The position numbers and the translations under genes were made by a program. The notes below the pieces were generated by a model that worked only from the letters and a program-made list of their open reading frames with translations, ran no database searches and had not been told where the DNA came from. 64,000 bases of DNA, taken from assembly GCF_002259705.1 (NCBI RefSeq), contig NZ_MWWT01000009.1, positions 1 through 64,000 on the forward strand, read 5' to 3'. The DNA comes from Alloscardovia macacae. Lineage in GTDB: Bacteria; Actinomycetota; Actinomycetes; Actinomycetales; Bifidobacteriaceae. Of this stretch, positions 1-64,000 are shown piece after piece. Every line of letters begins with the position of its first letter. Within the stretch, counting starts at the first letter, position 1.

Positions 1-353
1 TCTCGACCGTTTTTCTTCATACGCGTATGACATACAGGACACTGTGGCGCTTGGGCAGAAACATGTCTCATACCTTCTATGACACACCCACAAGGTATCA
101 GAAGAAAACCTCAACACGCCCTAACACCAAGAAACACAACGCCTAACACAAACTTAAGCAATAACTTTAGTTCCTATATGCCTACATCGGCGAAAATAGC
201 GCTAAGCATATCCCTGCTACGAGGAAGCTATACATGCGATTATGGAATCGCTGCTTATCCGAACTCCCATGACCGTTCATGGCGAACTCCTTATCTTCTC
301 TCACCTCTCATCAGCTGTAATGCGAGGCTTAAGGATAAGTATACCAACAGAAA
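1..353. other. Intergenic region without a supported gene
   Basis: I see no convincing coding sequence here. Two overlapping frames on the plus strand are open, but they have no ribosome binding site, no recognisable domain and an amino-acid composition (Thr/Asn/Pro/Arg-rich) unlike the real genes nearby. The stretch is AT-richer than the neighbouring genes. The right part is simply the sequence downstream of the minus-strand tRNA-Leu terminator. Confidence 0.5.
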
Positions 354-383
354 ACAAAAAAATCTCCCCAGAACGGGAAGATT
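354..383 (-). terminator. Rho-independent terminator of tRNA-Leu
   Basis: Read on the minus strand, AATCT..CCC pairs with GGG..AGATT around a short loop and is followed by a run of seven T. It lies about 10 nt past the 3' end of the tRNA, so it fits as the tRNA transcript's terminator. Confidence 0.8.
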
Positions 384-392
384 CCACGAAAG

Positions 393-480
393 TGTCCGGA
401 GCGGGACTTGAACCCGCACGCCCGTATAAAATGGGCACTAGCACCTCAAGCTAGCGCGTCTACCATTCCGCCACCCGGAC
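393..480 (-). tRNA. tRNA-Leu, anticodon GAG
   Basis: An 88-nt class II tRNA. The 7-bp acceptor stem GTCCGGG/TCCGGAC carries discriminator A73. The anticodon stem CTAGC/GCTAG holds the loop TTGAGGT, giving anticodon GAG (leucine, CUY codons). A long variable arm (GCCCATTTTATACGGGC) follows, as expected for tRNA-Leu, and the T arm contains GGTTCAAGTCC. CCA is not encoded. A hairpin with a T run lies directly downstream. Confidence 0.97.
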
Positions 481-606
481 AGTTCTCTCAGCAGTGGATT
501 TCTCCAGTGCTTCAAGCAACAGTTATGTAGAATAGTATAGATGCCCTATCAATGCAAGACCGGCGTGTCGCTCCGAGACTCCACCCCCACGGCTAGGCTA
601 GAGACC

Positions 607-1467
607 ATGCAGATTCTTCGAGTAGACTCCTTAGAGGACCCGCGCTTGAGCGCATACATTAATCTCACCGAGATCCAGCTGAGAAACAAGCTCGAGCCAG
701 ACCAGGGTATCTTCATAGCAGAAAGTCCTAAAGTCATAGAACGCGCGCTCGCTGCCCACCGAGAGCCACTCTCCTTTCTCATAGAAGAAGAGTGGCTCGA
801 GGGCATGAAAGAGACCTTCGCTTCTGTAGACTCGCAGTGGGGGCCTGACATTCCCGTCTTCGTGGCATCCGAAGAGCTTCTGAAAAAGCTGACCGGGTAT
901 CGTCTTCACCGGGGAGCCATGTGTGCTATGCGCCGCTGGGAACTTCCGAGCGTCCGTGACCTCTGTGCTGATGCGAAGCGCGTAGCGGTCATGGAGAACA
1001 TCGTGGACTTTACGAATGTGGGTGCTTTGATGCGCTCCGCCGCCGCACTCGGTATAGATGCCGTCCTCGCTACCCCATCCTGTCTCGACCCACTGTACAG
1101 AAGGGCTGTGCGCGTCTCTATGGGGACGGTGTTCCAGGTACCGTGGACGAGAATCGGCGGAAGTGAGAGGAAGAATTGGCCACAGCCATCTATCCAGGAG
1201 CTGACAGAACTCGGATTCACCACCGTGGCCATGGCACTGACGGACGACTCCATCTCACTGCAGGAGCTCAGCAGACGCATACACAGCGCGCCGAGCGAGC
1301 CAGACCACATAGAAAAAGTAGCCCTCATCTTCGGCACCGAAGGCGACGGGCTGAGCAAGCGCACGCTCGCCGCCACAGATCTGACGGTAAAAATCCCTAT
1401 GAGCCACGGCGTGGACAGCCTGAATGTAGCAGCATCCAGCGCCGTCGCCTTCTATGCCACGATGTGA
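607..1467 (+). CDS. TrmH/SpoU family RNA methyltransferase
   Basis: A SAM-dependent 2'-O-ribose methyltransferase of the SPOUT superfamily acting on tRNA or rRNA; the exact target nucleotide cannot be read from sequence. The three C-terminal SpoU motifs are clear: NVGALMRSAAALGIDAVL, then IFGTEGDGLSKR, then IPMSHGVDSLNVAASSAVAF, which together form the trefoil knot that binds SAM. The N-terminal substrate-binding part contains ESPKVIERAL. Relatives begin close to MQILRVDSL, so I prefer the ATG at 607. An in-frame ATG at 541 lies 7 nt after a TAGAAT box and could be a leaderless start adding 22 residues. It is transcribed divergently from tRNA-Leu and converges on the sirtuin gene. Confidence 0.9.
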   Translation: MQILRVDSLEDPRLSAYINLTEIQLRNKLEPDQGIFIAESPKVIERALAAHREPLSFLIEEEWLEGMKETFASVDSQWGPDIPVFVASEELLKKLTGYRLHRGAMCAMRRWELPSVRDLCADAKRVAVMENIVDFTNVGALMRSAAALGIDAVLATPSCLDPLYRRAVRVSMGTVFQVPWTRIGGSERKNWPQPSIQELTELGFTTVAMALTDDSISLQELSRRIHSAPSEPDHIEKVALIFGTEGDGLSKRTLAATDLTVKIPMSHGVDSLNVAASSAVAFYATM

Positions 1468-1471
1468 GACA

Positions 1472-2467
1472 TTATGCGGATAATTGGCTCAAAACCTGAG
1501 CTATGTCCGCATCGATCCCCAGACCGCGGTCAGCTATCTCGCGCGGAACGTACGCATCCTCGAGCGAGACTGTCACATACGTGGCGAGCGGATTATCATA
1601 TGTAAGCCGCCAGAACGGATACGTAATAATGCTCGGCGTATTCTGCCCCACGCCGAGCTCGAGATAGAGCACATGCTGAGCCGGGGAGCCCTCCAAGCTC
1701 CGAGATTCGTCCGTTCTGCGCAAAAACTCGCCATAGCGTTCGGCGGCCGCATGCCAGCCCGCATCCTCCACGAAATCGCCATCGATACGCAGATTCATAC
1801 GCACCGCCCGACCCTGCTCATCTCGAGGAATGAGATGGGATGGTATACGCATGGACATGTCCTGTGCATCGTCCGGAGGGGTATAAATCCCCGCATCGTT
1901 TTTCACCCAGCCCTGAGCTTCGAGAGCAGCTGAGACCCACTCTTCGTTATCATATGTGCGGGACTGAGCGTTCTCAGCATCTGTCTTATCCTCGCCTCGC
2001 TGCTCGGGCACAGTCTCGAAAAGGCCATAATCTCCCTGCGTATAGAACAGGCGTTCCTTATCAAATCCCGCATTCTGGAACTGATGGTCCACATTCGTGG
2101 TCAGGACGAAATAATCCTTCCCGTCTACGAGATTTTTTAGCCGCGTGTACAGGCACGTCGCGGAATCTGACGGCATGTAGCGGTTCACATAAATATGGCG
2201 CGACCACCACGCCCAGAGCGTCTCCTCATCAGGAAAGGGATAAAAACCACCAGAATACATATCCTGTATACCATACTCTGCTGCAAAGTCTGCGAAGTAC
2301 TTCTCGAAGCGCTCGCCCGAGTATGTCAGACCCGCTGCAGTGGATAGGCCCGCCCCCGCGCCGATGAGGATGGCGTCAGCGTCGTCGATGGCCGTGCGGA
2401 GCGTCTGTATTTTTTCCTCGTATATGGTATCGATAGTGGCATCGCTTGCAGTAGCGTTCGTGCGCAC
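1472..2467 (-). CDS. SirTM-like (class M) sirtuin, macrodomain-linked
   Basis: An NAD-dependent SIR2-fold enzyme most like the SirTM group, which ADP-ribosylates a GcvH-like lipoyl carrier in staphylococci and streptococci. Visible motifs: GAGAGLSTAAGLTYSG (NAD binding), TTNVDHQFQ, and FYTQGDYGLF, in which Gln stands where ordinary sirtuins carry the catalytic His. Later come LELGVGQNTPSII and FVEDAGW. The usual zinc module is not intact: both places where SirTM proteins carry Cys pairs lack cysteine, and the only Cys in the protein is near ATCLY. An upstream GTG at 2527 is possible, but the GTG at 2467 has a well-placed AGGGAG and is preferred. It is the last gene of the Rrf2-macrodomain operon. 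No gcvH-like or lplA-like gene is present nearby. Confidence 0.88.
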   Translation of the reverse strand: MRTNATASDATIDTIYEEKIQTLRTAIDDADAILIGAGAGLSTAAGLTYSGERFEKYFADFAAEYGIQDMYSGGFYPFPDEETLWAWWSRHIYVNRYMPSDSATCLYTRLKNLVDGKDYFVLTTNVDHQFQNAGFDKERLFYTQGDYGLFETVPEQRGEDKTDAENAQSRTYDNEEWVSAALEAQGWVKNDAGIYTPPDDAQDMSMRIPSHLIPRDEQGRAVRMNLRIDGDFVEDAGWHAAAERYGEFLRRTDESRSLEGSPAQHVLYLELGVGQNTPSIITYPFWRLTYDNPLATYVTVSLEDAYVPREIADRGLGIDADIAQVLSQLSA

Positions 2468-2530
2468 TGTCGCACTCCCTTCTCTTTTTCTTCTCGATGC
2501 TTGCGCACGGCTTGCAGCTCCGTACACTTA

Positions 2531-3358
2531 CTACACGCCCAGAAGTTCTTCATAATACTGTCGGTCAGCGTCCGAGAAGACATTAAAAATAATGCGCTCT
2601 ACGGCGCCAGGATGGTTTTTCTTCCACTCTTCTACAGTGTCCACCGCTATGCGTGCGGCACGCTCAGCTGGGAAATGGAACACTCCCGTGGATATGCAGC
2701 AGAATGCCACGCTATCCAGTCCGCGCTGCGCGCAGAGGTCCAGAGTGGCGGAGTAACACTGCGCGAGGAGCTCCTTATCGCGCTCAGTCACTCGTTTGCC
2801 AGAGGTCACCGTCTCGTCACCCTGAATAATCGGTCCCACGATGTGGACCACATGCTTCGAGGGGAGATTATAGGCCGGTGTGAGCATGGGCACAACCGTC
2901 GGCTGTTCGTAGTGCGGACCATATGTCTCACGAAGCTCGTTCATCTGCCGCGCACACTCCTGCCGTAGCTGCACTCCCGCTGCCGTATGAATAGCATTAT
3001 CGATGCAGGCATGCAGTGGCGCGAAGCAGCCGAGCATGTGGGAATTCGCTGCGTTTACTATGGCATCGGCATCCAGTCGTGTGATATCTCCCTGCCAGAG
3101 ATAAAGTTCATCTCGCACTTCGGACAGGTCGTCCACATGGACGATGCCGTGTTCGCGCACTCGAGCCTGCAGGTAGATATCCTGCAGTTTTTGCGTGCGC
3201 TCGTCGAGAGGGGCAGGCCTGCGTATATTCATCAGCGCCTGGAGTAGCTCGCGCTTGCCCTCCTCATCATCCGGCGTCTCGAGATGCGCATAGTCGCGCG
3301 AGTCCACCTTAAACGCCTCGACGAGTTCGTCGAGAACGTCTGCTGACGATATGCTCAC
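2531..3358 (-). CDS. Zinc-type macrodomain protein-ADP-ribose hydrolase
   Basis: Predicted to remove ADP-ribose from proteins, reversing the modification made by the adjacent sirtuin. A helical N-terminal region (about residues 1-85) precedes the macrodomain. The domain opens with LYLWQGDITRLDADAIVNAA, followed by MLGCFAPLHACIDNAIH. The Cys-His-Cys set in GCFAPLHAC is the hallmark of the zinc-dependent macrodomain subgroup that travels with SirTM. CCISTGVFHFP is the second substrate loop. The stop is 3 nt before the first possible sirtuin start, and the start lies 1 nt after the Rrf2 stop codon, so the three genes are surely cotranscribed. Confidence 0.92.
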   Translation of the reverse strand: MSISSADVLDELVEAFKVDSRDYAHLETPDDEEGKRELLQALMNIRRPAPLDERTQKLQDIYLQARVREHGIVHVDDLSEVRDELYLWQGDITRLDADAIVNAANSHMLGCFAPLHACIDNAIHTAAGVQLRQECARQMNELRETYGPHYEQPTVVPMLTPAYNLPSKHVVHIVGPIIQGDETVTSGKRVTERDKELLAQCYSATLDLCAQRGLDSVAFCCISTGVFHFPAERAARIAVDTVEEWKKNHPGAVERIIFNVFSDADRQYYEELLGV

Positions 3359-3359
3359 G

Positions 3360-3800
3360 TTACGCTCTTTCCTCGAGTATCGTTTTCAATTCTTCGCTGA
3401 TATCTGCCAGTGTATATTCTCGCATTTGATTCTCCATGGCCGTCTGGATAGCATCCAGTTTTCCATCGAGAAGTGTGTGAATATTTCCACCTACCGGGCA
3501 TGCTGGGCTCGGATTCTCATGAAAGCGGAACAAGTCTCCGCTTTCCACTGCATCGACGGCTTTATACACATCGAAAAATGTGATGTCTTTCAGTGGCCTG
3601 TTCACTGTAATGCCGCCGGTTCCGCGCGCTACAGTCAAAAGGTCTGCCTTCTGGAGCTGCCCCAAAATCTTTCGGATAATCACGGCATTCGTCCCTATAC
3701 TTCCTGCGAGGAAATCACTGGTGACTTTTTGCGTCGCACTAAAGTGGTCCACGCACTCAAAGATGTGCAGTGCCACGGTAAATCTACTAGATATCTGCAT
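3360..3800 (-). CDS. Rrf2 family transcriptional regulator
   Basis: A 146-residue winged-helix regulator of the Rrf2 family. The first 80 residues form the HTH (MQISSRFTVALHI, then NAVIIRKILGQLQKADLL and the wing ARGTGGITVNRP). Rrf2 proteins often sense Fe-S clusters, thiol oxidation or reactive species. This one has only two cysteines, in HIFECVDHF and SPACPVGG, so a three-Cys Fe-S ligand set like IscR is absent and a thiol switch is more plausible. It is first of the three recognisable genes ahead of macrodomain and sirtuin and is the natural candidate regulator of the operon. Confidence 0.9.
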   Translation of the reverse strand: MQISSRFTVALHIFECVDHFSATQKVTSDFLAGSIGTNAVIIRKILGQLQKADLLTVARGTGGITVNRPLKDITFFDVYKAVDAVESGDLFRFHENPSPACPVGGNIHTLLDGKLDAIQTAMENQMREYTLADISEELKTILEERA

Positions 3801-3808
3801 GTGTCTCG

Positions 3809-3892
3809 CTATTCCTTACTCTTTTCTGCTAAAACTTTCCGTTCTCGTTCTTCCATGCGCTCTTCGGAGGTATAGTCTCCTGGATATTCCAT
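3809..3892 (-). CDS. Small 27-residue ORF in the Rrf2 operon
   Basis: A short ORF, MEYPGDYTSEERMEERERK..., highly charged (Glu/Arg/Lys) and probably helical. Its ATG overlaps the stop of the preceding 72-codon ORF as TAATG, and its stop lies 8 nt before the Rrf2 start. I recognise no family. It may be a leader or coupling peptide, or the broken end of a longer gene. It rests only on the coupling arrangement and codon composition. Confidence 0.4.
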   Translation of the reverse strand: MEYPGDYTSEERMEERERKVLAEKSKE

Positions 3893-4110
3893 TATCCCCA
3901 TCCTCGCTCAAAGACCCTCAGAAATGTCATTCGAGCCTTTTCTGCACCGCCAGAAAAATGCTTCATCGTTTTCACGAAAGCATCCACGTCCGTACCATCT
4001 GTAACATGATGATCGATGTACTCCTCACGGAGGAGACTGCGTGCCGCCCCACTCATCTCCCGACTCAAAAGTACGGAAAAGAGCCTGAGCTTTTCAGCAT
4101 TCGTCGTCAT
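3892..4110 (-). CDS. Small 72-residue protein, possibly truncated NTF2/SnoaL-like
   Basis: First ORF of the Rrf2-macrodomain-sirtuin transcript, with a strong GGGGAGGAAC ribosome binding site upstream. The pattern ARSLLREEYIDHHVTDGTDV followed by a helix resembles the first half of NTF2/SnoaL-like proteins, which are normally 120-150 residues. If so, it is truncated after MTFLRVFERGWG, and the overlapping 27-codon ORF could be the degraded remainder. Function unknown; the family call is weak. Confidence 0.45.
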   Translation of the reverse strand: MTTNAEKLRLFSVLLSREMSGAARSLLREEYIDHHVTDGTDVDAFVKTMKHFSGGAEKARMTFLRVFERGWG

Positions 4111-4259
4111 TATTCATGTTCCTCCCCCCCCTACACGCTTCGCAAGGAGCCGTATCATCCAGATGTAACTCTTTCTATTTCATCCAGCTCTATCCTACTT
4201 GATTCTCTTTGTAACCGCAAGTCTTACATCATGGCTATGCGCTAAGGGGAAAGGGGTAC

Positions 4260-4498
4260 TTTTGGGCGGATGTGACCTGGCACGCGCAAGCCATACATAG
4301 TTTTGGGCAGAAATGATCATGCATGAAGTCACTTGCGCCCAAAAAGCGCCCCTTTTCCCTCGCCCTATGATCACTTCCGCCCAAAATCTCTCCTACGCCT
4401 CACGCACTTCCCCTTTTGCGCAGAAATGACTACAGCACACCGCTCTGAAGACAGTTTTGCGCAGAAATGACCATCCGTACAGTCACATCCGCACAAAA
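4260..4498. repeat. Island of palindromic TTTTGGGC repeats (copy 1)
   Basis: At least seven copies of a unit close to TTTTGGGCGGAAATGAC occur in both orientations: forward at about 4260, 4301, 4414 and 4455, reverse at about 4329, 4368 and 4482. Opposed copies form hairpins, for example 4301-4344 and 4455-4498. The units differ by a few bases (GGGC, GCGC; GGAAATGA, GGATGTGA). No transposase or ORF of substance lies inside. The same core recurs at 14.25 kb and, with a different tail, at 36.2 kb. It resembles a REP/BIME-type family. Confidence 0.8.
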
Positions 4499-4525
4499 CC
4501 CTCACGCACCCCACACACCCCTTAC

Positions 4526-4570
4526 AAAAAAGGGGCCAGCACCCCACACGTGGTGGAACACTGGCCCCTC
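4526..4570 (-). terminator. Rho-independent terminator of uraA
   Basis: Read on the minus strand, AGGGGCCAG pairs with CTGGCCCCT across a 21-nt loop, followed by TTTTTT. It lies about 30 nt past the uraA stop. Confidence 0.85.
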
Positions 4571-4600
4571 TGGTCCTTTGACCCTTTTCTAGCCTCAGCC

Positions 4601-5944
4601 CTAGGCCTTCTTCTCCTGCGACCCGTGGATGGAGTATGGCGTCTCATCCTGGTCTTCTTCGATGTAGTCATCCTCTTCGACCACAGCGCCGGTGAGCTTA
4701 CCGAGGTTCTTCAGACCGTGGTACGCGATGAGTGCTGCGAAGGAGCCGATGGCGATGCCGTTAAAGCTCACACCCTGGATGGCGAAGGTGAAGTTTGCGA
4801 TACCGATGATCATGACGATGGCACCCACCATCATGTTCACGTTCTTACCGAAGTCCACCTTATTCTCCACCCAGATACGCACACCGAGCATACCGATCAT
4901 ACCGTAGAGCAGCGTGGTCACACCACCGAGCACACCTACCGGGATGGTGTTAATGATGGCGCCGAACTTCGGGCACAGGCTCAGAATGAGTGCGAAGCCA
5001 GCTGCGAACCAGTATGCGAGTGTCGAGTACACCTTCGTAGCTGCCATCACACCGATGTTCTCGGCATACGTAGTGGTACCCGAACCGCCACCGAGACCTG
5101 CGAACATGGTACCCAGACCATCTGCGAAGAGGGACTGTCCTATCTGCTTATCATAGTTACGTCCCGTCATGAGGGATACAGACTTCACGTGACCGATGTT
5201 TTCTGCGATGAGCACGAGGACTACTGGCAGGAACATGAGCAGTATGGAGAAGTCTGCCTGTGGAGCATGGAAGCGTGGGAGGCCCACCCATGCTGCATCT
5301 TCGACTGGCTTAAAGTCCACCTGACCGCGCGCGATAGCATACACATAGCCGATGAGCACGCCGATGAGGATGTTCAGGCGTCCCAGCATTCCCTTAAAGA
5401 GTACTGCCACGAGCATGACCGCGAGAAGCGTAACCAGAGCAGTGTCTGGAGCTGCCTTAAAGTTGTTCCATGCCGATGGAGCCAGGTTAAAGCCGATGAT
5501 GGCCACGATAGCGCCATTCACCACTGGAGGCATGAGCTTATCGATCCACTGTGCGCCAGCATAGTGCACGATAACGCCCACGAGAGCCAGAGCCAGACCC
5601 GTGCACAGAATGCCGAAGCTCGCCACTGCCAGACCCTTATGTGCAGCGGTGACTGCTGCGATAGGGGCTATAAAACCAAACGAGCTACCCAGGTAACTAG
5701 GTAGCTTGTTATTATTAATCAGAAGGAACAGCGCGGTGGACAGTGCCGTGAAGAACAGTGTCGTGGATGGGTCGAATCCCGTAAGAATAGGAACGAGGAA
5801 CGTAGCACCGAACATAGCGATAACGTGCTGTGCACCGACGCTGGCGGTACGGGCGAAAGTGAGACGTTCTTCTGGCTCGATTACCTCACCTGGAGCGATG
5901 TGCTTTCCATCACCGTGAAGCTGCCATGTGAAATTCAACGACAT
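4601..5944 (-). CDS. uraA: Uracil permease, NCS2 family
   Basis: A proton-linked nucleobase importer of the NCS2 (UraA/PbuX) family, 447 residues and about 14 membrane segments. It matches uracil rather than xanthine members: the N-terminal region ASVGAQHVIAMFGATFLVPI, then LPSYLGSSFGFIAPI, GLGGGSGTTTYAENIGVMA and LFADGLGTMFAGL are classic UraA motifs, with the Glu of TTTYAENIG in the substrate site. The C-terminus is acidic (EEDDYIEEDQDE). The start has an AAGAGAT ribosome binding site. The gene is monocistronic, between its own terminator and an unusual leader hairpin ending in a T run just upstream of the start, which suggests transcription attenuation. Confidence 0.93.
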   Translation of the reverse strand: MSLNFTWQLHGDGKHIAPGEVIEPEERLTFARTASVGAQHVIAMFGATFLVPILTGFDPSTTLFFTALSTALFLLINNNKLPSYLGSSFGFIAPIAAVTAAHKGLAVASFGILCTGLALALVGVIVHYAGAQWIDKLMPPVVNGAIVAIIGFNLAPSAWNNFKAAPDTALVTLLAVMLVAVLFKGMLGRLNILIGVLIGYVYAIARGQVDFKPVEDAAWVGLPRFHAPQADFSILLMFLPVVLVLIAENIGHVKSVSLMTGRNYDKQIGQSLFADGLGTMFAGLGGGSGTTTYAENIGVMAATKVYSTLAYWFAAGFALILSLCPKFGAIINTIPVGVLGGVTTLLYGMIGMLGVRIWVENKVDFGKNVNMMVGAIVMIIGIANFTFAIQGVSFNGIAIGSFAALIAYHGLKNLGKLTGAVVEEDDYIEEDQDETPYSIHGSQEKKA

Positions 5945-5963
5945 GTATATCTCTTTCTTCTCG

Positions 5964-6041
5964 AAAAAAGCGCCCCACAGCGAGCATTACTCAGCACAGC
6001 ATGAGACCGCGCGAAAGTAATGAGGCTCGCTGGGAGCGCCT
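5964..6041 (-). promoter_or_regulatory. Terminator-like hairpin in the uraA leader (candidate attenuator)
   Basis: In the uraA direction, GGCGCTCCCAGCGAGC pairs with GCTCGCTG and GGGGCGC. An inner ATTACT/AGTAAT stem extends it, and TTTTTT follows. The T run ends 20 nt before the uraA start codon. The upstream suf operon already has its own terminator at 6083-6117, so this second hairpin sits inside the uraA 5' region and would stop uraA transcription unless prevented. The effector (PyrR, a nucleotide or other) is not evident; a clear PyrR loop is not visible. Confidence 0.6.
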
Positions 6042-6082
6042 TTACTAATATCGTTGAAACTTCATACTAGCGTATGGTGACG

Positions 6083-6117
6083 AAAAAGGACACAAACCGC
6101 TCAGTTCCGGCGTGTCC
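6083..6117 (-). terminator. Rho-independent terminator of the suf operon
   Basis: On the minus strand GGACAC(G)CCG pairs with CGG...GTGTCC and is followed by TTTTT. It lies 32 nt downstream of the last suf gene. Confidence 0.85.
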
Positions 6118-6148
6118 CTCGCCCAGAACGCCTGCCCAGATCCCTCCC

Positions 6149-6721
6149 CTACGCATAGGCGCGCGGCAGGTTATCGAGGTTAAACCCGAGAGCGGCCAGC
6201 TGCGCTGCGCCATCTTCGGTGATCATATCCACGTTCCACGCTGGTGTCCACGTCCAGTCTACGCGGAATTCTTCCACGAGACCCGCGAGCACACTCGCAC
6301 ACTCGTCCTCGATGAGGTCGGTGAGCGGGCATGCCGGTGTGGTCAGTGTCATGGTGAGGATGGCGCGCCCCAGGTGGTCTATCTCGATGCCGTAGACCAG
6401 CCCGAGGTCCACCACATCCACACCGAGCTCAGGATCCATGACCTGATGGAGCGCTTCCTTTACATCTTTCGCCGTCACACGGCCTATCTCGTCGAGAAAA
6501 GTCAAACTTACACCTTCGAACTCTTCGGTTCGCGTACTTTCATTCATCGCAGCGCCCTCCTTGGCTCGTGCCCTCGTATAGGATTCTTCTAGCATACCTG
6601 CTGAGGACGGATTTTGCGCTATCTGGCGTGCCAGCTCGTCATCCGAGTAGACGCTGGAGACGGCGTCGAAGATGCTTCCGGTCGGCTCGGGTACGAGATT
6701 CGTGAGGTTATCTGATGCCAT
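6149..6721 (-). CDS. SUF-associated metal-sulfur cluster assembly factor (SufT-like, MIP18/DUF59)
   Basis: Last gene of the suf operon. The C-terminal 110 residues are a MIP18/PaaD-type domain: VMDPELGVDVVDLGLVYGIE, then TMTLTTPACPLTDLIEDEC with the conserved reactive Cys, then VDWTWTPAWNVDMITEDG. Such proteins help deliver Fe-S clusters from the SUF scaffold to targets. The first 75 residues are an acidic, probably disordered extension. I start at the ATG at 6721, which has a GGAG six bases upstream; a longer frame reaching 6829 would overlap sufU and looks non-coding. The gap to sufU is 38 nt. Confidence 0.92.
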   Translation of the reverse strand: MASDNLTNLVPEPTGSIFDAVSSVYSDDELARQIAQNPSSAGMLEESYTRARAKEGAAMNESTRTEEFEGVSLTFLDEIGRVTAKDVKEALHQVMDPELGVDVVDLGLVYGIEIDHLGRAILTMTLTTPACPLTDLIEDECASVLAGLVEEFRVDWTWTPAWNVDMITEDGAAQLAALGFNLDNLPRAYA

Positions 6722-6759
6722 GGGTGCTCCGTACTTTCTTATGTCGTTCTTACTTTTCC

Positions 6760-7323
6760 TTATTTGGTCATCTGTGTCAAGGCTATCGCTGCAGAATCCT
6801 TCAAACCTTCCCATCCGAGCAGCGCGCACTTGATGCGCATCGGGTATTTCGAGACGCCCTGGAAGACGATGGCGTCGTCGAGTGCTTCTTCTGCTGCGTC
6901 ATCGTCGAGGCCTGCTCCGCGCGATTCCATGAGCTTTTTAAAGGTCCGCGAGAGCTCCATAGCCTCGTCGAGCGTTTTACCCTGCACGAGGTCGTACATG
7001 ATGGACAGGCTGGCCTGCGAGATAGAGCATCCCTGACCGTCCCAGATGAGGTTTTCGATGCGGATAGGCTCGCCGTTCGTGCCGTCCGAGAGTTCCACGC
7101 GGACGGTGACTTCATCCCCGCATGTCGGATTAAACTGATGCGACTGCGCGCTCACGCAGGCTTCGTGCTCGGCGCGCACGGTCTGCGCCGCGCTACTCGC
7201 CTGTTCTGAGGCCGCGCTCGTGATGTCCGCCGCAAAGGACTGCTTTCCGTGAGGTGCTTTCGAGGCTTCGAGAATGACCTCTTGATACATCTGTTCGAGT
7301 TCGTCGTACATTTTTCCTGCCAA
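6760..7323 (-). CDS. sufU: SufU, Fe-S cluster scaffold / sulfur transfer protein
   Basis: Accepts persulfide sulfur from SufS and passes it to the SufBCD scaffold. The three conserved Cys (zinc and sulfur-accepting site) are present in NPTCGDEV, WDGQGCSISQAS and MRIKCALLGW. Between EASKAPHGKQ and FNPTCGDEV there is an insertion of roughly 20-25 residues rich in Ala/Ser/Gln with one extra Cys (HEACVSAQ), longer than the loop in Bacillus-type SufU. The start may be the later MYDELEQMY. Its start is 2 nt after the sufS stop, so translation is coupled. Confidence 0.93.
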   Translation of the reverse strand: MAGKMYDELEQMYQEVILEASKAPHGKQSFAADITSAASEQASSAAQTVRAEHEACVSAQSHQFNPTCGDEVTVRVELSDGTNGEPIRIENLIWDGQGCSISQASLSIMYDLVQGKTLDEAMELSRTFKKLMESRGAGLDDDAAEEALDDAIVFQGVSKYPMRIKCALLGWEGLKDSAAIALTQMTK

Positions 7324-7325
7324 TT

Positions 7326-8588
7326 CTACCGCGTAAAGAATCCGCGCACATCACGCACGGCATCTTTCAGGCGTTCTATCTCTTCTGGGGTGTTATAGAC
7401 TCCCAAGGATACTCGGTTCGACGCATAATATCCGAAATGCCTGTGTACAGGCTGTGCGCAGTGATGTCCCACGCGGATAGCGATACCACGAGAATCGATG
7501 AATTGGCCTACGTCATGCGGATGAACGCCGTCTATCTCGAAGGCGACCGTGCCGATGCGGCTCTCAGCCGAGAGCGGACCGAGCACATGCACGCCGTCGA
7601 TGTCCTGTAGCTCGAGCAGAGCAGGAACGAGCGTCTTCTCGTGCTCCTCGATGGCGCCCAGGCCTATCTCACGCATCCAGCGCGCAGCTACTCCCGCAGC
7701 CACGACCTGTGCCACAGGCTGCGTTCCCGCCTCGAACTTCGCCGGCGGAGCCATGTACTGTGCAGGTTTCTCCATCCAGGCGAGCTCGACCATGGATCCA
7801 CCGAAGTTCACCGGAGGTAGCTTTTCCAGCAGCTCGCGGCGCCCATACAGAAAGCCCACGCCCGTCGGCCCATACATCTTATGCGCGCTGAACGCAGCGA
7901 AATCCACGTCCAGAGCGTGAAAATCCACCGCGATGTGCGGAACGCTCTGGCAGGCGTCGAGCACGACGAGGGCACCCACTGCATGCGCGCGCGCCACGAT
8001 AGCCGCCACATCCGTAATAGCTCCCGTCACATTCGAGATATGGGTGAAGGCCACGACCTTCGCCCGCTCGGTAATAGCCTCAGCCAGGCTCTCCTCATCG
8101 GTGCGTATCCGGCCTTCCGCGTCGAGATCCAGCCAGCGCAGCGTGGCCCCCGTGCGGCGGCACAGTTCCTGGAACGGCAGCAGAACAGAGTGATGCTCGG
8201 CACGCGAGACCACCACTTCATCGCCAGGATGAAGGGCGAAAGGCTCGATACCATCGAGGGACGCGTGGTCGAAGGCATTCGCGAGGAGATTCAGGCCAGC
8301 AGTGGCACCACCCGTGACCACGAGCTCATCATCTCCATCTCCGAAATGTGCCCCCACGAGACGTGCCACCTCATAGCGCGCCTGCTCATATGCCTCAGTG
8401 CTGCGCGCAGCCAGCTCGTGTGCTCCACGGTGGACGCCCGCGTTTATAGTGCGGTAAAAGTCTGCTTCAGCGTCGATGACGCAAGCTGGCTTCTGCGCAG
8501 TAGCACCCGAGTCGAGGTATGCCAGAGGCTGCCCGTGGATGGTCTGGTCGAGCAGTGGGAACTGCGAGCGAATCTCAGCGATGTCCAT
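7326..8588 (-). CDS. sufS: Cysteine desulfurase SufS
   Basis: A class II PLP-dependent cysteine desulfurase, 420 residues. Key residues: LDSGATAQKP at the N-terminus, the internal-aldimine Lys in FSAHKMYGPTG, DACQSVPH, and the active-site Cys in RVGHHCAQPVH with the short loop typical of SufS/CsdA rather than IscS. The start at MDIAEIRSQFP (8588) is chosen from family similarity, with an AAAGAAG upstream; the open frame continues 66 codons further but that part has no matching composition. It sits 91 nt after sufC and immediately before sufU. Confidence 0.96.
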   Translation of the reverse strand: MDIAEIRSQFPLLDQTIHGQPLAYLDSGATAQKPACVIDAEADFYRTINAGVHRGAHELAARSTEAYEQARYEVARLVGAHFGDGDDELVVTGGATAGLNLLANAFDHASLDGIEPFALHPGDEVVVSRAEHHSVLLPFQELCRRTGATLRWLDLDAEGRIRTDEESLAEAITERAKVVAFTHISNVTGAITDVAAIVARAHAVGALVVLDACQSVPHIAVDFHALDVDFAAFSAHKMYGPTGVGFLYGRRELLEKLPPVNFGGSMVELAWMEKPAQYMAPPAKFEAGTQPVAQVVAAGVAARWMREIGLGAIEEHEKTLVPALLELQDIDGVHVLGPLSAESRIGTVAFEIDGVHPHDVGQFIDSRGIAIRVGHHCAQPVHRHFGYYASNRVSLGVYNTPEEIERLKDAVRDVRGFFTR

Positions 8589-8679
8589 GACTATGCTTCT
8601 TTCTGACGAATCTGGCTGACGAAAATGCGCGAGCGGCACGAAGAGCGAACTCCCGTGCCGCTGTAGCTGTGCAGGACTT

Positions 8680-9456
8680 TTATGCCTGCGCGGACTCCGT
8701 GCTTCCCTCTGGCATGTACTTATCGTATCCATGCTCTTCGAGGTAGTCTGCCAGCTCTGGACCTGCAGTCTCCACGATGTGACCATCGGCGAAGACGTGG
8801 ACGATGTCTGGCTTAATGTACTTGAGGATGCGCGTGTAGTGCGTCACCATCATAATGCCGAGACCCGTGTTCGCCTTCGCGCGGTTTACGCCCTCGGACA
8901 CGATGCGCAGAGCATCCACGTCCAGACCCGAATCCGTCTCGTCGAGTACAGCGAACTTCGGCTTGAGCAGCTCGAGCTGGAGCACTTCTGCACGCTTCTT
9001 CTCACCACCGGAGAAGCCTTCGTTTACCGAACGCGTGGCGAACTTCGGATCCATGCGCAGGTTTTTCATAGCCGCAGTAAGGTCCTTCGTCCACTGGCGG
9101 ACAGCCGGAGCCTCGCCGTCTATGGCAGTCTTCGCAGTGCGCAGGAAGTTCGTCATAGGAACACCTGGCACCTCCACTGGATACTGCATAGCGAGGAAGA
9201 GTCCAGCCTGAGCGCGCTCGTCTGGCGTCATGGTGAGGATATCCACACCATCCAGGAAGACCTGACCGGAGTCCACTTCATACTTCGGGTGGCCCGCCAG
9301 CGTGTATGCCAGCGTGGACTTTCCCGAACCATTTGGGCCCATGATGGCATGAGTTTCGTTCGAATTAATGGTGAGGTTTACGCCTTTGAGGATCTGCTTG
9401 CGTCCCTCATTCGTCTCTACGGATGCGTAGAGGTCTTTGATTTCTAGTACAGACAT
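8680..9456 (-). CDS. sufC: SufC, Fe-S assembly ABC ATPase
   Basis: A soluble ABC-type ATPase that binds SufB and SufD and drives conformational change in the scaffold. Walker A is GPNGSGKSTL, the signature is SGGEKKRAEVLQLELLKP (the SGGEKKR form typical of SufC), and Walker B is FAVLDETDSGLDVD. The switch His is in MVTHYTRIL. Length (258 residues) is normal for the family. It is separated from sufD by 9 nt. Confidence 0.97.
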   Translation of the reverse strand: MSVLEIKDLYASVETNEGRKQILKGVNLTINSNETHAIMGPNGSGKSTLAYTLAGHPKYEVDSGQVFLDGVDILTMTPDERAQAGLFLAMQYPVEVPGVPMTNFLRTAKTAIDGEAPAVRQWTKDLTAAMKNLRMDPKFATRSVNEGFSGGEKKRAEVLQLELLKPKFAVLDETDSGLDVDALRIVSEGVNRAKANTGLGIMMVTHYTRILKYIKPDIVHVFADGHIVETAGPELADYLEEHGYDKYMPEGSTESAQA

Positions 9457-9465
9457 GACTGCTCG

Positions 9466-10650
9466 TTACCTTTCCAGACGTGCGTTCACAGTGTTCATAA
9501 GGTGCTCAGAGATGGCTGGGATGCCTATCTCTTCTATCAGCTCGTTAAAGAAGCCAGCGACCACGAGCTTCTGCGCTTCCTTCTCCGGGACGCCTCGGCT
9601 CATGAGGTAGAACAGCTCTTCGTCGTCGAAACGACCCACAGAGCTGGCGTGACCGGCTCCCACGATGTTCCCGTTTTCTATCTCGAGGTTTGGCTCCGAG
9701 TCCGCTATGGCACCCGGGACGAGGATGAGATTACGGTTCAGCTCGTAGGAATCCGTGCCCGGAGCGGTCGGCTCGATGAGAGCATTCCCCACCCATGTAG
9801 AGTGGGCTCCCTGACCAGAGAGCGCTCCCTTATAGATGACGCGCGACTTACACTCAGGCTGGTTATGTACCACCATCGTGCGGTGCTCGATGTGCTCCCC
9901 CGGCTCAGCGAAGTAGATACCCAGCATGGTGAGGTCGCCCTGCTCGCCACCGAAGTCCTGATCCATACGGATGCGCACTGTCTGGCCGCCCAGAGTGACC
10001 ACACTGTGACGCAGTGTAGCACCCTTACCCACATGAATACGGTGGTTACCCACGTGCTTCGAGGTATCCGACCATTCATGAATAAAGGTGGTGGATACTT
10101 CAGAGAAGTCTCCTGTGGAGATCTCCACGCCTTCTGCCAGACGCGCATCTCCATCATGCTCTACCACGATGTCTGCGTGCACATTCGCCGCAGTGGTGAT
10201 GACCAGATGGAGAGAGTCCAGCTCAAAGCTTTCCGAGTGCACGCGCACGAGCACAGGCACGGACGTATCCTCTGCCAGGTGCACGTGGACGGCGTTCGCA
10301 CCAGAATTCCACTCGACAGCCGAGACGCGGTCATTCGGCTTCGAGACGGTTCCGGCAGGCGCCTGCGACTTAGGAATTGACACACAAGAAACGCCAGACG
10401 GCACATCCGAGCCGTCGATGGCGCTCACGCTCACCTGCACCTGACCTGCAGGAGTGAAGACAGATGCGAACTCCTCGAGACGCTCGACCGGCGTAAAGCG
10501 CCAGTCATCCAGCTTCCTGCTCGGCAGCGCGAAATCCTCCACGCTAAACGAACGCGGATTCTTATCCGCACTCGACGGCATAGCAGCAGGAATAGCGTAC
10601 GGGTTCGTGGGATCTGCCACAGGAATGCTTATCTCTTTACGCTCAGCCAT
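9466..10650 (-). CDS. sufD: SufD, Fe-S scaffold complex subunit
   Basis: A right-handed beta-helix subunit of SufBC2D. The conserved C-terminal region reads GNIVGAGHASSVGRFDDEEL followed by FYLMSRGVPEKEAQKLVVAG; the His in GAGHAS corresponds to the conserved SufD histidine of the SufB-SufD interface. The N-terminal 100 residues are helical (SVEDFALPSRKLDDWRFTP). The start codon directly follows the sufB stop, indicating strict coupling. It lacks the SufB-type Cys, as expected. Confidence 0.95.
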   Translation of the reverse strand: MAERKEISIPVADPTNPYAIPAAMPSSADKNPRSFSVEDFALPSRKLDDWRFTPVERLEEFASVFTPAGQVQVSVSAIDGSDVPSGVSCVSIPKSQAPAGTVSKPNDRVSAVEWNSGANAVHVHLAEDTSVPVLVRVHSESFELDSLHLVITTAANVHADIVVEHDGDARLAEGVEISTGDFSEVSTTFIHEWSDTSKHVGNHRIHVGKGATLRHSVVTLGGQTVRIRMDQDFGGEQGDLTMLGIYFAEPGEHIEHRTMVVHNQPECKSRVIYKGALSGQGAHSTWVGNALIEPTAPGTDSYELNRNLILVPGAIADSEPNLEIENGNIVGAGHASSVGRFDDEELFYLMSRGVPEKEAQKLVVAGFFNELIEEIGIPAISEHLMNTVNARLER

Positions 10651-12126
10651 TTAGCCCACCGATCCTTCCATCTGCAGCTCCACCAGACGGTTCAGCTCCA
10701 GAGCATATTCCATAGGCAGCTCACGCGAGATAGGCTCCACGAAGCCGCGCACTATCATACCCATAGCTTCCTTCTCTTCGATGCCTCGGCTCATGAGGTA
10801 GAAGAGCTGATCTTCCGAAACCTTCGACACGGTCGCCTCGTGTGCCATGGACACGTCATCCTCACGGACGTCCACGTGCGGATACGTATCCGAACGAGAG
10901 AAGTCATCCACGAGCAGCGCATCACAGACCACGTTCGAGCTTGACCCTTCAGCACCCTTCACTATCTTCACCAGACCGCGGTATGCCGAACGGCCGCCGC
11001 CACGCGAGATGGACTTCGCCACGATGGTGGAGCTCGTATGAGGAGCCAGGTGAATCATCTTCGCACCTGTGTCCTGGTACTGGCCCTTTCCAGCGAAGCC
11101 GAGAGACATGGTCTCTGCCTTCGCATACGGCTCAGCGAGGATGCACGCTGGGTACTTCATGGTGGCCTTCGAGCCGATGTTCCCGTCCACCCATTCCATA
11201 GTTCCGCCCTCACGCACGTAGGCGCGCTGGGTGACGAGGTTATACACGTTATTCGACCAGTTCTGCACCGTGGTATAGCGCACGCGTGCGTGCTTTTCCA
11301 CGATGATCTCCACGATAGCCGCGTGCAGCGAGTCTTCCGAGTAGATAGGCGCCGTGCAGCCCTCGACGTAGTGGACGTACGAGCCTTCGTCCGCGATGAT
11401 AAGCGTGCGCTCGAACTGGCCCATAGCTGGAGTGTTAATGCGGAAGTAAGCCTGCAGCGGGATGTCCACGTGCACGCCCTTCGGCACATACACGAAGGAG
11501 CCGCCCGACCATGCTGCCGTATTCAGCGCGCCGAACTTATTATCTTCTGGAGAGACCACAGTACCGAAGTACTTCTTCACGAGGTCAGGATACTCGCGCA
11601 CGGCGGTATCCGTATCCACGAAGATGACGCCCTGAGCCGCGAGATCGTCACGAATGGAGTTATAGATAACCTCCGACTCGTACTGTGCGGCCACACCGGA
11701 GACGAGACGGTTCTTTTCCGCTTCCGGAATACCGAGACGGTCATAGGTGGTGCGAATGTCATCCGGGAGTTCTTCCCAGCTCTTCGCCTGCTTATCCAGA
11801 GGCTTCACGTAATACTTGAAATCATCCGCGTCGAACCCGCTGAGATCCACGCCCCAGTCTGGCATAGGCTTCTCCACGAATGCCTTATATCCACGCAGGC
11901 GCATGTCCAGCATCCAGTCTGGCTCGCCTTTATCAGCGGATATCTCGCGCACGACGTTCTCGTCGATGCCCTTTTTCGCCGCTTTACCTGCTTCGTCGGA
12001 ATCATGCCATCCGTACGTGTACTCGCCGAACTGCTGGATGAGCTCGTCATCCTGCTGCAGCTTTTCGGCGTTCACGCCACCTCGAGCGTCGATGTATTTG
12101 TTCATTTCTACATCTTCGTTCGCCAC
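10651..12126 (-). CDS. sufB: SufB, Fe-S cluster scaffold
   Basis: First gene of the suf operon, 491 residues. The beta-helix core includes [31 protein letters not shown] and [20 protein letters not shown]. The Cys of [13 protein letters not shown] and the Glu of [10 protein letters not shown] correspond to cluster-forming residues of E. coli SufB. I place the start at the GTG at 12126, with AAGGAGG five bases upstream; an in-frame GTG at 12132 overlaps that ribosome binding site. No sufR repressor gene precedes it; pyrG with its own terminator lies upstream. Confidence 0.95.
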
Positions 12127-12228
12127 GGCCACCTCCTTTTAGCTTGTATCTTTCTCTCCTGTGCTGTGACACAGAGGTCTTCTGTCCATTCTAGAAAGGA
12201 CTGTCCCCGTTTTACTACGCTGGGAATG

Positions 12229-12272
12229 AAAAAGCGCCGACGTGTGAGCATACTCACACTGTCAGCGCTTTT
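12229..12272 (-). terminator. Terminator downstream of pyrG
   Basis: A strong hairpin: on the minus strand AAAAGCGC.GAC.GTGTGAG pairs with CTCACAC.GTC.GCGCTTTTT. It lies 80 nt past the pyrG stop and about 100 nt before sufB, and separates the two transcription units. Confidence 0.85.
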
Positions 12273-12351
12273 CTTTTCTGAGGTCAATTTTCGCTCTACC
12301 TTGCGGTGGGAGCGCTCCTGCCGCAGGCTGAATGCCTGGGCTACGCCTGAC

Positions 12352-14076
<1,725 letters not shown>

Positions 14077-14250
14077 TTAGGGCTCGGAGCGAATTTTTCT
14101 GGCAGTCACCATGGATATCTCTGCGTCACTCTCGTCTACACGTTTAGCGCTATGGCGTACTTTATGTACTTTAACGTCTCGAGGCGAGCACAGAACATCG
14201 AGGATGATATAGAGATAGAGTAGGCTGACTGAGGTCTGTAGGGGCTTCCC

Positions 14251-14402
14251 GTCTCGAGAAGTTTTGGGCGGAAATGACCACGAGAACCTCGTTCTGATAC
14301 GCTTTTGGGCGGGAATGACTGCACAGATAGTCATTCCCGCCCAAAACTTTGCTAGACAAAACTTTGCTAGACAAAACTTTGCTAGACAAAACTTTTCGAG
14401 AC
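14251..14402. repeat. Nested palindromic repeat island with 15-bp triplication (copy 2)
   Basis: The element is bounded by GTCTCGAGAAGTTTTG at the left and its near-perfect inverse at the right (15 of 16). Inside are TTTTGGGCGGAAATGAC (14262) and a TTTTGGGCGGGAATGAC/GTCATTCCCGCCCAAAA hairpin (about 14302-14346). Then come three exact tandem copies of CTTTGCTAGACAAAA at 14347, 14362 and 14377. The core matches the 4.3-kb island. No gene inside; the open frames across it are repeat artefacts. Confidence 0.85.
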
Positions 14403-14434
14403 GAGACGTGATGAGGCCATCAGCACACCTCCGC

Positions 14435-15121
14435 CTACACGTCGCGCTCCTCGAGCGCATCCACATACACAGCCGCGCAGTAGTAAACGAGAAGAATCAT
14501 CAGCGCCACCGTCACCACCCAGAGCGCATAGTCTCCCACGACCCGCTCGAGCACCGACACACCGAGCCCACCACAGATAAAGCTCACCACCACAGTGACA
14601 TAGCTCAGTGCGCGCCTGAGGACAGCGAATTCCCTCTCCCCCGAAAAGTAGTCATACCAGGCGGTGAGCATACGCCGGTAATTTCCCGAGGTCATGAGGA
14701 TAGTGAAGGGATACGCTTCGATATGACTTCCCGTAAACGTGAGCATCATCAGTCCTGTACCGAAGCCGAGCAGTGCGACCGACAGCGTGGACGAGGCGTG
14801 AAGAAAGAGTGGGAAGATTGCCGTACAGAAAAGGAGAGGAAGCAGAAGCCAGACGCGCCAGTATGCCGTGCGCGCGCGCCGCTTCGCCCAGATGCCGAGG
14901 ACAAAACCGAGCGAAAAGAACGCGATGGATAGACACTTGATGAGCATCATCTGCCAGCTATCCGGCTTCAGATCCGAGATGAGCAGGATGATGTTACCCG
15001 TCTGCGTGGCGAGCAGCGTTTTAAAGCGGATATGGCAGAAGACGTCGAGCGCGCCGCCCAGAAAAGCGAGCAGAACGGCGGCGAAGCGCGTATCTTGCGG
15101 CATGACAGACGCGTTACGCAT
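14435..15121 (-). CDS. DUF1275 (YoaK) family membrane protein
   Basis: A 228-residue integral membrane protein with about six hydrophobic segments. The family pattern is visible: AFLGGALDVFCHIRFKTLLA followed by TQTGNIILL, and YPFTILMTSGNYRRM, both typical of DUF1275, whose function is not established. Its ATG overlaps the stop of the threonine aldolase gene (ATGCGTAA), so it is translationally coupled as the distal gene of the aro transcript. The later ATG at MPQDTRF is an alternative start. Confidence 0.85.
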   Translation of the reverse strand: MRNASVMPQDTRFAAVLLAFLGGALDVFCHIRFKTLLATQTGNIILLISDLKPDSWQMMLIKCLSIAFFSLGFVLGIWAKRRARTAYWRVWLLLPLLFCTAIFPLFLHASSTLSVALLGFGTGLMMLTFTGSHIEAYPFTILMTSGNYRRMLTAWYDYFSGEREFAVLRRALSYVTVVVSFICGGLGVSVLERVVGDYALWVVTVALMILLVYYCAAVYVDALEERDV

Positions 15122-16187
15122 TCAGACGCGCATCCAGTTCATCGATCATCTCGCGCGTCGTATCCCAGCTCGTCACGAGACGCACGATATACTGCCCGTC
15201 TCGAGGAGGCTCCCACAGCGCGACCTGAGCAGCACGCGTGAGGCGTTCGTACTGCTGCTCGTTCATGACGAAGAACTGCTGATTCGTGGAGCTCGCGAGA
15301 TAGCGCTCGTACCCGTGCCGCAGGAGAACGTCCGTGAGCTGCTCGGCCAGAGCATCTGCCTTCTGGCCAATTTCCTCGTACAGCCCATCGGTAAACAGCG
15401 CATCGAACTGCACTCCCAGCAGACGCCCCTGAGCGAGCAAAGCCCCATGCTGCTTAATCTGCGTAGTCAGATGCTGAGGAGCCTGCGCGCAAAGACCACT
15501 CCCGGCCGGATTCGGGAAGACCACCGCCTCACCACACAGCGCACCCAGCTTCGTCCCACCGATGTAAAACGCATCCGCCAGCTTTGCGAGCTCAGGAAGG
15601 CTCAGGTGCGGCGCACTCGAGCCCAGAGCGTACCCGAGGCGAGCACCATCGACGAAGAGGCGCATGTGGTACTCGTCACAAATGCTGCGAATAGCCTCGA
15701 GATCACCCTTCGAGTAGAGCGTGCCAAACTCGGACGGATAGCTCAGATACACCATGCCCGGGAAAACCATATGCTCATGGTTCGGGTCCGCGTAGAACGC
15801 TTCGACGAATGCGCGGATATCGTCCGGGTTCATCAGTCCGTCATGACTAGCGATGGTGAGTACCTTATGCTGGGAGAACTCGATGGCACCTGCTTCGTGG
15901 ACGCTCACATGTCCCGTATCCGCGGAGATGACGCCCTCCCATGCATTCAGCATAGTGTCGATGACGAGCTGATTCGTTTGCGTACCTCCCACGAGGAAGG
16001 ACACATCTGCCTGCGGCTGGCCTATAGCGGCGCGAATCTTCTCGCGTGCGCTGGCACTATACTCATCGTCGCCATAGCCATCCTGCGGGATGCCGTTCGT
16101 GCGCACAAGGGCGTTCAGGACTGCGGGGTGAGCTCCGGCATGGTAGTCATTATGGAATGCGAGGGTGCGCGGTGTGGTGTCTGACAT
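15114..16187 (-). CDS. ltaE: Low-specificity L-threonine aldolase family, PLP-dependent
   Basis: A fold-type I PLP enzyme that cleaves L-threonine or allo-threonine to glycine and acetaldehyde. The N-terminal FHNDYHAGAHPAVLNAL and GYGDDEYS, the PLP-contact region LVGGTQTNQL, the Asp in RLFVDGARLGYAL and the Schiff-base Lys in YIGGTKLGALCGEA are all present. It lies 15 nt downstream of aroQ in the same direction. The operon position suggests insertion of a glycine/threonine gene between aroQ and pyrG. Substrate preference cannot be read here. Confidence 0.88.
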   Translation of the reverse strand: MSDTTPRTLAFHNDYHAGAHPAVLNALVRTNGIPQDGYGDDEYSASAREKIRAAIGQPQADVSFLVGGTQTNQLVIDTMLNAWEGVISADTGHVSVHEAGAIEFSQHKVLTIASHDGLMNPDDIRAFVEAFYADPNHEHMVFPGMVYLSYPSEFGTLYSKGDLEAIRSICDEYHMRLFVDGARLGYALGSSAPHLSLPELAKLADAFYIGGTKLGALCGEAVVFPNPAGSGLCAQAPQHLTTQIKQHGALLAQGRLLGVQFDALFTDGLYEEIGQKADALAEQLTDVLLRHGYERYLASSTNQQFFVMNEQQYERLTRAAQVALWEPPRDGQYIVRLVTSWDTTREMIDELDARLNA

Positions 16188-16202
16188 GTGATTCTTCTTC
16201 GT

Positions 16203-16694
16203 TTATTTCTCGAGCAGGTGGACGATGGATTCCAGCGCCAGCTTATACCCATAGAAACCCATGCCCGCTATAGTGGCAGTGGCTATGGGAGAAATCACCG
16301 AATGCTTGCGGAAAGCTTCGCGCGACGCTGGATTCGAGATATGCACTTCGATGAGAGGGATGTGTTCATCCGTCACCTGCGCTGCGGCATCCGCCAGGCC
16401 GTACGAGTAGTGCGTGAAGGCAGCAGGATTCAGAACGATAGGCGTCTTTTCATCCACAGCCTGATGCATCCAGCGGATGACCTCTGCTTCATCGTCACTC
16501 TGGCGCACGTCTACCTCGATGCCGAGCTCCTCCCCCCAGCGCGTGCAGGCATCACGTAAGTCCTCGAGGGGAGCTGACCCGTATATCTCTGGCTCCCGCA
16601 CGCCGAGGCGTCCGAGGTTCGGGCCGTTCACTACTATGATTTTCGGCTTGTTCTGTGCTTCCTGAGTCTCCTGAGTGTGGGCTGCTTCTGTCAT
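16203..16694 (-). CDS. aroQ: 3-dehydroquinate dehydratase, type II
   Basis: Third step of the shikimate pathway. The type II hallmark VVNGPNLGRLGVREPEIYG is clear, with the active Tyr in EIYG, then RQSDDEAEVIRW, the Asn and Ala of VLNPAAFTHYSYGLADA, and IEVHISNPASREAFRKHS. Many type II enzymes have RQSNHEG where this has RQSDDEA, a change at a normally conserved site. A 17-residue acidic N-terminal extension precedes the domain. A GGAGA ribosome binding site is present; 23 nt follow the aroKB stop. Confidence 0.94.
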   Translation of the reverse strand: MTEAAHTQETQEAQNKPKIIVVNGPNLGRLGVREPEIYGSAPLEDLRDACTRWGEELGIEVDVRQSDDEAEVIRWMHQAVDEKTPIVLNPAAFTHYSYGLADAAAQVTDEHIPLIEVHISNPASREAFRKHSVISPIATATIAGMGFYGYKLALESIVHLLEK

Positions 16695-16717
16695 ATGTTC
16701 TCCTTTTGCTACGTTTG

Positions 16718-18640
16718 TTACGAGGCCAGACGGTGCAGCGCTTCGATGACGCTGTCTTCGCTCGGATCTTCCAGACGACGGGCGTGGCCTATCTCATCAA
16801 CCACGACGAAACGCAGCATGCGTCCACGTGCTTTTTTATCGCGGTGCATAATCTCGAGGACACGGTCTTCGAAGTCTTCCATCTGGGCGTCAGTGGCATC
16901 TGGACCGAGAGCCTCGCTCAGCGTGCTCCACGTGGTCGGCAGGCCCACAGACTCGAGGATATCGCGCGTATAGTCTACGAAATCGCGGTCTACGATGCCA
17001 TGAATCTCTGCGAGCTCAGCGGCATAGATCATGCCCACAGCCACAGCTTCGCCATGTCTCCACGTAAAATGTTCCATCTTTTCGATGGCATGGCCGAGAG
17101 TATGCCCGTAGTTCAGGAACTCTCGCAGACCTTTCTCCTTCAGGTCGGTACTCACGTGGCGTTCCTTCACGCGCACGCTACGTGAGATAAGCTCGATGAT
17201 GATGTTCATCTGCTCATCCGTTATATGCGCTGGGTCGAGTGTACGCAGCATATCTGCATGCTTCTCGATGATTCGTAAGATACTCTGATCACTGATAAAC
17301 CCAGCCTTCACCACTTCGCCGAGGCCTTCGGTGAAGATGCGCGGACTGAGGGTGCGCAGCGTATCCACATCCGCGAGCACACCCACTGGCGTGTAGAAGC
17401 TGCCCACGAGGTTCTTTCCTGCCTCGGTATTAATGCCTGTCTTTCCACCTGTGGATGCGTCCACCATAGCCAGGAGCGACGTCGGGCAGTTCACATAACG
17501 GATACCACGCAGCCATGTGGCGGCTATGAACCCAGCCACATCCGTGGCAGCTCCCCCACCGAGTCCCACGATGGCATCCGAGCGGGTAAAACCGAGCTCA
17601 CCGAGCTGATCCCACACATCCGAGACTACACGAAGAGTCTTTCCCTCTTCAGCATCTGGGATGACTATCTCCGTAACCTCATATCCTGTGCGACGCAGAA
17701 TGGCGCGGGCTTTATCGCTGTGGCGCTGCACACTCTCCGTATGAATCAGCGCCACGCGAACAGCTCCATCCTTGCTCGACGGATCGCCGAGAAGGTCCGG
17801 AAGATGCTGCATGGTATTTATCCCTATATGCACGTCATATTCAGGACTCGCACCCGAGACGTGGATAATGCTTTCATCCAGCACGTCGATGACTGTATTC
17901 GCAGCCTGACGTGGAGTCTTTCCATGCGTAGGAAGGGTAAATGTGGCCAGCTGCGCGTATGTCTCGTGGCGCTGGTCGTAGAGATCCATCCACACTTTAT
18001 GCGGATTATGCTTCAGCAGTGGACGCGTCCCCGAGCGCGTGGCATGTTCTATAGCTTCTTCTGGCTCGGCATTCAGATAGATGACCTGACCACCCATGCG
18101 GGCGTAATGGCGCAGATTCTCCTGCGTCTGCGCATTCATAGGCGCGCCTCCACCGAGAGAGAGAATTCCCTCGAAGTGAATGTGTGAGCGTGGGATGCGC
18201 GGTGGGCGCTGGCTGTGCCGGGTACGAGACGACGTATCCGAGCTCTGTGACCTGCTGCGGTAGGCGCGGTCTGCGCGCACGAATCCCGCTATAACATCGC
18301 ACTCTACTGCACGGAATTCGGCTTCTCCTCGCGTCTCGAAGATCTCAGCGATGCGCATATCCTCGATGCGTTCTATCTCTTCATCGGAATCATAGAATCG
18401 AATACCGAGAAGATTCGCCACTTCCCTGCCGATGCGCGTCTTGCCTGAGCCTGGCATGCCTATGAAGACAGCATACGGAATAACAGCATTCTTTTCGTTT
18501 CGGCGGGCTCGCTGACCCGTCCGCTGCCCGGCATGCTGACCGCTGCGTTCCTGTCCGCGCTGCTGGCCGCCACTGCGTGTATCTGTGCGTGTGTCTGTGC
18601 CTGCGTCCGCCTTATGACGGCGCTTCCTATGCCAACTCAT
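16718..18640 (-). CDS. aroKB: Fused shikimate kinase / 3-dehydroquinate synthase
   Basis: A 640-residue bifunctional protein. Residues 1-50 are a basic, Gln/Arg/Gly-rich low-complexity extension. A shikimate kinase domain (about 52-245) follows, with P-loop [22 protein letters not shown] and [12 protein letters not shown]. The AroB domain (about 270-640) has [38 protein letters not shown] and [12 protein letters not shown], with the zinc-binding His/Glu set. Such aroKB fusions are typical of bifidobacteria. It catalyses steps 2 and 5 of the chorismate pathway between aroC and aroQ. The linker between kinase P-loop and lid contains an Arg/Ser-rich insertion ([16 protein letters not shown]). 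Confidence 0.96.
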
Positions 18641-18686
18641 CTATCCCCTCATCCTGCTTTTTACGCTCTTGAGTCTGTAGTCCCGC

Positions 18687-19877
18687 TTACTTCAGGTACT
18701 CTGGCCAGCTCTCCAGGTACGACTGAATGTTCCGACGCGTCTCCTCAAGGCTGTCTCCACCGAACTTTTCGAGGATGAACTGCGCGAGAGTCAGGCGCAC
18801 CATAGCCTCTGCTACCACAGAGGCAGCAGGCACAGCCGTGGCATCCGAACGCTGATGGATGGCGGTGGCTTCTTCACCCGTGAGTACATTTACTGTACGC
18901 AGCGCACGAGGAAGAGAAGAGATAGGCTTCATGGCAGCGCGCACACGAATAGGCTCGCCGTTCGCCATAGATCCTTCCACACCACCTGCTCGGTTCGTCA
19001 GGCGGTGGATACGGCCGTCTTCTCGCACTATCTCATCATGCGCATCCGAGCCGAGGCGGTCTGCTTCCTTAAAACCATCACCTATCTCCACGCCCTTAAT
19101 GGCCTGAATGCTCATAACATTCGCAGCCAGTGCTGCATCGAGGCGGCGGTCCGATTCCACATACGTGCCCACGCCAGCTGGCACGTTATACGCGATGACC
19201 TCGATTACGCCGCCGAGGGTATTCCCCTGCTTCTTTACTTCATCGATGCGTGCAGTCATGCGTGCTGCCGCTTCGGCATCCAGCGTGCGCGTAGGAGACT
19301 CGTCGAGCGCTGGCACGTCTGATGGGAGTGGCAACGTGTAATCCTCGGAGACATATTCTCCACCGATGGAAATGACGTGCGCGACGGTTTCTATGCCTGC
19401 CACCTGCTTGAGGAAGTTCGCTGCCACCTGACCAAGTGCCACGCGCGACGCCGTCTCGCGCGCAGACGAGCGTTCGAGCACCGGACGCGCATCCTCGAAG
19501 CCATACTTACGCATACCGGTCAGATCTGCATGACCAGGACGCGGATTACTCAGCGGAGCATTACGCCCGGTCTCGCCGAGCTCCACATCCTCAGGCAGAG
19601 GATCTGCGCTCATCACCTGTGTCCACTTCGGCCATTCCGTGTTTCCTATCTCGATGGCTATAGGCGAGCCGAGAGTACTGCCGTGGCGCACACCCGTGAG
19701 CATACGCACCTGGTCCTGTTCGAATTTCATGCGCGCACCGCGTCCATAGCCGAGGCGACGGCGTGCCAGTGCCTGCTTAATCTCCTCGCTGGTTATCTCG
19801 ACACCGCTCGGAAGGCCTTCTATCATGGCCACGAGTGCTTCACCGTGGGATTCTCCTGCTGTCTGCCAGCGTAACAT
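18687..19877 (-). CDS. aroC: Chorismate synthase
   Basis: Final step of the shikimate pathway, converting EPSP to chorismate with reduced FMN. The three signature regions are present: [38 protein letters not shown] with [14 protein letters not shown], and [14 protein letters not shown] with [15 protein letters not shown]. At 396 residues it is normal. A GAGGAGACGACC ribosome binding site precedes the ATG. It begins the aroC-aroKB-aroQ transcript and is divergent from the prepilin-peptidase-like gene, whose start is 96 nt away. Confidence 0.97.
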
Positions 19878-19937
19878 GGTCGTCTCCTCGCTTATCCGCG
19901 TTCAATCACACACCGCCATGTGAGATACATGTCATTT

Positions 19938-19966
19938 TTGACTCTCCATGGGTTCTAGGGTATATC
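19938..19966 (+). promoter_or_regulatory. Sigma-70 type promoter of the prepilin-peptidase-like gene
   Basis: TTGACT (19938-19943), a 17-nt spacer and TATATC (19961-19966). The ATG is only 7 nt after the -10 box and has no Shine-Dalgarno sequence, so the transcript is likely leaderless. Confidence 0.65.
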
Positions 19967-19973
19967 TTACGGA

Positions 19974-20450
19974 ATGGACTACCTTTTCCACACGCTGAGC
20001 GTGCTTCCCTGTCTGATAGGTGGACTCGTCCTCGCTATCCGAGACGAGCGCGTGCGGCTCGTGTCACGCCGCACGGTGCTTGCGTGCGTGCTCGTTCAGC
20101 TGGCATGGCTCGCACTTCTGTCTGCTTTCGGCGTCACGCGCTGGAGCGTTCTGTTCGCCGGCGTAACGTATGCCGTGGTCTGTACGTTTATCCAATTTTT
20201 CCTCTACCGCATAGCTCGCGGAGCTCTCGCATTCGGAGATGTCACCGCCATGAGCGTCATGGCTTTCCTTTTCAGCCCTGTTCCTGTCAGCCAGTGGCAC
20301 TGGCTCGTGATCTGGTGGGTCGTTATGGGCGGATGTGTTAGTGGGAAAATTGCCCTCAGAAAAGAAAAGCAGTCAGTCGCTTTCGTGCCGATACTCTACG
20401 TCTCGGCACTCATCACGCTGACTGCTTATGCTCTTACTCACCTGGCTTAG
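19974..20450 (+). CDS. Type IV prepilin peptidase-like (A24 family) membrane protein
   Basis: A 158-residue protein with about five hydrophobic segments, similar to the short CpaA/TadV type A24 aspartic proteases. The first candidate catalytic Asp is in LAIRDERVRLVSRR and the second in ALAFGDVTAMS, a degenerate form of the GxGD motif (Ala-Phe-Gly-Asp). It lacks the N-terminal methyltransferase domain. It is alone on the plus strand inside the minus-strand aro/alaS block. Its stop overlaps the mltG stop by 4 nt (TTAG). No pilin genes are in this window, so its substrate is unknown. Confidence 0.75.
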   Translation: MDYLFHTLSVLPCLIGGLVLAIRDERVRLVSRRTVLACVLVQLAWLALLSAFGVTRWSVLFAGVTYAVVCTFIQFFLYRIARGALAFGDVTAMSVMAFLFSPVPVSQWHWLVIWWVVMGGCVSGKIALRKEKQSVAFVPILYVSALITLTAYALTHLA

Positions 20451-21766
20451 TGCGCGGCCTCCCAGTCCTGATACTCCTTCGAATACTGCTCGAACTCGCT
20501 CTGGCTCGCGGTAAACTTCGTCTCCCCCGTATCGAGGTTCACCGTCACGAAGTAGATCCAGTCTCCCGCCTCCGGATTCATCACCGCCTGAATGGCCTTA
20601 TCTCCCGGATTACTGATAGGCGTCGGCGGAAGCCCCGTATGAATGCGCGTGTTATACGCGTTATTCGCGTCGTTCAGCTGAGAGACGGTCAGGTCTCGCG
20701 CGATGACCCCCGCGCCATACGCGATGGTGGAGTCCATCCCGAGCGCTATATTCTGCGCCAGACGGTTCTCGATGACGCGCGCCACCTTCCCGTAGTACTC
20801 GTCCTTATTCACCTCAGCCTCCACGATGGAGGATTTGATGAGGACAGTCTCGTACTGATCTTCCGGCACGCCCAGCTCCTGAAGCTTCGCCACACGCTTA
20901 TCCACCATAGCTTTGAGAACGTCTGCCGCCGACGTCATGCCTTTCACGTTATATGTGCCCGGCTCGAACCATCCTTCGAACTGTCCACCAGCCACTGCCG
21001 GCAGGATATTCGTAGCTCCACCGTTCGTGCTTGCATTCGTCAGCGCATCGAAATCTGACTGCGCGATACCTGTAAGCTTTACGGCAGCGGAGATGACGTC
21101 TGCCATCTTTTCGCCAGACTTCACCACAAGCGATCCAGTAATCTTCGACGGGTCGGTCACGATGGTTACCACATCTGCAGCTGCCATCTGCTTCTTCAGC
21201 TCGAAAGTACCCACTTGGATACGCTGAGCAGCGTTTGCTGCATCCACTGCATTCGTAAACGCTCCTGCAGTGCGCACGACGCCCGCGTCCACGAGCTTTT
21301 GCGCGACAGAAGACACTCCTTCGCCTTCTTCGATGGTAAAGTCCACAGTTTCGGGAGTACCCGGACCTGGATAGTCCAGAGTGGCAGATTCCTTCGTCTG
21401 TGCCGCCACATTCGCATGGCGAAGCGAGCGCAGAACCTGGTAGCCACCTACTCCAGCTCCTGCCATGAGCGCGAGGACGATGAGAATAATGAGCACACGC
21501 ATCTGCTTTTTACGGCGGCGGCGCTTACGCTCAGCCCGCACCTGCCTACGGCGCTTCGGAGGAAGCGGAGGGGCTGCTGGACTGGACTGGGCGCGCATAT
21601 CCGCATGGATATCTGCGTCGAGCTGCGAACCCTGAGCGGTATGCTCAGCGAAAGCCTGAGCGAGCTGATGGGAGCCCGTGGTCTGGGCGTCAGTCAGCTG
21701 CTCTGCCTGAGGCCCTGTCTGGGGCTCGGCGTCAAACATGCCGAATAATTCGTCGTTTTCTGTCAT
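20447..21766 (-). CDS. mltG: Endolytic murein transglycosylase MltG
   Basis: Cuts nascent glycan strands near the membrane and sets glycan length. A 90-residue cytoplasmic Gln/Ala-rich and then basic region (PPKRRRQVRAERKRRRRKK) precedes a single membrane helix (MRVLIILIVLALMAGAGVGG). The YceG/MltG domain includes the catalytic Glu region KSSIVEAEVNKDEYYGKVA, then ALGMDSTIAYG and the closing block THTGLPPTPISNPG-like (HTGLPPTPISNPGDKAIQA). It is 23 nt downstream of ruvX, as in other Bifidobacteriaceae. Confidence 0.94.
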   Translation of the reverse strand: MTENDELFGMFDAEPQTGPQAEQLTDAQTTGSHQLAQAFAEHTAQGSQLDADIHADMRAQSSPAAPPLPPKRRRQVRAERKRRRRKKQMRVLIILIVLALMAGAGVGGYQVLRSLRHANVAAQTKESATLDYPGPGTPETVDFTIEEGEGVSSVAQKLVDAGVVRTAGAFTNAVDAANAAQRIQVGTFELKKQMAAADVVTIVTDPSKITGSLVVKSGEKMADVISAAVKLTGIAQSDFDALTNASTNGGATNILPAVAGGQFEGWFEPGTYNVKGMTSAADVLKAMVDKRVAKLQELGVPEDQYETVLIKSSIVEAEVNKDEYYGKVARVIENRLAQNIALGMDSTIAYGAGVIARDLTVSQLNDANNAYNTRIHTGLPPTPISNPGDKAIQAVMNPEAGDWIYFVTVNLDTGETKFTASQSEFEQYSKEYQDWEAAH

Positions 21767-21789
21767 ATGTCTCCTGAACCATGGATGAG

Positions 21790-22272
21790 CTACGCCTCGT
21801 ATGTCCGAGCCTCGCCCTTCTGGTCATCTAAAGCTGATTGTAACAGGATTACTGCGGCTTGGCTATCTATCACACTGCGGTGCTGACGCATGGATAGTCC
21901 TGCATCGAGGAGCTGATTATGTGCGGCGACGGAGCTCAGGCGCTCATCGCGGAGCTCTACGCGCACATCATCCAGCGCATACTGCTGCAATTTCTTCTCT
22001 AACGCACTCGCCCAGCGCTTCGCTTTCTTCGCGCTTTTCCCCTCTGTCCCATCCAACTGGAGTGGGTAGCCCACGATGACAGTACTGACATCATGATCCT
22101 CTATGAGAGCGATCACGTCTTCTATGGCGTAAAAATAATCTCCTGCCACTGCTATGTGGCTTTCCGGGTGTGCCAGAAGCAGATCCGGGTCGCTCAGGGC
22201 TATTCCTACCCTGGCGTTTCCCAGATCTACTCCCATCCACACTTGGTGTCGAATCTCTCGACTGTTCGTCAC
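21790..22272 (-). CDS. ruvX: Putative pre-16S rRNA nuclease RuvX/YqgF
   Basis: An RNase H-like fold protein involved in pre-16S rRNA end processing. The motif GVDLGNARVGIALSDPD holds the first acidic residue, VIVGYPLQLDGTEG the middle part, and ELRDERLSSVAAH and VIDSQAAVILLQSAL the last catalytic acids. It starts with GTG at 22272, supported by GGAAGAG. It is located between alaS and mltG, the conserved position in many bacteria. Confidence 0.94.
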   Translation of the reverse strand: MTNSREIRHQVWMGVDLGNARVGIALSDPDLLLAHPESHIAVAGDYFYAIEDVIALIEDHDVSTVIVGYPLQLDGTEGKSAKKAKRWASALEKKLQQYALDDVRVELRDERLSSVAAHNQLLDAGLSMRQHRSVIDSQAAVILLQSALDDQKGEARTYEA

Positions 22273-22311
22273 GGTCTCTTCCGTCTTTTCCGTGCCTGTA
22301 CCGTGTCGCTT

Positions 22312-24987
22312 TTAGCGGCCCAGGACTGTGTTCGTCAGATTTTCGAGAGCCGATGGAATCTGGCTCGCGTCCTGACCGCCACCCTGAGCGAAGTCTGGCT
22401 TACCGCCACCGCCACCGCCGAGCATCTTCGAGGCTTCACGCACGAGATCTCCTGCCTTCAGGCCCTTCTCGCGTGCAGCATCGTTTACCGCCACGATGAT
22501 GACTGGAGTACCGGACTCGCCCACGCCTGCCAGCGCTATAACGGCTGGCTTATCCTGGCTGAGCTGGCTGCGCACCTCCATAACGGCCGAGCGCAGAGCA
22601 TCCGTAGTACCGAACTGTCCCACGTTCGCGGTGACGACGGCTACCTCTTCCGTCGTCTCGCGTGCGGACTTCACCAGTGCTGGAATCTGAGCCTTCAGCT
22701 GCGCTTCATACAGTGCGGCGAGCTTGCGGTCTGCGTCCTTCAGCTTCTCCATGAGCGTAGCGATACGGTCTGTCAATTCATCTGGACGCGCATGCATCAC
22801 ATCCGAAAGCTGGGACACCAGCGCATGTTCACGAGCATGGAAGTCATATGCCTTCTCGCCCACGACTGCATCCACGCGGCGCACGCCCGTGCCCACAGAG
22901 GACTCGCTCATGACGGTGATAGCGCCGATCTTACCCACGAAGTCCACGTGTGTACCACCGCACAGCTCACGGCTCCAGCCGTCTTCACCGATAGTGACCA
23001 CACGCACCACGTCACCGTACTTTTCGCCAAACAGGTGCATGGCACCCAGAGCGATAGCATCGTCGAACTTCATCTCCTGCGTAGTAACGGACAGGTTATC
23101 GCGCAGACGTTCATTCACACGAGCTTCCACAGCGTTCATAGCCTGATCCGATGGTGCGGATGCCCACTGGAAGTCGAAACGCAGACGGTTCGGCGCATCT
23201 TCCGAACCACGCTGGGTGGCCTGAGGGCCGAGCTCTTCACGCAGGGCCTTATGTACCATGTGCGTAGCCGTGTGCGAGCGAGCGATAGCACCGCGGCGCT
23301 CGAGATCTATCTTTGCTGTCACAGCAGACTCTACCGTCAGCGTACCTTCCACGAGACGGCACTGGTGCACGATGAGGTCCTTAATAGGCTTCTGGACATC
23401 ATCCACTTCGAGAACAGCGCCATCATCCGAGAGAATCTCACCCTGATCAGCCAGCTGACCGCCAGCCTCTGCATAGAACGGCGTGCGGTCGAGAATGACT
23501 TCCACCGTAGCAGGAGCGGTGACGGCTGGGACAGAGCCCTGGCCTTCTACGACGATGCCGAGAACGCGAGAGCGCGAGGACATATCCGTATATCCGAGGA
23601 AGTCGATAGGCGCTTCGAGGCTCTTCTTCACATCGTCGTAGACACTCAAGTCCACGTTACCGCGCTTCTTCAGAGCATCAGCACGTGCACGAGCCTTCTG
23701 CTCCGCCATGAGGGAGCGGAATGCATCCTCATCCACCTGAACACCCTGCTCAGACGCCATCTCGAGAGTCAGCTCGATAGGGAAACCATAGGTGTCATGC
23801 AGAGCAAATGCGTCAGCACCCGACACAGCAGAGCCCGAAGCCTTCGCCTTATTCACAGCTACGTCGAGGATGGTGGTACCGTTATCCAGAGTGCGGCGGA
23901 ATGCGTCTTCCTCACCATATGCAGCATTCTCGATGTCTGCGAAACTGTCGTTCAGTTCCGGGTAGCTCGCATTCATCACAGACTTCGACACTGGCAGAAG
24001 CTCAGGAAGCACTTCTTCCTGCACGCCCAGCATCTTCATGGAGCGCATAGTGCGACGCAGCAGGCGGCGCAGCACATAACCGCGGCCTTCATTCGATGGA
24101 CGCACACCGTCGCTCATAATCATGAGAGCAGAGCGCACATGGTCGGCGACCACGCGGAAGCGGACGTCGTCTTCTTCCTTTTCACCATAAGTGAGGCCAG
24201 AAAGCTTTTCTGCTGCCTGGATGACAGGGAACATCTCATCGGTCTCGTAGATGTTCTCCTTACCCTGAAGCAGGTAGGCCACGCGCTCGAGGCCCATACC
24301 GGTATCGATGTTCTTATTCGCCAGTTCGCCGACGATGTGCAGGTCTGTCTTCGACTTCACGTTATCGACTTCGTAATTCTCGAAAACGAGATCCCAAATC
24401 TCCGTGTAGCGGTTTTCGTCGGCGATAGGGCCGCCTTCCTTACCGTACTGCGGTCCACGGTCCACATAAATCTCCGAGCATGGGCCGCCAGGTCCAGGTC
24501 CACCCATGGTCCAGAAGTTATCTTCCATGCCCATGACCTGCATGTGCTCAGGATCCATACCCTCATTACGCCAGATAGCGCGAGCTTCTTCATCATCAGT
24601 GAAGGTAGTCACCCACAGCTTTTCTGTGTCGAAGCCATAACCGCCCTCGCTTTGAGGCTTCGTGAGAAGCTCCCATGCATAGTGAATGGCTTCTTCTTTA
24701 AAGTAATCGCCAAAGGAGAAGTTACCCAGCATCTGGAAGAAGGTGCCATGACGAGTGGTCTTACCCACCTCGTCGATATCCAGCGTGCGCACGCACTTCT
24801 GGTTACTGGTCACTCGCGTCTTCGGTGGAGTCTGCTCTCCCAGAAGATAAGGAACGAAAGGAACCATACCTGCGATGGTGAATAATGTGGTAGGATTTGG
24901 GGAAATCAAGGACGCTGAAGGCAGCACCAAGTGGCCCTGCTTTTCGAAGTATCCTGTATACCTATTTGCTATTTCTGACGTGCGCAT
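22312..24987 (-). CDS. alaS: Alanyl-tRNA synthetase
   Basis: A class II synthetase of 891 residues charging tRNA-Ala. The N-terminal catalytic core starts at [19 protein letters not shown] and includes [19 protein letters not shown] and [13 protein letters not shown]. The editing domain has [13 protein letters not shown] and [15 protein letters not shown], with the zinc/editing Cys and His residues. The C-Ala domain ends with [26 protein letters not shown] ribosome binding site lies 9 nt before the ATG. It is cotranscribed with ruvX and mltG downstream and two small membrane-protein genes upstream. Confidence 0.98.
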
Positions 24988-25026
24988 TCCTGCGTAACTC
25001 CTTGATTATATGAGGGTATAAAAGTA

Positions 25027-25269
25027 TTATCTGCGGCCAAACTTCTCGGCGTACGACGCGTTCATCTCAGTCTCCTTCTCAGTACGATACTGCTGGAAGT
25101 CTTCGATGAGTGAGCCGAGAGTGCGTAAGGTGACATTATCCTGATCTGGCCCGAGGACGAACTCACGCGCCATGCGTGGCGTGTGAGAACGCACATATGC
25201 CTGGGCTTTGCTCGCGATAACGAGGCCAGCTGCCAGTCCCACGAGGAACCAGAAAAGACGCTTCAGCAT
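25027..25269 (-). CDS. Small conserved-type membrane-anchored protein upstream of alaS
   Basis: An 80-residue protein with one N-terminal membrane segment (LFWFLVGLAAGLVIASKA) and a charged helical tail ending in NASYAEKFGRR. I do not recognise a characterised family. It sits 14 nt after the DUF948 gene and 39 nt before alaS, an arrangement common in actinobacteria, where small DUF6167/DUF948-type proteins precede alaS. Function unknown. Confidence 0.75.
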   Translation of the reverse strand: MLKRLFWFLVGLAAGLVIASKAQAYVRSHTPRMAREFVLGPDQDNVTLRTLGSLIEDFQQYRTEKETEMNASYAEKFGRR

Positions 25270-25283
25270 GCTGTACCTCTTTC

Positions 25284-25679
25284 CTACTTCTGTGACTCGG
25301 CCGGCGTCTCAGGCGCGGATACGGCGGACTTCCCTACGAATCCCTGGACGGTCTTCTGTGCGGCATAGACAGCGGAGGCTATCTTAATCACCGGCTTACC
25401 CAGTACCGCACCATAAAGGTCCGTGAGGGCACCGATGTTATTCGCTGTAGTAGATGCAGCAGAAGATATCTGGTTCACATCCTCGAGTGACTGGTTCACC
25501 TTCTGCACCGTGGTTACGCTTTCATCCAACGCAGGAATGGCATGGTCACCCGTGTCCTTCACCGTCTGCGCTATCTGGTCGAAAAGCTTTCCGAGCCGGA
25601 TAAGAGGGTAAATCAAAAAGCCGGCGAGAATGGCGAAGACGATAGCGGCGATAAGACTAGCTACCTGTCCGAGATCCAT
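25284..25679 (-). CDS. DUF948 domain-containing protein
   Basis: A 131-residue protein: an N-terminal membrane helix (VASLIAAIVFAILAGFLIYP), then a coiled-coil-like stretch (TVTTVQKVNQSLEDVNQISS) characteristic of DUF948 proteins, which resemble methyl-accepting chemotaxis linkers. Function unknown. I use the ATG at 25679, preceded by AAGGAG; the frame is open further upstream but without support. First gene of the alaS transcript. Confidence 0.8.
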   Translation of the reverse strand: MDLGQVASLIAAIVFAILAGFLIYPLIRLGKLFDQIAQTVKDTGDHAIPALDESVTTVQKVNQSLEDVNQISSAASTTANNIGALTDLYGAVLGKPVIKIASAVYAAQKTVQGFVGKSAVSAPETPAESQK

Positions 25680-25782
25680 GGCACGCTCCTTTTCTCCTAC
25701 CTCTAGGCATGCTCGACGCACGCCCTGTGTACACATATGAGAATAAGGCTACCACTAGGCGTACCGAGAGGGTGTCCTCCAC

Positions 25783-26472
25783 TTACGCTTCGAGAGAGAC
25801 GACGCGCAGGGCTGAGGAAAATTGACCTTCAGAAGGCTCGAAATCTAAGCGCGTCACGCTCCCATTCCCCGGACGAACGGTCAGGTCGATGCCGGCCGGA
25901 GCAGTATCGCGGAACCGCTGCAGGAGGCTCAGAAGCGTGTTCCCATGCGCGATAACGAGGACATGACTCCCCTCAGCGACGCGCGGTGAAGCGGCGATGA
26001 TGCTATACGCGCGTTCGACACGCTGCCAGTACTCAGCGTCACTCTCCGCATGATGGAACGGGTCAGCTTCTTTAAGGAAATCGCGCGTGGCAGCAGAACC
26101 AAACTTCTCGAGGATAGCCGCGTACGACGGCGCACCGTGAGGAGCACCTGCAGCCCACCACGCCTCAGCCATGTCACGGCCTTCGAAATACCCGTAAAAC
26201 TGCTCGCGAAACTCCATGTGAGCCTCGGCCTCACGCATGTGTGCAGCGCGGGCGTGAGCATTCTTCTCGAGGATGATGCGTGCGGTATCCTGAGCGCGCG
26301 TCGTATCTGAGCAGAATGCAGCGTCGAACTGGATATCTGCGAGCTTCTCTCCAGCGCGCACCGCGTCAGCTCTGCCGGACTCGGTGAGCGGAGAGTTCGA
26401 CCATCCTTGCAAACGGTTATAGACATTAAAGTACGTCTGACCGTGACGCACTAAGTAAAGATGTACTGTCAT
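25783..26472 (-). CDS. Histidine phosphatase family (phosphoglycerate mutase-like)
   Basis: A 229-residue phosphatase of the histidine acid phosphatase superfamily. The catalytic LVRHGQTYFNVYNRLQG gives the nucleophile His, and ALTESGRADAV-like PLTESGRADAVRAGEKL, the Glu of FREQFYGYFEGRDMAEA and the second His in VLVIAHGNTLLSLL complete the site. Length and motif spacing fit the broad-specificity phosphatase group rather than glycolytic GpmA. The start MTVHLYLVRHG is at 26472; TACACT lies 6 nt before the ATG without a ribosome binding site, suggesting a leaderless mRNA. Confidence 0.88.
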   Translation of the reverse strand: MTVHLYLVRHGQTYFNVYNRLQGWSNSPLTESGRADAVRAGEKLADIQFDAAFCSDTTRAQDTARIILEKNAHARAAHMREAEAHMEFREQFYGYFEGRDMAEAWWAAGAPHGAPSYAAILEKFGSAATRDFLKEADPFHHAESDAEYWQRVERAYSIIAASPRVAEGSHVLVIAHGNTLLSLLQRFRDTAPAGIDLTVRPGNGSVTRLDFEPSEGQFSSALRVVSLEA

Positions 26473-26504
26473 AGCTCTAGTGTACCGCGACGCGTCGGGG
26501 TGCG

Positions 26505-26578
26505 CGCGTGTGTGTCTGCGCGAGTCAGTGTTTCTGCGTGTCTGCGTGTCTGCGTGTGTCGTGTGTCTGCGTGTGTGG
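26505..26578. repeat. Degenerate TCTGCGTG short tandem repeats
   Basis: A GT-rich stretch with several tandem copies of TCTGCGTG and variants (TGTGTGTCTGCG, TGTCTGCG). It lies in the 170-bp gap between the divergent histidine phosphatase and holin-like genes, upstream of the latter's promoter. Such a tract could vary in length by slippage. Confidence 0.6.
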
Positions 26579-26630
26579 AGTTTTCGCGGATACACGCGCG
26601 GGCTCCCTCGTACTGGCGCAGCACAGCCCG

Positions 26631-26636
26631 TATACT
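26631..26636 (+). promoter_or_regulatory. -10 box TATACT of the holin-like gene (leaderless)
   Basis: TATACT is followed by GGCATA and then the ATG at 26643. No Shine-Dalgarno sequence is present. The -35 region is weak. Confidence 0.5.
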
Positions 26637-26642
26637 GGCATA

Positions 26643-27008
26643 ATGAAACGATTTCTTATGAACTGGCTCGTGCTGACCATAGCCACGGGCGTGACGGTAT
26701 TTCTTCTGCCTGGGCTGAGCATCATAGGCGACCGCGCGTGGGTGGCGTACGGTAGCTTCGCACTGTTCATGGCTCTGATTAATGCTTCTATCAAGCCATT
26801 TATGCAGGTGCTCGCTCTGCCTTTCTCCATCTTTTCCTTCGGACTGGCAGCACTGCTCATTAATGCAGCCTGCTTCGAGATGGCTTCTTCGCTGGCTACG
26901 CGCGTCTTCTACACGGGCGTGGTCTCGTCGAGCTTCGGCTGGTCGCTGATGGGAGCTCTCGTACTGTCGCTGGTCTCGGGGCTGCTCGGCTTCCTTCGAC
27001 TGGACTAG
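26643..27008 (+). CDS. Phage holin family / YvlD-like four-helix membrane protein
   Basis: A 121-residue protein with four hydrophobic segments, matching the actinobacterial 'phage holin family IV' (PF04020, YvlD-like) by MNWLVLTIATGVTVFLLPGL at the N-terminus, ALINASIKPFMQVLALPFS and FGLAALLINAA. Despite the name these are chromosomal membrane proteins of unknown role and no phage genes surround it. The open frame extends upstream through the repeat tract, but the ATG at 26643, six bases after TATACT, is the sensible start. Confidence 0.85.
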   Translation: MKRFLMNWLVLTIATGVTVFLLPGLSIIGDRAWVAYGSFALFMALINASIKPFMQVLALPFSIFSFGLAALLINAACFEMASSLATRVFYTGVVSSSFGWSLMGALVLSLVSGLLGFLRLD

Positions 27009-27031
27009 CCAAACTTACTGAGACACTCTGA

Positions 27032-27081
27032 ATACACGAAGGCTCGCCTTCCGGGAAACCGGGGCGAGCCTTCGCGTGTAT
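27032..27081. terminator. Long hairpin between convergent genes
   Basis: ATACACGAAGGCTCGCC pairs with GGCGAGCCTTCGCGTGT across a 14-nt loop. It lies 23 nt past the holin-like gene. There is no strong T run on either side, so termination efficiency is uncertain; it may act in both directions. Confidence 0.6.
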
Positions 27082-27103
27082 GTATGCCGTAAATAAATGT
27101 TTC

Positions 27104-27141
27104 GTTTCTGCTGCCGAAAATGCCGTGTAAACAGCAGAAAC
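27104..27141 (-). terminator. Terminator-like inverted repeat after rpsD
   Basis: GTTTCTGCTG pairs with CAGCAGAAAC across 18 nt, starting 11 nt past the rpsD stop. On the minus strand the following sequence is AT-rich (GAAACATTTATTT). Confidence 0.6.
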
Positions 27142-27151
27142 CCAGTTCTGT

Positions 27152-27778
27152 TTAACGAGAGTAGTGTTCGACCACGTACTGGATGTTAACGGTTACTGGA
27201 ATCTCTTCCACTTCTGGCTTGCGAGACAGGGTAGCCTTCAGAGCTGCCAAGTTCACATCCAGGTAACCTGGAACTGCTGGGAGAACGTCGCGGTGTACGC
27301 CTTCTGCTGCAGCCTGGAATGGCTCCATGGTCTGGCTCTTAGGCTTAACCTGAATGGTCTGGCCTGGCTTGACATGGTAGCTAGGGCGATCCACGATGTT
27401 ACCATCCACGAGGATGTGACGGTGAACCACGAACTGACGAGCCTGTGCGGTGGTGCGAGCGAAGCCTGCACGCAGCACGAGAGCATCGAGACGAGACTCG
27501 AGGTTTACCAGCATCGCGTTACCGGTCTGACCAGCTTCGCGACGGGACTTTTCATAAATCGCACGCATCTGCTTTTCAGAGATGCCGTACTGTGCGCGAA
27601 GACGCTGCTTCTCGCGCAGACGTACTGCGTAATCGGACTCTGCGCGACGACGATCACGACCATGTTCACCTGGACCATATGGACGCTTCTCGAAGATACG
27701 CTGAGCCTTAGGGGTCAAAGCGATGCCGAGGGAGCGAGAAAGACGCACCTGACGGCGTGCACGCTGTACCTTAGTCAT
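27152..27778 (-). CDS. rpsD: 30S ribosomal protein S4
   Basis: A primary 16S rRNA-binding protein that starts small-subunit assembly, 208 residues. The N-terminal domain (MTKVQRARRQVRLSRSLG and KRPYGPGEHG) is the cysteine-free actinobacterial form. The S4 RNA-binding domain follows: NLESRLDALVLRAGFARTTA, QARQFVVHRHILVDGNIVD and PSYHVKPGQTIQVK. The ATG at 27778 has AGAAGGA upstream; an extended frame to 27844 is unlikely. It is monocistronic here. Confidence 0.97.
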   Translation of the reverse strand: MTKVQRARRQVRLSRSLGIALTPKAQRIFEKRPYGPGEHGRDRRRAESDYAVRLREKQRLRAQYGISEKQMRAIYEKSRREAGQTGNAMLVNLESRLDALVLRAGFARTTAQARQFVVHRHILVDGNIVDRPSYHVKPGQTIQVKPKSQTMEPFQAAAEGVHRDVLPAVPGYLDVNLAALKATLSRKPEVEEIPVTVNIQYVVEHYSR

Positions 27779-28084
27779 ATAATTTTCCTTCTGTTGTAGA
27801 TAGGCAAGATGAGCTTTCGGGTGAAGGCTCACCGAGTCAGCCACTCCTGCGCTTAGCGCTGAACAATGTCTACAAATTCAGCGTGTAACGACGCCACTTC
27901 ACCGCAAGCTTCCATGACGCCGCCGACCCGCAGATGGGCCAAGACTCCAGAGCTATATCCTCGCCTAGCGGGCTACGAAAGATGCATCCATAGATGAGCA
28001 TATAGCATTCTTTAGCTTACTACGCTCTGCCTACAAGAGCCTTCTGGCCGGTACAGTTCTTACCACGCTGATTCTGGATGCCAT
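27779..28084. other. rpsD upstream region
   Basis: About 306 bp between the pcrA stop and rpsD, both on the minus strand. It contains the rpsD promoter and leader. A short inverted repeat CGCTGAA/TTCAGCG flanks about 12 nt near 27862-27886. S4 often binds its own leader in other bacteria, but I cannot identify a specific S4-binding fold. No ORF of note. Confidence 0.4.
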
Positions 28085-31000
28085 CTACAGCTTTTCTATA
28101 GGCGCCATGCGTAGCATGAGTCGCTTCGTTCCCTTCGACTTAAAGTCCACCGTCAGCACCGAGTTCTGTCCCCTGTCCTGAAGCTGGATAACCGTGCCGA
28201 GACCATACTCATCATGGGTGATCTTATCTCCCACGGTAAAGTCCGCTATGGTGTACTTTGGCGTGGTCTGCTTCTGCTTCTGCCCCTTACCCGCAGAACG
28301 CGATGGCGCCACGCGGCGCGTGGTCACTGCGCTGGAGGAAGAATTGGCAGAAGAACGCGTAGATGAGCGCGAACGACCAGCTGAGCCATACGAACTCTCT
28401 GTACTCACACCATAGCGCATATGTGAAGTGCGCGCGCTCGACGAGCTACCGGAGCGTGACGACCCTGAGGAGCTGCCATACGATCCGCCGAAGCTGGACG
28501 AACCGTACGAGGAACCATACGAGGATGTGCGCCCGCGCGAGCCGTACGACGAGTTCGAACCAGCCGAGCCATACGACGAGTTCGACCGCTGCGATCCGTA
28601 CGCGCTCCCCCAGCCATCACTGTCCGGAAAATCCTCATAATCCGGAAAGTCCTCGAAATCTCCTTCAGCGTAATCCCAGTCATCTTTCTTTAAGCGCTCC
28701 ACAGTCGACTCGCGGCGCTCCCAGTGGATAAGACCATCAGGAATCTCATCGAGGAACTGGCTCGGCTGCATATCCGAAGCCTGCCCCCACTGCGAACGGA
28801 CAGCCGACCGCGTCACGTACAGACGGCGCTGCGCACGGGTAATCCCCACGTATGCCAGACGCCGCTCTTCAGACAGCTCTTTCTCATCCTCCACACTGCG
28901 CGAATGTGGGAAAGTCCCCTGCTCCATGCCTTCGAGGAAGACGACTGGATACTCGAGACCCTTCGCCGTATGCAAAGTCATGAGCGTCACCGTTCCGCGG
29001 TCTTCCCCCTCACTCGGCAGCTGGTCCGAATCCGCCACAAGAGCAGTCGTCTCGAGGAAACCAGCGAGCGACGCATCCGGCGTATTCTGCTCATACTCGG
29101 CCGCCACAGACTGAAGCTGGCTAAGATTATCCACGCGCGTGGCATCCTGAGGATCTTCCGAACGGCGAAGCTCTTCTATCAGGCCCGTCTTATCCAGCAC
29201 TTCAGCGATGATTTCGCTCGGGTGCGCGTCATGCTCCACAGCAAACGCACGCAACTCTCTCATAAGGCTGCGGAAAGCTATGATGGCATTCTTCGAGCGA
29301 GAAGCGATATCCGGATTCTGCTCGACGAACTCGATGGCAGACCAGAACGTATCCGCACGTTCAGCAGCCGCCGCGTTCAGCTGAGCCTCTGCGCGCGCTC
29401 CCAGCCCACGCTTCGGTACGTTCAGAATACGGCGCGTGTTCACATCATCTGCCGGATTCGCTATAGCCTGCACATATGCCATGGCATCCTTAATCTCTCT
29501 GCGTTCGTAGAAGCGCGTACCGCCCACGATCTGGTACGGGATACGTGCGTTAATCAGTGCTTCTTCGAGCGAACGAGACTGTGCATTCGCACGGTACATG
29601 ATGGCCATCTGAGCGAAAGTATAGTGTCCTTCACCCTCGAGGCGCGCTATCTCCTGAGCTATCCACTGAGCTTCCTGCTGCGTGTTATCCGCTGCATACC
29701 CGATGATTTTATCTCCCTCACCGAGGGCAGTCCACAGCTTTTTCGGCGTGCGGTTCTGGTTCTGAGCGATGACCGCGTTCGCAGCGTCCAGGATAGTCTG
29801 CGTGGAACGGTAATTCTGCTCGAGCATGATGGTGCGTGCGTTATCGAAGTCCTGCTCGAAGTCCAGGATATTCGAGATGTCTGCACCGCGGAACGCGTAA
29901 ATGGACTGGTCAGAATCACCCACGACCGTCACCCATGCAGGCTTCAGACCAGGCGTAGCATCTGGTAGCTCTTTACTCGCAAGCAGGCGGATGAGCACGT
30001 ACTGCGCATGATTCGTGTCCTGGTACTCGTCTACGAAGATGAAGCTAAAACGCTTGCGGTAGTGCTCGAGAGCCTCCTGGCTGGTGCGTAGCAGCTCGAC
30101 CGTGCGCACCAGCAGGTCGTCGAAGTCCACAGAGTTCGCCGCGGCGAGACGATGCTGATATTCCGCGTAGCAGACCGCGAATACTTCTTCCGCATTCCCG
30201 AGGTCTGCGATATGCTGTCCGCGCTTTCCCGGCGTGTAGTCGCTCGCCACGTGCGCGAGAGCATCCGGAACAGGGATAAGCTGATTTTTAAAGTCCGAGA
30301 TGGCGCCGAGAATAGAGCGCGGCGTGTAGCGCTTGATATCGATGTTCAATTCTCCCGCTATGAGCTTAATCAGCCTCTCGCAGTCCGCCGTATCATAAAT
30401 GGAGAATCCAGACTTCAGACCGATATCCTGGCCGTGCTGTCTGAGCATGCGCACGCAGGCGGAGTGGAAGGTGGATACCCACATCTTCTGTGCCACCGGG
30501 CCGATGAGAGAGCCCAAACGCTCCTTCATCTCCGCCGCGGCTTTATTCGTAAAGGTGATGGCCAGAATCTGGCTCGGATAGGCGTGCCACTGCGTCAGCG
30601 CCCACGCGATGCGACGTGTGAGCACGCGAGTCTTACCTGACCCTGCACCAGCTCCGATGAGGAGAGCTGGCCCCTCATAGCGCACAGCCTCGTTCTGCTG
30701 TTCGTTCAGACCAGCAGTAAGGTCTTCAGCAGTGTGAGGGGTCACCTCTGGAGCGACGCTCCTCGAAGAGGGGGCGGAGTAGACTTCGTAAGTGGCGGGC
30801 GGCTCGCTCGGTTCGCTCGGCTCGCTCGGCGTGTAGTCCGATCCTCCTGGCGCAGAGTCTCTTGGCGCAGAGTCTGGCGCAGAGTCTCCTGGCATATAGT
30901 CTGGCGCTGGTTCGTACGGTGGTTCTGGTTCATATGCAGGATCTACCCATGGCTCGCCCACGGGTATAGGTTCACCCTGCACCCACGGATCATTCTGCTC

Positions 31001-31186
31001 ATCGTGCATCTGCATCTCCTGCATCTGCATAGTAGTGTCCATGAACACATTCTCCGCTGGCTCAGTCGCAGAAGGCTCGGTAAAATCCGGCTCTGGCACT
31101 GCATTCTGCAGTGGGGCCTTCTGTACGCTGTCCTCAGGGAGAGCGTCGAATCCGTCGAAATCAAATCCAGACTGTGTGAAGTTCAT
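28085..31186 (-). CDS. pcrA: ATP-dependent DNA helicase PcrA/UvrD1 with disordered extensions
   Basis: A superfamily 1A 3'-5' helicase in repair and replication conflicts, 1033 residues. Residues 1-155 are an acidic, Pro/Glu/Ser-rich disordered extension with SEPSEPSEPP and DSAPDSAPRD repeats. The helicase core follows: Q motif LTAGLNEQQNEAVRYEGPAL, Walker A GAGAGSGKTRVLTRRI, motif II FVDEYQDTNHAQYVLI, VVGDSDQSIYAFRGAD and MTLHTAKGLEYPVVFL. Residues of about 860-975 are extremely Ser/Gly/Tyr/Arg-rich with many SYGS units. The protein ends in the PcrA Tudor-like domain (FTVGDKITHDEYGLGTVIQL) that binds RNA polymerase in Bacillus. The extensions are unusual for the family. Confidence 0.96.
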   Translation of the reverse strand: MNFTQSGFDFDGFDALPEDSVQKAPLQNAVPEPDFTEPSATEPAENVFMDTTMQMQEMQMHDEQNDPWVQGEPIPVGEPWVDPAYEPEPPYEPAPDYMPGDSAPDSAPRDSAPGGSDYTPSEPSEPSEPPATYEVYSAPSSRSVAPEVTPHTAEDLTAGLNEQQNEAVRYEGPALLIGAGAGSGKTRVLTRRIAWALTQWHAYPSQILAITFTNKAAAEMKERLGSLIGPVAQKMWVSTFHSACVRMLRQHGQDIGLKSGFSIYDTADCERLIKLIAGELNIDIKRYTPRSILGAISDFKNQLIPVPDALAHVASDYTPGKRGQHIADLGNAEEVFAVCYAEYQHRLAAANSVDFDDLLVRTVELLRTSQEALEHYRKRFSFIFVDEYQDTNHAQYVLIRLLASKELPDATPGLKPAWVTVVGDSDQSIYAFRGADISNILDFEQDFDNARTIMLEQNYRSTQTILDAANAVIAQNQNRTPKKLWTALGEGDKIIGYAADNTQQEAQWIAQEIARLEGEGHYTFAQMAIMYRANAQSRSLEEALINARIPYQIVGGTRFYERREIKDAMAYVQAIANPADDVNTRRILNVPKRGLGARAEAQLNAAAAERADTFWSAIEFVEQNPDIASRSKNAIIAFRSLMRELRAFAVEHDAHPSEIIAEVLDKTGLIEELRRSEDPQDATRVDNLSQLQSVAAEYEQNTPDASLAGFLETTALVADSDQLPSEGEDRGTVTLMTLHTAKGLEYPVVFLEGMEQGTFPHSRSVEDEKELSEERRLAYVGITRAQRRLYVTRSAVRSQWGQASDMQPSQFLDEIPDGLIHWERRESTVERLKKDDWDYAEGDFEDFPDYEDFPDSDGWGSAYGSQRSNSSYGSAGSNSSYGSRGRTSSYGSSYGSSSFGGSYGSSSGSSRSGSSSSARTSHMRYGVSTESSYGSAGRSRSSTRSSANSSSSAVTTRRVAPSRSAGKGQKQKQTTPKYTIADFTVGDKITHDEYGLGTVIQLQDRGQNSVLTVDFKSKGTKRLMLRMAPIEKL

Positions 31187-31456
31187 TCTTCACTTGTAGC
31201 ACATGAGGGTTACATTCGAACATGTGTTCGAAAACGACACGCCGCGACTCGCCGAGTTCTTCAAGCTCTGACGTCTCGCTCCGTCATCGACACGCGGTAA
31301 GCTAAGCCATACAGACATAACACACACCGCTCACCCACCACCTATTCGCCGCCCAGTTTCTTCGCGCAGTATCTGACCGAAAAGTACCAGTGGCTAGCTC
31401 TCTCCATCAGGAAAACAGGTGGTCCGTGCAGCACCGAGCCTAAAGAAGAGAGAATC
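31187..31456. other. Divergent pcrA/xpt intergenic region
   Basis: 270 bp between the divergent pcrA and xpt genes. It must hold both promoters. I looked for a purine riboswitch upstream of xpt and did not find its conserved core. Near xpt there is a GAAGAGAG ribosome binding site. Nothing else recognisable. Confidence 0.4.
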
Positions 31457-32035
31457 ATGAAGCTTCTAGAAGACCGCATCCGCGAGGAAGGTACCGTAAA
31501 GCCTGGAGACGTTCTGAAAGTGGACGCCTTCTTGAATCATCAGTGCGACGTCGCACTCTTCGACGCCATGGGCGAAGAGTGGGCGCGCCTGTTCGAAGGC
31601 ACTCAGATAGATAAGATTCTCACCATCGAAGCCTCAGGCATCGGCATAGCCTGCGTGGCAGCCCGTCACTTCGGGAATGTTCCGGTGGTCTTCGCGAAAA
31701 AAGCCCAGTCCATTAACCTCGATGGAGACCAGTACTCGACGAGCATCTATTCCTTCACTAAGCAGAAAGAGTTCCCCGTCATCGTCGCGAAGAAGTTCCT
31801 AAACGAAGGTGAGCACGTACTCATTATCGATGATTTCCTGGCAAACGGTAATGCCTTAAATGGTTTACTGAAGATCTGTGAAACTGCAGGTGTAGTCGTA
31901 GAAGGATTCGGTATCGCTGTAGAAAAGGGCTTCCAGGGTGGCGGAGACGCGCTGCGTAACCGCGGATACCGCGTCGAATCCCTCGCGAATGTACGCACTA
32001 TGGATGCCGAGACCGGCAGCATCGAGTTTAACTAA
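31457..32035 (+). CDS. xpt: Xanthine phosphoribosyltransferase
   Basis: Salvages xanthine to XMP using PRPP, 192 residues. The type I PRTase PRPP-binding loop is [18 protein letters not shown], almost identical to the Bacillus Xpt motif DDFLANG. The N-terminal [20 protein letters not shown] and [10 protein letters not shown] also match. Strong ribosome binding site GAAGAGAG. It lies 54 nt before a xanthine permease gene and the pair forms the xpt-pbuX operon. Confidence 0.96.
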
Positions 32036-32089
32036 GCCTCTCTTCATCTCCCTCGCCCCCCCATTTCTCTTAGATAAGGACAGCTCATC

Positions 32090-33496
32090 ATGGCAGCATC
32101 CACTTCTTCAGCAGCTGAATCCCAAGCAGCTGAATCCCCAGCAGCGTCGCCTTCTACAGCCACCTCACCACTGCGTCAGCTCGATGGAAAGATATCCTTC
32201 TGGTCAGGAATACCATTCGGCATTCAGCATGTGCTCGCCATGTTCGTGGCAAACCTCACACCTATAGCCATCGTGGCCGCAGCAGCCAGCATGAACTCGG
32301 AGTACAGTGCATGGATCATCAGCTCTGCACTACTCGTAGCCGGCCTCGGCACGTGCCTACAGCTCTACCCTCTGTGGCGCATAGGAGGCCGCCTGCCTAT
32401 CGTCACCGGCATCTCCTTTACGTATGTGGCTGCAGCGACGGTCATCGCATCTGACCCGAAGCTCGGTTACGGCGCGGTCATAGGCGCGGTCATCGTGGGC
32501 GGCTTCCTCGAGCTTATTCTGGGACTGACAGCTCAGTACTGGAAGCGTTTTATTAACCCTATCGTGTCTGCAGTCGTGGTGACCACCATCGGTTTCTCCC
32601 TGCTCTCCACAGGCGCCACCTCATTCGGCGGCGGTTCCGGCGCGAAAGACTTCGGTTCCTGGCAGAACCTGGCTGTAGCCACTATCACTCTCGTCGCATG
32701 CCTCGCATTCCAGCTTCTGGCAAAGGGCGTAGCGAAGCAGCTTTCCGTCCTTTTCGGCCTTGTCGTGGGATACGTCGTCGCCTTGGTGTTCACGCTTTCT
32801 GGCCTCGCTCCTGGCATGGTAGACTTCAGCAAGTTCGCGAACCTCGACCTCGTTTCGCTCCCCCACATCGCTCCGCTTATGCCATTCGGCATCATCTTTG
32901 ATGTCAATTCCATCGTGACCTTCGCTCTTCTCTACGTCGTATCATCCGTAGAAGTTCTCGGGAACACCTCGTCGCTTACTCAGGTGGGCTTCGACCGTGA
33001 GCCGACCGAGCGTGAAACTGCTGGCGCTATAGCCGGAGATGGCCTCATTTCTACCGTATCCGGCCTCTTCGGCGCGCTGCCTCTCACTTCCTTCGCTCAG
33101 AACGTAGGCCTCGTAGCCATGACGAAGGTCGTTAACCGTAAGGTCATTCTCTCTGGCGGCATCATCCTCATCCTGGCCAGCTTCTTCCCGGGATTCGCGG
33201 CTATTTTTAGCTCTCTACCTCAGGCAGTCCTCGGCGGATGCACCATCATGATGTTCGGCTCCATCGTTCTCGCTGGCATTCAGATGATAGCAAAGGCTGG
33301 TTTCTCCCAGCGAAACATCACTATCGTGACTCTCTCCCTGACCATAGGAATAGGCTTCACTCAGGCCACGGGTATCTTCCAGCACTTCCCTCAGCTCTTC
33401 CAGTCTGTTTTCTCGAATGCCATAGCCATCGCATTCGTGGTGGCACTCATCTTAAGCTGGGTACTTCCAGACGAGAAGCACTTCTTAGCGGACTAA
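32090..33496 (+). CDS. pbuX: Xanthine/purine permease, NCS2 family
   Basis: A 468-residue importer with about 14 membrane helices. The first 30 residues are a Ser/Ala-rich cytoplasmic tail with tandem AAESQAAESPA. NCS2 purine-branch motifs: IPFGIQHVLAMFVANLTPI, then GGRLPIVTGISFTYVAA, EVLGNTSSLTQVGFDREPT and GALPLTSFAQNVGLVAMTKV, with the Gln of FAQNVG in the substrate site (xanthine/urate group). It follows xpt and ends at a strong terminator. Confidence 0.93.
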   Translation: MAASTSSAAESQAAESPAASPSTATSPLRQLDGKISFWSGIPFGIQHVLAMFVANLTPIAIVAAAASMNSEYSAWIISSALLVAGLGTCLQLYPLWRIGGRLPIVTGISFTYVAAATVIASDPKLGYGAVIGAVIVGGFLELILGLTAQYWKRFINPIVSAVVVTTIGFSLLSTGATSFGGGSGAKDFGSWQNLAVATITLVACLAFQLLAKGVAKQLSVLFGLVVGYVVALVFTLSGLAPGMVDFSKFANLDLVSLPHIAPLMPFGIIFDVNSIVTFALLYVVSSVEVLGNTSSLTQVGFDREPTERETAGAIAGDGLISTVSGLFGALPLTSFAQNVGLVAMTKVVNRKVILSGGIILILASFFPGFAAIFSSLPQAVLGGCTIMMFGSIVLAGIQMIAKAGFSQRNITIVTLSLTIGIGFTQATGIFQHFPQLFQSVFSNAIAIAFVVALILSWVLPDEKHFLAD

Positions 33497-33504
33497 GGTA
33501 TACG

Positions 33505-33534
33505 AAAAGGGACCCGTACATGGGTCCCTTTTTT
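33505..33534 (+). terminator. Rho-independent terminator of xpt-pbuX
   Basis: AAAAGGGACCC, loop GTACAT, GGGTCCCTTTTTT, 8 nt after the pbuX stop. The A run on the left lets it serve the convergent gene as well. Confidence 0.92.
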
Positions 33535-33552
33535 CTTTGTATCTTCTACACA

Positions 33553-34611
33553 CTACGCGGCGAGCACTGCAGTACGGTCCGCTTCGTCCACCCGAGCATT
33601 CGCCTTTTCGAAGTCGCGAGTACCCGTAAAGACTTCCTGCGTGTAAGGATTTACACCCAGCTTCTTCGCACGGTACGCGATGTAGGCGATAGCCAGAATA
33701 TTCGCTACGAGAGCCGCAATGGATACCCAGAGGTTTGCTGTAGAACTCATAGTGGAGTTCACCGCGAATGGACTATCCACTCCGAGTTCTGGCATCGTCG
33801 TCTGGAACTGTGGGAAGACCTGAGCAAACATGCACCAAATGGCCAGCGTATTCGCTCGATTCTGTATCCAGCCACCCTTATTCCACAGAGCATTCGCCAC
33901 TGTAGGGGCCAGCAGCAGAGCGAAACCGCAGTACCACGAATGATTCGGCAGATTATTATACGTATAGCAGAAGTTCCACAGGTCATAAGAAACGATGAAG
34001 ACCCAGGTCATATCCGCCCAAATCATATCCTCCTGCTTCTTTGAGGAGTACACTGCCCACCAGCCCGTCATGCACAGAATATTAATGAGACCAGCTACAC
34101 CATTAAAGACATTATGCCAGCCCGTCACTACGGTGATGTGTTCCGACGTGGTCCACACTGGAGAACCATTCAGCATGGTGTAGTCACCCGTAAAGAAGTG
34201 AACCGCAGACTCAAAATCAGATGCCACTGCGATGAGAATATTTATGGCCACGATAACGAATGGGAAGGCGCGGAACCAGCGAGCTTTACCTATCTTTCCC
34301 CATCGGTACTTGATAGCCATAAAGCCCACACATCCTGCGAGTGCTGCATAGACCTTCGCATAATGGAACCATCCGTTTGCGAAGACCACTGTAGGATTTT
34401 TTACTCCCCAGTCCACTCCCATAAGTGCAGCAGTCACCACCGTTACACAGTACACTGTCATCACTGCTGGCACGGCTACGAACATAATGAGTCCGCCGGC
34501 CTTCGAGCGACGCGAGAACTCATTCAGCGCGATAAGCGCCACAAACACCATCACCCAGCCAAGCCACTGCATCGCAGCATGGTCACCATATACCTGGAAT
34601 AACATGTCCAT
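33553..34611 (-). CDS. Polytopic membrane protein, DUF5692-like
   Basis: A 352-residue protein with about nine hydrophobic segments. I recall this pattern (VSYDLWNFCYTYNNLPNHSW, then YCGFALLLAPTVANALWNKG) from the uncharacterised DUF5692 family; the family name is from memory and not verified. Other features are EFSRRSKAGGLIMFVAVPAV and a hydrophilic C-terminus (FTGTRDFEKANARVDEADRT). Function unknown. It is convergent to pbuX and shares the bidirectional terminator. A start at 34611 with AGGAGGAATGGAC context is well supported. Confidence 0.8.
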   Translation of the reverse strand: MDMLFQVYGDHAAMQWLGWVMVFVALIALNEFSRRSKAGGLIMFVAVPAVMTVYCVTVVTAALMGVDWGVKNPTVVFANGWFHYAKVYAALAGCVGFMAIKYRWGKIGKARWFRAFPFVIVAINILIAVASDFESAVHFFTGDYTMLNGSPVWTTSEHITVVTGWHNVFNGVAGLINILCMTGWWAVYSSKKQEDMIWADMTWVFIVSYDLWNFCYTYNNLPNHSWYCGFALLLAPTVANALWNKGGWIQNRANTLAIWCMFAQVFPQFQTTMPELGVDSPFAVNSTMSSTANLWVSIAALVANILAIAYIAYRAKKLGVNPYTQEVFTGTRDFEKANARVDEADRTAVLAA

Positions 34612-34897
34612 TCCTCCTTGAACTTTCTCGGGCTAGCCTCACATGCGTTCCATACCCATGCAAAGCTTTGTCTTAGCATTTATTATTCCATTGCATAATT
34701 CCCCAGAAACCAGTAAGTGACATAAACGCATTTTTGTCACTCTCAGCGGCGTGGCTGCGGGCAACTTAGGTGAATAACTCAATGCGAATCCACCGTATTC
34801 TTTGTGAATAACTCCCTCTAGCGACACGCATATTCACATCTGCTAACACTTTCTCTCCAGCTTGCTTCTCTGCCCTCTGCTCCTTCACACTAGAAAT

Positions 34898-36181
34898 ATG
34901 CACACACCACAAACCAGACCTGTCACACCACCACTGCCTTTGAGCAAGGCACACGACGAAGCCACGTGCCGTCGTAATAAACGACTCGTTATTAAAGGAG
35001 AACTATCAGAACCCATTCACGGATATTTTATTGATTCTCCATTATGGGAGACGCTCCCTCTAGAACAGAGGCGACTTGTCACTATCTATGCTCTTGCGTC
35101 CGAACATCCATACTGGCCAGTGGCATCATTTTCTGCAGCCTTACTTCTAGGAGCACCCCTCACAGACTATCTCCTCACGAATTTCTGCACACGCGTATAT
35201 TTTGCTACCGACCAGAACACACATATGCATCCACGAAAGACGCTCCCCGTCGATTTTGTCATCCTTAAGGACAGCCGCAACTATGCGATTATGGATGAGG
35301 CTTTCGCCGCGTGGCATCCTCATAGCGATTCTGTATTCACAAGTGGAAAAGCTGCAGCACGACTTTACAGTTCAATTACAGAAAACCTAGGAATACTCAA
35401 TGGAATTATCACGACATCACCACTAGAAACAATTTATACTATTCTGTGTTCCGGCGCTCCCTATGGTCAGTGCTTGAGTGTGTGCGATGAATTAGCGCGA
35501 CTCTATGGTATTACTGCCGAGGATATCACCCATTTTATGGAGACCAAAGCATACTCCTGGTACCACCAGCTAATCCTCTTTAAGTCATCACACATCGATG
35601 CCCACAGTGAAAACGGCGGAGAATCACTAGCTCGCGCCCGCATGATTTTGGAAGGATTCGAAGACCCCACTCTTCAGATAGTCATCCCGAACCCACTTTA
35701 CGACCCTAATCTCCCAAGGAGCGAAGCGCACAGACGTCACAATACGAAGACACTGCGTCCTGATTTCTTATGGCTTCTCGACGAAGAAGGTAAGGTAGTT
35801 CATGAACCCGTAGCTGTCCCCTTACCGGAGGGATACCGCTGTGTCATTGCCGAGATGGACGGATTCGACAAATACCATAATACAGCCATGCTCTCTAGCT
35901 CGAACGCCCGAGACAGCAAAGACGCGTGGTATCAAGAAAAAGACCGTGACGTTGCTCTGCAGATTTTAGGGTTTACCATTATTCATTTCAGCTACGATGA
36001 TGTTACTGAGAACAATGGTAAACGCCTGTGCGATCTCCTCAACCTCGCTCGCATCCCCCACATCAGCACCGTAGAAAAGAAGCGCAGGATCCATCTCGCT
36101 AAAAAATATGGAGACTTCTCCATCCTCTGTTCAGAATTACGCCAAAAGTATCTTCAGAGTAGAAACAAGCACGCAACCTAG
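34898..36181 (+). CDS. AbiEi/DUF559-like accessory protein with PD-(D/E)XK-type C-terminus
   Basis: A 427-residue protein of unknown role. The C-terminal 160 residues resemble the Vsr/DUF559 endonuclease-like fold: an Asp in LRPDFLWLL, then VIAEMDGFDKYHN (E-x-D-G-x-x-K-Y), then EKDRDVALQILGFTIIHFSY. The N-terminal half looks like the AbiEi-type antitoxin/DUF559 proteins common in actinobacteria (FSAALLLGAPLTDYLLTNF). Codon use is clearly AT-richer than the flanking genes, and it is bracketed by AT-rich spacer and a repeat island, which suggests horizontal acquisition. An in-frame start at 34862 exists but has no support. Nuclease activity is a guess. Confidence 0.65.
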   Translation: MHTPQTRPVTPPLPLSKAHDEATCRRNKRLVIKGELSEPIHGYFIDSPLWETLPLEQRRLVTIYALASEHPYWPVASFSAALLLGAPLTDYLLTNFCTRVYFATDQNTHMHPRKTLPVDFVILKDSRNYAIMDEAFAAWHPHSDSVFTSGKAAARLYSSITENLGILNGIITTSPLETIYTILCSGAPYGQCLSVCDELARLYGITAEDITHFMETKAYSWYHQLILFKSSHIDAHSENGGESLARARMILEGFEDPTLQIVIPNPLYDPNLPRSEAHRRHNTKTLRPDFLWLLDEEGKVVHEPVAVPLPEGYRCVIAEMDGFDKYHNTAMLSSSNARDSKDAWYQEKDRDVALQILGFTIIHFSYDDVTENNGKRLCDLLNLARIPHISTVEKKRRIHLAKKYGDFSILCSELRQKYLQSRNKHAT

Positions 36182-36192
36182 CCAATTCAGTG

Positions 36193-36373
36193 CACTTTTG
36201 GGCTAAACTCGACACTTGCGTTGCAGACCTCCTGCACTTTAGGGCTAATTCCGACACTCGCCTCCTACTCAGCCAGGCATAGAAATACTTATACCCTCTC
36301 CATACAGGGCTAACTGCTCGCCACACCACTGAGAAATGGATACCATTCGTCGGGATTAGCCCAAAACTGCAGA
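36193..36373. repeat. TTTTGGGCTAA palindromic repeat island (copy 3)
   Basis: Units TGCACTTTTGGGCTAAACTC (36191) and TGCACTTTAGGGCTAATTCC (36233) lie in forward orientation, each followed by CGACAC. CGTCGGGATTAGCCCAAAA is inverted at 36349-36367. A degenerate unit is near 36303. The head TTTTGGGC is shared with the islands at 4.3 and 14.3 kb but the tail differs. There is no gene inside. It directly follows the AT-rich accessory gene. Confidence 0.7.
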
Positions 36374-36528
36374 AACGCCATGTGAATAGCGTCGATAAAA
36401 GCCCACAAGTGAGTAGTCTTCACATATTCCACACATACACATACTTTTCCTCTTGCCCTTCACCCGCTCACACTTCTACCCCTTCTCTGCAAGCCTCCAC
36501 CCCGCACACCCCGCGACACGCCGCCGCA

Positions 36529-36558
36529 CGTCAAACGTTTGACGTCAAACGTTTGACG
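36529..36558. promoter_or_regulatory. Double palindromic LacI-type operator
   Basis: Two perfect 16-bp palindromes CGTCAAACGTTTGACG (36529-36544 and 36543-36558) share a CG. The AAACGTTT core with a central CpG is typical of LacI-family regulators of sugar genes. The second box overlaps a -35 element, so the bound protein would repress. The likely regulator is a CscR/ScrR-type protein; no lacI-type gene is in the window. Confidence 0.85.
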
Positions 36559-36581
36559 CACTATATTTACTCCTGTAAGAA
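36553..36581 (+). promoter_or_regulatory. Promoter of cscB
   Basis: TTGACG (36553-36558), a 17-nt spacer, then TAAGAA (36576-36581). The -35 is the right half of the second operator palindrome. The predicted leader to the cscB start is about 175 nt. Confidence 0.65.
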
Positions 36582-36761
36582 CAGCACCGGCTCGCCGAAA
36601 AGGCCGTGCAGCGAGACGCCCAGCGAAAGCTTCTTCCGCGTAGAAGAAGCCCCACCCGCCAGGCATCGCACACCCGAGTCAGCGCCGTCCTCACACCCCC
36701 AAAAAACCAAAACCGCAAAAACACAAAACGCAAACACATAACCGAGAATCGAGAAAACGCG

Positions 36762-38060
36762 ATGCTGCACTTAAACTCTAAGGTCTGGAAGAACCCTTCC
36801 TACCTGCAAAGCTCCTTCGGTATCTTCATGTTCTTCTGCTCCTGGGGCATCTGGTGGTCCTTCTTCCAGCGCTGGTTGAACACGATCGGCCTGAACGGCG
36901 CAGAAGTGGGTCAGATTTACTCCATTAACTCCCTGGCCACGCTCATTATCATGTTCGCTTACGGTGCTATCCAGGATCAGCTCGGCATTAAGCGTCACCT
37001 GGCCATCGCCATCGCAGCCATCGCCGCTCTCGTGGGCCCATTCGTTCAGTTCGTATACTTCCCTATGATTAACGCAGGCGGCACCACCCGCTTCCTCGGC
37101 GCACTCATCGGCTCTGTGGTCCTCTCGGCGGGATACATGGCTGGCTGCTCTCTGTTCGAAGCCTTAACCGAACGTTACTCGCGTAAGTTCCACTTCGAGT
37201 ACGGCCAGTCTCGCGCATGGGGTTCCTTCGGTTACGCCATCGTCGCCCTCGTCGCCGGCCACATCTTTAATGTGAACCCTCTTATCAATTTCTGGCTCGG
37301 CTCCGTCTTCGGCGTCATTATGCTGGGCATCTACGCTTTCTGGGTGCCTGCCGAGCAGAAGGAAGAATTGAAAAAACAGGCAGAACCGGACGCGGAACGC
37401 ACGAATCCTAGCCTGCGCGAGATGGTCAGCGTTCTGGGCATGCCTACGCTCTGGCTGCTCATCGTGTTCATGCTCCTGACGAATACCTTCTACACGGTCT
37501 TCGACCAGCAGATGTTCCCTACGTATTACACGAGCCTGTTCCCTACTGAGGAGATCGGTAACAGCACGTACTCCACGCTGAACGGTATTCAGGTGTTCAT
37601 CGAGTCGGCCATGATGGGCGTCGTGCCTATCATCATGCGTAAGATAGGCGTGCGTAACTCGCTGCTGCTCGGCGCGTTCATCATGTTCGCTCGCATCGGC
37701 CTGTGCGGCGTCTTCCATGATCCTGTGATGGTTTCGGTCGTTAAGCTCTTCCACTCCATCGAGGTGCCGCTGTTCATTCTGCCAGTCTTCCGCTACTTCA
37801 CCCTGCATTTCGACACGAAGCTGTCCGCCACGCTCTACATGGTGGGCTTCCAGATCGCCTCGCAGGTGGGTCAGGTGCTCTTCTCCACGCCGCTGGGCGC
37901 GCTGCATGATCAGCTCGGCGACCGCACCACCTTCTTCACCATTTCCGGCATCGTGTTCGTGGCGCTCGTTTACGGCTTCTTCATCATTAAGAAGGACGAC
38001 CAGGAAGTGGGCGGCGACCCGTTCTACACGGATAAGCAGCTGAAGGCTATGGCCGCGTAA
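36762..38060 (+). CDS. cscB: Sucrose permease, oligosaccharide:H+ symporter family (CscB-like)
   Basis: A 432-residue MFS transporter of the LacY/CscB (OHS) family with 12 predicted helices. Matches include SYLQSSFGIFMFFCSWGIWW at the N-terminus, SLFEALTERYSRKFHFEYG and RAWGSFGYAIVALVAG, the central basic loop, and TLYMVGFQIASQVGQV. CscB rather than LacY is suggested by the adjacent beta-fructofuranosidase. The ATG at 36762 is used; the frame runs open upstream through the leader. The preceding GAGAAAACGCG is a weak ribosome binding site. The upstream double operator implies sugar-controlled expression. Confidence 0.92.
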   Translation: MLHLNSKVWKNPSYLQSSFGIFMFFCSWGIWWSFFQRWLNTIGLNGAEVGQIYSINSLATLIIMFAYGAIQDQLGIKRHLAIAIAAIAALVGPFVQFVYFPMINAGGTTRFLGALIGSVVLSAGYMAGCSLFEALTERYSRKFHFEYGQSRAWGSFGYAIVALVAGHIFNVNPLINFWLGSVFGVIMLGIYAFWVPAEQKEELKKQAEPDAERTNPSLREMVSVLGMPTLWLLIVFMLLTNTFYTVFDQQMFPTYYTSLFPTEEIGNSTYSTLNGIQVFIESAMMGVVPIIMRKIGVRNSLLLGAFIMFARIGLCGVFHDPVMVSVVKLFHSIEVPLFILPVFRYFTLHFDTKLSATLYMVGFQIASQVGQVLFSTPLGALHDQLGDRTTFFTISGIVFVALVYGFFIIKKDDQEVGGDPFYTDKQLKAMAA

Positions 38061-38084
38061 GCTTTTCTTTCCGGCCAATTTTCC

Positions 38085-38121
38085 CGCTGCCGGGGTTAGC
38101 CCCGAGCTCGCCCCGGCAGCG
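38085..38121 (+). terminator. GC-rich hairpin between cscB and cscA
   Basis: CGCTGCCGGGG pairs with CCCCGGCAGCG over a 15-nt loop, followed by TATACTTTTAC. It could partly terminate, giving more cscB than cscA message; the TATACT that follows could also be a -10 box for cscA. Confidence 0.6.
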
Positions 38122-38162
38122 TATACTTTTACTACACGCATCATCAAACAGTGAGGTTTCTT

Positions 38163-39725
38163 ATGTCGAGTTTCATTCCTTCTGAACCAGTTATTCACTC
38201 CATCCGCGACCATGCTACTGAGCTGCAGCGCGCTGAGGAGGGTGTAGCCGCTCTGGCAGCCCAGCGAAATAACCGCTGGTATCCGAAGTTCCACATCGCC
38301 TCGAATGGCGGCTGGATTAATGACCCAAACGGCCTGTGCTTCTACGAAGGACGCTGGCATGTCTTCTACCAGCTGCACCCGTATGGCACGCAGTGGGGTC
38401 CTATGCACTGGGGGCACGTCTCCTCTACGGATATGATTCACTGGCAGCGCGAGAAGATAGCGTTCGCTCCAAGCCTGGAAGAAGAAAAAGATGGCGTCTT
38501 CTCCGGTTCTGCTGTCGTGGGAGATGATGGTAAGCTGCGCGTGTACTACACGGGTCACCGCTGGGCGAACGGCGTGGATAACACGGGCGGAGACTGGCAG
38601 GTCCAGATGCTCGCCACTCCAGATGATGACCAGCTGACGAGCTTTACGAAGCAGGGCATGATTATCGACTGCCCGACCGACGAGGTGGACCACCACTTCC
38701 GCGACCCGAAGGTGTGGAAGACGGACGGAAAGTGGTATATGACGTTCGGCGTCTCCTCGAAGGAGAAGCGCGGCCAGATGTGGCTGTTCAGCTCGGATGA
38801 CATGGTGCACTGGACATATGAGCGTGTGCTCTTCGAACACCCAGACCCAGATGTCTTCATGCTCGAATGCCCAGACTTCTTCCCTCTGACGGATGCTGAG
38901 GGGAACGAGAAATGGGTCATCGGCTTCTCTGCCATGGGCGCGAAAGCACACGGTTTTATGAACCGGAACGTGAATAACGCAGGATACATGATAGGCACCT
39001 GGAAGCCAGGCGAAGCTTTCCACCCTGAGACGGAGTTCCGTCTGTGGGACTGGGGTCATAACTACTATGCTCCACAGTCCTTTAATGATGGGTCTCGCCA
39101 GATAGTCTACGGCTGGATGAGCCCATTCGCTCAGCCTATTCCTATGGAGGAGGACGGCTGGTGCGGTAACCTCACTCTGCCACGCGAGATTACTCTCGGC
39201 GCAGACGGAGACGTCCATACGTATCCAGTGCGCGAGGTCGAAGGTCTGCGCGCGGACTCTCGCGTGTATGGCACCATGAAGCTCGGTGCGAACGAAACCA
39301 CCACCCTCGCAGATGATGCTGAAGCTGTGGAGCTCGAGCTCGAGCTGGACCTGACAGCCGAGGCGACGAGCGCGGAGCGCACGGGCGTACGCGTTCATGC
39401 CACCCCAGATGGTTCGTACACGTCCATCGCCTATGATGCGCAGCTGCAGCGCGTCGTCATCGACCGCCAGAATGCGGCCACGGGTGACCGCGGTTATCGT
39501 GCAGCTCCGGTGAGCGACGCAGAGCTCGCCACCGGGAAGCTTTCTCTGCGCATCTTCGTGGACCGCGGCTGCGTAGAAGTCTACGTGAACGGCGGAAAGC
39601 AGGCCATGAGCTCCTACAGCTATGCTGGCGAAGGCCCACGCGCTATCCAGCTCGTCAGTGAGTCTGGAAGCACCACATGGTCAGATGTACGCCTGCACCA
39701 TCTGAACTCCATCGGCCTGGAGTAA
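38163..39725 (+). CDS. cscA: Beta-fructofuranosidase (sucrose hydrolase), GH32
   Basis: Hydrolyses sucrose (and perhaps short fructans) to glucose and fructose. No signal peptide, so intracellular, fitting the neighbouring permease. GH32 motifs: nucleophile Asp in GGWINDPNGLCFYEG, the transition-state Asp in HHFRDPKVW and the acid/base Glu in FMLECPDFFPL. The five-blade propeller (about residues 30-345) is followed by a beta-sandwich with LRIFVDRGCVEVYVNGG. At 520 residues it has normal length. Start MSSFIPSEP at 38163, with GTGAGG upstream. Confidence 0.96.
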   Translation: MSSFIPSEPVIHSIRDHATELQRAEEGVAALAAQRNNRWYPKFHIASNGGWINDPNGLCFYEGRWHVFYQLHPYGTQWGPMHWGHVSSTDMIHWQREKIAFAPSLEEEKDGVFSGSAVVGDDGKLRVYYTGHRWANGVDNTGGDWQVQMLATPDDDQLTSFTKQGMIIDCPTDEVDHHFRDPKVWKTDGKWYMTFGVSSKEKRGQMWLFSSDDMVHWTYERVLFEHPDPDVFMLECPDFFPLTDAEGNEKWVIGFSAMGAKAHGFMNRNVNNAGYMIGTWKPGEAFHPETEFRLWDWGHNYYAPQSFNDGSRQIVYGWMSPFAQPIPMEEDGWCGNLTLPREITLGADGDVHTYPVREVEGLRADSRVYGTMKLGANETTTLADDAEAVELELELDLTAEATSAERTGVRVHATPDGSYTSIAYDAQLQRVVIDRQNAATGDRGYRAAPVSDAELATGKLSLRIFVDRGCVEVYVNGGKQAMSSYSYAGEGPRAIQLVSESGSTTWSDVRLHHLNSIGLE

Positions 39726-39763
39726 AAACGAGACTCGCCTCACGATAAAAAAGACCACCCGAA

Positions 39764-39802
39764 ATGCGCCCTCTGCACTAAATACTGAGCACGAGGGCGC
39801 AT
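39764..39802 (+). terminator. Hairpin downstream of cscA
   Basis: ATGCGCCCTC pairs with GAGGGCGCAT over 19 nt, 39 nt past the cscA stop. Only a weak T run follows (GACGTTTCTC). Confidence 0.6.
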
Positions 39803-39861
39803 GACGTTTCTCGCCTGCCCACTGCCCACACGCCTATGGACCTAGTGCTACCCTAGTGAGC

Positions 39862-40437
39862 ATGGCTAAAAAGAACTCGAAACACGCGAAAGATAAAGAG
39901 AAAGAATCTGCCGCCACTCCCGCCCTCGTCGAGCTCGACGAGCATCACATCTCCACCACGCTGTACACCTATGAGCATGATGGGGACCACATGAGTGAGG
40001 GCTTCGGACTCGAAGGCGCAGCTCAGCTCGCCGGGCAGAACGCTGACGGCCACAGCCTCGTCCCCGAGCAAATGTTTAAGACTCTGCTTATCGACGTCGG
40101 AGAGCGTGTGGGGCACGACCTCGCCACTGTCATCGTGCCTGTCACCTGCCATGTGAATCTGAAAGCAGCTGCCGCAGCTCTCGGAGTTAAGAAGGCGCAG
40201 ATGGCAGACCCAGCCGTCGCCCAGCGTCAGACAGGATATGTAGTGGGCGGCATCTCTCCTTTCGGCCATAAGCAGAAGCATCCCACCGTGCTCGACGAGT
40301 CAGCGCTCGAATTTGAGGAAATTCTCGTCTCCGGCGGTAAGCGCGGTCTGAGCGTGGGAGTCAACCCACTGGACATCATCGATGTACTGGATGCTAGAAT
40401 AGCCTCTGTGGGTGCTGCAGGAAGCCACCCACGCTAA
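39862..40437 (+). CDS. ybaK: YbaK/EbsC family Cys-tRNA(Pro) deacylase
   Basis: Hydrolyses mischarged aminoacyl-tRNA, typically Cys-tRNA(Pro). 191 residues; the first 25 are a Lys-rich extension. The YbaK domain shows MFKTLLIDVG (the catalytic Lys region), HVNLKAAAAALGVKKAQMAD and QTGYVVGGISPFGHKQK, followed by VSGGKRGLSVGVNPLDI. TACCCT lies 7 nt before the ATG and no ribosome binding site is present, so it may be leaderless. A GTG two codons upstream is the alternative start. Confidence 0.93.
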   Translation: MAKKNSKHAKDKEKESAATPALVELDEHHISTTLYTYEHDGDHMSEGFGLEGAAQLAGQNADGHSLVPEQMFKTLLIDVGERVGHDLATVIVPVTCHVNLKAAAAALGVKKAQMADPAVAQRQTGYVVGGISPFGHKQKHPTVLDESALEFEEILVSGGKRGLSVGVNPLDIIDVLDARIASVGAAGSHPR

Positions 40438-40465
40438 AAAGAACTCACAGAAAAAGAAGGTACAG

Positions 40466-41443
40466 ATGACTCACATTCTTCCACGCTGGGCAGGAAATGA
40501 GTACACTATCCACGCCGGATCCTACACAGCAGTAGTGACGGAACAGGGAGCAGCTCTCGAACGCTTCGAGTGGAATGGCACACCAGTGACCGTGCCATTT
40601 AACCCGAATGAGCCAGTGCACGCCTGTAACGGTCAGATTCTGCTCCCGTATCCGAACCGCATCGAGGACGGCACGTATGAATTTGAGGGGCAGACATACC
40701 AGTTCCCTATCGATGAGCACGAACGCCATAACTCCATTCATGGGCTCGGATACCGTAGCGCATGGAAGCTTGAGTCGCTCACAGATCGCAGCGTGTCGCT
40801 CAGCTGGCGCACGCCTCGCCTGGCTGCGTATCCCTTCGACCTCTTCGTCACGGCCACCTATACTCTCACCGAAGAGCGCGGCCTGCAGCTGACTGTGTCC
40901 GCGTATAATAACGGCGAGTCGAACGCGCCGTGGGCTCTGGCCACGCATCCGTGGCTGTTCAGCGGTTTCGACGGCGGCGCTGAGCCGGCTGAGGCGACTA
41001 CCGCACAGCTCGATGCTGCGAATGCGGCATGCCGTCTGCGCGTGCCTGCTGACACGCATGTTCAGGTCAGCTCTCGCCTTCTGCCTACGGGCCTGGAATC
41101 TGTGGAGGGAACACGCTTCGACCTGCGTGGTGGAGACGAGATAGGCGACCAGTCCTTCGACGATGCGTGGACGGACCTCGTGCACGGTGGAGATGGACGT
41201 GCCGAAGCCGTCTTCACTCGTCCGGATGGCGTGGAAGTGACCATCACCGGCGACGAGAGCATCACCTCCTTCCAGGTGTGTAATGGCTATGGCTGGGACG
41301 CAGCTCATAAGCCTGCCGGTGTCGCTGTGGAGCCACAAACTGCCTATGCGAATGCATTCCGTAGCGGTAAAGACCTCATCGTCATCGAGCCGGGACAGAG
41401 CACTTTCACAAATATCTGGTATAGCGCGCGTCGCGTGGACTAG
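40466..41443 (+). CDS. Aldose 1-epimerase family protein
   Basis: A 325-residue galactose mutarotase-like protein that interconverts sugar anomers. Matches: GNEYTIHAGSYTAVVTEQGA at the N-terminus, NGQILLPYPNRIEDGTYEFE, the catalytic-type His in HNSIHGLGYRSAW and in ATHPWLF, and the C-terminal Glu in AGVAVEPQTAYANAF. The AGAAGG ribosome binding site supports the ATG at 40466. It is 28 nt after ybaK. Substrate cannot be told from sequence; with cscA nearby, sucrose-derived glucose is plausible. Confidence 0.92.
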   Translation: MTHILPRWAGNEYTIHAGSYTAVVTEQGAALERFEWNGTPVTVPFNPNEPVHACNGQILLPYPNRIEDGTYEFEGQTYQFPIDEHERHNSIHGLGYRSAWKLESLTDRSVSLSWRTPRLAAYPFDLFVTATYTLTEERGLQLTVSAYNNGESNAPWALATHPWLFSGFDGGAEPAEATTAQLDAANAACRLRVPADTHVQVSSRLLPTGLESVEGTRFDLRGGDEIGDQSFDDAWTDLVHGGDGRAEAVFTRPDGVEVTITGDESITSFQVCNGYGWDAAHKPAGVAVEPQTAYANAFRSGKDLIVIEPGQSTFTNIWYSARRVD

Positions 41444-41506
41444 TGTCCTAGTCGAGCGGGTGTGAGATACTCTATAAGGTAATTTTCAAGTTTAAAGGAG
41501 TTTACC

Positions 41507-41581
41507 ATGGGTAAGCGTGGACGCATGCGTCGTGAACGTCGTAAGAAGGCTGCAAATCACGGCAAGAGGCCAAATGCATAA
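41507..41581 (+). CDS. Ribosomal protein bL37 (24 residues)
   Basis: A 24-residue, highly basic protein: MGKRGRMRRERRKKAANHGK then RPNA. It matches the actinobacterial large-subunit protein bL37 known from mycobacterial ribosome structures (AKRGRKKR... ANHGKRPN ending). AAAGGAG lies 7 nt before the ATG, and a terminator follows 18 nt after the stop. Its own promoter is likely in 41460-41490. It is short enough that automatic annotation often misses it. Confidence 0.9.
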   Translation: MGKRGRMRRERRKKAANHGKRPNA

Positions 41582-41598
41582 GCCTCAGGCGAATACTT

Positions 41599-41648
41599 AA
41601 AAGGGGATTTCCCGCTCGTACATCTGTACGTCCGAGAAATCCCCTTTT
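41599..41648. terminator. Bidirectional terminator after bL37
   Basis: AAAAGGGGATTTC pairs with GAAATCCCCTTTT, with A and T runs on the two sides. It serves bL37 on the plus strand and the sigma/anti-sigma transcript on the minus strand. Confidence 0.9.
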
Positions 41649-41663
41649 ACTATGTACGGTGCG

Positions 41664-42116
41664 TTACTCGCAGCCGCAGTCCTCGCCATCCACACCATCG
41701 ATGCATCGACGCAGACGCTCATACAGGGACGATGGAGCACACTCAGGGCGTAGGCACTGCTTGATAGCCGCTATCATCTCCTGCTCACGCTTGTCGCAGC
41801 AGCTCGCTGGGTCGAAGCAGTCTGCAGACAGGGCCAGCTCAGCCGTCTTCTGCTCGTAGATAGCCTGCTGGGCGACGACACCCTTTCCTCGTGCATTGCC
41901 TCGACATGCTCTGCTCGACCACGCAGTACCATAATTCAGCTCGACGCGCGCGTAGCGGTTTATGAGAACCATCTCTCCACAGCCATAGCTGCGTACCACT
42001 GTCACGACTGCGTTTCCCGCGTTTTTCTTTACATACGTGCTCACGTGTCTTCCCCCGTTCGAGCGCCCGGTATACATTGTCATCTTCTGTAGAGTTAACC
42101 GCGTCAGACCGCCCAT
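41664..42116 (-). CDS. Cysteine-rich protein coupled to the sigma factor, candidate anti-sigma factor
   Basis: Its ATG overlaps the sigma factor stop (TAATG), the usual arrangement of an anti-sigma gene. The C-terminal half (CFDPASCCDKREQEMIAAIK, then CLRPECAPSSLYERLRRC) resembles the end of RsrA-type zinc anti-sigma factors in the order C..C, helix, C, APxxLxxR. The conserved HxxxCxxC is not present in its standard form. There are many other Cys, including DCGCE at the end. The N-terminal 50 codons look poorly coding; a GTG at 42044 with GGGGGAAG upstream may be the true start, giving 126 residues. Confidence 0.5.
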   Translation of the reverse strand: MGGLTRLTLQKMTMYTGRSNGGRHVSTYVKKNAGNAVVTVVRSYGCGEMVLINRYARVELNYGTAWSSRACRGNARGKGVVAQQAIYEQKTAELALSADCFDPASCCDKREQEMIAAIKQCLRPECAPSSLYERLRRCIDGVDGEDCGCE

Positions 42117-42751
42117 TATTTCTCCCCCGCCTTTTTCTTCTCACTGAGCGTAAATCCACGCTCTGCTCCATACTCCATGAGTTCAGCCTTCAGCTGCGTG
42201 CGAGCGCGGTTCAGTCTGCTCATGACCGTGCCTATCTTCACTCCCTGTTCTTCAGCGACCTGAGCGTAGGATTTCCCGTCAATTGCCGTCGCGATGAACA
42301 CCTCACGGCGTTCTGGCGACAGACGGTTCAGCGCCGCTACTATCTCCTCCGGCGCGAAACTGTCCATATACGTCTGCTCAGCTGACTTCAGCTCGTCGGC
42401 AGAATGCTCGGACGCGGCATATAAGTCCCAGTCGTCGTACTCTCCACTCGTATCTGCTCTCTGTGGACGTCTCTTCGCTTTCTGATACTGGTTAAAGAAC
42501 AGGTTTCGCTCTATGGTGGTCATCCACGCGGCGAAGTTCGTCCCCGGCGTAAAGGATGCGAAGTTCTTATATCCGCGCTCGTAGGTGTCCTGGACGAGGT
42601 CCTGCGCGTCGTCTGGATTATTCGTCAGTTTCATGGCGAAACGATACAGCTGATCCACGATGGGCATGGCGAGGGCTTCGAAGTGCGCACGGTCAGTAAC
42701 TCGCGGTGCATTCGTCGTGCTCGGAGCATCCGTCTCTTCATATTCTTCCAT
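42116..42751 (-). CDS. ECF-type RNA polymerase sigma factor (SigH/SigR-like)
   Basis: A 211-residue group 4 sigma factor. Region 2 is PIVDQLYRFAMKLTNNPDDA followed by QDLVQDTYERGYKNFASFTP and TNFAAWMTTIERNLFFNQYQ; region 4 is ALNRLSPERREVFIATAIDG with KSYAQVAEEQGVKIGTVMSR. The region 2 sequence is closest to SigH/SigR, which control thiol-oxidative stress responses in actinobacteria. It is divergent from a DnaQ-like gene and coupled to a Cys-rich gene. Confidence 0.93.
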   Translation of the reverse strand: MEEYEETDAPSTTNAPRVTDRAHFEALAMPIVDQLYRFAMKLTNNPDDAQDLVQDTYERGYKNFASFTPGTNFAAWMTTIERNLFFNQYQKAKRRPQRADTSGEYDDWDLYAASEHSADELKSAEQTYMDSFAPEEIVAALNRLSPERREVFIATAIDGKSYAQVAEEQGVKIGTVMSRLNRARTQLKAELMEYGAERGFTLSEKKKAGEK

Positions 42752-42781
42752 AGGTCTTATTCTTGCACGATAATGGTACGC

Positions 42782-43522
42782 ATGACACTTTTACTCGACA
42801 CTCTCGGCGCGTTACCCACGCAAAATCAGGACATGCCGCTGCGGGAAAGTTATCTTCTCGGATTCGACACGGAGACGACAGGCACGCGTGCAGGCGCGGA
42901 TGCTATCGTCTCTGCTTCACTTGTCCTGCGCGCTCCTGCTTCGGCGAGCACCTCGACAGTTTCAGGCGAGGACGTGCTCGCTGGCTGGATTATCCAGCCA
43001 GACGTACCTATGAGCCCTGGAGCGTCCGCGGTGAACGGTTTTACGAATGAGTACCTCGCTGAGCATGGTGCTCCGCAGACCGAAGCACTACCCCACATAG
43101 CGCAGATTATTCGCCTCGCTCAGGAAAAGAACATCCCTCTCGTAGCTTATAACGCGCCATTTGACGTCCATATGCTTCAGGGTGACCTCGCGAAACTTCA
43201 TGCAAAGCCGCTAGATATCCATCTCGTCGTGGATCCGCTGGTCATAGACCGCGCAGTGAGCCGCCGCCGCGGGAAGCGCACACTCACCGATACGACACGC
43301 TACTATGGCGTCCAGCCACGCGGAGACTTCCACACGGCTCAGGCAGATACTGTGGCCACGCTCGACCTCATCGAGCCGCTTACGCGTTTGTATCCATCCT
43401 GTAATGTTCCCCTCGAATCTCTTATGGAATACCAGCGTGCAGGCTACACTGCATGGAAGAAGAGTTATAACGAGTATCGCGTGGCATCCGGCCGCAGCCC
43501 TATTCGAGGAAGTTGGTTATAA
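42782..43522 (+). CDS. DnaQ-like 3'-5' exonuclease (DEDDh)
   Basis: A 246-residue exonuclease related to the DNA polymerase III epsilon subunit. Motif ExoI is LLGFDTETTGTRAGADAIV, ExoII LVAYNAPFDVHML and ExoIII FHTAQADTVATLDLIEPL, giving the DEDDh residues. A SLMEYQRAGYTAWKKSYNEY tail follows; no polymerase-binding or other domain is apparent. The ATG at 42782 is 7 nt after GATAAT without a ribosome binding site. Its stop codon touches the start of the MurE-like gene. Role in repair or RNA processing uncertain. Confidence 0.9.
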   Translation: MTLLLDTLGALPTQNQDMPLRESYLLGFDTETTGTRAGADAIVSASLVLRAPASASTSTVSGEDVLAGWIIQPDVPMSPGASAVNGFTNEYLAEHGAPQTEALPHIAQIIRLAQEKNIPLVAYNAPFDVHMLQGDLAKLHAKPLDIHLVVDPLVIDRAVSRRRGKRTLTDTTRYYGVQPRGDFHTAQADTVATLDLIEPLTRLYPSCNVPLESLMEYQRAGYTAWKKSYNEYRVASGRSPIRGSWL

Positions 43523-44998
43523 ATGTCTTTTCAGCCTCATCTCACCCTTCAGCGCGCACTCGACGTACTGTCTGCGCATGACTTGCTGAGCGCATCCCCT
43601 GCTGCCCCGGCAGAAGAAGCAGAAGTAGCAGATGTTACGTTCACTCACCTCACCTATGCCAGTGGCGAGGTAAGCGGCCCAGATACGCTCCTCATCTGTA
43701 AGGGCGCGTTTAAGGATGCGTATATGCGTGATGCCGCTTCGCGTGGTCTCGCCTACTACGTGGCAGACCGCACGTTCAGCTCGGACTATGCGCACGATGC
43801 TCGCGTTATCCTCGTGAAGGATACGCGTAAGACTCTGGCCGTGCTCGCTCAGGAGTTTTACGGTCATCCGGATAAGGAACTGACCACCATCGGTATTACG
43901 GGTACGAAGGGGAAGAGCACGACGGCGTATTATACCCACGCCATCGTGAATGATTACTTTACCCATAAGGCCGCGCTCATCTCCTCGGTGGATAACTGCA
44001 CGGATGGTGTCACGTATGTAGAGTCGGATCTGACGACCCCAGAATCTCTGGACCTGTACCGTATGCTGCGTGAGGCTGTGAATAATGGTCTGACACATGC
44101 GGTTATCGAGGTTTCCTCGCAGGCATATAAGGTAGACCGCGTCTATAATCTTCACTTCAGCATCGGCGCGTTCCTGAATATCTTCCCCGATCACATCAGC
44201 CCTATCGAGCATCCCACGTTCGACGATTACTTCGCGTGCAAGCGTCAGATTATCGCGCATAGTGATGTCATGGTTTTCGGCGCGGATATACTGCACCGCG
44301 ACGTCCTGGACGAGGATGTGCGTACGGCCGGCATCGACGCGTATTTCGTGGGCGCGGCCGGCATCGCGCACACGGACATCGCTCTGGATATGCCTGGTCA
44401 GTTCAATTATGCGAATGCTGCCGTGGCGGTTAAACTCGCCGAACTGGCTGGAGTTCCTGCGGATAGCTCGAGCATTCTCGCCGTGAATCACGTGCGCATC
44501 TCGGGACGCATGGAGGTCTTCCGCGGTACGCACGAGAACGACTCCCAGGTCCTCGCTATAGTGGACTACGCTCATAATGGCATCAGCACGACCACACTTC
44601 TCGACTATGTGGACAGCGAGTATGGCGCCCAGCATCCGCACATTACGCTCGTCACCGGCTCTGCGGGAAATAAAGCATATAACCGCCGACCAGAGATAGT
44701 GCATGCGGCAGAAAACCGTATTCATCGCTTTATCTTCACCACAGAAGATACGAATACGGAGTCTGAAGAGCACATCTGCCGCGACATGGATAATGCCATT
44801 ACGAATCCTGATGTGCAGCATGACATTATCATCGACCGTACTGAGGCTGTGGAGACAGCTCTGAAGGATGCAGCCGCACTAAACAGCTTCGCCATCGTGC
44901 TCGTCATCGGTAAGGGGAACGAGCGCTGGATAAAGCACCTGAACCACCATGTCGCCTATGAAGGGGATGACGCTATAGTCAAGCGCATCCTGCTCTAA
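43523..44998 (+). CDS. MurE-like Mur ligase (UDP-MurNAc-tripeptide synthetase family)
   Basis: A 491-residue Mur ligase. ATP site TIGITGTKGKSTTAYYTHAI, then YVESDLTTPESLDLYRML, VIEVSSQAYKVDR, and the carbamylated-Lys region YFACKRQI. The C-terminal domain has GRMEVFRG, VDYAHNG, and TEDTNTES in place of the DNPR or DNPA amino-acid recognition motif of MurE. The third amino acid added to the peptide, or whether it acts as a second MurE, cannot be read. The ATG directly follows the DnaQ-like stop codon (TAAATG). Confidence 0.88.
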   Translation: MSFQPHLTLQRALDVLSAHDLLSASPAAPAEEAEVADVTFTHLTYASGEVSGPDTLLICKGAFKDAYMRDAASRGLAYYVADRTFSSDYAHDARVILVKDTRKTLAVLAQEFYGHPDKELTTIGITGTKGKSTTAYYTHAIVNDYFTHKAALISSVDNCTDGVTYVESDLTTPESLDLYRMLREAVNNGLTHAVIEVSSQAYKVDRVYNLHFSIGAFLNIFPDHISPIEHPTFDDYFACKRQIIAHSDVMVFGADILHRDVLDEDVRTAGIDAYFVGAAGIAHTDIALDMPGQFNYANAAVAVKLAELAGVPADSSSILAVNHVRISGRMEVFRGTHENDSQVLAIVDYAHNGISTTTLLDYVDSEYGAQHPHITLVTGSAGNKAYNRRPEIVHAAENRIHRFIFTTEDTNTESEEHICRDMDNAITNPDVQHDIIIDRTEAVETALKDAAALNSFAIVLVIGKGNERWIKHLNHHVAYEGDDAIVKRILL

Positions 44999-45013
44999 GT
45001 GTGACATCAGAAG

Positions 45014-45040
45014 AAAAGGCCCCTCGATGAGGGGCCTTTT
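45014..45040. terminator. Bidirectional terminator between murE-like gene and folC
   Basis: AAAAGGCCCC, loop TCGATGA, GGGGCCTTTT. It is placed 15 nt after the plus-strand gene and 12 nt after the folC stop. Confidence 0.92.
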
Positions 45041-45051
45041 GTCATAGAATT

Positions 45052-46509
45052 TTACTCAGCATCCTCAGCGCTAAAGTCCGTATCCACGCCAGCTGCGCGG
45101 TCTTCCTTCGTGTTCTTCAGCTCTGCATTATGTCGTTCTTTCAGCAGAATACGGGCATCTCCCGCAGTAACGAAGCTACCGAAGATAACCACACCATGAC
45201 CGAAGCCTATGCCCATCTCGTCTGCAGCATCCACTTCATCCACTGCCGTCTGAATGGCATCTGGCATGGTATCTGCACGCAGCACGCGGTCTTCACCAAA
45301 GACGCTCAGCGCTATCTTCTCCAGCTCCTCGACTGGCATAACGCGAGACTTCCACGAGTTTTCGGTCACGACCACCTTCGAAAGAATAGGCTCCATAATA
45401 CCGAGGACGGTCTCTACTTCCTTATCCTTCATCATGGAGACCACGCCCACGAGGTCCGTAAAGTCGAAGTTTTCTTCGAGAGCAGTGCGCAGGGCTGTCA
45501 CAGCATTCTCATTATGTCCGCCATCGATGATGGTGGTAGGAGAACGACGAATAACCTCGATACGTCCTGGCACTTTCACACTGCCGAGAGCCTCAGCCAC
45601 TACATCCGTATCCAGCTGACCTGCCACAGGGATGACCGTCTCCGCTGCACACAGTGCTGCCAGAGCATTATGCGCCTGGTGCTCGCCAAACATGGACACA
45701 GGAATCTGCTCGTAGACACCATTCGGCGTACGCAGCGTGACCACCTGGCCACCCACAGCGGCAGCGCGCGAGACTACTTCCGCCTCCACGCCATCGCGTA
45801 CGACGCCACCCGCAGCACCCACTTCGCGGGCTGCTTCTTCGAGGATAGCTGGCACCTGCTCGTGCGGCTGGCGCCCTATGATGACGGTGGATCGAGACTT
45901 GATAATGCCGGACTTCTCCCCTGCTATCTCTTCCACGGTATCCCCGAGCCACTGCATGTGATCCATATCTACTGGACCGATGACAGCAGCATCTCCATCG
46001 AGCACATTCGTGGCATCCCAGCGTCCGCCCATACCCACTTCTACGATGGCCACATCCACGGGAGCATCTGCGAAAGCCCAGATGGCCATGGTGGTGAGCA
46101 CTTCGAAGAAACTCATCTTCGGCCCGCCCTCAGCAGCGCTGTCCTTATCCACCAGATCGATGAAATCCTTCACCTGCAGCCAGGTATCGATGAATTGGGC
46201 ATCAGATAAACGCTGACCGTCCACCGCGATACGCTCGGTCACAGACTCGACGTGCGGCGAGGTATATAAGCCGGTACGCAGGCCGTACGCGCGGCAGATG
46301 GCCTCCGCCATCCGCGCGGTCGAGCCCTTCCCGTTCGTCCCCGTCACGTGGATCACGCGGAACGACTGCTCCGGATGCCCGAGGTAGTCCAGGACCTTCT
46401 GCATACGGTCCAAACTCGGGTCGAAATCATGCTCAGGAGCGCGGGACATAATCTCGCGGTACACATCCGCTAATGTAAGATTTTCAGTATCTAGAACCTC
46501 ATACGACAT
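45052..46509 (-). CDS. folC: Dihydrofolate synthase / folylpolyglutamate synthase
   Basis: Adds glutamate to dihydropteroate or tetrahydrofolate; Mur-ligase-like fold. 485 residues. P-loop VIHVTGTNGKGSTARMAEAI, GLYTSPHVESVTERI, VEVGMGGRWDATNVLDGDAA, IGPVDMDHMQWLGDTVEEIA and AGEKSGIIK are diagnostic. The C-terminal domain has IDGGHNENAVTAL. An acidic tail of about 30 residues ends the protein. TAAGAT lies 6 nt before the ATG, so the start may be leaderless, though GAAGGT could bind weakly as a ribosome binding site. Confidence 0.95.
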   Translation of the reverse strand: MSYEVLDTENLTLADVYREIMSRAPEHDFDPSLDRMQKVLDYLGHPEQSFRVIHVTGTNGKGSTARMAEAICRAYGLRTGLYTSPHVESVTERIAVDGQRLSDAQFIDTWLQVKDFIDLVDKDSAAEGGPKMSFFEVLTTMAIWAFADAPVDVAIVEVGMGGRWDATNVLDGDAAVIGPVDMDHMQWLGDTVEEIAGEKSGIIKSRSTVIIGRQPHEQVPAILEEAAREVGAAGGVVRDGVEAEVVSRAAAVGGQVVTLRTPNGVYEQIPVSMFGEHQAHNALAALCAAETVIPVAGQLDTDVVAEALGSVKVPGRIEVIRRSPTTIIDGGHNENAVTALRTALEENFDFTDLVGVVSMMKDKEVETVLGIMEPILSKVVVTENSWKSRVMPVEELEKIALSVFGEDRVLRADTMPDAIQTAVDEVDAADEMGIGFGHGVVIFGSFVTAGDARILLKERHNAELKNTKEDRAAGVDTDFSAEDAE

Positions 46510-46532
46510 ACCTTCATCTTAGAAAGCGTCGC

Positions 46533-46594
46533 GGACGGACTTCGGACGGACTTCGGACGGACTTCGGACGGACGAACGCGCAGACGAACGCGCA
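46533..46594. repeat. Tandem repeats in the folC/pepP promoter region
   Basis: Three exact copies of GGACGGACTTC (46533, 46544, 46555) plus a partial fourth, followed by two copies of GACGAACGCGCA (46571, 46583). They fill the space between the divergent folC and aminopeptidase P genes. No protein is encoded, although a long antisense frame runs through them. Confidence 0.85.
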
Positions 46595-46697
46595 GGCAGA
46601 CTGCGGACAGCCAGTGCGCGGACAGCGGACGAAAGTCACGCGCTCGCCCTAAAGTATGCCGTATATATACCGTCACGAGGTCGAAAAGGAGAGCTCT

Positions 46698-48287
46698 ATG
46701 ACAGACGACCGCGCTGCATCCACGCACGTAGCCACTACCCCGGAAACTCGCGCTCAGGCGGATGCGTCGGATTCCATGGCGAACCGCTCGCATAACCGCA
46801 CTCTGCGCCCAGAATCCACCACTTTCTCGAAGTTTATGCTCACAGGCTGGGGCGAGGAAGAAGCAGACATCCAGCCTCTCGAGTCCAGCGCTTACACCGC
46901 GCGTCGTCTCGAAGAGCTGGGTCAGCGCTTCCCTGGTGAGCGCCTCGTCATTCCAGCAGGTCAGGCGAAAGTGCGTAATGATGATTGCGATTACGCATTC
47001 CGCCCAGACACTGCTTTCGCGTACTACACGGGACTCGGTCAGGATTACGAGGCAGGTGCTGTACTCGTCCTGAATCCTGTGGCTCCGGGCAGTGCCGAGG
47101 CTGTGCAGGGTAAGACGCACACTCCTGTGCTGTTCCTGCACCCACGCAGCGACCAGAGCACGCAGGATTACTACCGCTCGGCCGCGTACGGCGAGTACTG
47201 GGTAGGTGTGCGCCCAGGCCTGGAAGGCATTAAGACCATGACAGGCATCGATACGGCAGACATCGCTGGCCTCGAAGATGCCCTGTCGAAGGATGTGGGC
47301 ACGGAGGAAGGCGCTATCCGCGTACGCGTCATCCGGAACATAGACCCGGAAATTACCTCTACGGTGGACGCTATCCGTACCGCTGGTGGCTTTGATAATT
47401 CCGACGCCACCGCTTCGGATGATGACACGTTCTACCAGTTTGCGTCCGAGCAGCGCATGCTGAAGGATGAGTACGAGGTGCGCGAGATGCGTAAGGCCAT
47501 AGCCGCCACGCATGAAGGCTTCACGCGTATGCTCGAAGCGCTGCCTGAAGCCCGCGGTAAGGAGCGCGGCGAGCGTATCCTCGAGGGCCGCTTTAATGCG
47601 AATGCGCGCGAGCAGGGTAACGCTGAAGGCTACGGTACCATCGTCGCCTCGGGTGCGCATGCTCCTACCCTTCACTGGATGCGAAACACGGGCACGATTC
47701 ATGATGGTGAGCTGCTGCTCATCGACGCAGGCGTAGAAGTGGATTCGCTCTACACTGCAGACATCACGCGTACTTTCCCGACGAATGGAAAGTTCACGCC
47801 TCTGCAGCGTGAGCTGTACTCTGTGGTCTTGAAGGCGCAGAAGGCTGGCTTTGAGGCTGCTCAGGTGGGCGCGACCTACTCGGATATCCATCATGCGTGC
47901 ATGCGCGTGCTGGCTGAGGCTATGCATGAGTGGGGCATACTTCCGGTGAGCGTGGAGGAGTCGCTCAGCCCTGAGGGTCAGCAGCATCGCCGCTGGCATG
48001 CGTGCGGCGTGGCGCATCATCTGGGTCTGGACGTGCACGACTGCTCGCAGGCGCGCTACGAGTCCTACCAGGGTGCCACCATCCAGCCGGGGATGATTTT
48101 CACCATCGAGCCGGGACTGTACTTTAAGGAGAACGACATGCTCGTTCCTGAGGAGTTCCGCGGTGTGGGTATCCGCATCGAGGATGACGTCCTCATGACC
48201 GAGAATGGCCCAGAATGGCTCTCCCACGCTATTCCGAAGGAGATAGACGAGGTCGAGGCCTGGATGGCTGCAGCTGCTGCGAAGTAA
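46698..48287 (+). CDS. pepP: Xaa-Pro aminopeptidase (aminopeptidase P, M24B)
   Basis: Removes N-terminal residues that precede proline. 529 residues. The N-terminal domain includes NDDCDYAFRPDTAFAYYTGL. Metal ligands of the M24 fold: Asp in LLLIDAGVEVDSLYTADITR (two Asp), His in HHLGLDVHDCS, Glu in FTIEPGLYFKE and Glu in RIEDDVLMTENGPEWLS. The first 45 residues are Ala/Thr/Asp-rich and probably disordered. AAAGGAG precedes the ATG. Monocistronic with its own terminator. Proline-peptide use would support growth on host or dietary protein. Confidence 0.95.
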   Translation: MTDDRAASTHVATTPETRAQADASDSMANRSHNRTLRPESTTFSKFMLTGWGEEEADIQPLESSAYTARRLEELGQRFPGERLVIPAGQAKVRNDDCDYAFRPDTAFAYYTGLGQDYEAGAVLVLNPVAPGSAEAVQGKTHTPVLFLHPRSDQSTQDYYRSAAYGEYWVGVRPGLEGIKTMTGIDTADIAGLEDALSKDVGTEEGAIRVRVIRNIDPEITSTVDAIRTAGGFDNSDATASDDDTFYQFASEQRMLKDEYEVREMRKAIAATHEGFTRMLEALPEARGKERGERILEGRFNANAREQGNAEGYGTIVASGAHAPTLHWMRNTGTIHDGELLLIDAGVEVDSLYTADITRTFPTNGKFTPLQRELYSVVLKAQKAGFEAAQVGATYSDIHHACMRVLAEAMHEWGILPVSVEESLSPEGQQHRRWHACGVAHHLGLDVHDCSQARYESYQGATIQPGMIFTIEPGLYFKENDMLVPEEFRGVGIRIEDDVLMTENGPEWLSHAIPKEIDEVEAWMAAAAAK

Positions 48288-48303
48288 GCTGTGTCTTCGT
48301 TCG

Positions 48304-48340
48304 GCGTCCTGCATGCGTATGCGCAGGACGCCGTTTTTTA
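48304..48340 (+). terminator. Rho-independent terminator of pepP
   Basis: GGCGTCCTGC pairs with GCAGGACGCC and is followed by GTTTTTT, 17 nt past the stop. Confidence 0.9.
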
Positions 48341-48494
48341 TGTCAATTCCCCCTCCAGCACATCAGCCATACGCTTCACGTATACCCGCATACGAGACGC
48401 GCATGAGCAGACAGCCGTATCCCCTGCCCGAATGCCGAAAAATCTCCTAGGGTAGAAGCATACACAGAACGTCATCCCACATAAGGAGATACAC

Positions 48495-49361
48495 ATGACA
48501 GACCAGACGCGCATTACTCTGAACGACGGCCACACTATTCCAGCTATCGGCTTCGGCGTCTTCCAGATTCCAGCAGATGGCTCCACCTATACCGCTGTGA
48601 AGGAAGCTCTCGAGGTGGGCTACCGTCACATCGACACTGCTCAGGCGTACTTTAACGAGCAGGAAGTGGGCCGCGCCATCGCCGACTCGGGCATCGCACG
48701 CGAGGACATCTTCGTAACGAGCAAGCTGTGGATTCAGGACTACGCGTACGAGACCGCGAAGGCCACCATCGACGCGACTCTCGAGAAGATGGGACTGGAC
48801 TACCTCGACCTCTACCTGCTCCACCAGCCGTACGGCGAGGTCGAGCAGGCGTGGAAAGCTCTCGAAGAGGCGAAGGCTGCAGGAAAGATTCGCTCCATCG
48901 GCGTGTCGAACTTCACGCCAGCGTTCTGGAAGCAGTTCGTTCCTCAGTTTGCGAGCATTCCTGCGGTAAACCAGGTGGAGTTTAACCCGTACTTCCAGCA
49001 GAAGGAGCTGCGTGAGCTGCTCGCCGCAGATAACGTGCGCATCGAGGCATGGGCTCCGCTCGGTCGGGGTAACCGCGATCTCTTCGCTGAGCCTGCTCTC
49101 GTGACGCTCGCAGAGAAGTACGGTAAGGATGCTGGTCAGATCATCCTGCGTTTCGAGACGCAGGAGGGCATCATCGTTCTGCCGAAGTCCACGAAGAAGA
49201 CGCGCATGGCGTCGAATAAGGACATTTTCGGCTTCACGCTCACGGATGCAGAGATGGACGAGCTGCGCGCTCTGGATAAGGGGCGCGGCGCGCACGACCC
49301 TGATGCGCCTGGCGTAGCCGAATATCTGCTCGCGAACTACGATATCCACGCGAACGACTAG
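48495..49361 (+). CDS. Aldo/keto reductase (paralogue 1)
   Basis: A 288-residue NADPH-dependent AKR, 2,5-diketo-D-gluconate reductase-like subfamily. Tetrad: Asp and Tyr in YRHIDTAQAYFNEQEVG, Lys in FVTSKLWIQD and His in DLYLLHQPYGEV. Cofactor-binding regions IGVSNFTPAFW, EAWAPLGRG and VLPKSTKKTRMASN. Ribosome binding site ATAAGGAGA. Substrate not identifiable; reductases of this group often act on methylglyoxal or other aldehydes. A second paralogue follows 330 nt downstream. Confidence 0.94.
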   Translation: MTDQTRITLNDGHTIPAIGFGVFQIPADGSTYTAVKEALEVGYRHIDTAQAYFNEQEVGRAIADSGIAREDIFVTSKLWIQDYAYETAKATIDATLEKMGLDYLDLYLLHQPYGEVEQAWKALEEAKAAGKIRSIGVSNFTPAFWKQFVPQFASIPAVNQVEFNPYFQQKELRELLAADNVRIEAWAPLGRGNRDLFAEPALVTLAEKYGKDAGQIILRFETQEGIIVLPKSTKKTRMASNKDIFGFTLTDAEMDELRALDKGRGAHDPDAPGVAEYLLANYDIHAND

Positions 49362-49384
49362 TTTTCCTCTTTTCTCTCCTTTTC

Positions 49385-49415
49385 CGGCGGCGGCTACGCT
49401 TCGTGCGAGCCGCCG
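49385..49415 (+). terminator. GC-rich hairpin after the first aldo/keto reductase gene
   Basis: CGGCGGC pairs with GCCGCCG over a 17-nt loop, then TTTCG. It lies 24 nt after the stop. A TATACT box begins 5 nt after it, upstream of a small ORF. Confidence 0.65.
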
Positions 49416-49439
49416 TTTCGTATACTCTCGAAAGGATTT

Positions 49440-49553
49440 ATGCTTCGCTTCCGTTCTGCATTCTGTGCTTTCCTGTCAATTCTTTCTCTTCTTGTTATGG
49501 CCGCTGTACCAGGCTCGACGAATACCGGGCAGCGCCTTCATGAGCCTGAATGA
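49440..49553 (+). CDS. Small 37-residue hydrophobic ORF
   Basis: Begins MLRFRSAFCAFLSILSLLVM, a signal-peptide-like basic start and hydrophobic stretch, then a short polar tail ending HEPE. AAAGGA is 4 nt before the ATG and a TATACT box lies 13 nt upstream of that. No family is recognised. It may be a small membrane peptide or the N-terminal remnant of a lost secreted protein. Confidence 0.35.
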   Translation: MLRFRSAFCAFLSILSLLVMAAVPGSTNTGQRLHEPE

Positions 49554-49689
49554 GTAAGCCCGGTGAGGGGTATACGCCTGGCGTATGGGGTGCTGTGTGA
49601 CACGCATAAGGGCGCGCGCATATGCGGCCACATTCCTATCCATCCGCTCTAGAATGGAAGTATCAGAAAACGATATAAGGAGAATACAT

Positions 49690-50574
49690 ATGACTTCACT
49701 AACTACTCAGCCTACGACCACACTAAATAACGGCGTGACCATGCCGATGGTAGGTTTCGGCGTCTTCCAGATCCCCGATCCAGCAGTCTGCCAGACCGCA
49801 GTAGAAGAAGCCATCGCCACAGGCTACCGCCTCATCGACACTGCAGAAGCCTACCAGAATGAGGAAGCTGTGGGGTGTGCTATCGCCACCTCCATCGAGA
49901 AGGGCATCGTGACGCGCGACGAGCTGTTCATCACCACAAAGGCCTTCATTCAGCACATCTCCTACGCGGGAATTAAGGAAGCATTCGCAGCCTCTCTCGA
50001 AAAGCTCGGCCTGGACTACATCGACCTCTATCTTCTGCATCAGCCAGTGGGCGACACTTTCGGCGCATGGCGCGCTATGGAAGAGCTCTATATGGAAGGC
50101 AAGGTGCGTGCCATCGGCGTCTCAAACTTCGAAGATGACCAGGTGGCGAATCTGTCCATCTTTAACGAGATCACTCCAGCCGTGAACCAGATAGAACTCC
50201 ATGTCTTTAATCAGAAGACTGCTTCTGTGGATTATCAGCTCAGCAAGGGCGTACAGGTGGAAAGCTGGGGCGCCTTCGCTGAGGGCCGTTTCGACGTGTT
50301 CCGTAATCCTACACTCGTGTCCATCGCAGAAAAGTATGGCAAGTCTACTGCTCAGGTCATGCTGCGCTGGCAGCTGCAGCGCGGTATCGTCAGCCTGTCC
50401 AAGTCTGCGAATCCAGAGCGCGTTCGCGCAAACTTCTCCATCTTCGACTTCGCCCTGACTGACGAGGATATGGCAGCCATCGCTGAGCTGAATACGAATA
50501 CGACGGTCTTCGCAGATCACCACGAGGCAGCTACAGTGGAGCTACTTGCAGGACGTGTGGGGAAGAAGTTCTAA
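49690..50574 (+). CDS. Aldo/keto reductase (paralogue 2)
   Basis: A 294-residue AKR similar to the gene 330 nt upstream. The tetrad is conserved: YRLIDTAEAYQNEEAVG (Asp, Tyr), FITTKAFIQHI (Lys) and DLYLLHQPVGDTF (His). Differences from paralogue 1 include KAFIQH in place of KLWIQD and SLSKSANPERVRAN in the cofactor region, so coenzyme or substrate preference may differ. Ribosome binding site ATAAGGAGA; TAGAAT (about 49651) may be its -10. The longer open frame to 49585 is not supported. Confidence 0.93.
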   Translation: MTSLTTQPTTTLNNGVTMPMVGFGVFQIPDPAVCQTAVEEAIATGYRLIDTAEAYQNEEAVGCAIATSIEKGIVTRDELFITTKAFIQHISYAGIKEAFAASLEKLGLDYIDLYLLHQPVGDTFGAWRAMEELYMEGKVRAIGVSNFEDDQVANLSIFNEITPAVNQIELHVFNQKTASVDYQLSKGVQVESWGAFAEGRFDVFRNPTLVSIAEKYGKSTAQVMLRWQLQRGIVSLSKSANPERVRANFSIFDFALTDEDMAAIAELNTNTTVFADHHEAATVELLAGRVGKKF

Positions 50575-50621
50575 GTAATTCTCAGTAGCCCTGAGTAGGG
50601 CACGACTTCCGGCAGTTTCAC

Positions 50622-50709
50622 AAAAATGCGACTTTTCTAGAAGTTCGCTGAAAAAGAGAGTTTCGAAGGCTCATTTTTTCGATAGACTTCTAGAAAAGTC
50701 GCATTTTTT
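50622..50709. terminator. Long perfect inverted repeat between convergent genes
   Basis: Arms of 23 bp match perfectly: the left arm runs AAAAATGCGACTTTTC.. to 50644 and its inverse begins ACTTCTAGAAAAGTCGC at 50686. A 40-nt interior contains its own weak pairing (GAAAAA/TTTTTTC). It sits 48 nt after the aldo/keto reductase and 32 nt from the ROK gene end. A bidirectional terminator is the simplest reading, though the arm is longer than needed. Confidence 0.75.
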
Positions 50710-50740
50710 ATTCGGCAGTGGCTGTGAGAACTATTTCCCC

Positions 50741-52036
50741 TTACAGCACATACTGTGCCACGTCATCGATGACATGCCTGAGCCCCCACTCAGCCGCGCC
50801 ATGCAGGCCAGCGTGGTCATCCATCGGCGCGAAAAGAATCTCCACACGTTCCGCATGCTCAGCATGAAGCTGAGAGACGACATCCTCACGCAGCTGCTCG
50901 AGCCATGCAGATCCAAAACGAGTCCAGAACCCGCCGACGACCACGCGCGTGATGTCCACGATGTTCATAGCGGACACGATAGCCGATGCCATAGCACGCG
51001 ATGCCGAGCGCATGACAGCGCGAGTCTTTTCTGGCTTTTCCTCCATCATGCGCACGAGAGCATCATAACTATCCTCAGCATTCACGAAATGAGCAGATGC
51101 ACGCCCCTCAGCTTCCCCTGACGCACATGACTCGCATGACTCCAGCACAGCCCGACGACCCGCATACATCTCCATGCACCCGTAGCGACCACAACGGCAC
51201 AGCGGCCCATCCATCTGGACAGAGACGTGACCTATCTCCCCCGCCAGCCCATCATCTCCAGCTACGAGTTTGCCCTGACTCACATACGCTCCGCCTATAC
51301 CCACATCGGTGGAAAGGAAGAGGAAGGATGCGTCGGGTGGGAGCATAGACTCGCTCACACCATCCTGCCCCTGCACGCCAGTCCGAGCAGCCACAGCATA
51401 CCCGGATATCTGCGCTATAGCAGCAGCATTTGCTTCATTCACCGGGGTTAACGCATACTTTTTTACGAGTGGCTTCTCGAGCAGAGCCACGTTCGACCAG
51501 CCGAGGTTCGGAGCATTAATCAGCACTCCATCGCCGGTAATCATACCCGGTAGAGCCAGCGCACCCCCGATGACGTGGCGCCGCTTTTTCGTCCATTTCG
51601 CCACGACTGGCGCTATCATCTCCTCAAGGCGGCCGAGTACTGCATCCACATCCGCACTGTCCAGCTGAGCATCCAGTTCCTCATCGAGACTGCTGACCCA
51701 CTGGCTATCCACGACATTCCCATTAAAATCCTGAAGCAGGAAGCCATATCCGTCCGTATGCACCTGAACGCCCAGTCCCAGCCACTGCCCATCCGCGAAC
51801 TCCAGTGGACTGCTCGGCTTTCCCGTAGTCATAAGCTGCTGCGGTTTTCCTTCCACGAGGATTTTGCGCTCGATGAGGTCTGAAACGATAATGGATATAG
51901 CAGCCTTCGTCATCCCTGTAGCGCGAGCGATGTCTGCCCGGCTGATGGGATCTGGACTGCGCAGCACCACGCTGAGCACCACGCCTATATTATGCGCGCG
52001 CAGAGTGTCCTGGTTGAGGGCTTGCTGTCGTGACAT
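50741..52036 (-). CDS. xylR: ROK family transcriptional regulator, XylR-type
   Basis: A 431-residue repressor. The N-terminal winged helix (NIGVVLSVVLRSPDPISRAD then IARATGMTKAAISIIVSDLI) is followed by a ROK sugar-binding domain with GGALALPGMITGDGVLINAP, the zinc motif GHVSVQMDGPLCRCGRYGCM and VVGGFW. It is divergent from xylB, and a 23-bp operator in the shared gap is repeated at xylA, so it very likely represses xylA and xylB in absence of xylose. It follows the common XylR arrangement of Firmicutes and bifidobacteria. Confidence 0.92.
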   Translation of the reverse strand: MSRQQALNQDTLRAHNIGVVLSVVLRSPDPISRADIARATGMTKAAISIIVSDLIERKILVEGKPQQLMTTGKPSSPLEFADGQWLGLGVQVHTDGYGFLLQDFNGNVVDSQWVSSLDEELDAQLDSADVDAVLGRLEEMIAPVVAKWTKKRRHVIGGALALPGMITGDGVLINAPNLGWSNVALLEKPLVKKYALTPVNEANAAAIAQISGYAVAARTGVQGQDGVSESMLPPDASFLFLSTDVGIGGAYVSQGKLVAGDDGLAGEIGHVSVQMDGPLCRCGRYGCMEMYAGRRAVLESCESCASGEAEGRASAHFVNAEDSYDALVRMMEEKPEKTRAVMRSASRAMASAIVSAMNIVDITRVVVGGFWTRFGSAWLEQLREDVVSQLHAEHAERVEILFAPMDDHAGLHGAAEWGLRHVIDDVAQYVL

Positions 52037-52085
52037 TTTTACTCCTCACGTCACTGTTCGTCACCAGTCATGATACTATAAAAGA

Positions 52086-52108
52086 GTTAGTAAAGCGAAT
52101 TAACAAAC
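52086..52108. promoter_or_regulatory. XylR operator in the xylR/xylB intergenic region
   Basis: A 23-bp imperfect palindrome with half-sites GTTAGTAAAG and AATTAACAAAC. Twenty of its 23 positions agree in type with the site at 55446-55468 upstream of xylA (variants only at A/T and in the centre), which marks it as a regulator-binding site. It lies 75 nt before the xylB start. Confidence 0.8.
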
Positions 52109-52183
52109 CCTGTGTCTCTACTGAGTTTTTCTCAGTTTAGCACGCAGGATACCGAGACATACCCTATGCAAGGAGGCATGATG

Positions 52184-53698
52184 ATGACATCAGAAACGAC
52201 CTCTACCCCACGCCGCGTCCTCGTCGCGGGCGTAGATACATCCACTCAGTCCTGTAAGGTCCGCGTCACGGACGCCGTCACAGGTGAGCTCGTGCGCTTC
52301 GGCCAGGCATCTCACCCGGACGGAACGAGTGTAGACCCGAACGCCTGGTGGGATGCTTTCCTCGAAGCGAGCGCCCAGGCTGGCGGACTCGACGATGTCT
52401 CTGCACTCGCTGTAGGCGGCCAGCAGCATGGCATGGTCCTCCTCGACCAGCAGGGACGCGTCATCCGCGATGCTCTACTGTGGAATGACACGCGCAGCAG
52501 TGTGCAGGCGAACTCGCTCATCGACCGCATCGGCGAGCATGGCGAGCAGGAAGACGGTGAGCCAGATGACGTCCATGCGCGCGGCGTTCAGCGCTGGGTG
52601 CGCGCGGTGGGTTCCTCGCTCGTGGCATCCCTGACCATCACGAAGGTGGCATGGGTAGCGGAAAATGAGCCAGAAAACGCCGCGAAGATAGCTGCCATCT
52701 GCCTTCCGCACGACTGGCTGAGCTGGCGCATCGCCGGTCATGGCCCGTCTGAAAGTGCTGATGCCGCGGACCTGAGTTCCCTGTTCACCGACCGTTCGGA
52801 TGCTTCCGGCACGGCATACTTCGATTCCGTGGCGAACGAGTACCGCCGCGACCTCCTCGCCTTCGCTATGGGCGAGGCGTACCGCGAGGATATCGTTCTG
52901 CCGCGCGTTCTCGCGCCGAGCGAAGTGGGCGCAGTGGCTGACCCTGCCATCGCCGGTAAGGATGTGGAGGGCGGCTGCGTCATCGCTCCGGGTGGCGGCG
53001 ATAACGCTATGGCCGCTCTCGGACTCGGGATGTCAAGTGGTGATGTGTCCGTTTCACTCGGCACGTCAGGCGTGGCGGCCGCTGTCAGTGACGCTCCGGC
53101 ACGCGACCTGACTGGCGCTATCGCTGGGTTTGCCGACTGCACGGGGCGCTGGCTTCCACTGGCCTGCACCATTAACGGTTCTCGCATTCTGGACGCTGGT
53201 CGTCACGCTCTGAACGCGTCGTACGACGAGCTGGCTGAGCTCGCTGAGAAGAGCACTCCTGGTGCGGATGGTATTACGCTTATTCCGTATTTCGACGGCG
53301 AGCGTACGCCGAACCGTCCGGATGCCACTGCCCAATTCTACGGACTCACCTTAGCGAATACCACGAGAGAGAATCTCGCTCGTGCATTCGTCGAAGCGGT
53401 GCTCTGCTCTCAGCGCGACTGCCTCGAGTACGTGAAGGCTCTGGGGGCTACAGTCTCGCGCATTCTGCTCATAGGCGGAGGTGCGAAGTCCCCTGCCACT
53501 CGCTCCTATGCCCCATCCATCTGGGAGCACGACGTGGAAGTACCACAGACAGATGAGTATGTGGCCATCGGCGCTGCTCGCCAGGCGGCATGGACTCTCA
53601 CGGGCACCCTCCCACAGTGGGAGGTACGCACAGATGCAGTCCTCACAGGTGAACCTACACCTGAAGTGTATGCCCAGTACGCATCGTATCGTGGCTAA
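52184..53698 (+). CDS. xylB: Xylulokinase
   Basis: Phosphorylates D-xylulose to xylulose 5-phosphate, feeding the bifid shunt. 504 residues, FGGY kinase. Phosphate-1 loop VAGVDTSTQSCKVRV, the catalytic Asp region ALLWNDTRSSVQAN, GGQQHGMVLLD, YFDGERTPNRPDA and ILLIGGGAKSPATRSY are present. AAGGAGG precedes three consecutive ATG codons; I use the third (52184) for best spacing. The open frame continues upstream to 52112 but without support. Divergent from xylR; ends with a terminator. Confidence 0.95.
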   Translation: MTSETTSTPRRVLVAGVDTSTQSCKVRVTDAVTGELVRFGQASHPDGTSVDPNAWWDAFLEASAQAGGLDDVSALAVGGQQHGMVLLDQQGRVIRDALLWNDTRSSVQANSLIDRIGEHGEQEDGEPDDVHARGVQRWVRAVGSSLVASLTITKVAWVAENEPENAAKIAAICLPHDWLSWRIAGHGPSESADAADLSSLFTDRSDASGTAYFDSVANEYRRDLLAFAMGEAYREDIVLPRVLAPSEVGAVADPAIAGKDVEGGCVIAPGGGDNAMAALGLGMSSGDVSVSLGTSGVAAAVSDAPARDLTGAIAGFADCTGRWLPLACTINGSRILDAGRHALNASYDELAELAEKSTPGADGITLIPYFDGERTPNRPDATAQFYGLTLANTTRENLARAFVEAVLCSQRDCLEYVKALGATVSRILLIGGGAKSPATRSYAPSIWEHDVEVPQTDEYVAIGAARQAAWTLTGTLPQWEVRTDAVLTGEPTPEVYAQYASYRG

Positions 53699-53715
53699 TC
53701 CTCGCTGAATGTGAT

Positions 53716-53741
53716 GCGCCCAGCTTCGGCTGGGCGCTTTT
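53716..53741 (+). terminator. Rho-independent terminator of xylB
   Basis: GCGCCCAGC, loop TTCG, GCTGGGCGC, then TTTT. It lies 18 nt after the stop. Confidence 0.93.
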
Positions 53742-53761
53742 GTATAGGGGAAGATTAACAT

Positions 53762-53795
53762 AAAAAAGCAGCGACCCCCAGAAGGAGCCGCTGCC
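53762..53795 (-). terminator. Rho-independent terminator of the xylA transcript
   Basis: On the minus strand GCAGCG.CTCC pairs with GGGG..CGCTGC and is followed by TTTTTT. It is about 215 nt past the xylA stop, so the xylA transcript has a long 3' untranslated region holding a structured element. Confidence 0.85.
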
Positions 53796-53824
53796 TGCAG
53801 TAATAAAGGAAAGAGAAAGATGGT

Positions 53825-53870
53825 GAGGACTTTTACCGGACGCTCACGCGCCCAGTTCAGGCAAGTCCTC
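53825..53870 (-). ncRNA. Candidate structured RNA in the xylA 3' region
   Basis: On the minus strand GAGGACTT pairs with AAGTCCTC (8 bp). Inside, GGGCGC pairs with GCGTCC (one G-U) around GTGA, a GNRA tetraloop, with internal-loop bases GCCTGAACT and GGTAA on the two sides. The element lies 142 nt after the xylA stop and 30 nt before the terminator. It may be a 3'UTR-derived small RNA or a protein-binding site. It is not a family I recognise. On the other strand the loop would be TCAC, so the minus strand is preferred. Confidence 0.4.
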
Positions 53871-54011
53871 TAGCCCCACTCATGACACCCCGCCCGATGC
53901 GTTCTACCGAACCGAATGACGCACCGATAATGCACAGCCCACAACCACGACCATGCACTCTTCACTCAGATAGCTTCACGCCAGACGAGCGGGCACGAGT
54001 AACGTTTCTGA

Positions 54012-55352
54012 CTACTTCAGAGCCTCGAACATGTAGTTATTAATCGTCGCCTTCACAGACTCGAGGTGATCCGAATGCGTCGCCGCGATGAGCTCAGACT
54101 GTGGCTTATCCAGAGCATACTCTTCCAGAGATGCGAGAGTAGCCGTGCCGTCTTCGATGGTCGCGCCGATGCCGGACTCGTAGGAGCTGTAGCGCTCAGC
54201 CTGCAGGTTCTCGATGTACTTATCCTGGTGCATCTTATCTGCGATGAGCAGACCAGCTGCGAAGGAATCCATACCAGCGATGTGCGAGCGGAAGAGATCT
54301 TCTGCGACGAAGGAGGTACGGCGTGGCTTCGCGTCGAAGTTCAGACCACCATGAGGACCGATCTGACCCTCGTCGAGTACTTCCCACATCACAGCGGTCG
54401 TCTCGTAGAGATCCGTCGGGAACTCATCCATATCCCAGCCGATGAGCTTGTCACCCTGGTTTGCATCCAGAGAGCCGAGAACGCCTGCTTCGCGAGCCGT
54501 GCGAATCTCATGCTGGTAGGTGTGGCCTGCGAGGTTTGCGTGGTTACCTTCGAGGTTCAGCTTCATAACATCCATGAGGTCATAGGTACGCAGGAAGGCG
54601 ATAGCGGTCGCTGCATCGAAGTCATACTGGTGCATGGTCGGTTCCTTCGCCTTAGGCTCGATGAGGAACTGTGCATCCAGGCCGATTTCGTTCGCATAGT
54701 CATGGCACATGTGGAAGAACTTCGCCATGTGCTCCTGCTCGCGCTTCATCTGCGTGTTCCACAGGTTCTCGTAGCCTTCACGACCACCCCAGAACACGTA
54801 GTTTTCTGCACCCAGGCGCTTCGCTATCTCCAGGGAGTGCTTCAGCTGACCTGCCGAGTAGGCGTAAATGTCTGCAAATGGCGAGGTGGATGCACCGGAG
54901 ACGAAGCGTGGGTTCGTGAAGAGGGACGAGGTGTTCCACAGGAGCTTGACGCCGGTGGACTTCATGTTCTCTTCGATTTTATCGACGACCTTATCGAGGT
55001 TTGCGTTCGTCTCGCGCAGAGTGTCGCCTTCTGGAGCGATGTCACGATCATGGAAGCAGAAGTATTCTGCACCGAGGGTAGTGAAGAACTCGAACGCATA
55101 GTCTACCTTCGCCAGAGCTTCGTCCATAGGATCCGAATACTTGCCATACCATGGGCGATGCGAGGTTCCAGTTCCAAATGGATCTACCAGCTCCTGGTCG
55201 AAGGTGTGCCACCATGCCACACCGAAGCGCAGCCAGTCCTTCATCTTCTTACCAGCGACCACGCGGTCTGCATCATAATAACGGAATCCGAGACCCTGAC
55301 GGACATCTTCGGTACCGACGAATGGGATCTTATCCACGTTCCACAAGCTCAT
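54012..55352 (-). CDS. xylA: Xylose isomerase
   Basis: Converts D-xylose to D-xylulose, the first intracellular step. 446 residues, class II type. Catalytic His and Asp in [14 protein letters not shown], metal ligands in [35 protein letters not shown] and [20 protein letters not shown]. The N-terminal [20 protein letters not shown] followed by TSHRPW also matches. AAAGGAG precedes the ATG. Expression is likely controlled by XylR through an operator over the -35 box. Confidence 0.98.
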
Positions 55353-55425
55353 AGTGTGCTCCTTTGCTCATTAGCTGAGAAAGCTTTTACGTTTTGTACG
55401 TTCAGCGGTTGTGCTGTTAGCTTTT

Positions 55426-55454
55426 ATGCTAGCAAGAGGTGCGGAGTTTGTAAA
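55426..55454 (-). promoter_or_regulatory. Promoter of xylA
   Basis: On the minus strand TTTACA (55454-55449), a 17-nt spacer and TAGCAT (55431-55426). The -35 lies inside the XylR operator. The predicted leader to the ATG is about 67 nt and contains a GCTAAC/GTTAGC-like short repeat. Confidence 0.65.
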
Positions 55455-55468
55455 GTCATTTAACTAAC
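55446..55468. promoter_or_regulatory. XylR operator upstream of xylA
   Basis: A 23-bp imperfect palindrome with half-sites GTTTGTAAAG and ATTTAACTAAC, close to identical to 52086-52108. The consensus of both is GTTWGTAAAG, two variable bases, then AWTTAACWAAC. It overlaps the xylA -35 element, implying repression. Confidence 0.8.
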
Positions 55469-55610
55469 TACGGCGTTTCGCCTTATTTTATGCGGCTTTC
55501 TAAGGCATAGCAAACTCCAAGGCGTGGGTGCCGCTAACAGCGCTGTGCTGAGGAGGTAGTTCGCGCGCGACATACAAGGCAACACCGTGGTGCTCCTCTG
55601 CGAACGGGCG

Positions 55611-55650
55611 AGGAAGGGCGCCCGAGAATACTCTCGAGCGCCCTTCTCCT
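55611..55650 (-). terminator. Hairpin after the large surface protein gene
   Basis: AGAAGGGCGC.CGAGA pairs with TCTCG.GCGCCCTTCCT, starting 20 nt past the stop. The T run is weak, so the terminator role is probable, not certain. Confidence 0.65.
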
Positions 55651-55669
55651 GCCACGGAGCTTACTTTCC

Positions 55670-58600
55670 TTACTTCATGCGTTTTACGGAGCGTTTCCGC
55701 GAAACAGCTACGCTAGCCGTGCTAGCCACACCGACCACCAGTAGCATCACGGTAGCAGCTGTGAGCACAGTGAGGTCTACTCCTGTCCGCGCGAGAGCGT
55801 GATCTTTCTTCACGTCCTGAACGCTTTTAGCACTGCCAGGGACAGTATCCGTCTTCACTATTTTCTTTTCCCGAGAAAAAGCTAGGCGAATCACTTCATC
55901 CTCTGTCTGACCGTTTACCTGTACTTCAGGAATACTCGCGAGAGTAGGAGACTGATACCCTTCTATCGCTGGAATCTGTACTTCTGGGAATACCGCAGTG
56001 GACCATTCTGCCTCTGTTACGGCGCTGGTCACGAGGTCACGGACATTCGTGCGTTCCAGCGTCACCTTCTGAAGGATAGAGTCTGCTATCTGCTGACCCG
56101 TCTCTTCGTCTACGAAAGTGATAGTTCGCGTTATTATCTTCTCTTCTCGGACATTCTCCGTGCCCCGAGGATAGGTGACCATCACCGTGAAGTTCTGCGT
56201 TTCATCAGTAACATCCATGGCACCTACGGCATCTCTATCTGGAGCACCATATTTGTCCACAGTAGGAGACGTGACTGCTTCGAACTTCGCCGTGGACCAC
56301 GTGCCTTTCTTTACATCACCAGTCACGAGGTTACGCTCATTCGTGCGCTTCAGAGTGACAGACTGAATCACATGAGTGGAGATTTCCTTATGAGTAACCT
56401 CATCCACGTATGTAATGGTGCGAGTAATGTTCTTCTCCTCCGTCTCATCCTTCGTACCCTGAGGATACATCACGTCTACAGTGATATCCTTCGTATCCCC
56501 ATTAACCACGAGCTCCGGTACCGTCAGCGTATCCGGAGCACCATAGTTCTCTACAGACGGAGAATTCACCGCCTCGAACTTCGCCGTGGACCACTCACCC
56601 TCCGTAACCACGCCAGTGACGAGATTACGCACATTCGTACGCGTCAGCGTCACCGTCTGCACCTGAGGATCACGAATAGGAGCCTTCGTCACCTTATCGA
56701 TATACCGAATAGTACGCGTGAGAGTCTTCGACTCTGGCTCATCCTTCGTACCCTGCGGATACATCACATCTACAGTGATATCCTCCGTCTCACCATTCAC
56801 TGCGAGCTCTGGTACCGTAGCCTTATCCGGAGCACCATACCGATCCACAGACGGAGAAACCACCGCCTCAAACTTTGTCGTAGACCACTCACCCCCCGTC
56901 ACAGCATTCGTCACAAGATTCCGCACATTCGTCCGCGTCAGCGTCACCGACTGCACCTGAGGATCATGAATAGGAGCCTTCGTCACCTTATCGATATACC
57001 GAATAGTACGCGTGAGAGTCTTCGACTCTGGCTCATCCTGAGTAACCCTCTCCCACTGAGCATACAGAGTGACGTTTGCACTAGGCATCGCATAGTACTC
57101 CCCCTCGCGCATCCTCACGCCGCTCCCATCCGCTGCAGTGTTAAAGCCAGTAAACTTATACCCTTCTATCGCGAGACCACCCTCGTTCCCCGGAACTTTG
57201 AATACTTGAGAGTTTTTCTCACTAATGCTGTTAGCGTACCGATCATAAGCGAAAGGCTTTATCGTCATGGTAGCAGGAACTTCGCCGGTATGTGGCAGAA
57301 CCTCCACGTTTGCCGCGCGAGTACTGCGTGCTGCAGTTCCAGACGTCCCTGCATTATTCACCACACGAGGCGCGTTTACATCGAACGTGACTGTCGGCGT
57401 CTTCATCAGATAGCGATAATGCCGCACCTCGGTCGTTCCATCAGGATTCTGATGGTCTTCCTTCAGCGCCACATCTTCTGTACGGTAGCTTTGTGCGAGA
57501 GCATAGATAGGCTTTTCGAGTTTCTCGTAGCCGTTCTCCGCGTACCAGTCGTTGTTCGATCCACTGATAGACGCAGGCAGGACCTCACCCTCAGCATTCT
57601 TTTTGAAGTAAATGCTGCCATTCTTTAGCACGAAGTCTGTGGTGCCATCCTCAGCCTTTACCGGTCGGAATCCGTAATCGCTGTCATATCCAGCTATCAC
57701 GTAGCCTTCAGGAAGGACTGCGTTCGGCGGTACGACGTTATAATCATATGCACCGTTCTTAGATCTGCACAGCTTCGTCCAGTACCGGCCCTTACCTATA
57801 TCGCTGGTTAGCCCCGGCTCGAGGAGAAGCCCCTGAGGTTTCGAATCACGTGGAGTAGCATAATATGAGGCTTTAATCAGCGGAACATTTTCGTTCCACG
57901 ATGAGCACTCGGCCGGAGAGTAATTATTATAGAACTTTCCTCCTGTGATTTGGCGAATCGCGCCATTCGAGCTCGTGCTCACCCCGCTTGTGTTCGCACT
58001 GTAGAACTCACCACCTGAGATGGTGTCTACCAGCCCCTTTTCGATATCTAAGGAATAGCTCTTATCCGAGATAAAGATTCCACCCGAGATTTCCGCGATA
58101 GTCGCGCGAGGTCGTGTATTTGCATCGCTGCCCTGAGTATAGGCCAGATGTAATGCTGGACTGTCGAACTTCGTACGGAAGGTTCCCCCGGAAATCCTTC
58201 CGATATACGACTGCCGGCCGAGCAGGACTGCATCTTTCTTTATTCTCCGCCCAGTCTTATCCTTATCTTTTTCGAGTGTGGATGTGAACGTACCACCGGA
58301 GATTTCACCTATAGTGACCATCGACTTCTTTTCATACGGCTGTGCATTATTCCCGAGCATGAAGATGGCATGCGTTCCGGAAAAATCTCCCCCCGATATC
58401 TTATCTACTCCAGTGAAATCAGCTCCCGTCGTATCGTTCACTCCAGTATAGATAGAAAGGGCAGCACCATAATCAAGACGAAACGCCTGGAGATATGCGA
58501 GATACTGAGCAGCAGTTTCCGTGTGGAAGGTTCCACCGCTAATGTGCTTGATGTGCCCTCCTTCTTCCACCCGAAGTGCCGCATCATAATTCGACGTAAA

Positions 58601-59380
58601 AGTGCCACCCGTGATGTCTTCGATGGTGGCATACTTGACCCGCACGGTATCCCATGGAGAAGAATTCGTACCGCGTGTAAAAGTTCCGCCAGATATTTTC
58701 TTCACCACAGACCCGGAATCCACAGCCATCGCTGTGGCAGATCCGGTAAAGTTTCCTCCACTAATTTCCGTGACGACGGCATTATTCCGGACTTGGAGAG
58801 CGCCCACGTGATACCCATATGTTTCCGCAGTGCGCCCGTTCGTGATGGTTCCTCCAGAGATTTTCGCTTCGACATCAGCACCGTTTATGTCGAGCCCGCC
58901 TTTATCGATGAGCCAGCCCTTACGAGCCTCAAAGCTTCCTGCAGCAGCTTTCACTGTTACCCCATCGAGCGTCAGTACAGGCTCTTCATTCTCGCTACCG
59001 AGGATGAAGTTCTTCCCTTTCCCCTCGAAAATGATGTGAGCATCGGCTCGCTGTGTAGTCTGAATAACACCGCCATCAGCGCCGGCTCGCAGAGTCATGC
59101 TCTTATGTATGGTGATAGGGGTACTGCCCAGAGTGTGTGTTCCTGTAATCTCCAGAACCGCACCGTCCGGAGCATTCGCGATGGCCTCGTCGAGTTTCGC
59201 ATCTGGACCTACAGAAATGACATTCTCTCGTGATTCTCCAGAGGCAGCGGAGCTACCCGCTTCTGGCGGCGAAACATCCGAATCCTCTACGGCGAGGGCG
59301 GCGTGGGCCATAGAGCTAATGAGCGTACATGCGAGAAAAGCATAGAGAATTTTTCTCGCACGAGGTAGATACCTAGTCAT
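55670..59380 (-). CDS. Large sortase-anchored surface adhesin
   Basis: A 1236-residue secreted protein. Order: signal peptide (RARKILYAFLACTLISSMAH), an acidic linker, a parallel beta-helix region with about twelve KISGGTF-type repeats (pectate-lyase-like solenoid), then a Flg_new/InlB-like repeat (TVTFDVNA... NVTLYAQWE). Four MucBP-like repeats of about 98 residues follow, each with TRTIRYIDKVTKAPI, TLTRTNVRNLVT, and GEWSTAKFEAV. A LARTG sortase motif, a hydrophobic helix and a basic tail (SRKRSVKRMK) end the protein; the motif is the LAxTG form. The start at MTRYLPRARK has GGAGG upstream. A role in adhesion to host or mucus is inferred. Confidence 0.9.
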   Translation of the reverse strand: MTRYLPRARKILYAFLACTLISSMAHAALAVEDSDVSPPEAGSSAASGESRENVISVGPDAKLDEAIANAPDGAVLEITGTHTLGSTPITIHKSMTLRAGADGGVIQTTQRADAHIIFEGKGKNFILGSENEEPVLTLDGVTVKAAAGSFEARKGWLIDKGGLDINGADVEAKISGGTITNGRTAETYGYHVGALQVRNNAVVTEISGGNFTGSATAMAVDSGSVVKKISGGTFTRGTNSSPWDTVRVKYATIEDITGGTFTSNYDAALRVEEGGHIKHISGGTFHTETAAQYLAYLQAFRLDYGAALSIYTGVNDTTGADFTGVDKISGGDFSGTHAIFMLGNNAQPYEKKSMVTIGEISGGTFTSTLEKDKDKTGRRIKKDAVLLGRQSYIGRISGGTFRTKFDSPALHLAYTQGSDANTRPRATIAEISGGIFISDKSYSLDIEKGLVDTISGGEFYSANTSGVSTSSNGAIRQITGGKFYNNYSPAECSSWNENVPLIKASYYATPRDSKPQGLLLEPGLTSDIGKGRYWTKLCRSKNGAYDYNVVPPNAVLPEGYVIAGYDSDYGFRPVKAEDGTTDFVLKNGSIYFKKNAEGEVLPASISGSNNDWYAENGYEKLEKPIYALAQSYRTEDVALKEDHQNPDGTTEVRHYRYLMKTPTVTFDVNAPRVVNNAGTSGTAARSTRAANVEVLPHTGEVPATMTIKPFAYDRYANSISEKNSQVFKVPGNEGGLAIEGYKFTGFNTAADGSGVRMREGEYYAMPSANVTLYAQWERVTQDEPESKTLTRTIRYIDKVTKAPIHDPQVQSVTLTRTNVRNLVTNAVTGGEWSTTKFEAVVSPSVDRYGAPDKATVPELAVNGETEDITVDVMYPQGTKDEPESKTLTRTIRYIDKVTKAPIRDPQVQTVTLTRTNVRNLVTGVVTEGEWSTAKFEAVNSPSVENYGAPDTLTVPELVVNGDTKDITVDVMYPQGTKDETEEKNITRTITYVDEVTHKEISTHVIQSVTLKRTNERNLVTGDVKKGTWSTAKFEAVTSPTVDKYGAPDRDAVGAMDVTDETQNFTVMVTYPRGTENVREEKIITRTITFVDEETGQQIADSILQKVTLERTNVRDLVTSAVTEAEWSTAVFPEVQIPAIEGYQSPTLASIPEVQVNGQTEDEVIRLAFSREKKIVKTDTVPGSAKSVQDVKKDHALARTGVDLTVLTAATVMLLVVGVASTASVAVSRKRSVKRMK

Positions 59381-59503
59381 GGTACTGTCCTCCGTTCCTG
59401 TGTACACAGAAGTCGACATCGATCATGAGTAAACGGATGAGAGTATTCTCAATCTTATTCTACCATAATGAGGCCGTTTTATCACATCCTCGCACGCATA
59501 CGC

Positions 59504-59549
59504 AAAAGCCGCACCCCGACCTCTCGAAAAGTCGGAAAGTGCGGCTTTC
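59504..59549 (-). terminator. Rho-independent terminator of the ABC transporter operon
   Basis: On the minus strand AAAGCCGCAC..CCGAC pairs with GTCGG.GTGCGGCTTTT. It lies 24 nt after the permease stop. Confidence 0.85.
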
Positions 59550-59572
59550 TCACCGTCAAGCGCTCCGCTGCA

Positions 59573-62260
59573 TTACTCGTGCGCCAGCGCCTCCACTGGG
59601 CTCACCTTCGCCGCCTTGCGGCCAGGCAGCCATGCAGCCAGCGTAGATGCCAGAACGATGATGAGTACGAGACCAGCGAGCTGATCATACGGCAGAGTCA
59701 CTTCGATGCCTACACCCAGATCATTAAATGGCAGCGTATACATGCCTATGGCAGCAAAGATGGTTCCCAGTCCTATACCCACCAGCGTAGAGACGAGCGA
59801 GGTGAGGAAGGACTCCATGACGAGCAGACGCTTCATTTGGCCGCGCGTCAGACCCAGGGCTCTCAGCAAGCCATTTTCCTGCGTACGCTCTGCCACACTC
59901 AGACCCAGAGTATTCGAGACACCCACGAGGGAGATGACCACAGACACGCCGAGCAGTGCCATGAAGACGAGCACGATGATGTTCAGAGCCTGCATGTACA
60001 GGCTCCTCTCCACATATCCACCGTTCATGCTGATGTTCCGTCCCACGCGCTGTAGTCCCGTAAAGACCTGGTCGTATGGCGTTCCATCCTTGATGCGCAT
60101 AGCCACGAAAGCTACTCCTGCGTCCGGTACAGCAGCCTTAAGATCAGCTGCACTGAGGTGGACACTGCCATCACGGATGCTGCTATCCTCCACTGGCTTA
60201 TACTCGCGGCAGGTGGTCTGCTGGCCCGATGCATCGAGGAAGCAGACAGACACCGTGGCCTTCTGCGCCATGATAGCGCCCTTCGTCACGTGGATAGTGC
60301 CATCCGCCACGACAGGAAGCTCCGAGCGCTGTACACCCGTGAGATCCGGATAACCGAGCACGGTCACAGGGGACTGCGTATCCCCATTCACCACAGCCTG
60401 CACGCCGCGGATATCCACCGTCTTCGAGGCGTATTCGAAGCTATGGAGCTTCGCCAGCTCATCCTTCGAAAGAGTACCTATATAGCTTCCCGCATAGATG
60501 TCCACTGGACGCGACTTATTCAGCGAGCTATCCAGCGTAGAGCGCACGGACGAGACGCCGATGGCTATGGTGGACATGAGCACCACGCCGATGATGACCG
60601 CCACACCTGTGGATGCCGTACGCGATGGGTTACGCACCACATTTTCGCGTGCGAGGCGCCCCACTGGAGTGCGTACCACAGATCCGAAGAAGTAGATAAT
60701 ATACGGCAGCACCACAGTAAAGAGCATCATGGCTGCTATCCAGCACACGAAGGTAGCGAGGACCACGATGCCGAAGCGTACGTAAATCTCCGAAGCGTTT
60801 CCCGCCGGCAGACGCAGACCGTAGACGATGCCCGCGATGCTTGCTACCAGCAGAATGATGGACAGCACCACGCGCACTGTATGCTTGCGGCGCGTCTCCT
60901 GGACAGACTGTACTGGTGCGAGCGCGGCGAGTGGCGAGACTTTCGCAGCTTCCCGCGATGGTGCGAGTCCCACGAAGATAGTGATGAGGCTCGCGCCCAC
61001 CCAGGTGAGGATGATGCCAGTCCATGGAAGCATGCTGAAAGCGGCGATATAATTGGCCGCGACGTTCAGATACGTGAGCAGCCATGCGCCGGCGAGCGTT
61101 CCTACAGCCGTGCCGATGAGCGCGGATACCGTGCCCGCGATGGACGTCTCGCGCAGAACGAGTGCGCGCACCTGCTTCGCCTGCGCACCCACGGCACGCA
61201 GCAGCGCGAGTTCGCGGCGACGCTGCAGAGCGATGACCTGGAACGTCGTGCCCACGATGATGGCCGCGACGAACGCCGCGATCAGCGGGAAGATGAGCGC
61301 CATGGACGTCATGGCAGTCACCTGAGTCTGCGCGTGCTGACGGCCCGACTCGACGAAGCGCTGCGCCGGGTACGCCTTAAACTCGACGCCTTCCGCCTTC
61401 GCGCTCGCGTTTACGCTCTTGAGAGCATCGTTTACTTTCGAGGTCAATTCTTCCTGGCTCGTGACGCTGGCCTGAGGCGAGCGCGTAGCGGTATTCTGCG
61501 GGACTACGAGCAGACTATTCGTCGCGCCGCTCGTCTGAACGGATTCTACGCCTTCCTTCGTAGCGAGTGCGGACCCGTTCGAGAAGTTCGAGACGCCTAT
61601 AATGCCTGTAATGGTGAACTTTTTCGCATCCGTGCTCACACCGAGCGTACTGACCTCGACGCTATCCCCCACTTTCACCTGAAGTGAGCCAGTCACACCG
61701 TCATCCACAGCTATCTCGTTCGCTGCTTGTGGAGCGCGGCCTTCCTTATACTGGTACTGCGTCAGCGGCGCTTTCTGCAAGTACTCGAGTGCGCGCAGAG
61801 AGCTGCGCCCATCGGAACCTATGCTCACGTTCATAGGAGCGTTATACTGGTACGTCTCCCCCTCGACGCTGGCCTGAGCGGTGGATTCGACCACGTCGCT
61901 GACGCCAGGAACGGACTTCACTGCAGAGGCAGCCTGAGCGCGGAGCTCAGCCATCTTCTGAGCGCGCTCGGTCTGAGCCTGCTGGGCTGCTGCAGCATCG
62001 GTGAGGCTTACTTCTGCAGTCGCGTCTGCGTCTGTATCTGCATTCGTAGCGGTATTTACTGCCTGCTCGGCTATAACGGTGGATGTGCCGCGCGTCGCAT
62101 CATCGATGGTGGCCATGTACGCCGAGGATATGCCGCCCATGAGGGTCAGGCACAGGACCACGAAGGTGGCAGCGATGGTCACTGCCACTGCCGTGGAGAC
62201 GTAGCGCGAAGCGTGATGCTTCACGTTCGCGAGGAAAAGTTTATTAATCGGAGAAGCCAT
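59573..62260 (-). CDS. ABC transporter permease, MacB/FtsX-like
   Basis: An 895-residue permease with two FtsX core domains. An N-terminal membrane helix (VAVTIAATFVVLCLTLMGGI) precedes a large extracytoplasmic MacB-type domain with an Asp/Ala/Gln-rich segment (TNADTDADATAEVSL). Further helices include FPLIAAFVAAIIVGTTFQVI, and the C-terminal FtsX domain runs VFMALLGVSVVISLVGVSNT, LGLSVAERTQENGLLRALGL. The motif RRRELALLRAVGAQAKQVRA is typical. It is 35 nt downstream of its ATPase gene. Probably lipoprotein or peptide export; substrate unknown. Confidence 0.92.
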   Translation of the reverse strand: MASPINKLFLANVKHHASRYVSTAVAVTIAATFVVLCLTLMGGISSAYMATIDDATRGTSTVIAEQAVNTATNADTDADATAEVSLTDAAAAQQAQTERAQKMAELRAQAASAVKSVPGVSDVVESTAQASVEGETYQYNAPMNVSIGSDGRSSLRALEYLQKAPLTQYQYKEGRAPQAANEIAVDDGVTGSLQVKVGDSVEVSTLGVSTDAKKFTITGIIGVSNFSNGSALATKEGVESVQTSGATNSLLVVPQNTATRSPQASVTSQEELTSKVNDALKSVNASAKAEGVEFKAYPAQRFVESGRQHAQTQVTAMTSMALIFPLIAAFVAAIIVGTTFQVIALQRRRELALLRAVGAQAKQVRALVLRETSIAGTVSALIGTAVGTLAGAWLLTYLNVAANYIAAFSMLPWTGIILTWVGASLITIFVGLAPSREAAKVSPLAALAPVQSVQETRRKHTVRVVLSIILLVASIAGIVYGLRLPAGNASEIYVRFGIVVLATFVCWIAAMMLFTVVLPYIIYFFGSVVRTPVGRLARENVVRNPSRTASTGVAVIIGVVLMSTIAIGVSSVRSTLDSSLNKSRPVDIYAGSYIGTLSKDELAKLHSFEYASKTVDIRGVQAVVNGDTQSPVTVLGYPDLTGVQRSELPVVADGTIHVTKGAIMAQKATVSVCFLDASGQQTTCREYKPVEDSSIRDGSVHLSAADLKAAVPDAGVAFVAMRIKDGTPYDQVFTGLQRVGRNISMNGGYVERSLYMQALNIIVLVFMALLGVSVVISLVGVSNTLGLSVAERTQENGLLRALGLTRGQMKRLLVMESFLTSLVSTLVGIGLGTIFAAIGMYTLPFNDLGVGIEVTLPYDQLAGLVLIIVLASTLAAWLPGRKAAKVSPVEALAHE

Positions 62261-62295
62261 GATTCTATCCCTTTATGTATCTCTCTTTTTGTCTC

Positions 62296-63090
62296 TTACA
62301 GCAGGGACACTATCTGGTCTGGAGTAGCACCCATGAAGTCTGCCTTCACCGTGCCGTCCGAGACTACGATGACACGGTCAGATACTGTGGCCACCGATGG
62401 GTTATGCGTCACCATGATGACCGACTGACCGAATTCATCTACTGCCTGGCGCAGGATGGAGAGCACTTCATCGCTCGTCTTCGAGTCGAGGTTACCGGTC
62501 GGCTCATCAGCCACGATGATGGCCGGGCGAGACACGAGTGCACGCGCCACAGCCACACGCTGCTGCTGGCCACCAGAAAGCTCCGATGGACGGTGCTTCA
62601 GGCGTGGAGTCAGACCCAGTGCTTCCACCACACGGTTCAGCCACTCGCGGTCCACCTTCGTATTCGACAGCTGAGTAGGCAGAAGAATATTATCCAGGAC
62701 ATTCAGAGTCGGCACGAGGTTAAAGGACTGGAAGATGAAGCCGATGCGCTCGCGGCGAAGCTCAGTGAGCTGCTTATCCTTCAGAGTGGTGATGTCCACT
62801 CCATCGATGTGTACCGTTCCCTTCGATGGCGTGTCCAGACCAGCGATGATGTGCAGCATGGTGGACTTACCCGAACCCGATGGGCCCATAATCGAGGTGA
62901 ACTGGCCCTTATAGAGCGGAAGAGTGATGTCCTTTAAGGCACGCACACGCGTGTCTCCATGACCGTACACCTTCGTGACGTTCTCGAGGGATACCACAGG
63001 CTGCATGGCCTGTGCGTTCTGTGCATTCTGCGTATTCAGTGGCTGCGCTGGGGCAGCTGCATATGTAGTAGTGTATTCCATAGCTTCCAT
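62296..63090 (-). CDS. ABC transporter ATPase, MacB/LolD-type
   Basis: A 264-residue ATPase. The first 30 residues are Gln/Asn/Ala-rich. Walker A is [17 protein letters not shown]-loop [19 protein letters not shown], signature [20 protein letters not shown], Walker [16 protein letters not shown] and the switch His in [10 protein letters not shown]. QSFNLxPTLxxxxN is characteristic of the LolD/MacB subfamily that pairs with FtsX-like permeases, the following gene. A second ATG three codons later is a possible start. Confidence 0.95.
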
Positions 63091-63321
63091 TAAAACAGGA
63101 TGGCTCTAGCGACACAGCCCTCACACTCCCCACGTTTTCCCTGAATTCGAGGATGGGGTATCAGGGTATTCCCCTATTGCTTCTTTCTGCCTCCGTAAGA
63201 ACCTCGTGCTATCCTAATCTTTTGACATATAACCAAGCAGACCAGCGCGCAGCACAAGGGCAGCTTTTCCGCCTTAAGCGCTAGACTAAGTCACAGACTA
63301 TGTCTGGAAGAAAGGAATACC

Positions 63322-64000
63322 ATGACACAACCTATCGTGGTCAGCCTCGGCGAGATCCTGTGGGATATGCTCCCAGAAGGGAAGCGTGCGGGCGGCGCCC
63401 CAGTAAACTTCACATACCATGCTGCGCAGAATGGTCTCGTGGGCCGCTCCATTAGCGCCATCGGTAACGACTCGCTGGGTGACGAGCTCGAAGCAGCTGT
63501 AAAGAACGCTGGCATCGATGCCATTCTTCAGCGTAATGACTACCCTACCGGCACTGTGGGCGTGGTTCTGAATGACGGTATCCCATCGTATGAGATCGTT
63601 CAGGGTGTGGCATGGGATCACGTAGCACTCACCGATGAGCTCATCGAAGCCGTATCCGAGGCAGATGCCGTCTGCTACGGTTCCCTCGCATGCCGTGATG
63701 AGGAAAGCAAGAACACCATTCTTGAGCTGCTCAAGCACACGAAGCCAGGCGCTCTGAAGTACTATGACATTAACATTCGTGGAGACTTCTTCTCGAAGGA
63801 ACTCATCGAAGCTCAGCTCGAAGCAGCTACTGTCTTTAAGATTAATGATGATGAGCTCGAGCTCCTGCGCCCTATGTTCGGAGTAGAAGGCTCAGACGAG
63901 GAAGCCTGCGCATGGTTCATTAAGCACTATGACCTCGACTACATGATTCTGACGGGTGGATCCCAGTTCTCCATCATTATGAAGCGCGACGGCGAGACCT
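63322..64000 (+). CDS. PfkB family carbohydrate kinase, likely fructokinase (truncated by the window end)
   Basis: The first 226 codons of a ribokinase-fold sugar kinase: VVSLGEILWDMLPEGKRAGG followed by APVNFTYHAAQNG is typical of fructokinases (GGAPxN motif), then ISAIGNDSLGDELEAAV, PTGTVGVVLNDG, and INDDELELLRPMFG, VLTGG-like MILTGGSQFSII. The catalytic C-terminus is beyond the edge. GAAAGGA precedes the ATG. It would phosphorylate fructose, for example from CscA, to fructose 6-phosphate for the bifid shunt. A CAGAC/GTCTG palindrome lies 63294-63306, near the start. Confidence 0.9.
   Translation, partial: MTQPIVVSLGEILWDMLPEGKRAGGAPVNFTYHAAQNGLVGRSISAIGNDSLGDELEAAVKNAGIDAILQRNDYPTGTVGVVLNDGIPSYEIVQGVAWDHVALTDELIEAVSEADAVCYGSLACRDEESKNTILELLKHTKPGALKYYDINIRGDFFSKELIEAQLEAATVFKINDDELELLRPMFGVEGSDEEACAWFIKHYDLDYMILTGGSQFSIIMKRDGET

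Follow-up and report, generated by a model that had tools for sequence, protein, structure and literature searches.

The three minus-strand genes between positions 1472 and 3800 of the 64-kb window (the whole stretch of Alloscardovia macacae DNA that was analyzed) are best read, with a probability of about two in three, as a horizontally acquired, electrophile-inducible module of reversible ADP-ribosylation whose writer is a zinc-free sirtuin of class M (SirTM). In such a module, an Rrf2 regulator would repress the operon from a TGTAA-N9-TTACA site upstream, and modification of its Cys101 by an electrophile, for example a quinone, would release it from the DNA and allow macrodomain and sirtuin to be made. 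The sirtuin would then use NAD+, through Asn125, Gln144, and Arg227, to ADP-ribosylate a target different from an operon-encoded lipoyl-GcvH-L, and the Zn-macrodomain would take the ADP-ribose mark off again. An insertion of about 18 residues is proposed to have taken over the structural role of the zinc ribbon in the sirtuin before the ligand cysteines were lost.

The gene order that an earlier note had read from the letters, namely Rrf2, Zn-macrodomain, and SirTM, was recovered in full. The Rrf2 regulator (3360..3800, minus strand), SifR/YwnA-like and with Cys101 in the segment ACPVGGNI, is followed by the gene for a Zn-macrodomain of the ADP-ribosyl hydrolase family (2531..3358, minus strand; 275 aa; motif GCFAPLHACIDNAIH; assigned by profile matches) and by the SirTM gene (1472..2467, minus strand; 331 aa). 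The tightness also claimed for this order holds for the rrf2 and macrodomain frames, which are separated by 1 bp, and would not extend to the sirtuin: a longer frame of 351 aa (start 2527) leaves 3 bp to the macrodomain, but the GTG at 2467, with AAGGGAG upstream, is the likelier start and brings the gap to 63 bp. The macrodomain scored 299.1 bits against the NCBIfam model PRK04143, 'protein-ADP-ribose hydrolase' (cut-off 272), and its best PDB match was 8rsi. It carries the zinc motif Cys-x4-His-x-Cys followed by Dx3H (LGCFAPLHACIDNAIH), of which the Cys, His, Cys, and Asp were kept in 78/78 sequences and the last His in 77/78.

Pfam held no match for the sirtuin at E<=1, and three NCBIfam deacylase models matched it weakly, far below their cut-offs, while its best PDB relative by sequence was SpySirTM (5a3a; E 4.7e-45). 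The same protein was the closest fold to the predicted structure (pLDDT 90.4; Z 31.4, rmsd 2.4 over 276 residues). The motifs TQGDYG (residue 143), TTNVD, GAGAGLS, and GVGQNTP (residue 272) were found, so the active-site Gln and the GAG motifs are present as previously described; QG stands in the place of the catalytic HG, and GVGQNTP conforms to the class motif GVGx[NT]TP. Asn125, Gln144, and Arg227 were invariant in 65 aligned rows and correspond, in the alignment to 5a3a, to Asn118, Gln137, and Arg192 of the Spy enzyme, whose catalytic roles are given in PMC4518038. Members of the class are protein ADP-ribosyltransferases that do not act as deacylases. Linkage to a Zn-type macrodomain, another SirTM trait, is present here as an adjacent gene. 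A second sirtuin-like match in the genome (C16:313394) was discarded as spurious since it sits in a LacI-type frame.

The claim that the zinc-ligand cysteines are gone was upheld by the alignments, in which the four ligand positions of the former zinc ribbon (residues 152-223, corresponding to 1799..2014 on the minus strand as derived from residue numbers) read T, A, D, and a gap. The one Cys left in the protein, residue 105 of 331 (SATCLYT), lies outside the zinc positions. The window sirtuin therefore does not have the zinc-coordinating small domain of the solved SirTM, a domain that stands outside the class definition in the source section. The loss was placed in a comparison of 107 SirTM sequences, composed of the window, 7 loci, 80 regions from the top of a ranked list of 225 matching genomes in the family to which the Lachnospiraceae MAG G005 belongs, and 19 regions from the window's own family. 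A twentieth region of the last set, the Sharpea contig L179, was left out, as was the fragment L012. The 80 regions omit G005 itself (already included as L005) and G242, which has an internal stop, and keep G356 together with its stop. In this survey, which was ranked by similarity to the window protein and is thus biased towards it, 61 sequences had four ligand cysteines, 40 had one, and 6, the window among them, had none; two or three ligands occurred in no sequence. Defining zinc-free as at most one ligand Cys, 46/107 belong to this type. The single Cys retained by the 40 relatives is absent from the window sirtuin. Since 45 other SirTM genes show the same loss, it is real and does not stem from a misread sequence, a source of error raised beforehand. 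The trait is common to a large group and not peculiar to the window protein. Two genomes each hold two distinct zinc-free SirTM/macrodomain pairs (L163 and L171 in G425; L164 and L165 in G569).

All 46 zinc-free sirtuins carry an insertion that mostly measures about 18 residues; it was also present in 34 of the 61 zinc types and missing in the other 27. This distribution indicates that the insertion probably preceded the ligand loss, and the simplest order that the sequences suggest is probably insertion followed by loss of the cysteines. In the window sirtuin, the insertion spans about residues 186-203 (1859..1912, minus strand, from residue numbers), and the surrounding part of the model, residues 181-210, was predicted with block mean pLDDT values of 97, 93, and 92; an extra stretch at residues 156-166 reached 79 and 60. 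The role of the zinc ribbon is probably filled by this insertion. The trees fit more than one history of the trait: a single clade of the 46 zinc-free sirtuins was not rejected (p-AU 0.661), and a quick sirtuin tree built without the trait region required 5 changes of zinc state. The window sirtuin itself sits on a long branch, and its nearest rows by path in the trees are mostly zinc types. Its macrodomain falls in a set of 23 rows (SH-aLRT 98) that all partner zinc-free sirtuins; the macrodomain tree as a whole required 8 changes of the zinc label, with the partners of some zinc-free sirtuins in other branches.

The substrate of the sirtuin in the characterized operon is lipoylated GcvH-L (PMC4518038), and pairs without gcvH-L and lplA2 appear as independent or minimal operons in PMC4518038 and PMC11490716. 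As such lone pairs are already published, the missing partner genes alone are not new. Another substrate, as the earlier note had suggested, appears probable. The absence itself was confirmed, since contig 20, which holds the window, gave no GCV_H or LplA match and the genome-wide matches were located on contigs 15 and 16. The rest of the genome does encode a canonical-type GcvH and an LplA, which lie about 5-6 kb apart on contig 15 (L014), unlinked to the module. The target might still be GcvH, a chromosomal copy lipoylated by the unlinked LplA, with the parts of the extended operon scattered in the genome. The proximity of the two genes speaks in favor of this arrangement, as does GDC-P, for which no match exceeded the family cut-off and only a sub-cut-off match was obtained in each of the 5 genus genomes, S. 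pyogenes being likewise described as lacking a glycine cleavage system (PMC4518038). Nevertheless, we consider it unlikely. GcvH and LplA were present in 5/5 genomes of the genus and the sirtuin in 1/5, so GcvH is not a dedicated partner of the sirtuin; the GcvH of this genome can be aligned with the canonical protein of E. coli, C-terminal part included, whereas GcvH-L is devoid of the helix there; and MorMacro, the macrodomain of a lone pair, failed to demodify GcvH-L (PMC11490716).

A survey of 35 genomes that carry zinc-free sirtuins and belong to other genera pointed in the same direction; its GcvH part did not extend to the 8 such genomes in the window's family. Full-length GcvH was detected in three of them (G005, G013, and G211), and the 32 others gave either no match (18) or short matches only (14). 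Ten of these 14 short GCV_H matches exceeded the family cut-off, and all 14 frames bear a stretch such as EAMKM, which we take to be a biotin-carrier motif. LplA passed its cut-off in 5/35 genomes and in none of the other 30; genome incompleteness is an unlikely cause of these 32 and 30 absences. With GcvH in 3/35 and LplA in 5/35 zinc-free genomes, lipoyl-GcvH-L cannot be the general substrate, and the target is probably something other than an operon-encoded lipoyl-GcvH-L. A flavoprotein in which a PNPOx-like domain is fused to 4Fe-4S ferredoxin domains lies near SirTM in 32/107 loci (e.g., L006 5406-6002 and L011 5330-5992; domain make-up from a Pfam run on the L006 copy). It looked like a substrate or redox partner, but was rejected as the general substrate because the genome of the window has no homologue, only a ferredoxin-like match of 52 residues.

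The regulator scored 94.5 bits against the Rrf2 family in Pfam/NCBIfam (cut-off 30), with 1ylf and YwnA (1xd7) as its closest structures. Cys101 was kept in 24/24 Rrf2 sequences and aligns with the Cys that YwnA has in its CPVG segment, and Cys16 was kept in 19/24; its presence in the window protein as well makes a two-thiol mechanism possible. A palindrome was sought in the upstream regions without a preset motif and prior to any comparison with published ones. The resulting motif, ATGTAA-N9-TTACAT, matches the TGTAA-N9-TTACA operator described for SifR and HypR in PMC9218516. In the 64-kb window, the motif scan returned this pattern as an exact site only at 4210..4228 (palindromic, no strand assigned), a candidate operator that fits the Rrf2 switch suggested by the earlier note. 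Of the 24 loci with rrf2, 19 have an exact site close to this gene or its SnoaL gene, in the interval from 400 bp upstream of the called frame to 60 bp into it. The window, where the site lies about 100 bp before a SnoaL-like gene remnant that separates it from rrf2, was added by eye as the twentieth, and the four others (L048, L082, L105, and L116) had no exact operator nearby. Altogether, the 24 loci with rrf2 (321 kb) contained 41 sites, and the 82 loci that lack the gene (1039 kb) contained 14; one further locus, whose rrf2 match is short, was counted in neither group. The promoter scan returned no sigma-70-like site at the operator. As SifR senses quinones via its single conserved Cys (PMC9218516), an electrophile or quinone would be the likely inducer of the module.

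The genome of the window contains 5 exact sites, and the same pattern read backwards has 0. Apart from the site in the window, three stand ahead of genes: one SnoaL-like, one ywnB-like with a second Rrf2 behind it, and one resembling NADP-oxidoreductases. The fifth lies within a coding frame. As this second Rrf2 also has the motif upstream, either regulator may bind 4210-4228. The locus of this second Rrf2 (L208 4714-5880; C1:417213) carries its Cys in the segment QCVVGG, and the ywnB-like assignment of the gene ahead of it is our reading, by eye, of an NmrA-like start. The SnoaL-like gene (L207 5214-5901; C1:438213) stands behind an operator that differs from that of the window at 1 of 19 bases, and is 61-66% identical to 5 of the 7 copies at SirTM loci and 31% to that of L091, the L049 copy being a short fragment; ATG, GTG, and TTG are all missing at its expected start. 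Across the SirTM loci, an Rrf2 gene occurred within 6 kb of 18/46 zinc-free and 7/61 zinc types (Fisher p 0.0011, kinship ignored). A coupling of zinc loss to Rrf2 was dropped, as tree-aware pairing yielded 1 supported pair. An HxlR gene, mostly divergent, lay within 6 kb in 40/107 loci, with its Cys kept in 38/40, and was commoner near zinc types (31/61) than near zinc-free sirtuins (9/46). YodB and QsrR of the HxlR family sense quinones.

The module looks horizontally acquired. The trmH and permease matches that border the place of the module are separated by 66-98 bp in three of the four sister genomes and by other genes, about 2 kb in all, in the remaining one; relatives of all three module genes occur together in Lachnospiraceae. 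The GC content (53.7% in the module, 55.9% in the window) was set aside because it says little on transfer. The trmH-permease site is possibly an insertion hot spot. In the fourth sister genome (L194 4864-6561), one of the genes at this site contains a CARHDMCY stretch, which resembles phospholipase A2. The motif TGRYCATTTCTGCSCAAAA, counted in both orientations, occurs 7 times in the window when up to 3 mismatches are allowed, against 0.04 expected; the matches at 4301-4473 and 14262-14346 include four between module and permease and two at 14 kb, and one weak match lies inside the sirtuin gene.

Upstream of rrf2, a SnoaL-like gene remnant (3829..4110, minus strand) was recognized by comparison with the intact relative in L053, a member of the SnoaL_2/SnoaL family. 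Its N-terminal part occupies 3892-4110 and is followed, after an in-frame stop, by the final 20 residues at 3832-3891, which are 60% identical to L053; the middle is gone. No flavoprotein gene is found at the module in the window. L053 and L062 have the full order sno-rrf2-flavoprotein-macro-sirtuin, so the module of the window may be a reduced version of it, and the remnant together with the missing flavoprotein could mean partial decay of the module. Decay could extend to the sirtuin, the cysteine loss being then one step in a loss of function, and the disappearance of the Cys that 40 relatives keep would fit such a course. We regard it as quite improbable for a protein with a full-length frame, preserved catalytic motifs, and a confident model, whose ligand loss recurs in 45 other genes and whose adjacent macrodomain keeps its zinc motif.

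An inducible writer and eraser pair remains our preferred reading, and its parts can be set against described systems. With the extended operon of SpySirTM it shares the fold, QG for HG, GVGxNTP, the Asn/Gln/Arg set, and the adjacent Zn-macrodomain; it differs in the absent zinc ligands, the insertion, and the neighborhood, where Rrf2 and the SnoaL remnant stand instead of the gcvH-L and lplA2 that belong to that operon. Lone SirTM/Zn-Macro pairs such as that of MorMacro resemble it in lacking these two genes, and in 8rsi as the best structural match of the window macrodomain, whereas neither a zinc-free sirtuin nor an Rrf2 with a predicted operator is mentioned in the source sections. The regulator has the CPVG-segment Cys of YwnA and the operator of SifR and HypR, but resides in an ADP-ribosylation operon and possesses the second Cys (16). 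The SIR2_2 sirtuins FAM118 and ThsA also have no zinc site; they represent a different subfamily in which, according to PMC12700824, the module is missing altogether, whereas here relatives keep it and the loss can be traced. The zinc-free state of antiphage SIR2 proteins (PMC12700824) and the acquired look of the locus could suggest an NADase or defense sirtuin. This we hold to be highly improbable, as none of the three proteins matched a PADLOC family at E<=0.1, the closest sequence and fold are those of a SirTM, and the gene has an eraser, the Zn-macrodomain, and a regulator of thiol type beside it.

SirTM, Zn-Macro, lone pairs, and the link to oxidative stress are already known. The zinc-free SirTM branch, its occurrence without GcvH and LplA, and the SifR-type operator were not found in the literature searched (openly licensed, titles and starts of abstracts), which contained no paper on zinc-free SirTMs or Rrf2-SirTM loci. 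A wider and rather doubtful extension would see in these loci a lipoate-independent branch of ADP-ribosylation signaling: thiol switches of the Rrf2 or HxlR type would respond to quinones or other electrophiles by inducing zinc-free SirTMs, these would modify proteins that bear thiols or are damaged by electrophiles, and such proteins would be reset by the Zn-macrodomain, which is able to cleave Cys-ADP-ribose; if true, the loss of a thiolate zinc site could keep the writer working under electrophile stress. For the family, the zinc-free group, standing beside relatives with both insertion and zinc site, lets the zinc independence of a sirtuin be tested, and a large collection of carriers, most of whose checked genomes lack the only known substrate, combined with a concrete candidate operator and a likely class of inducer, offers a direct route to the substrate.
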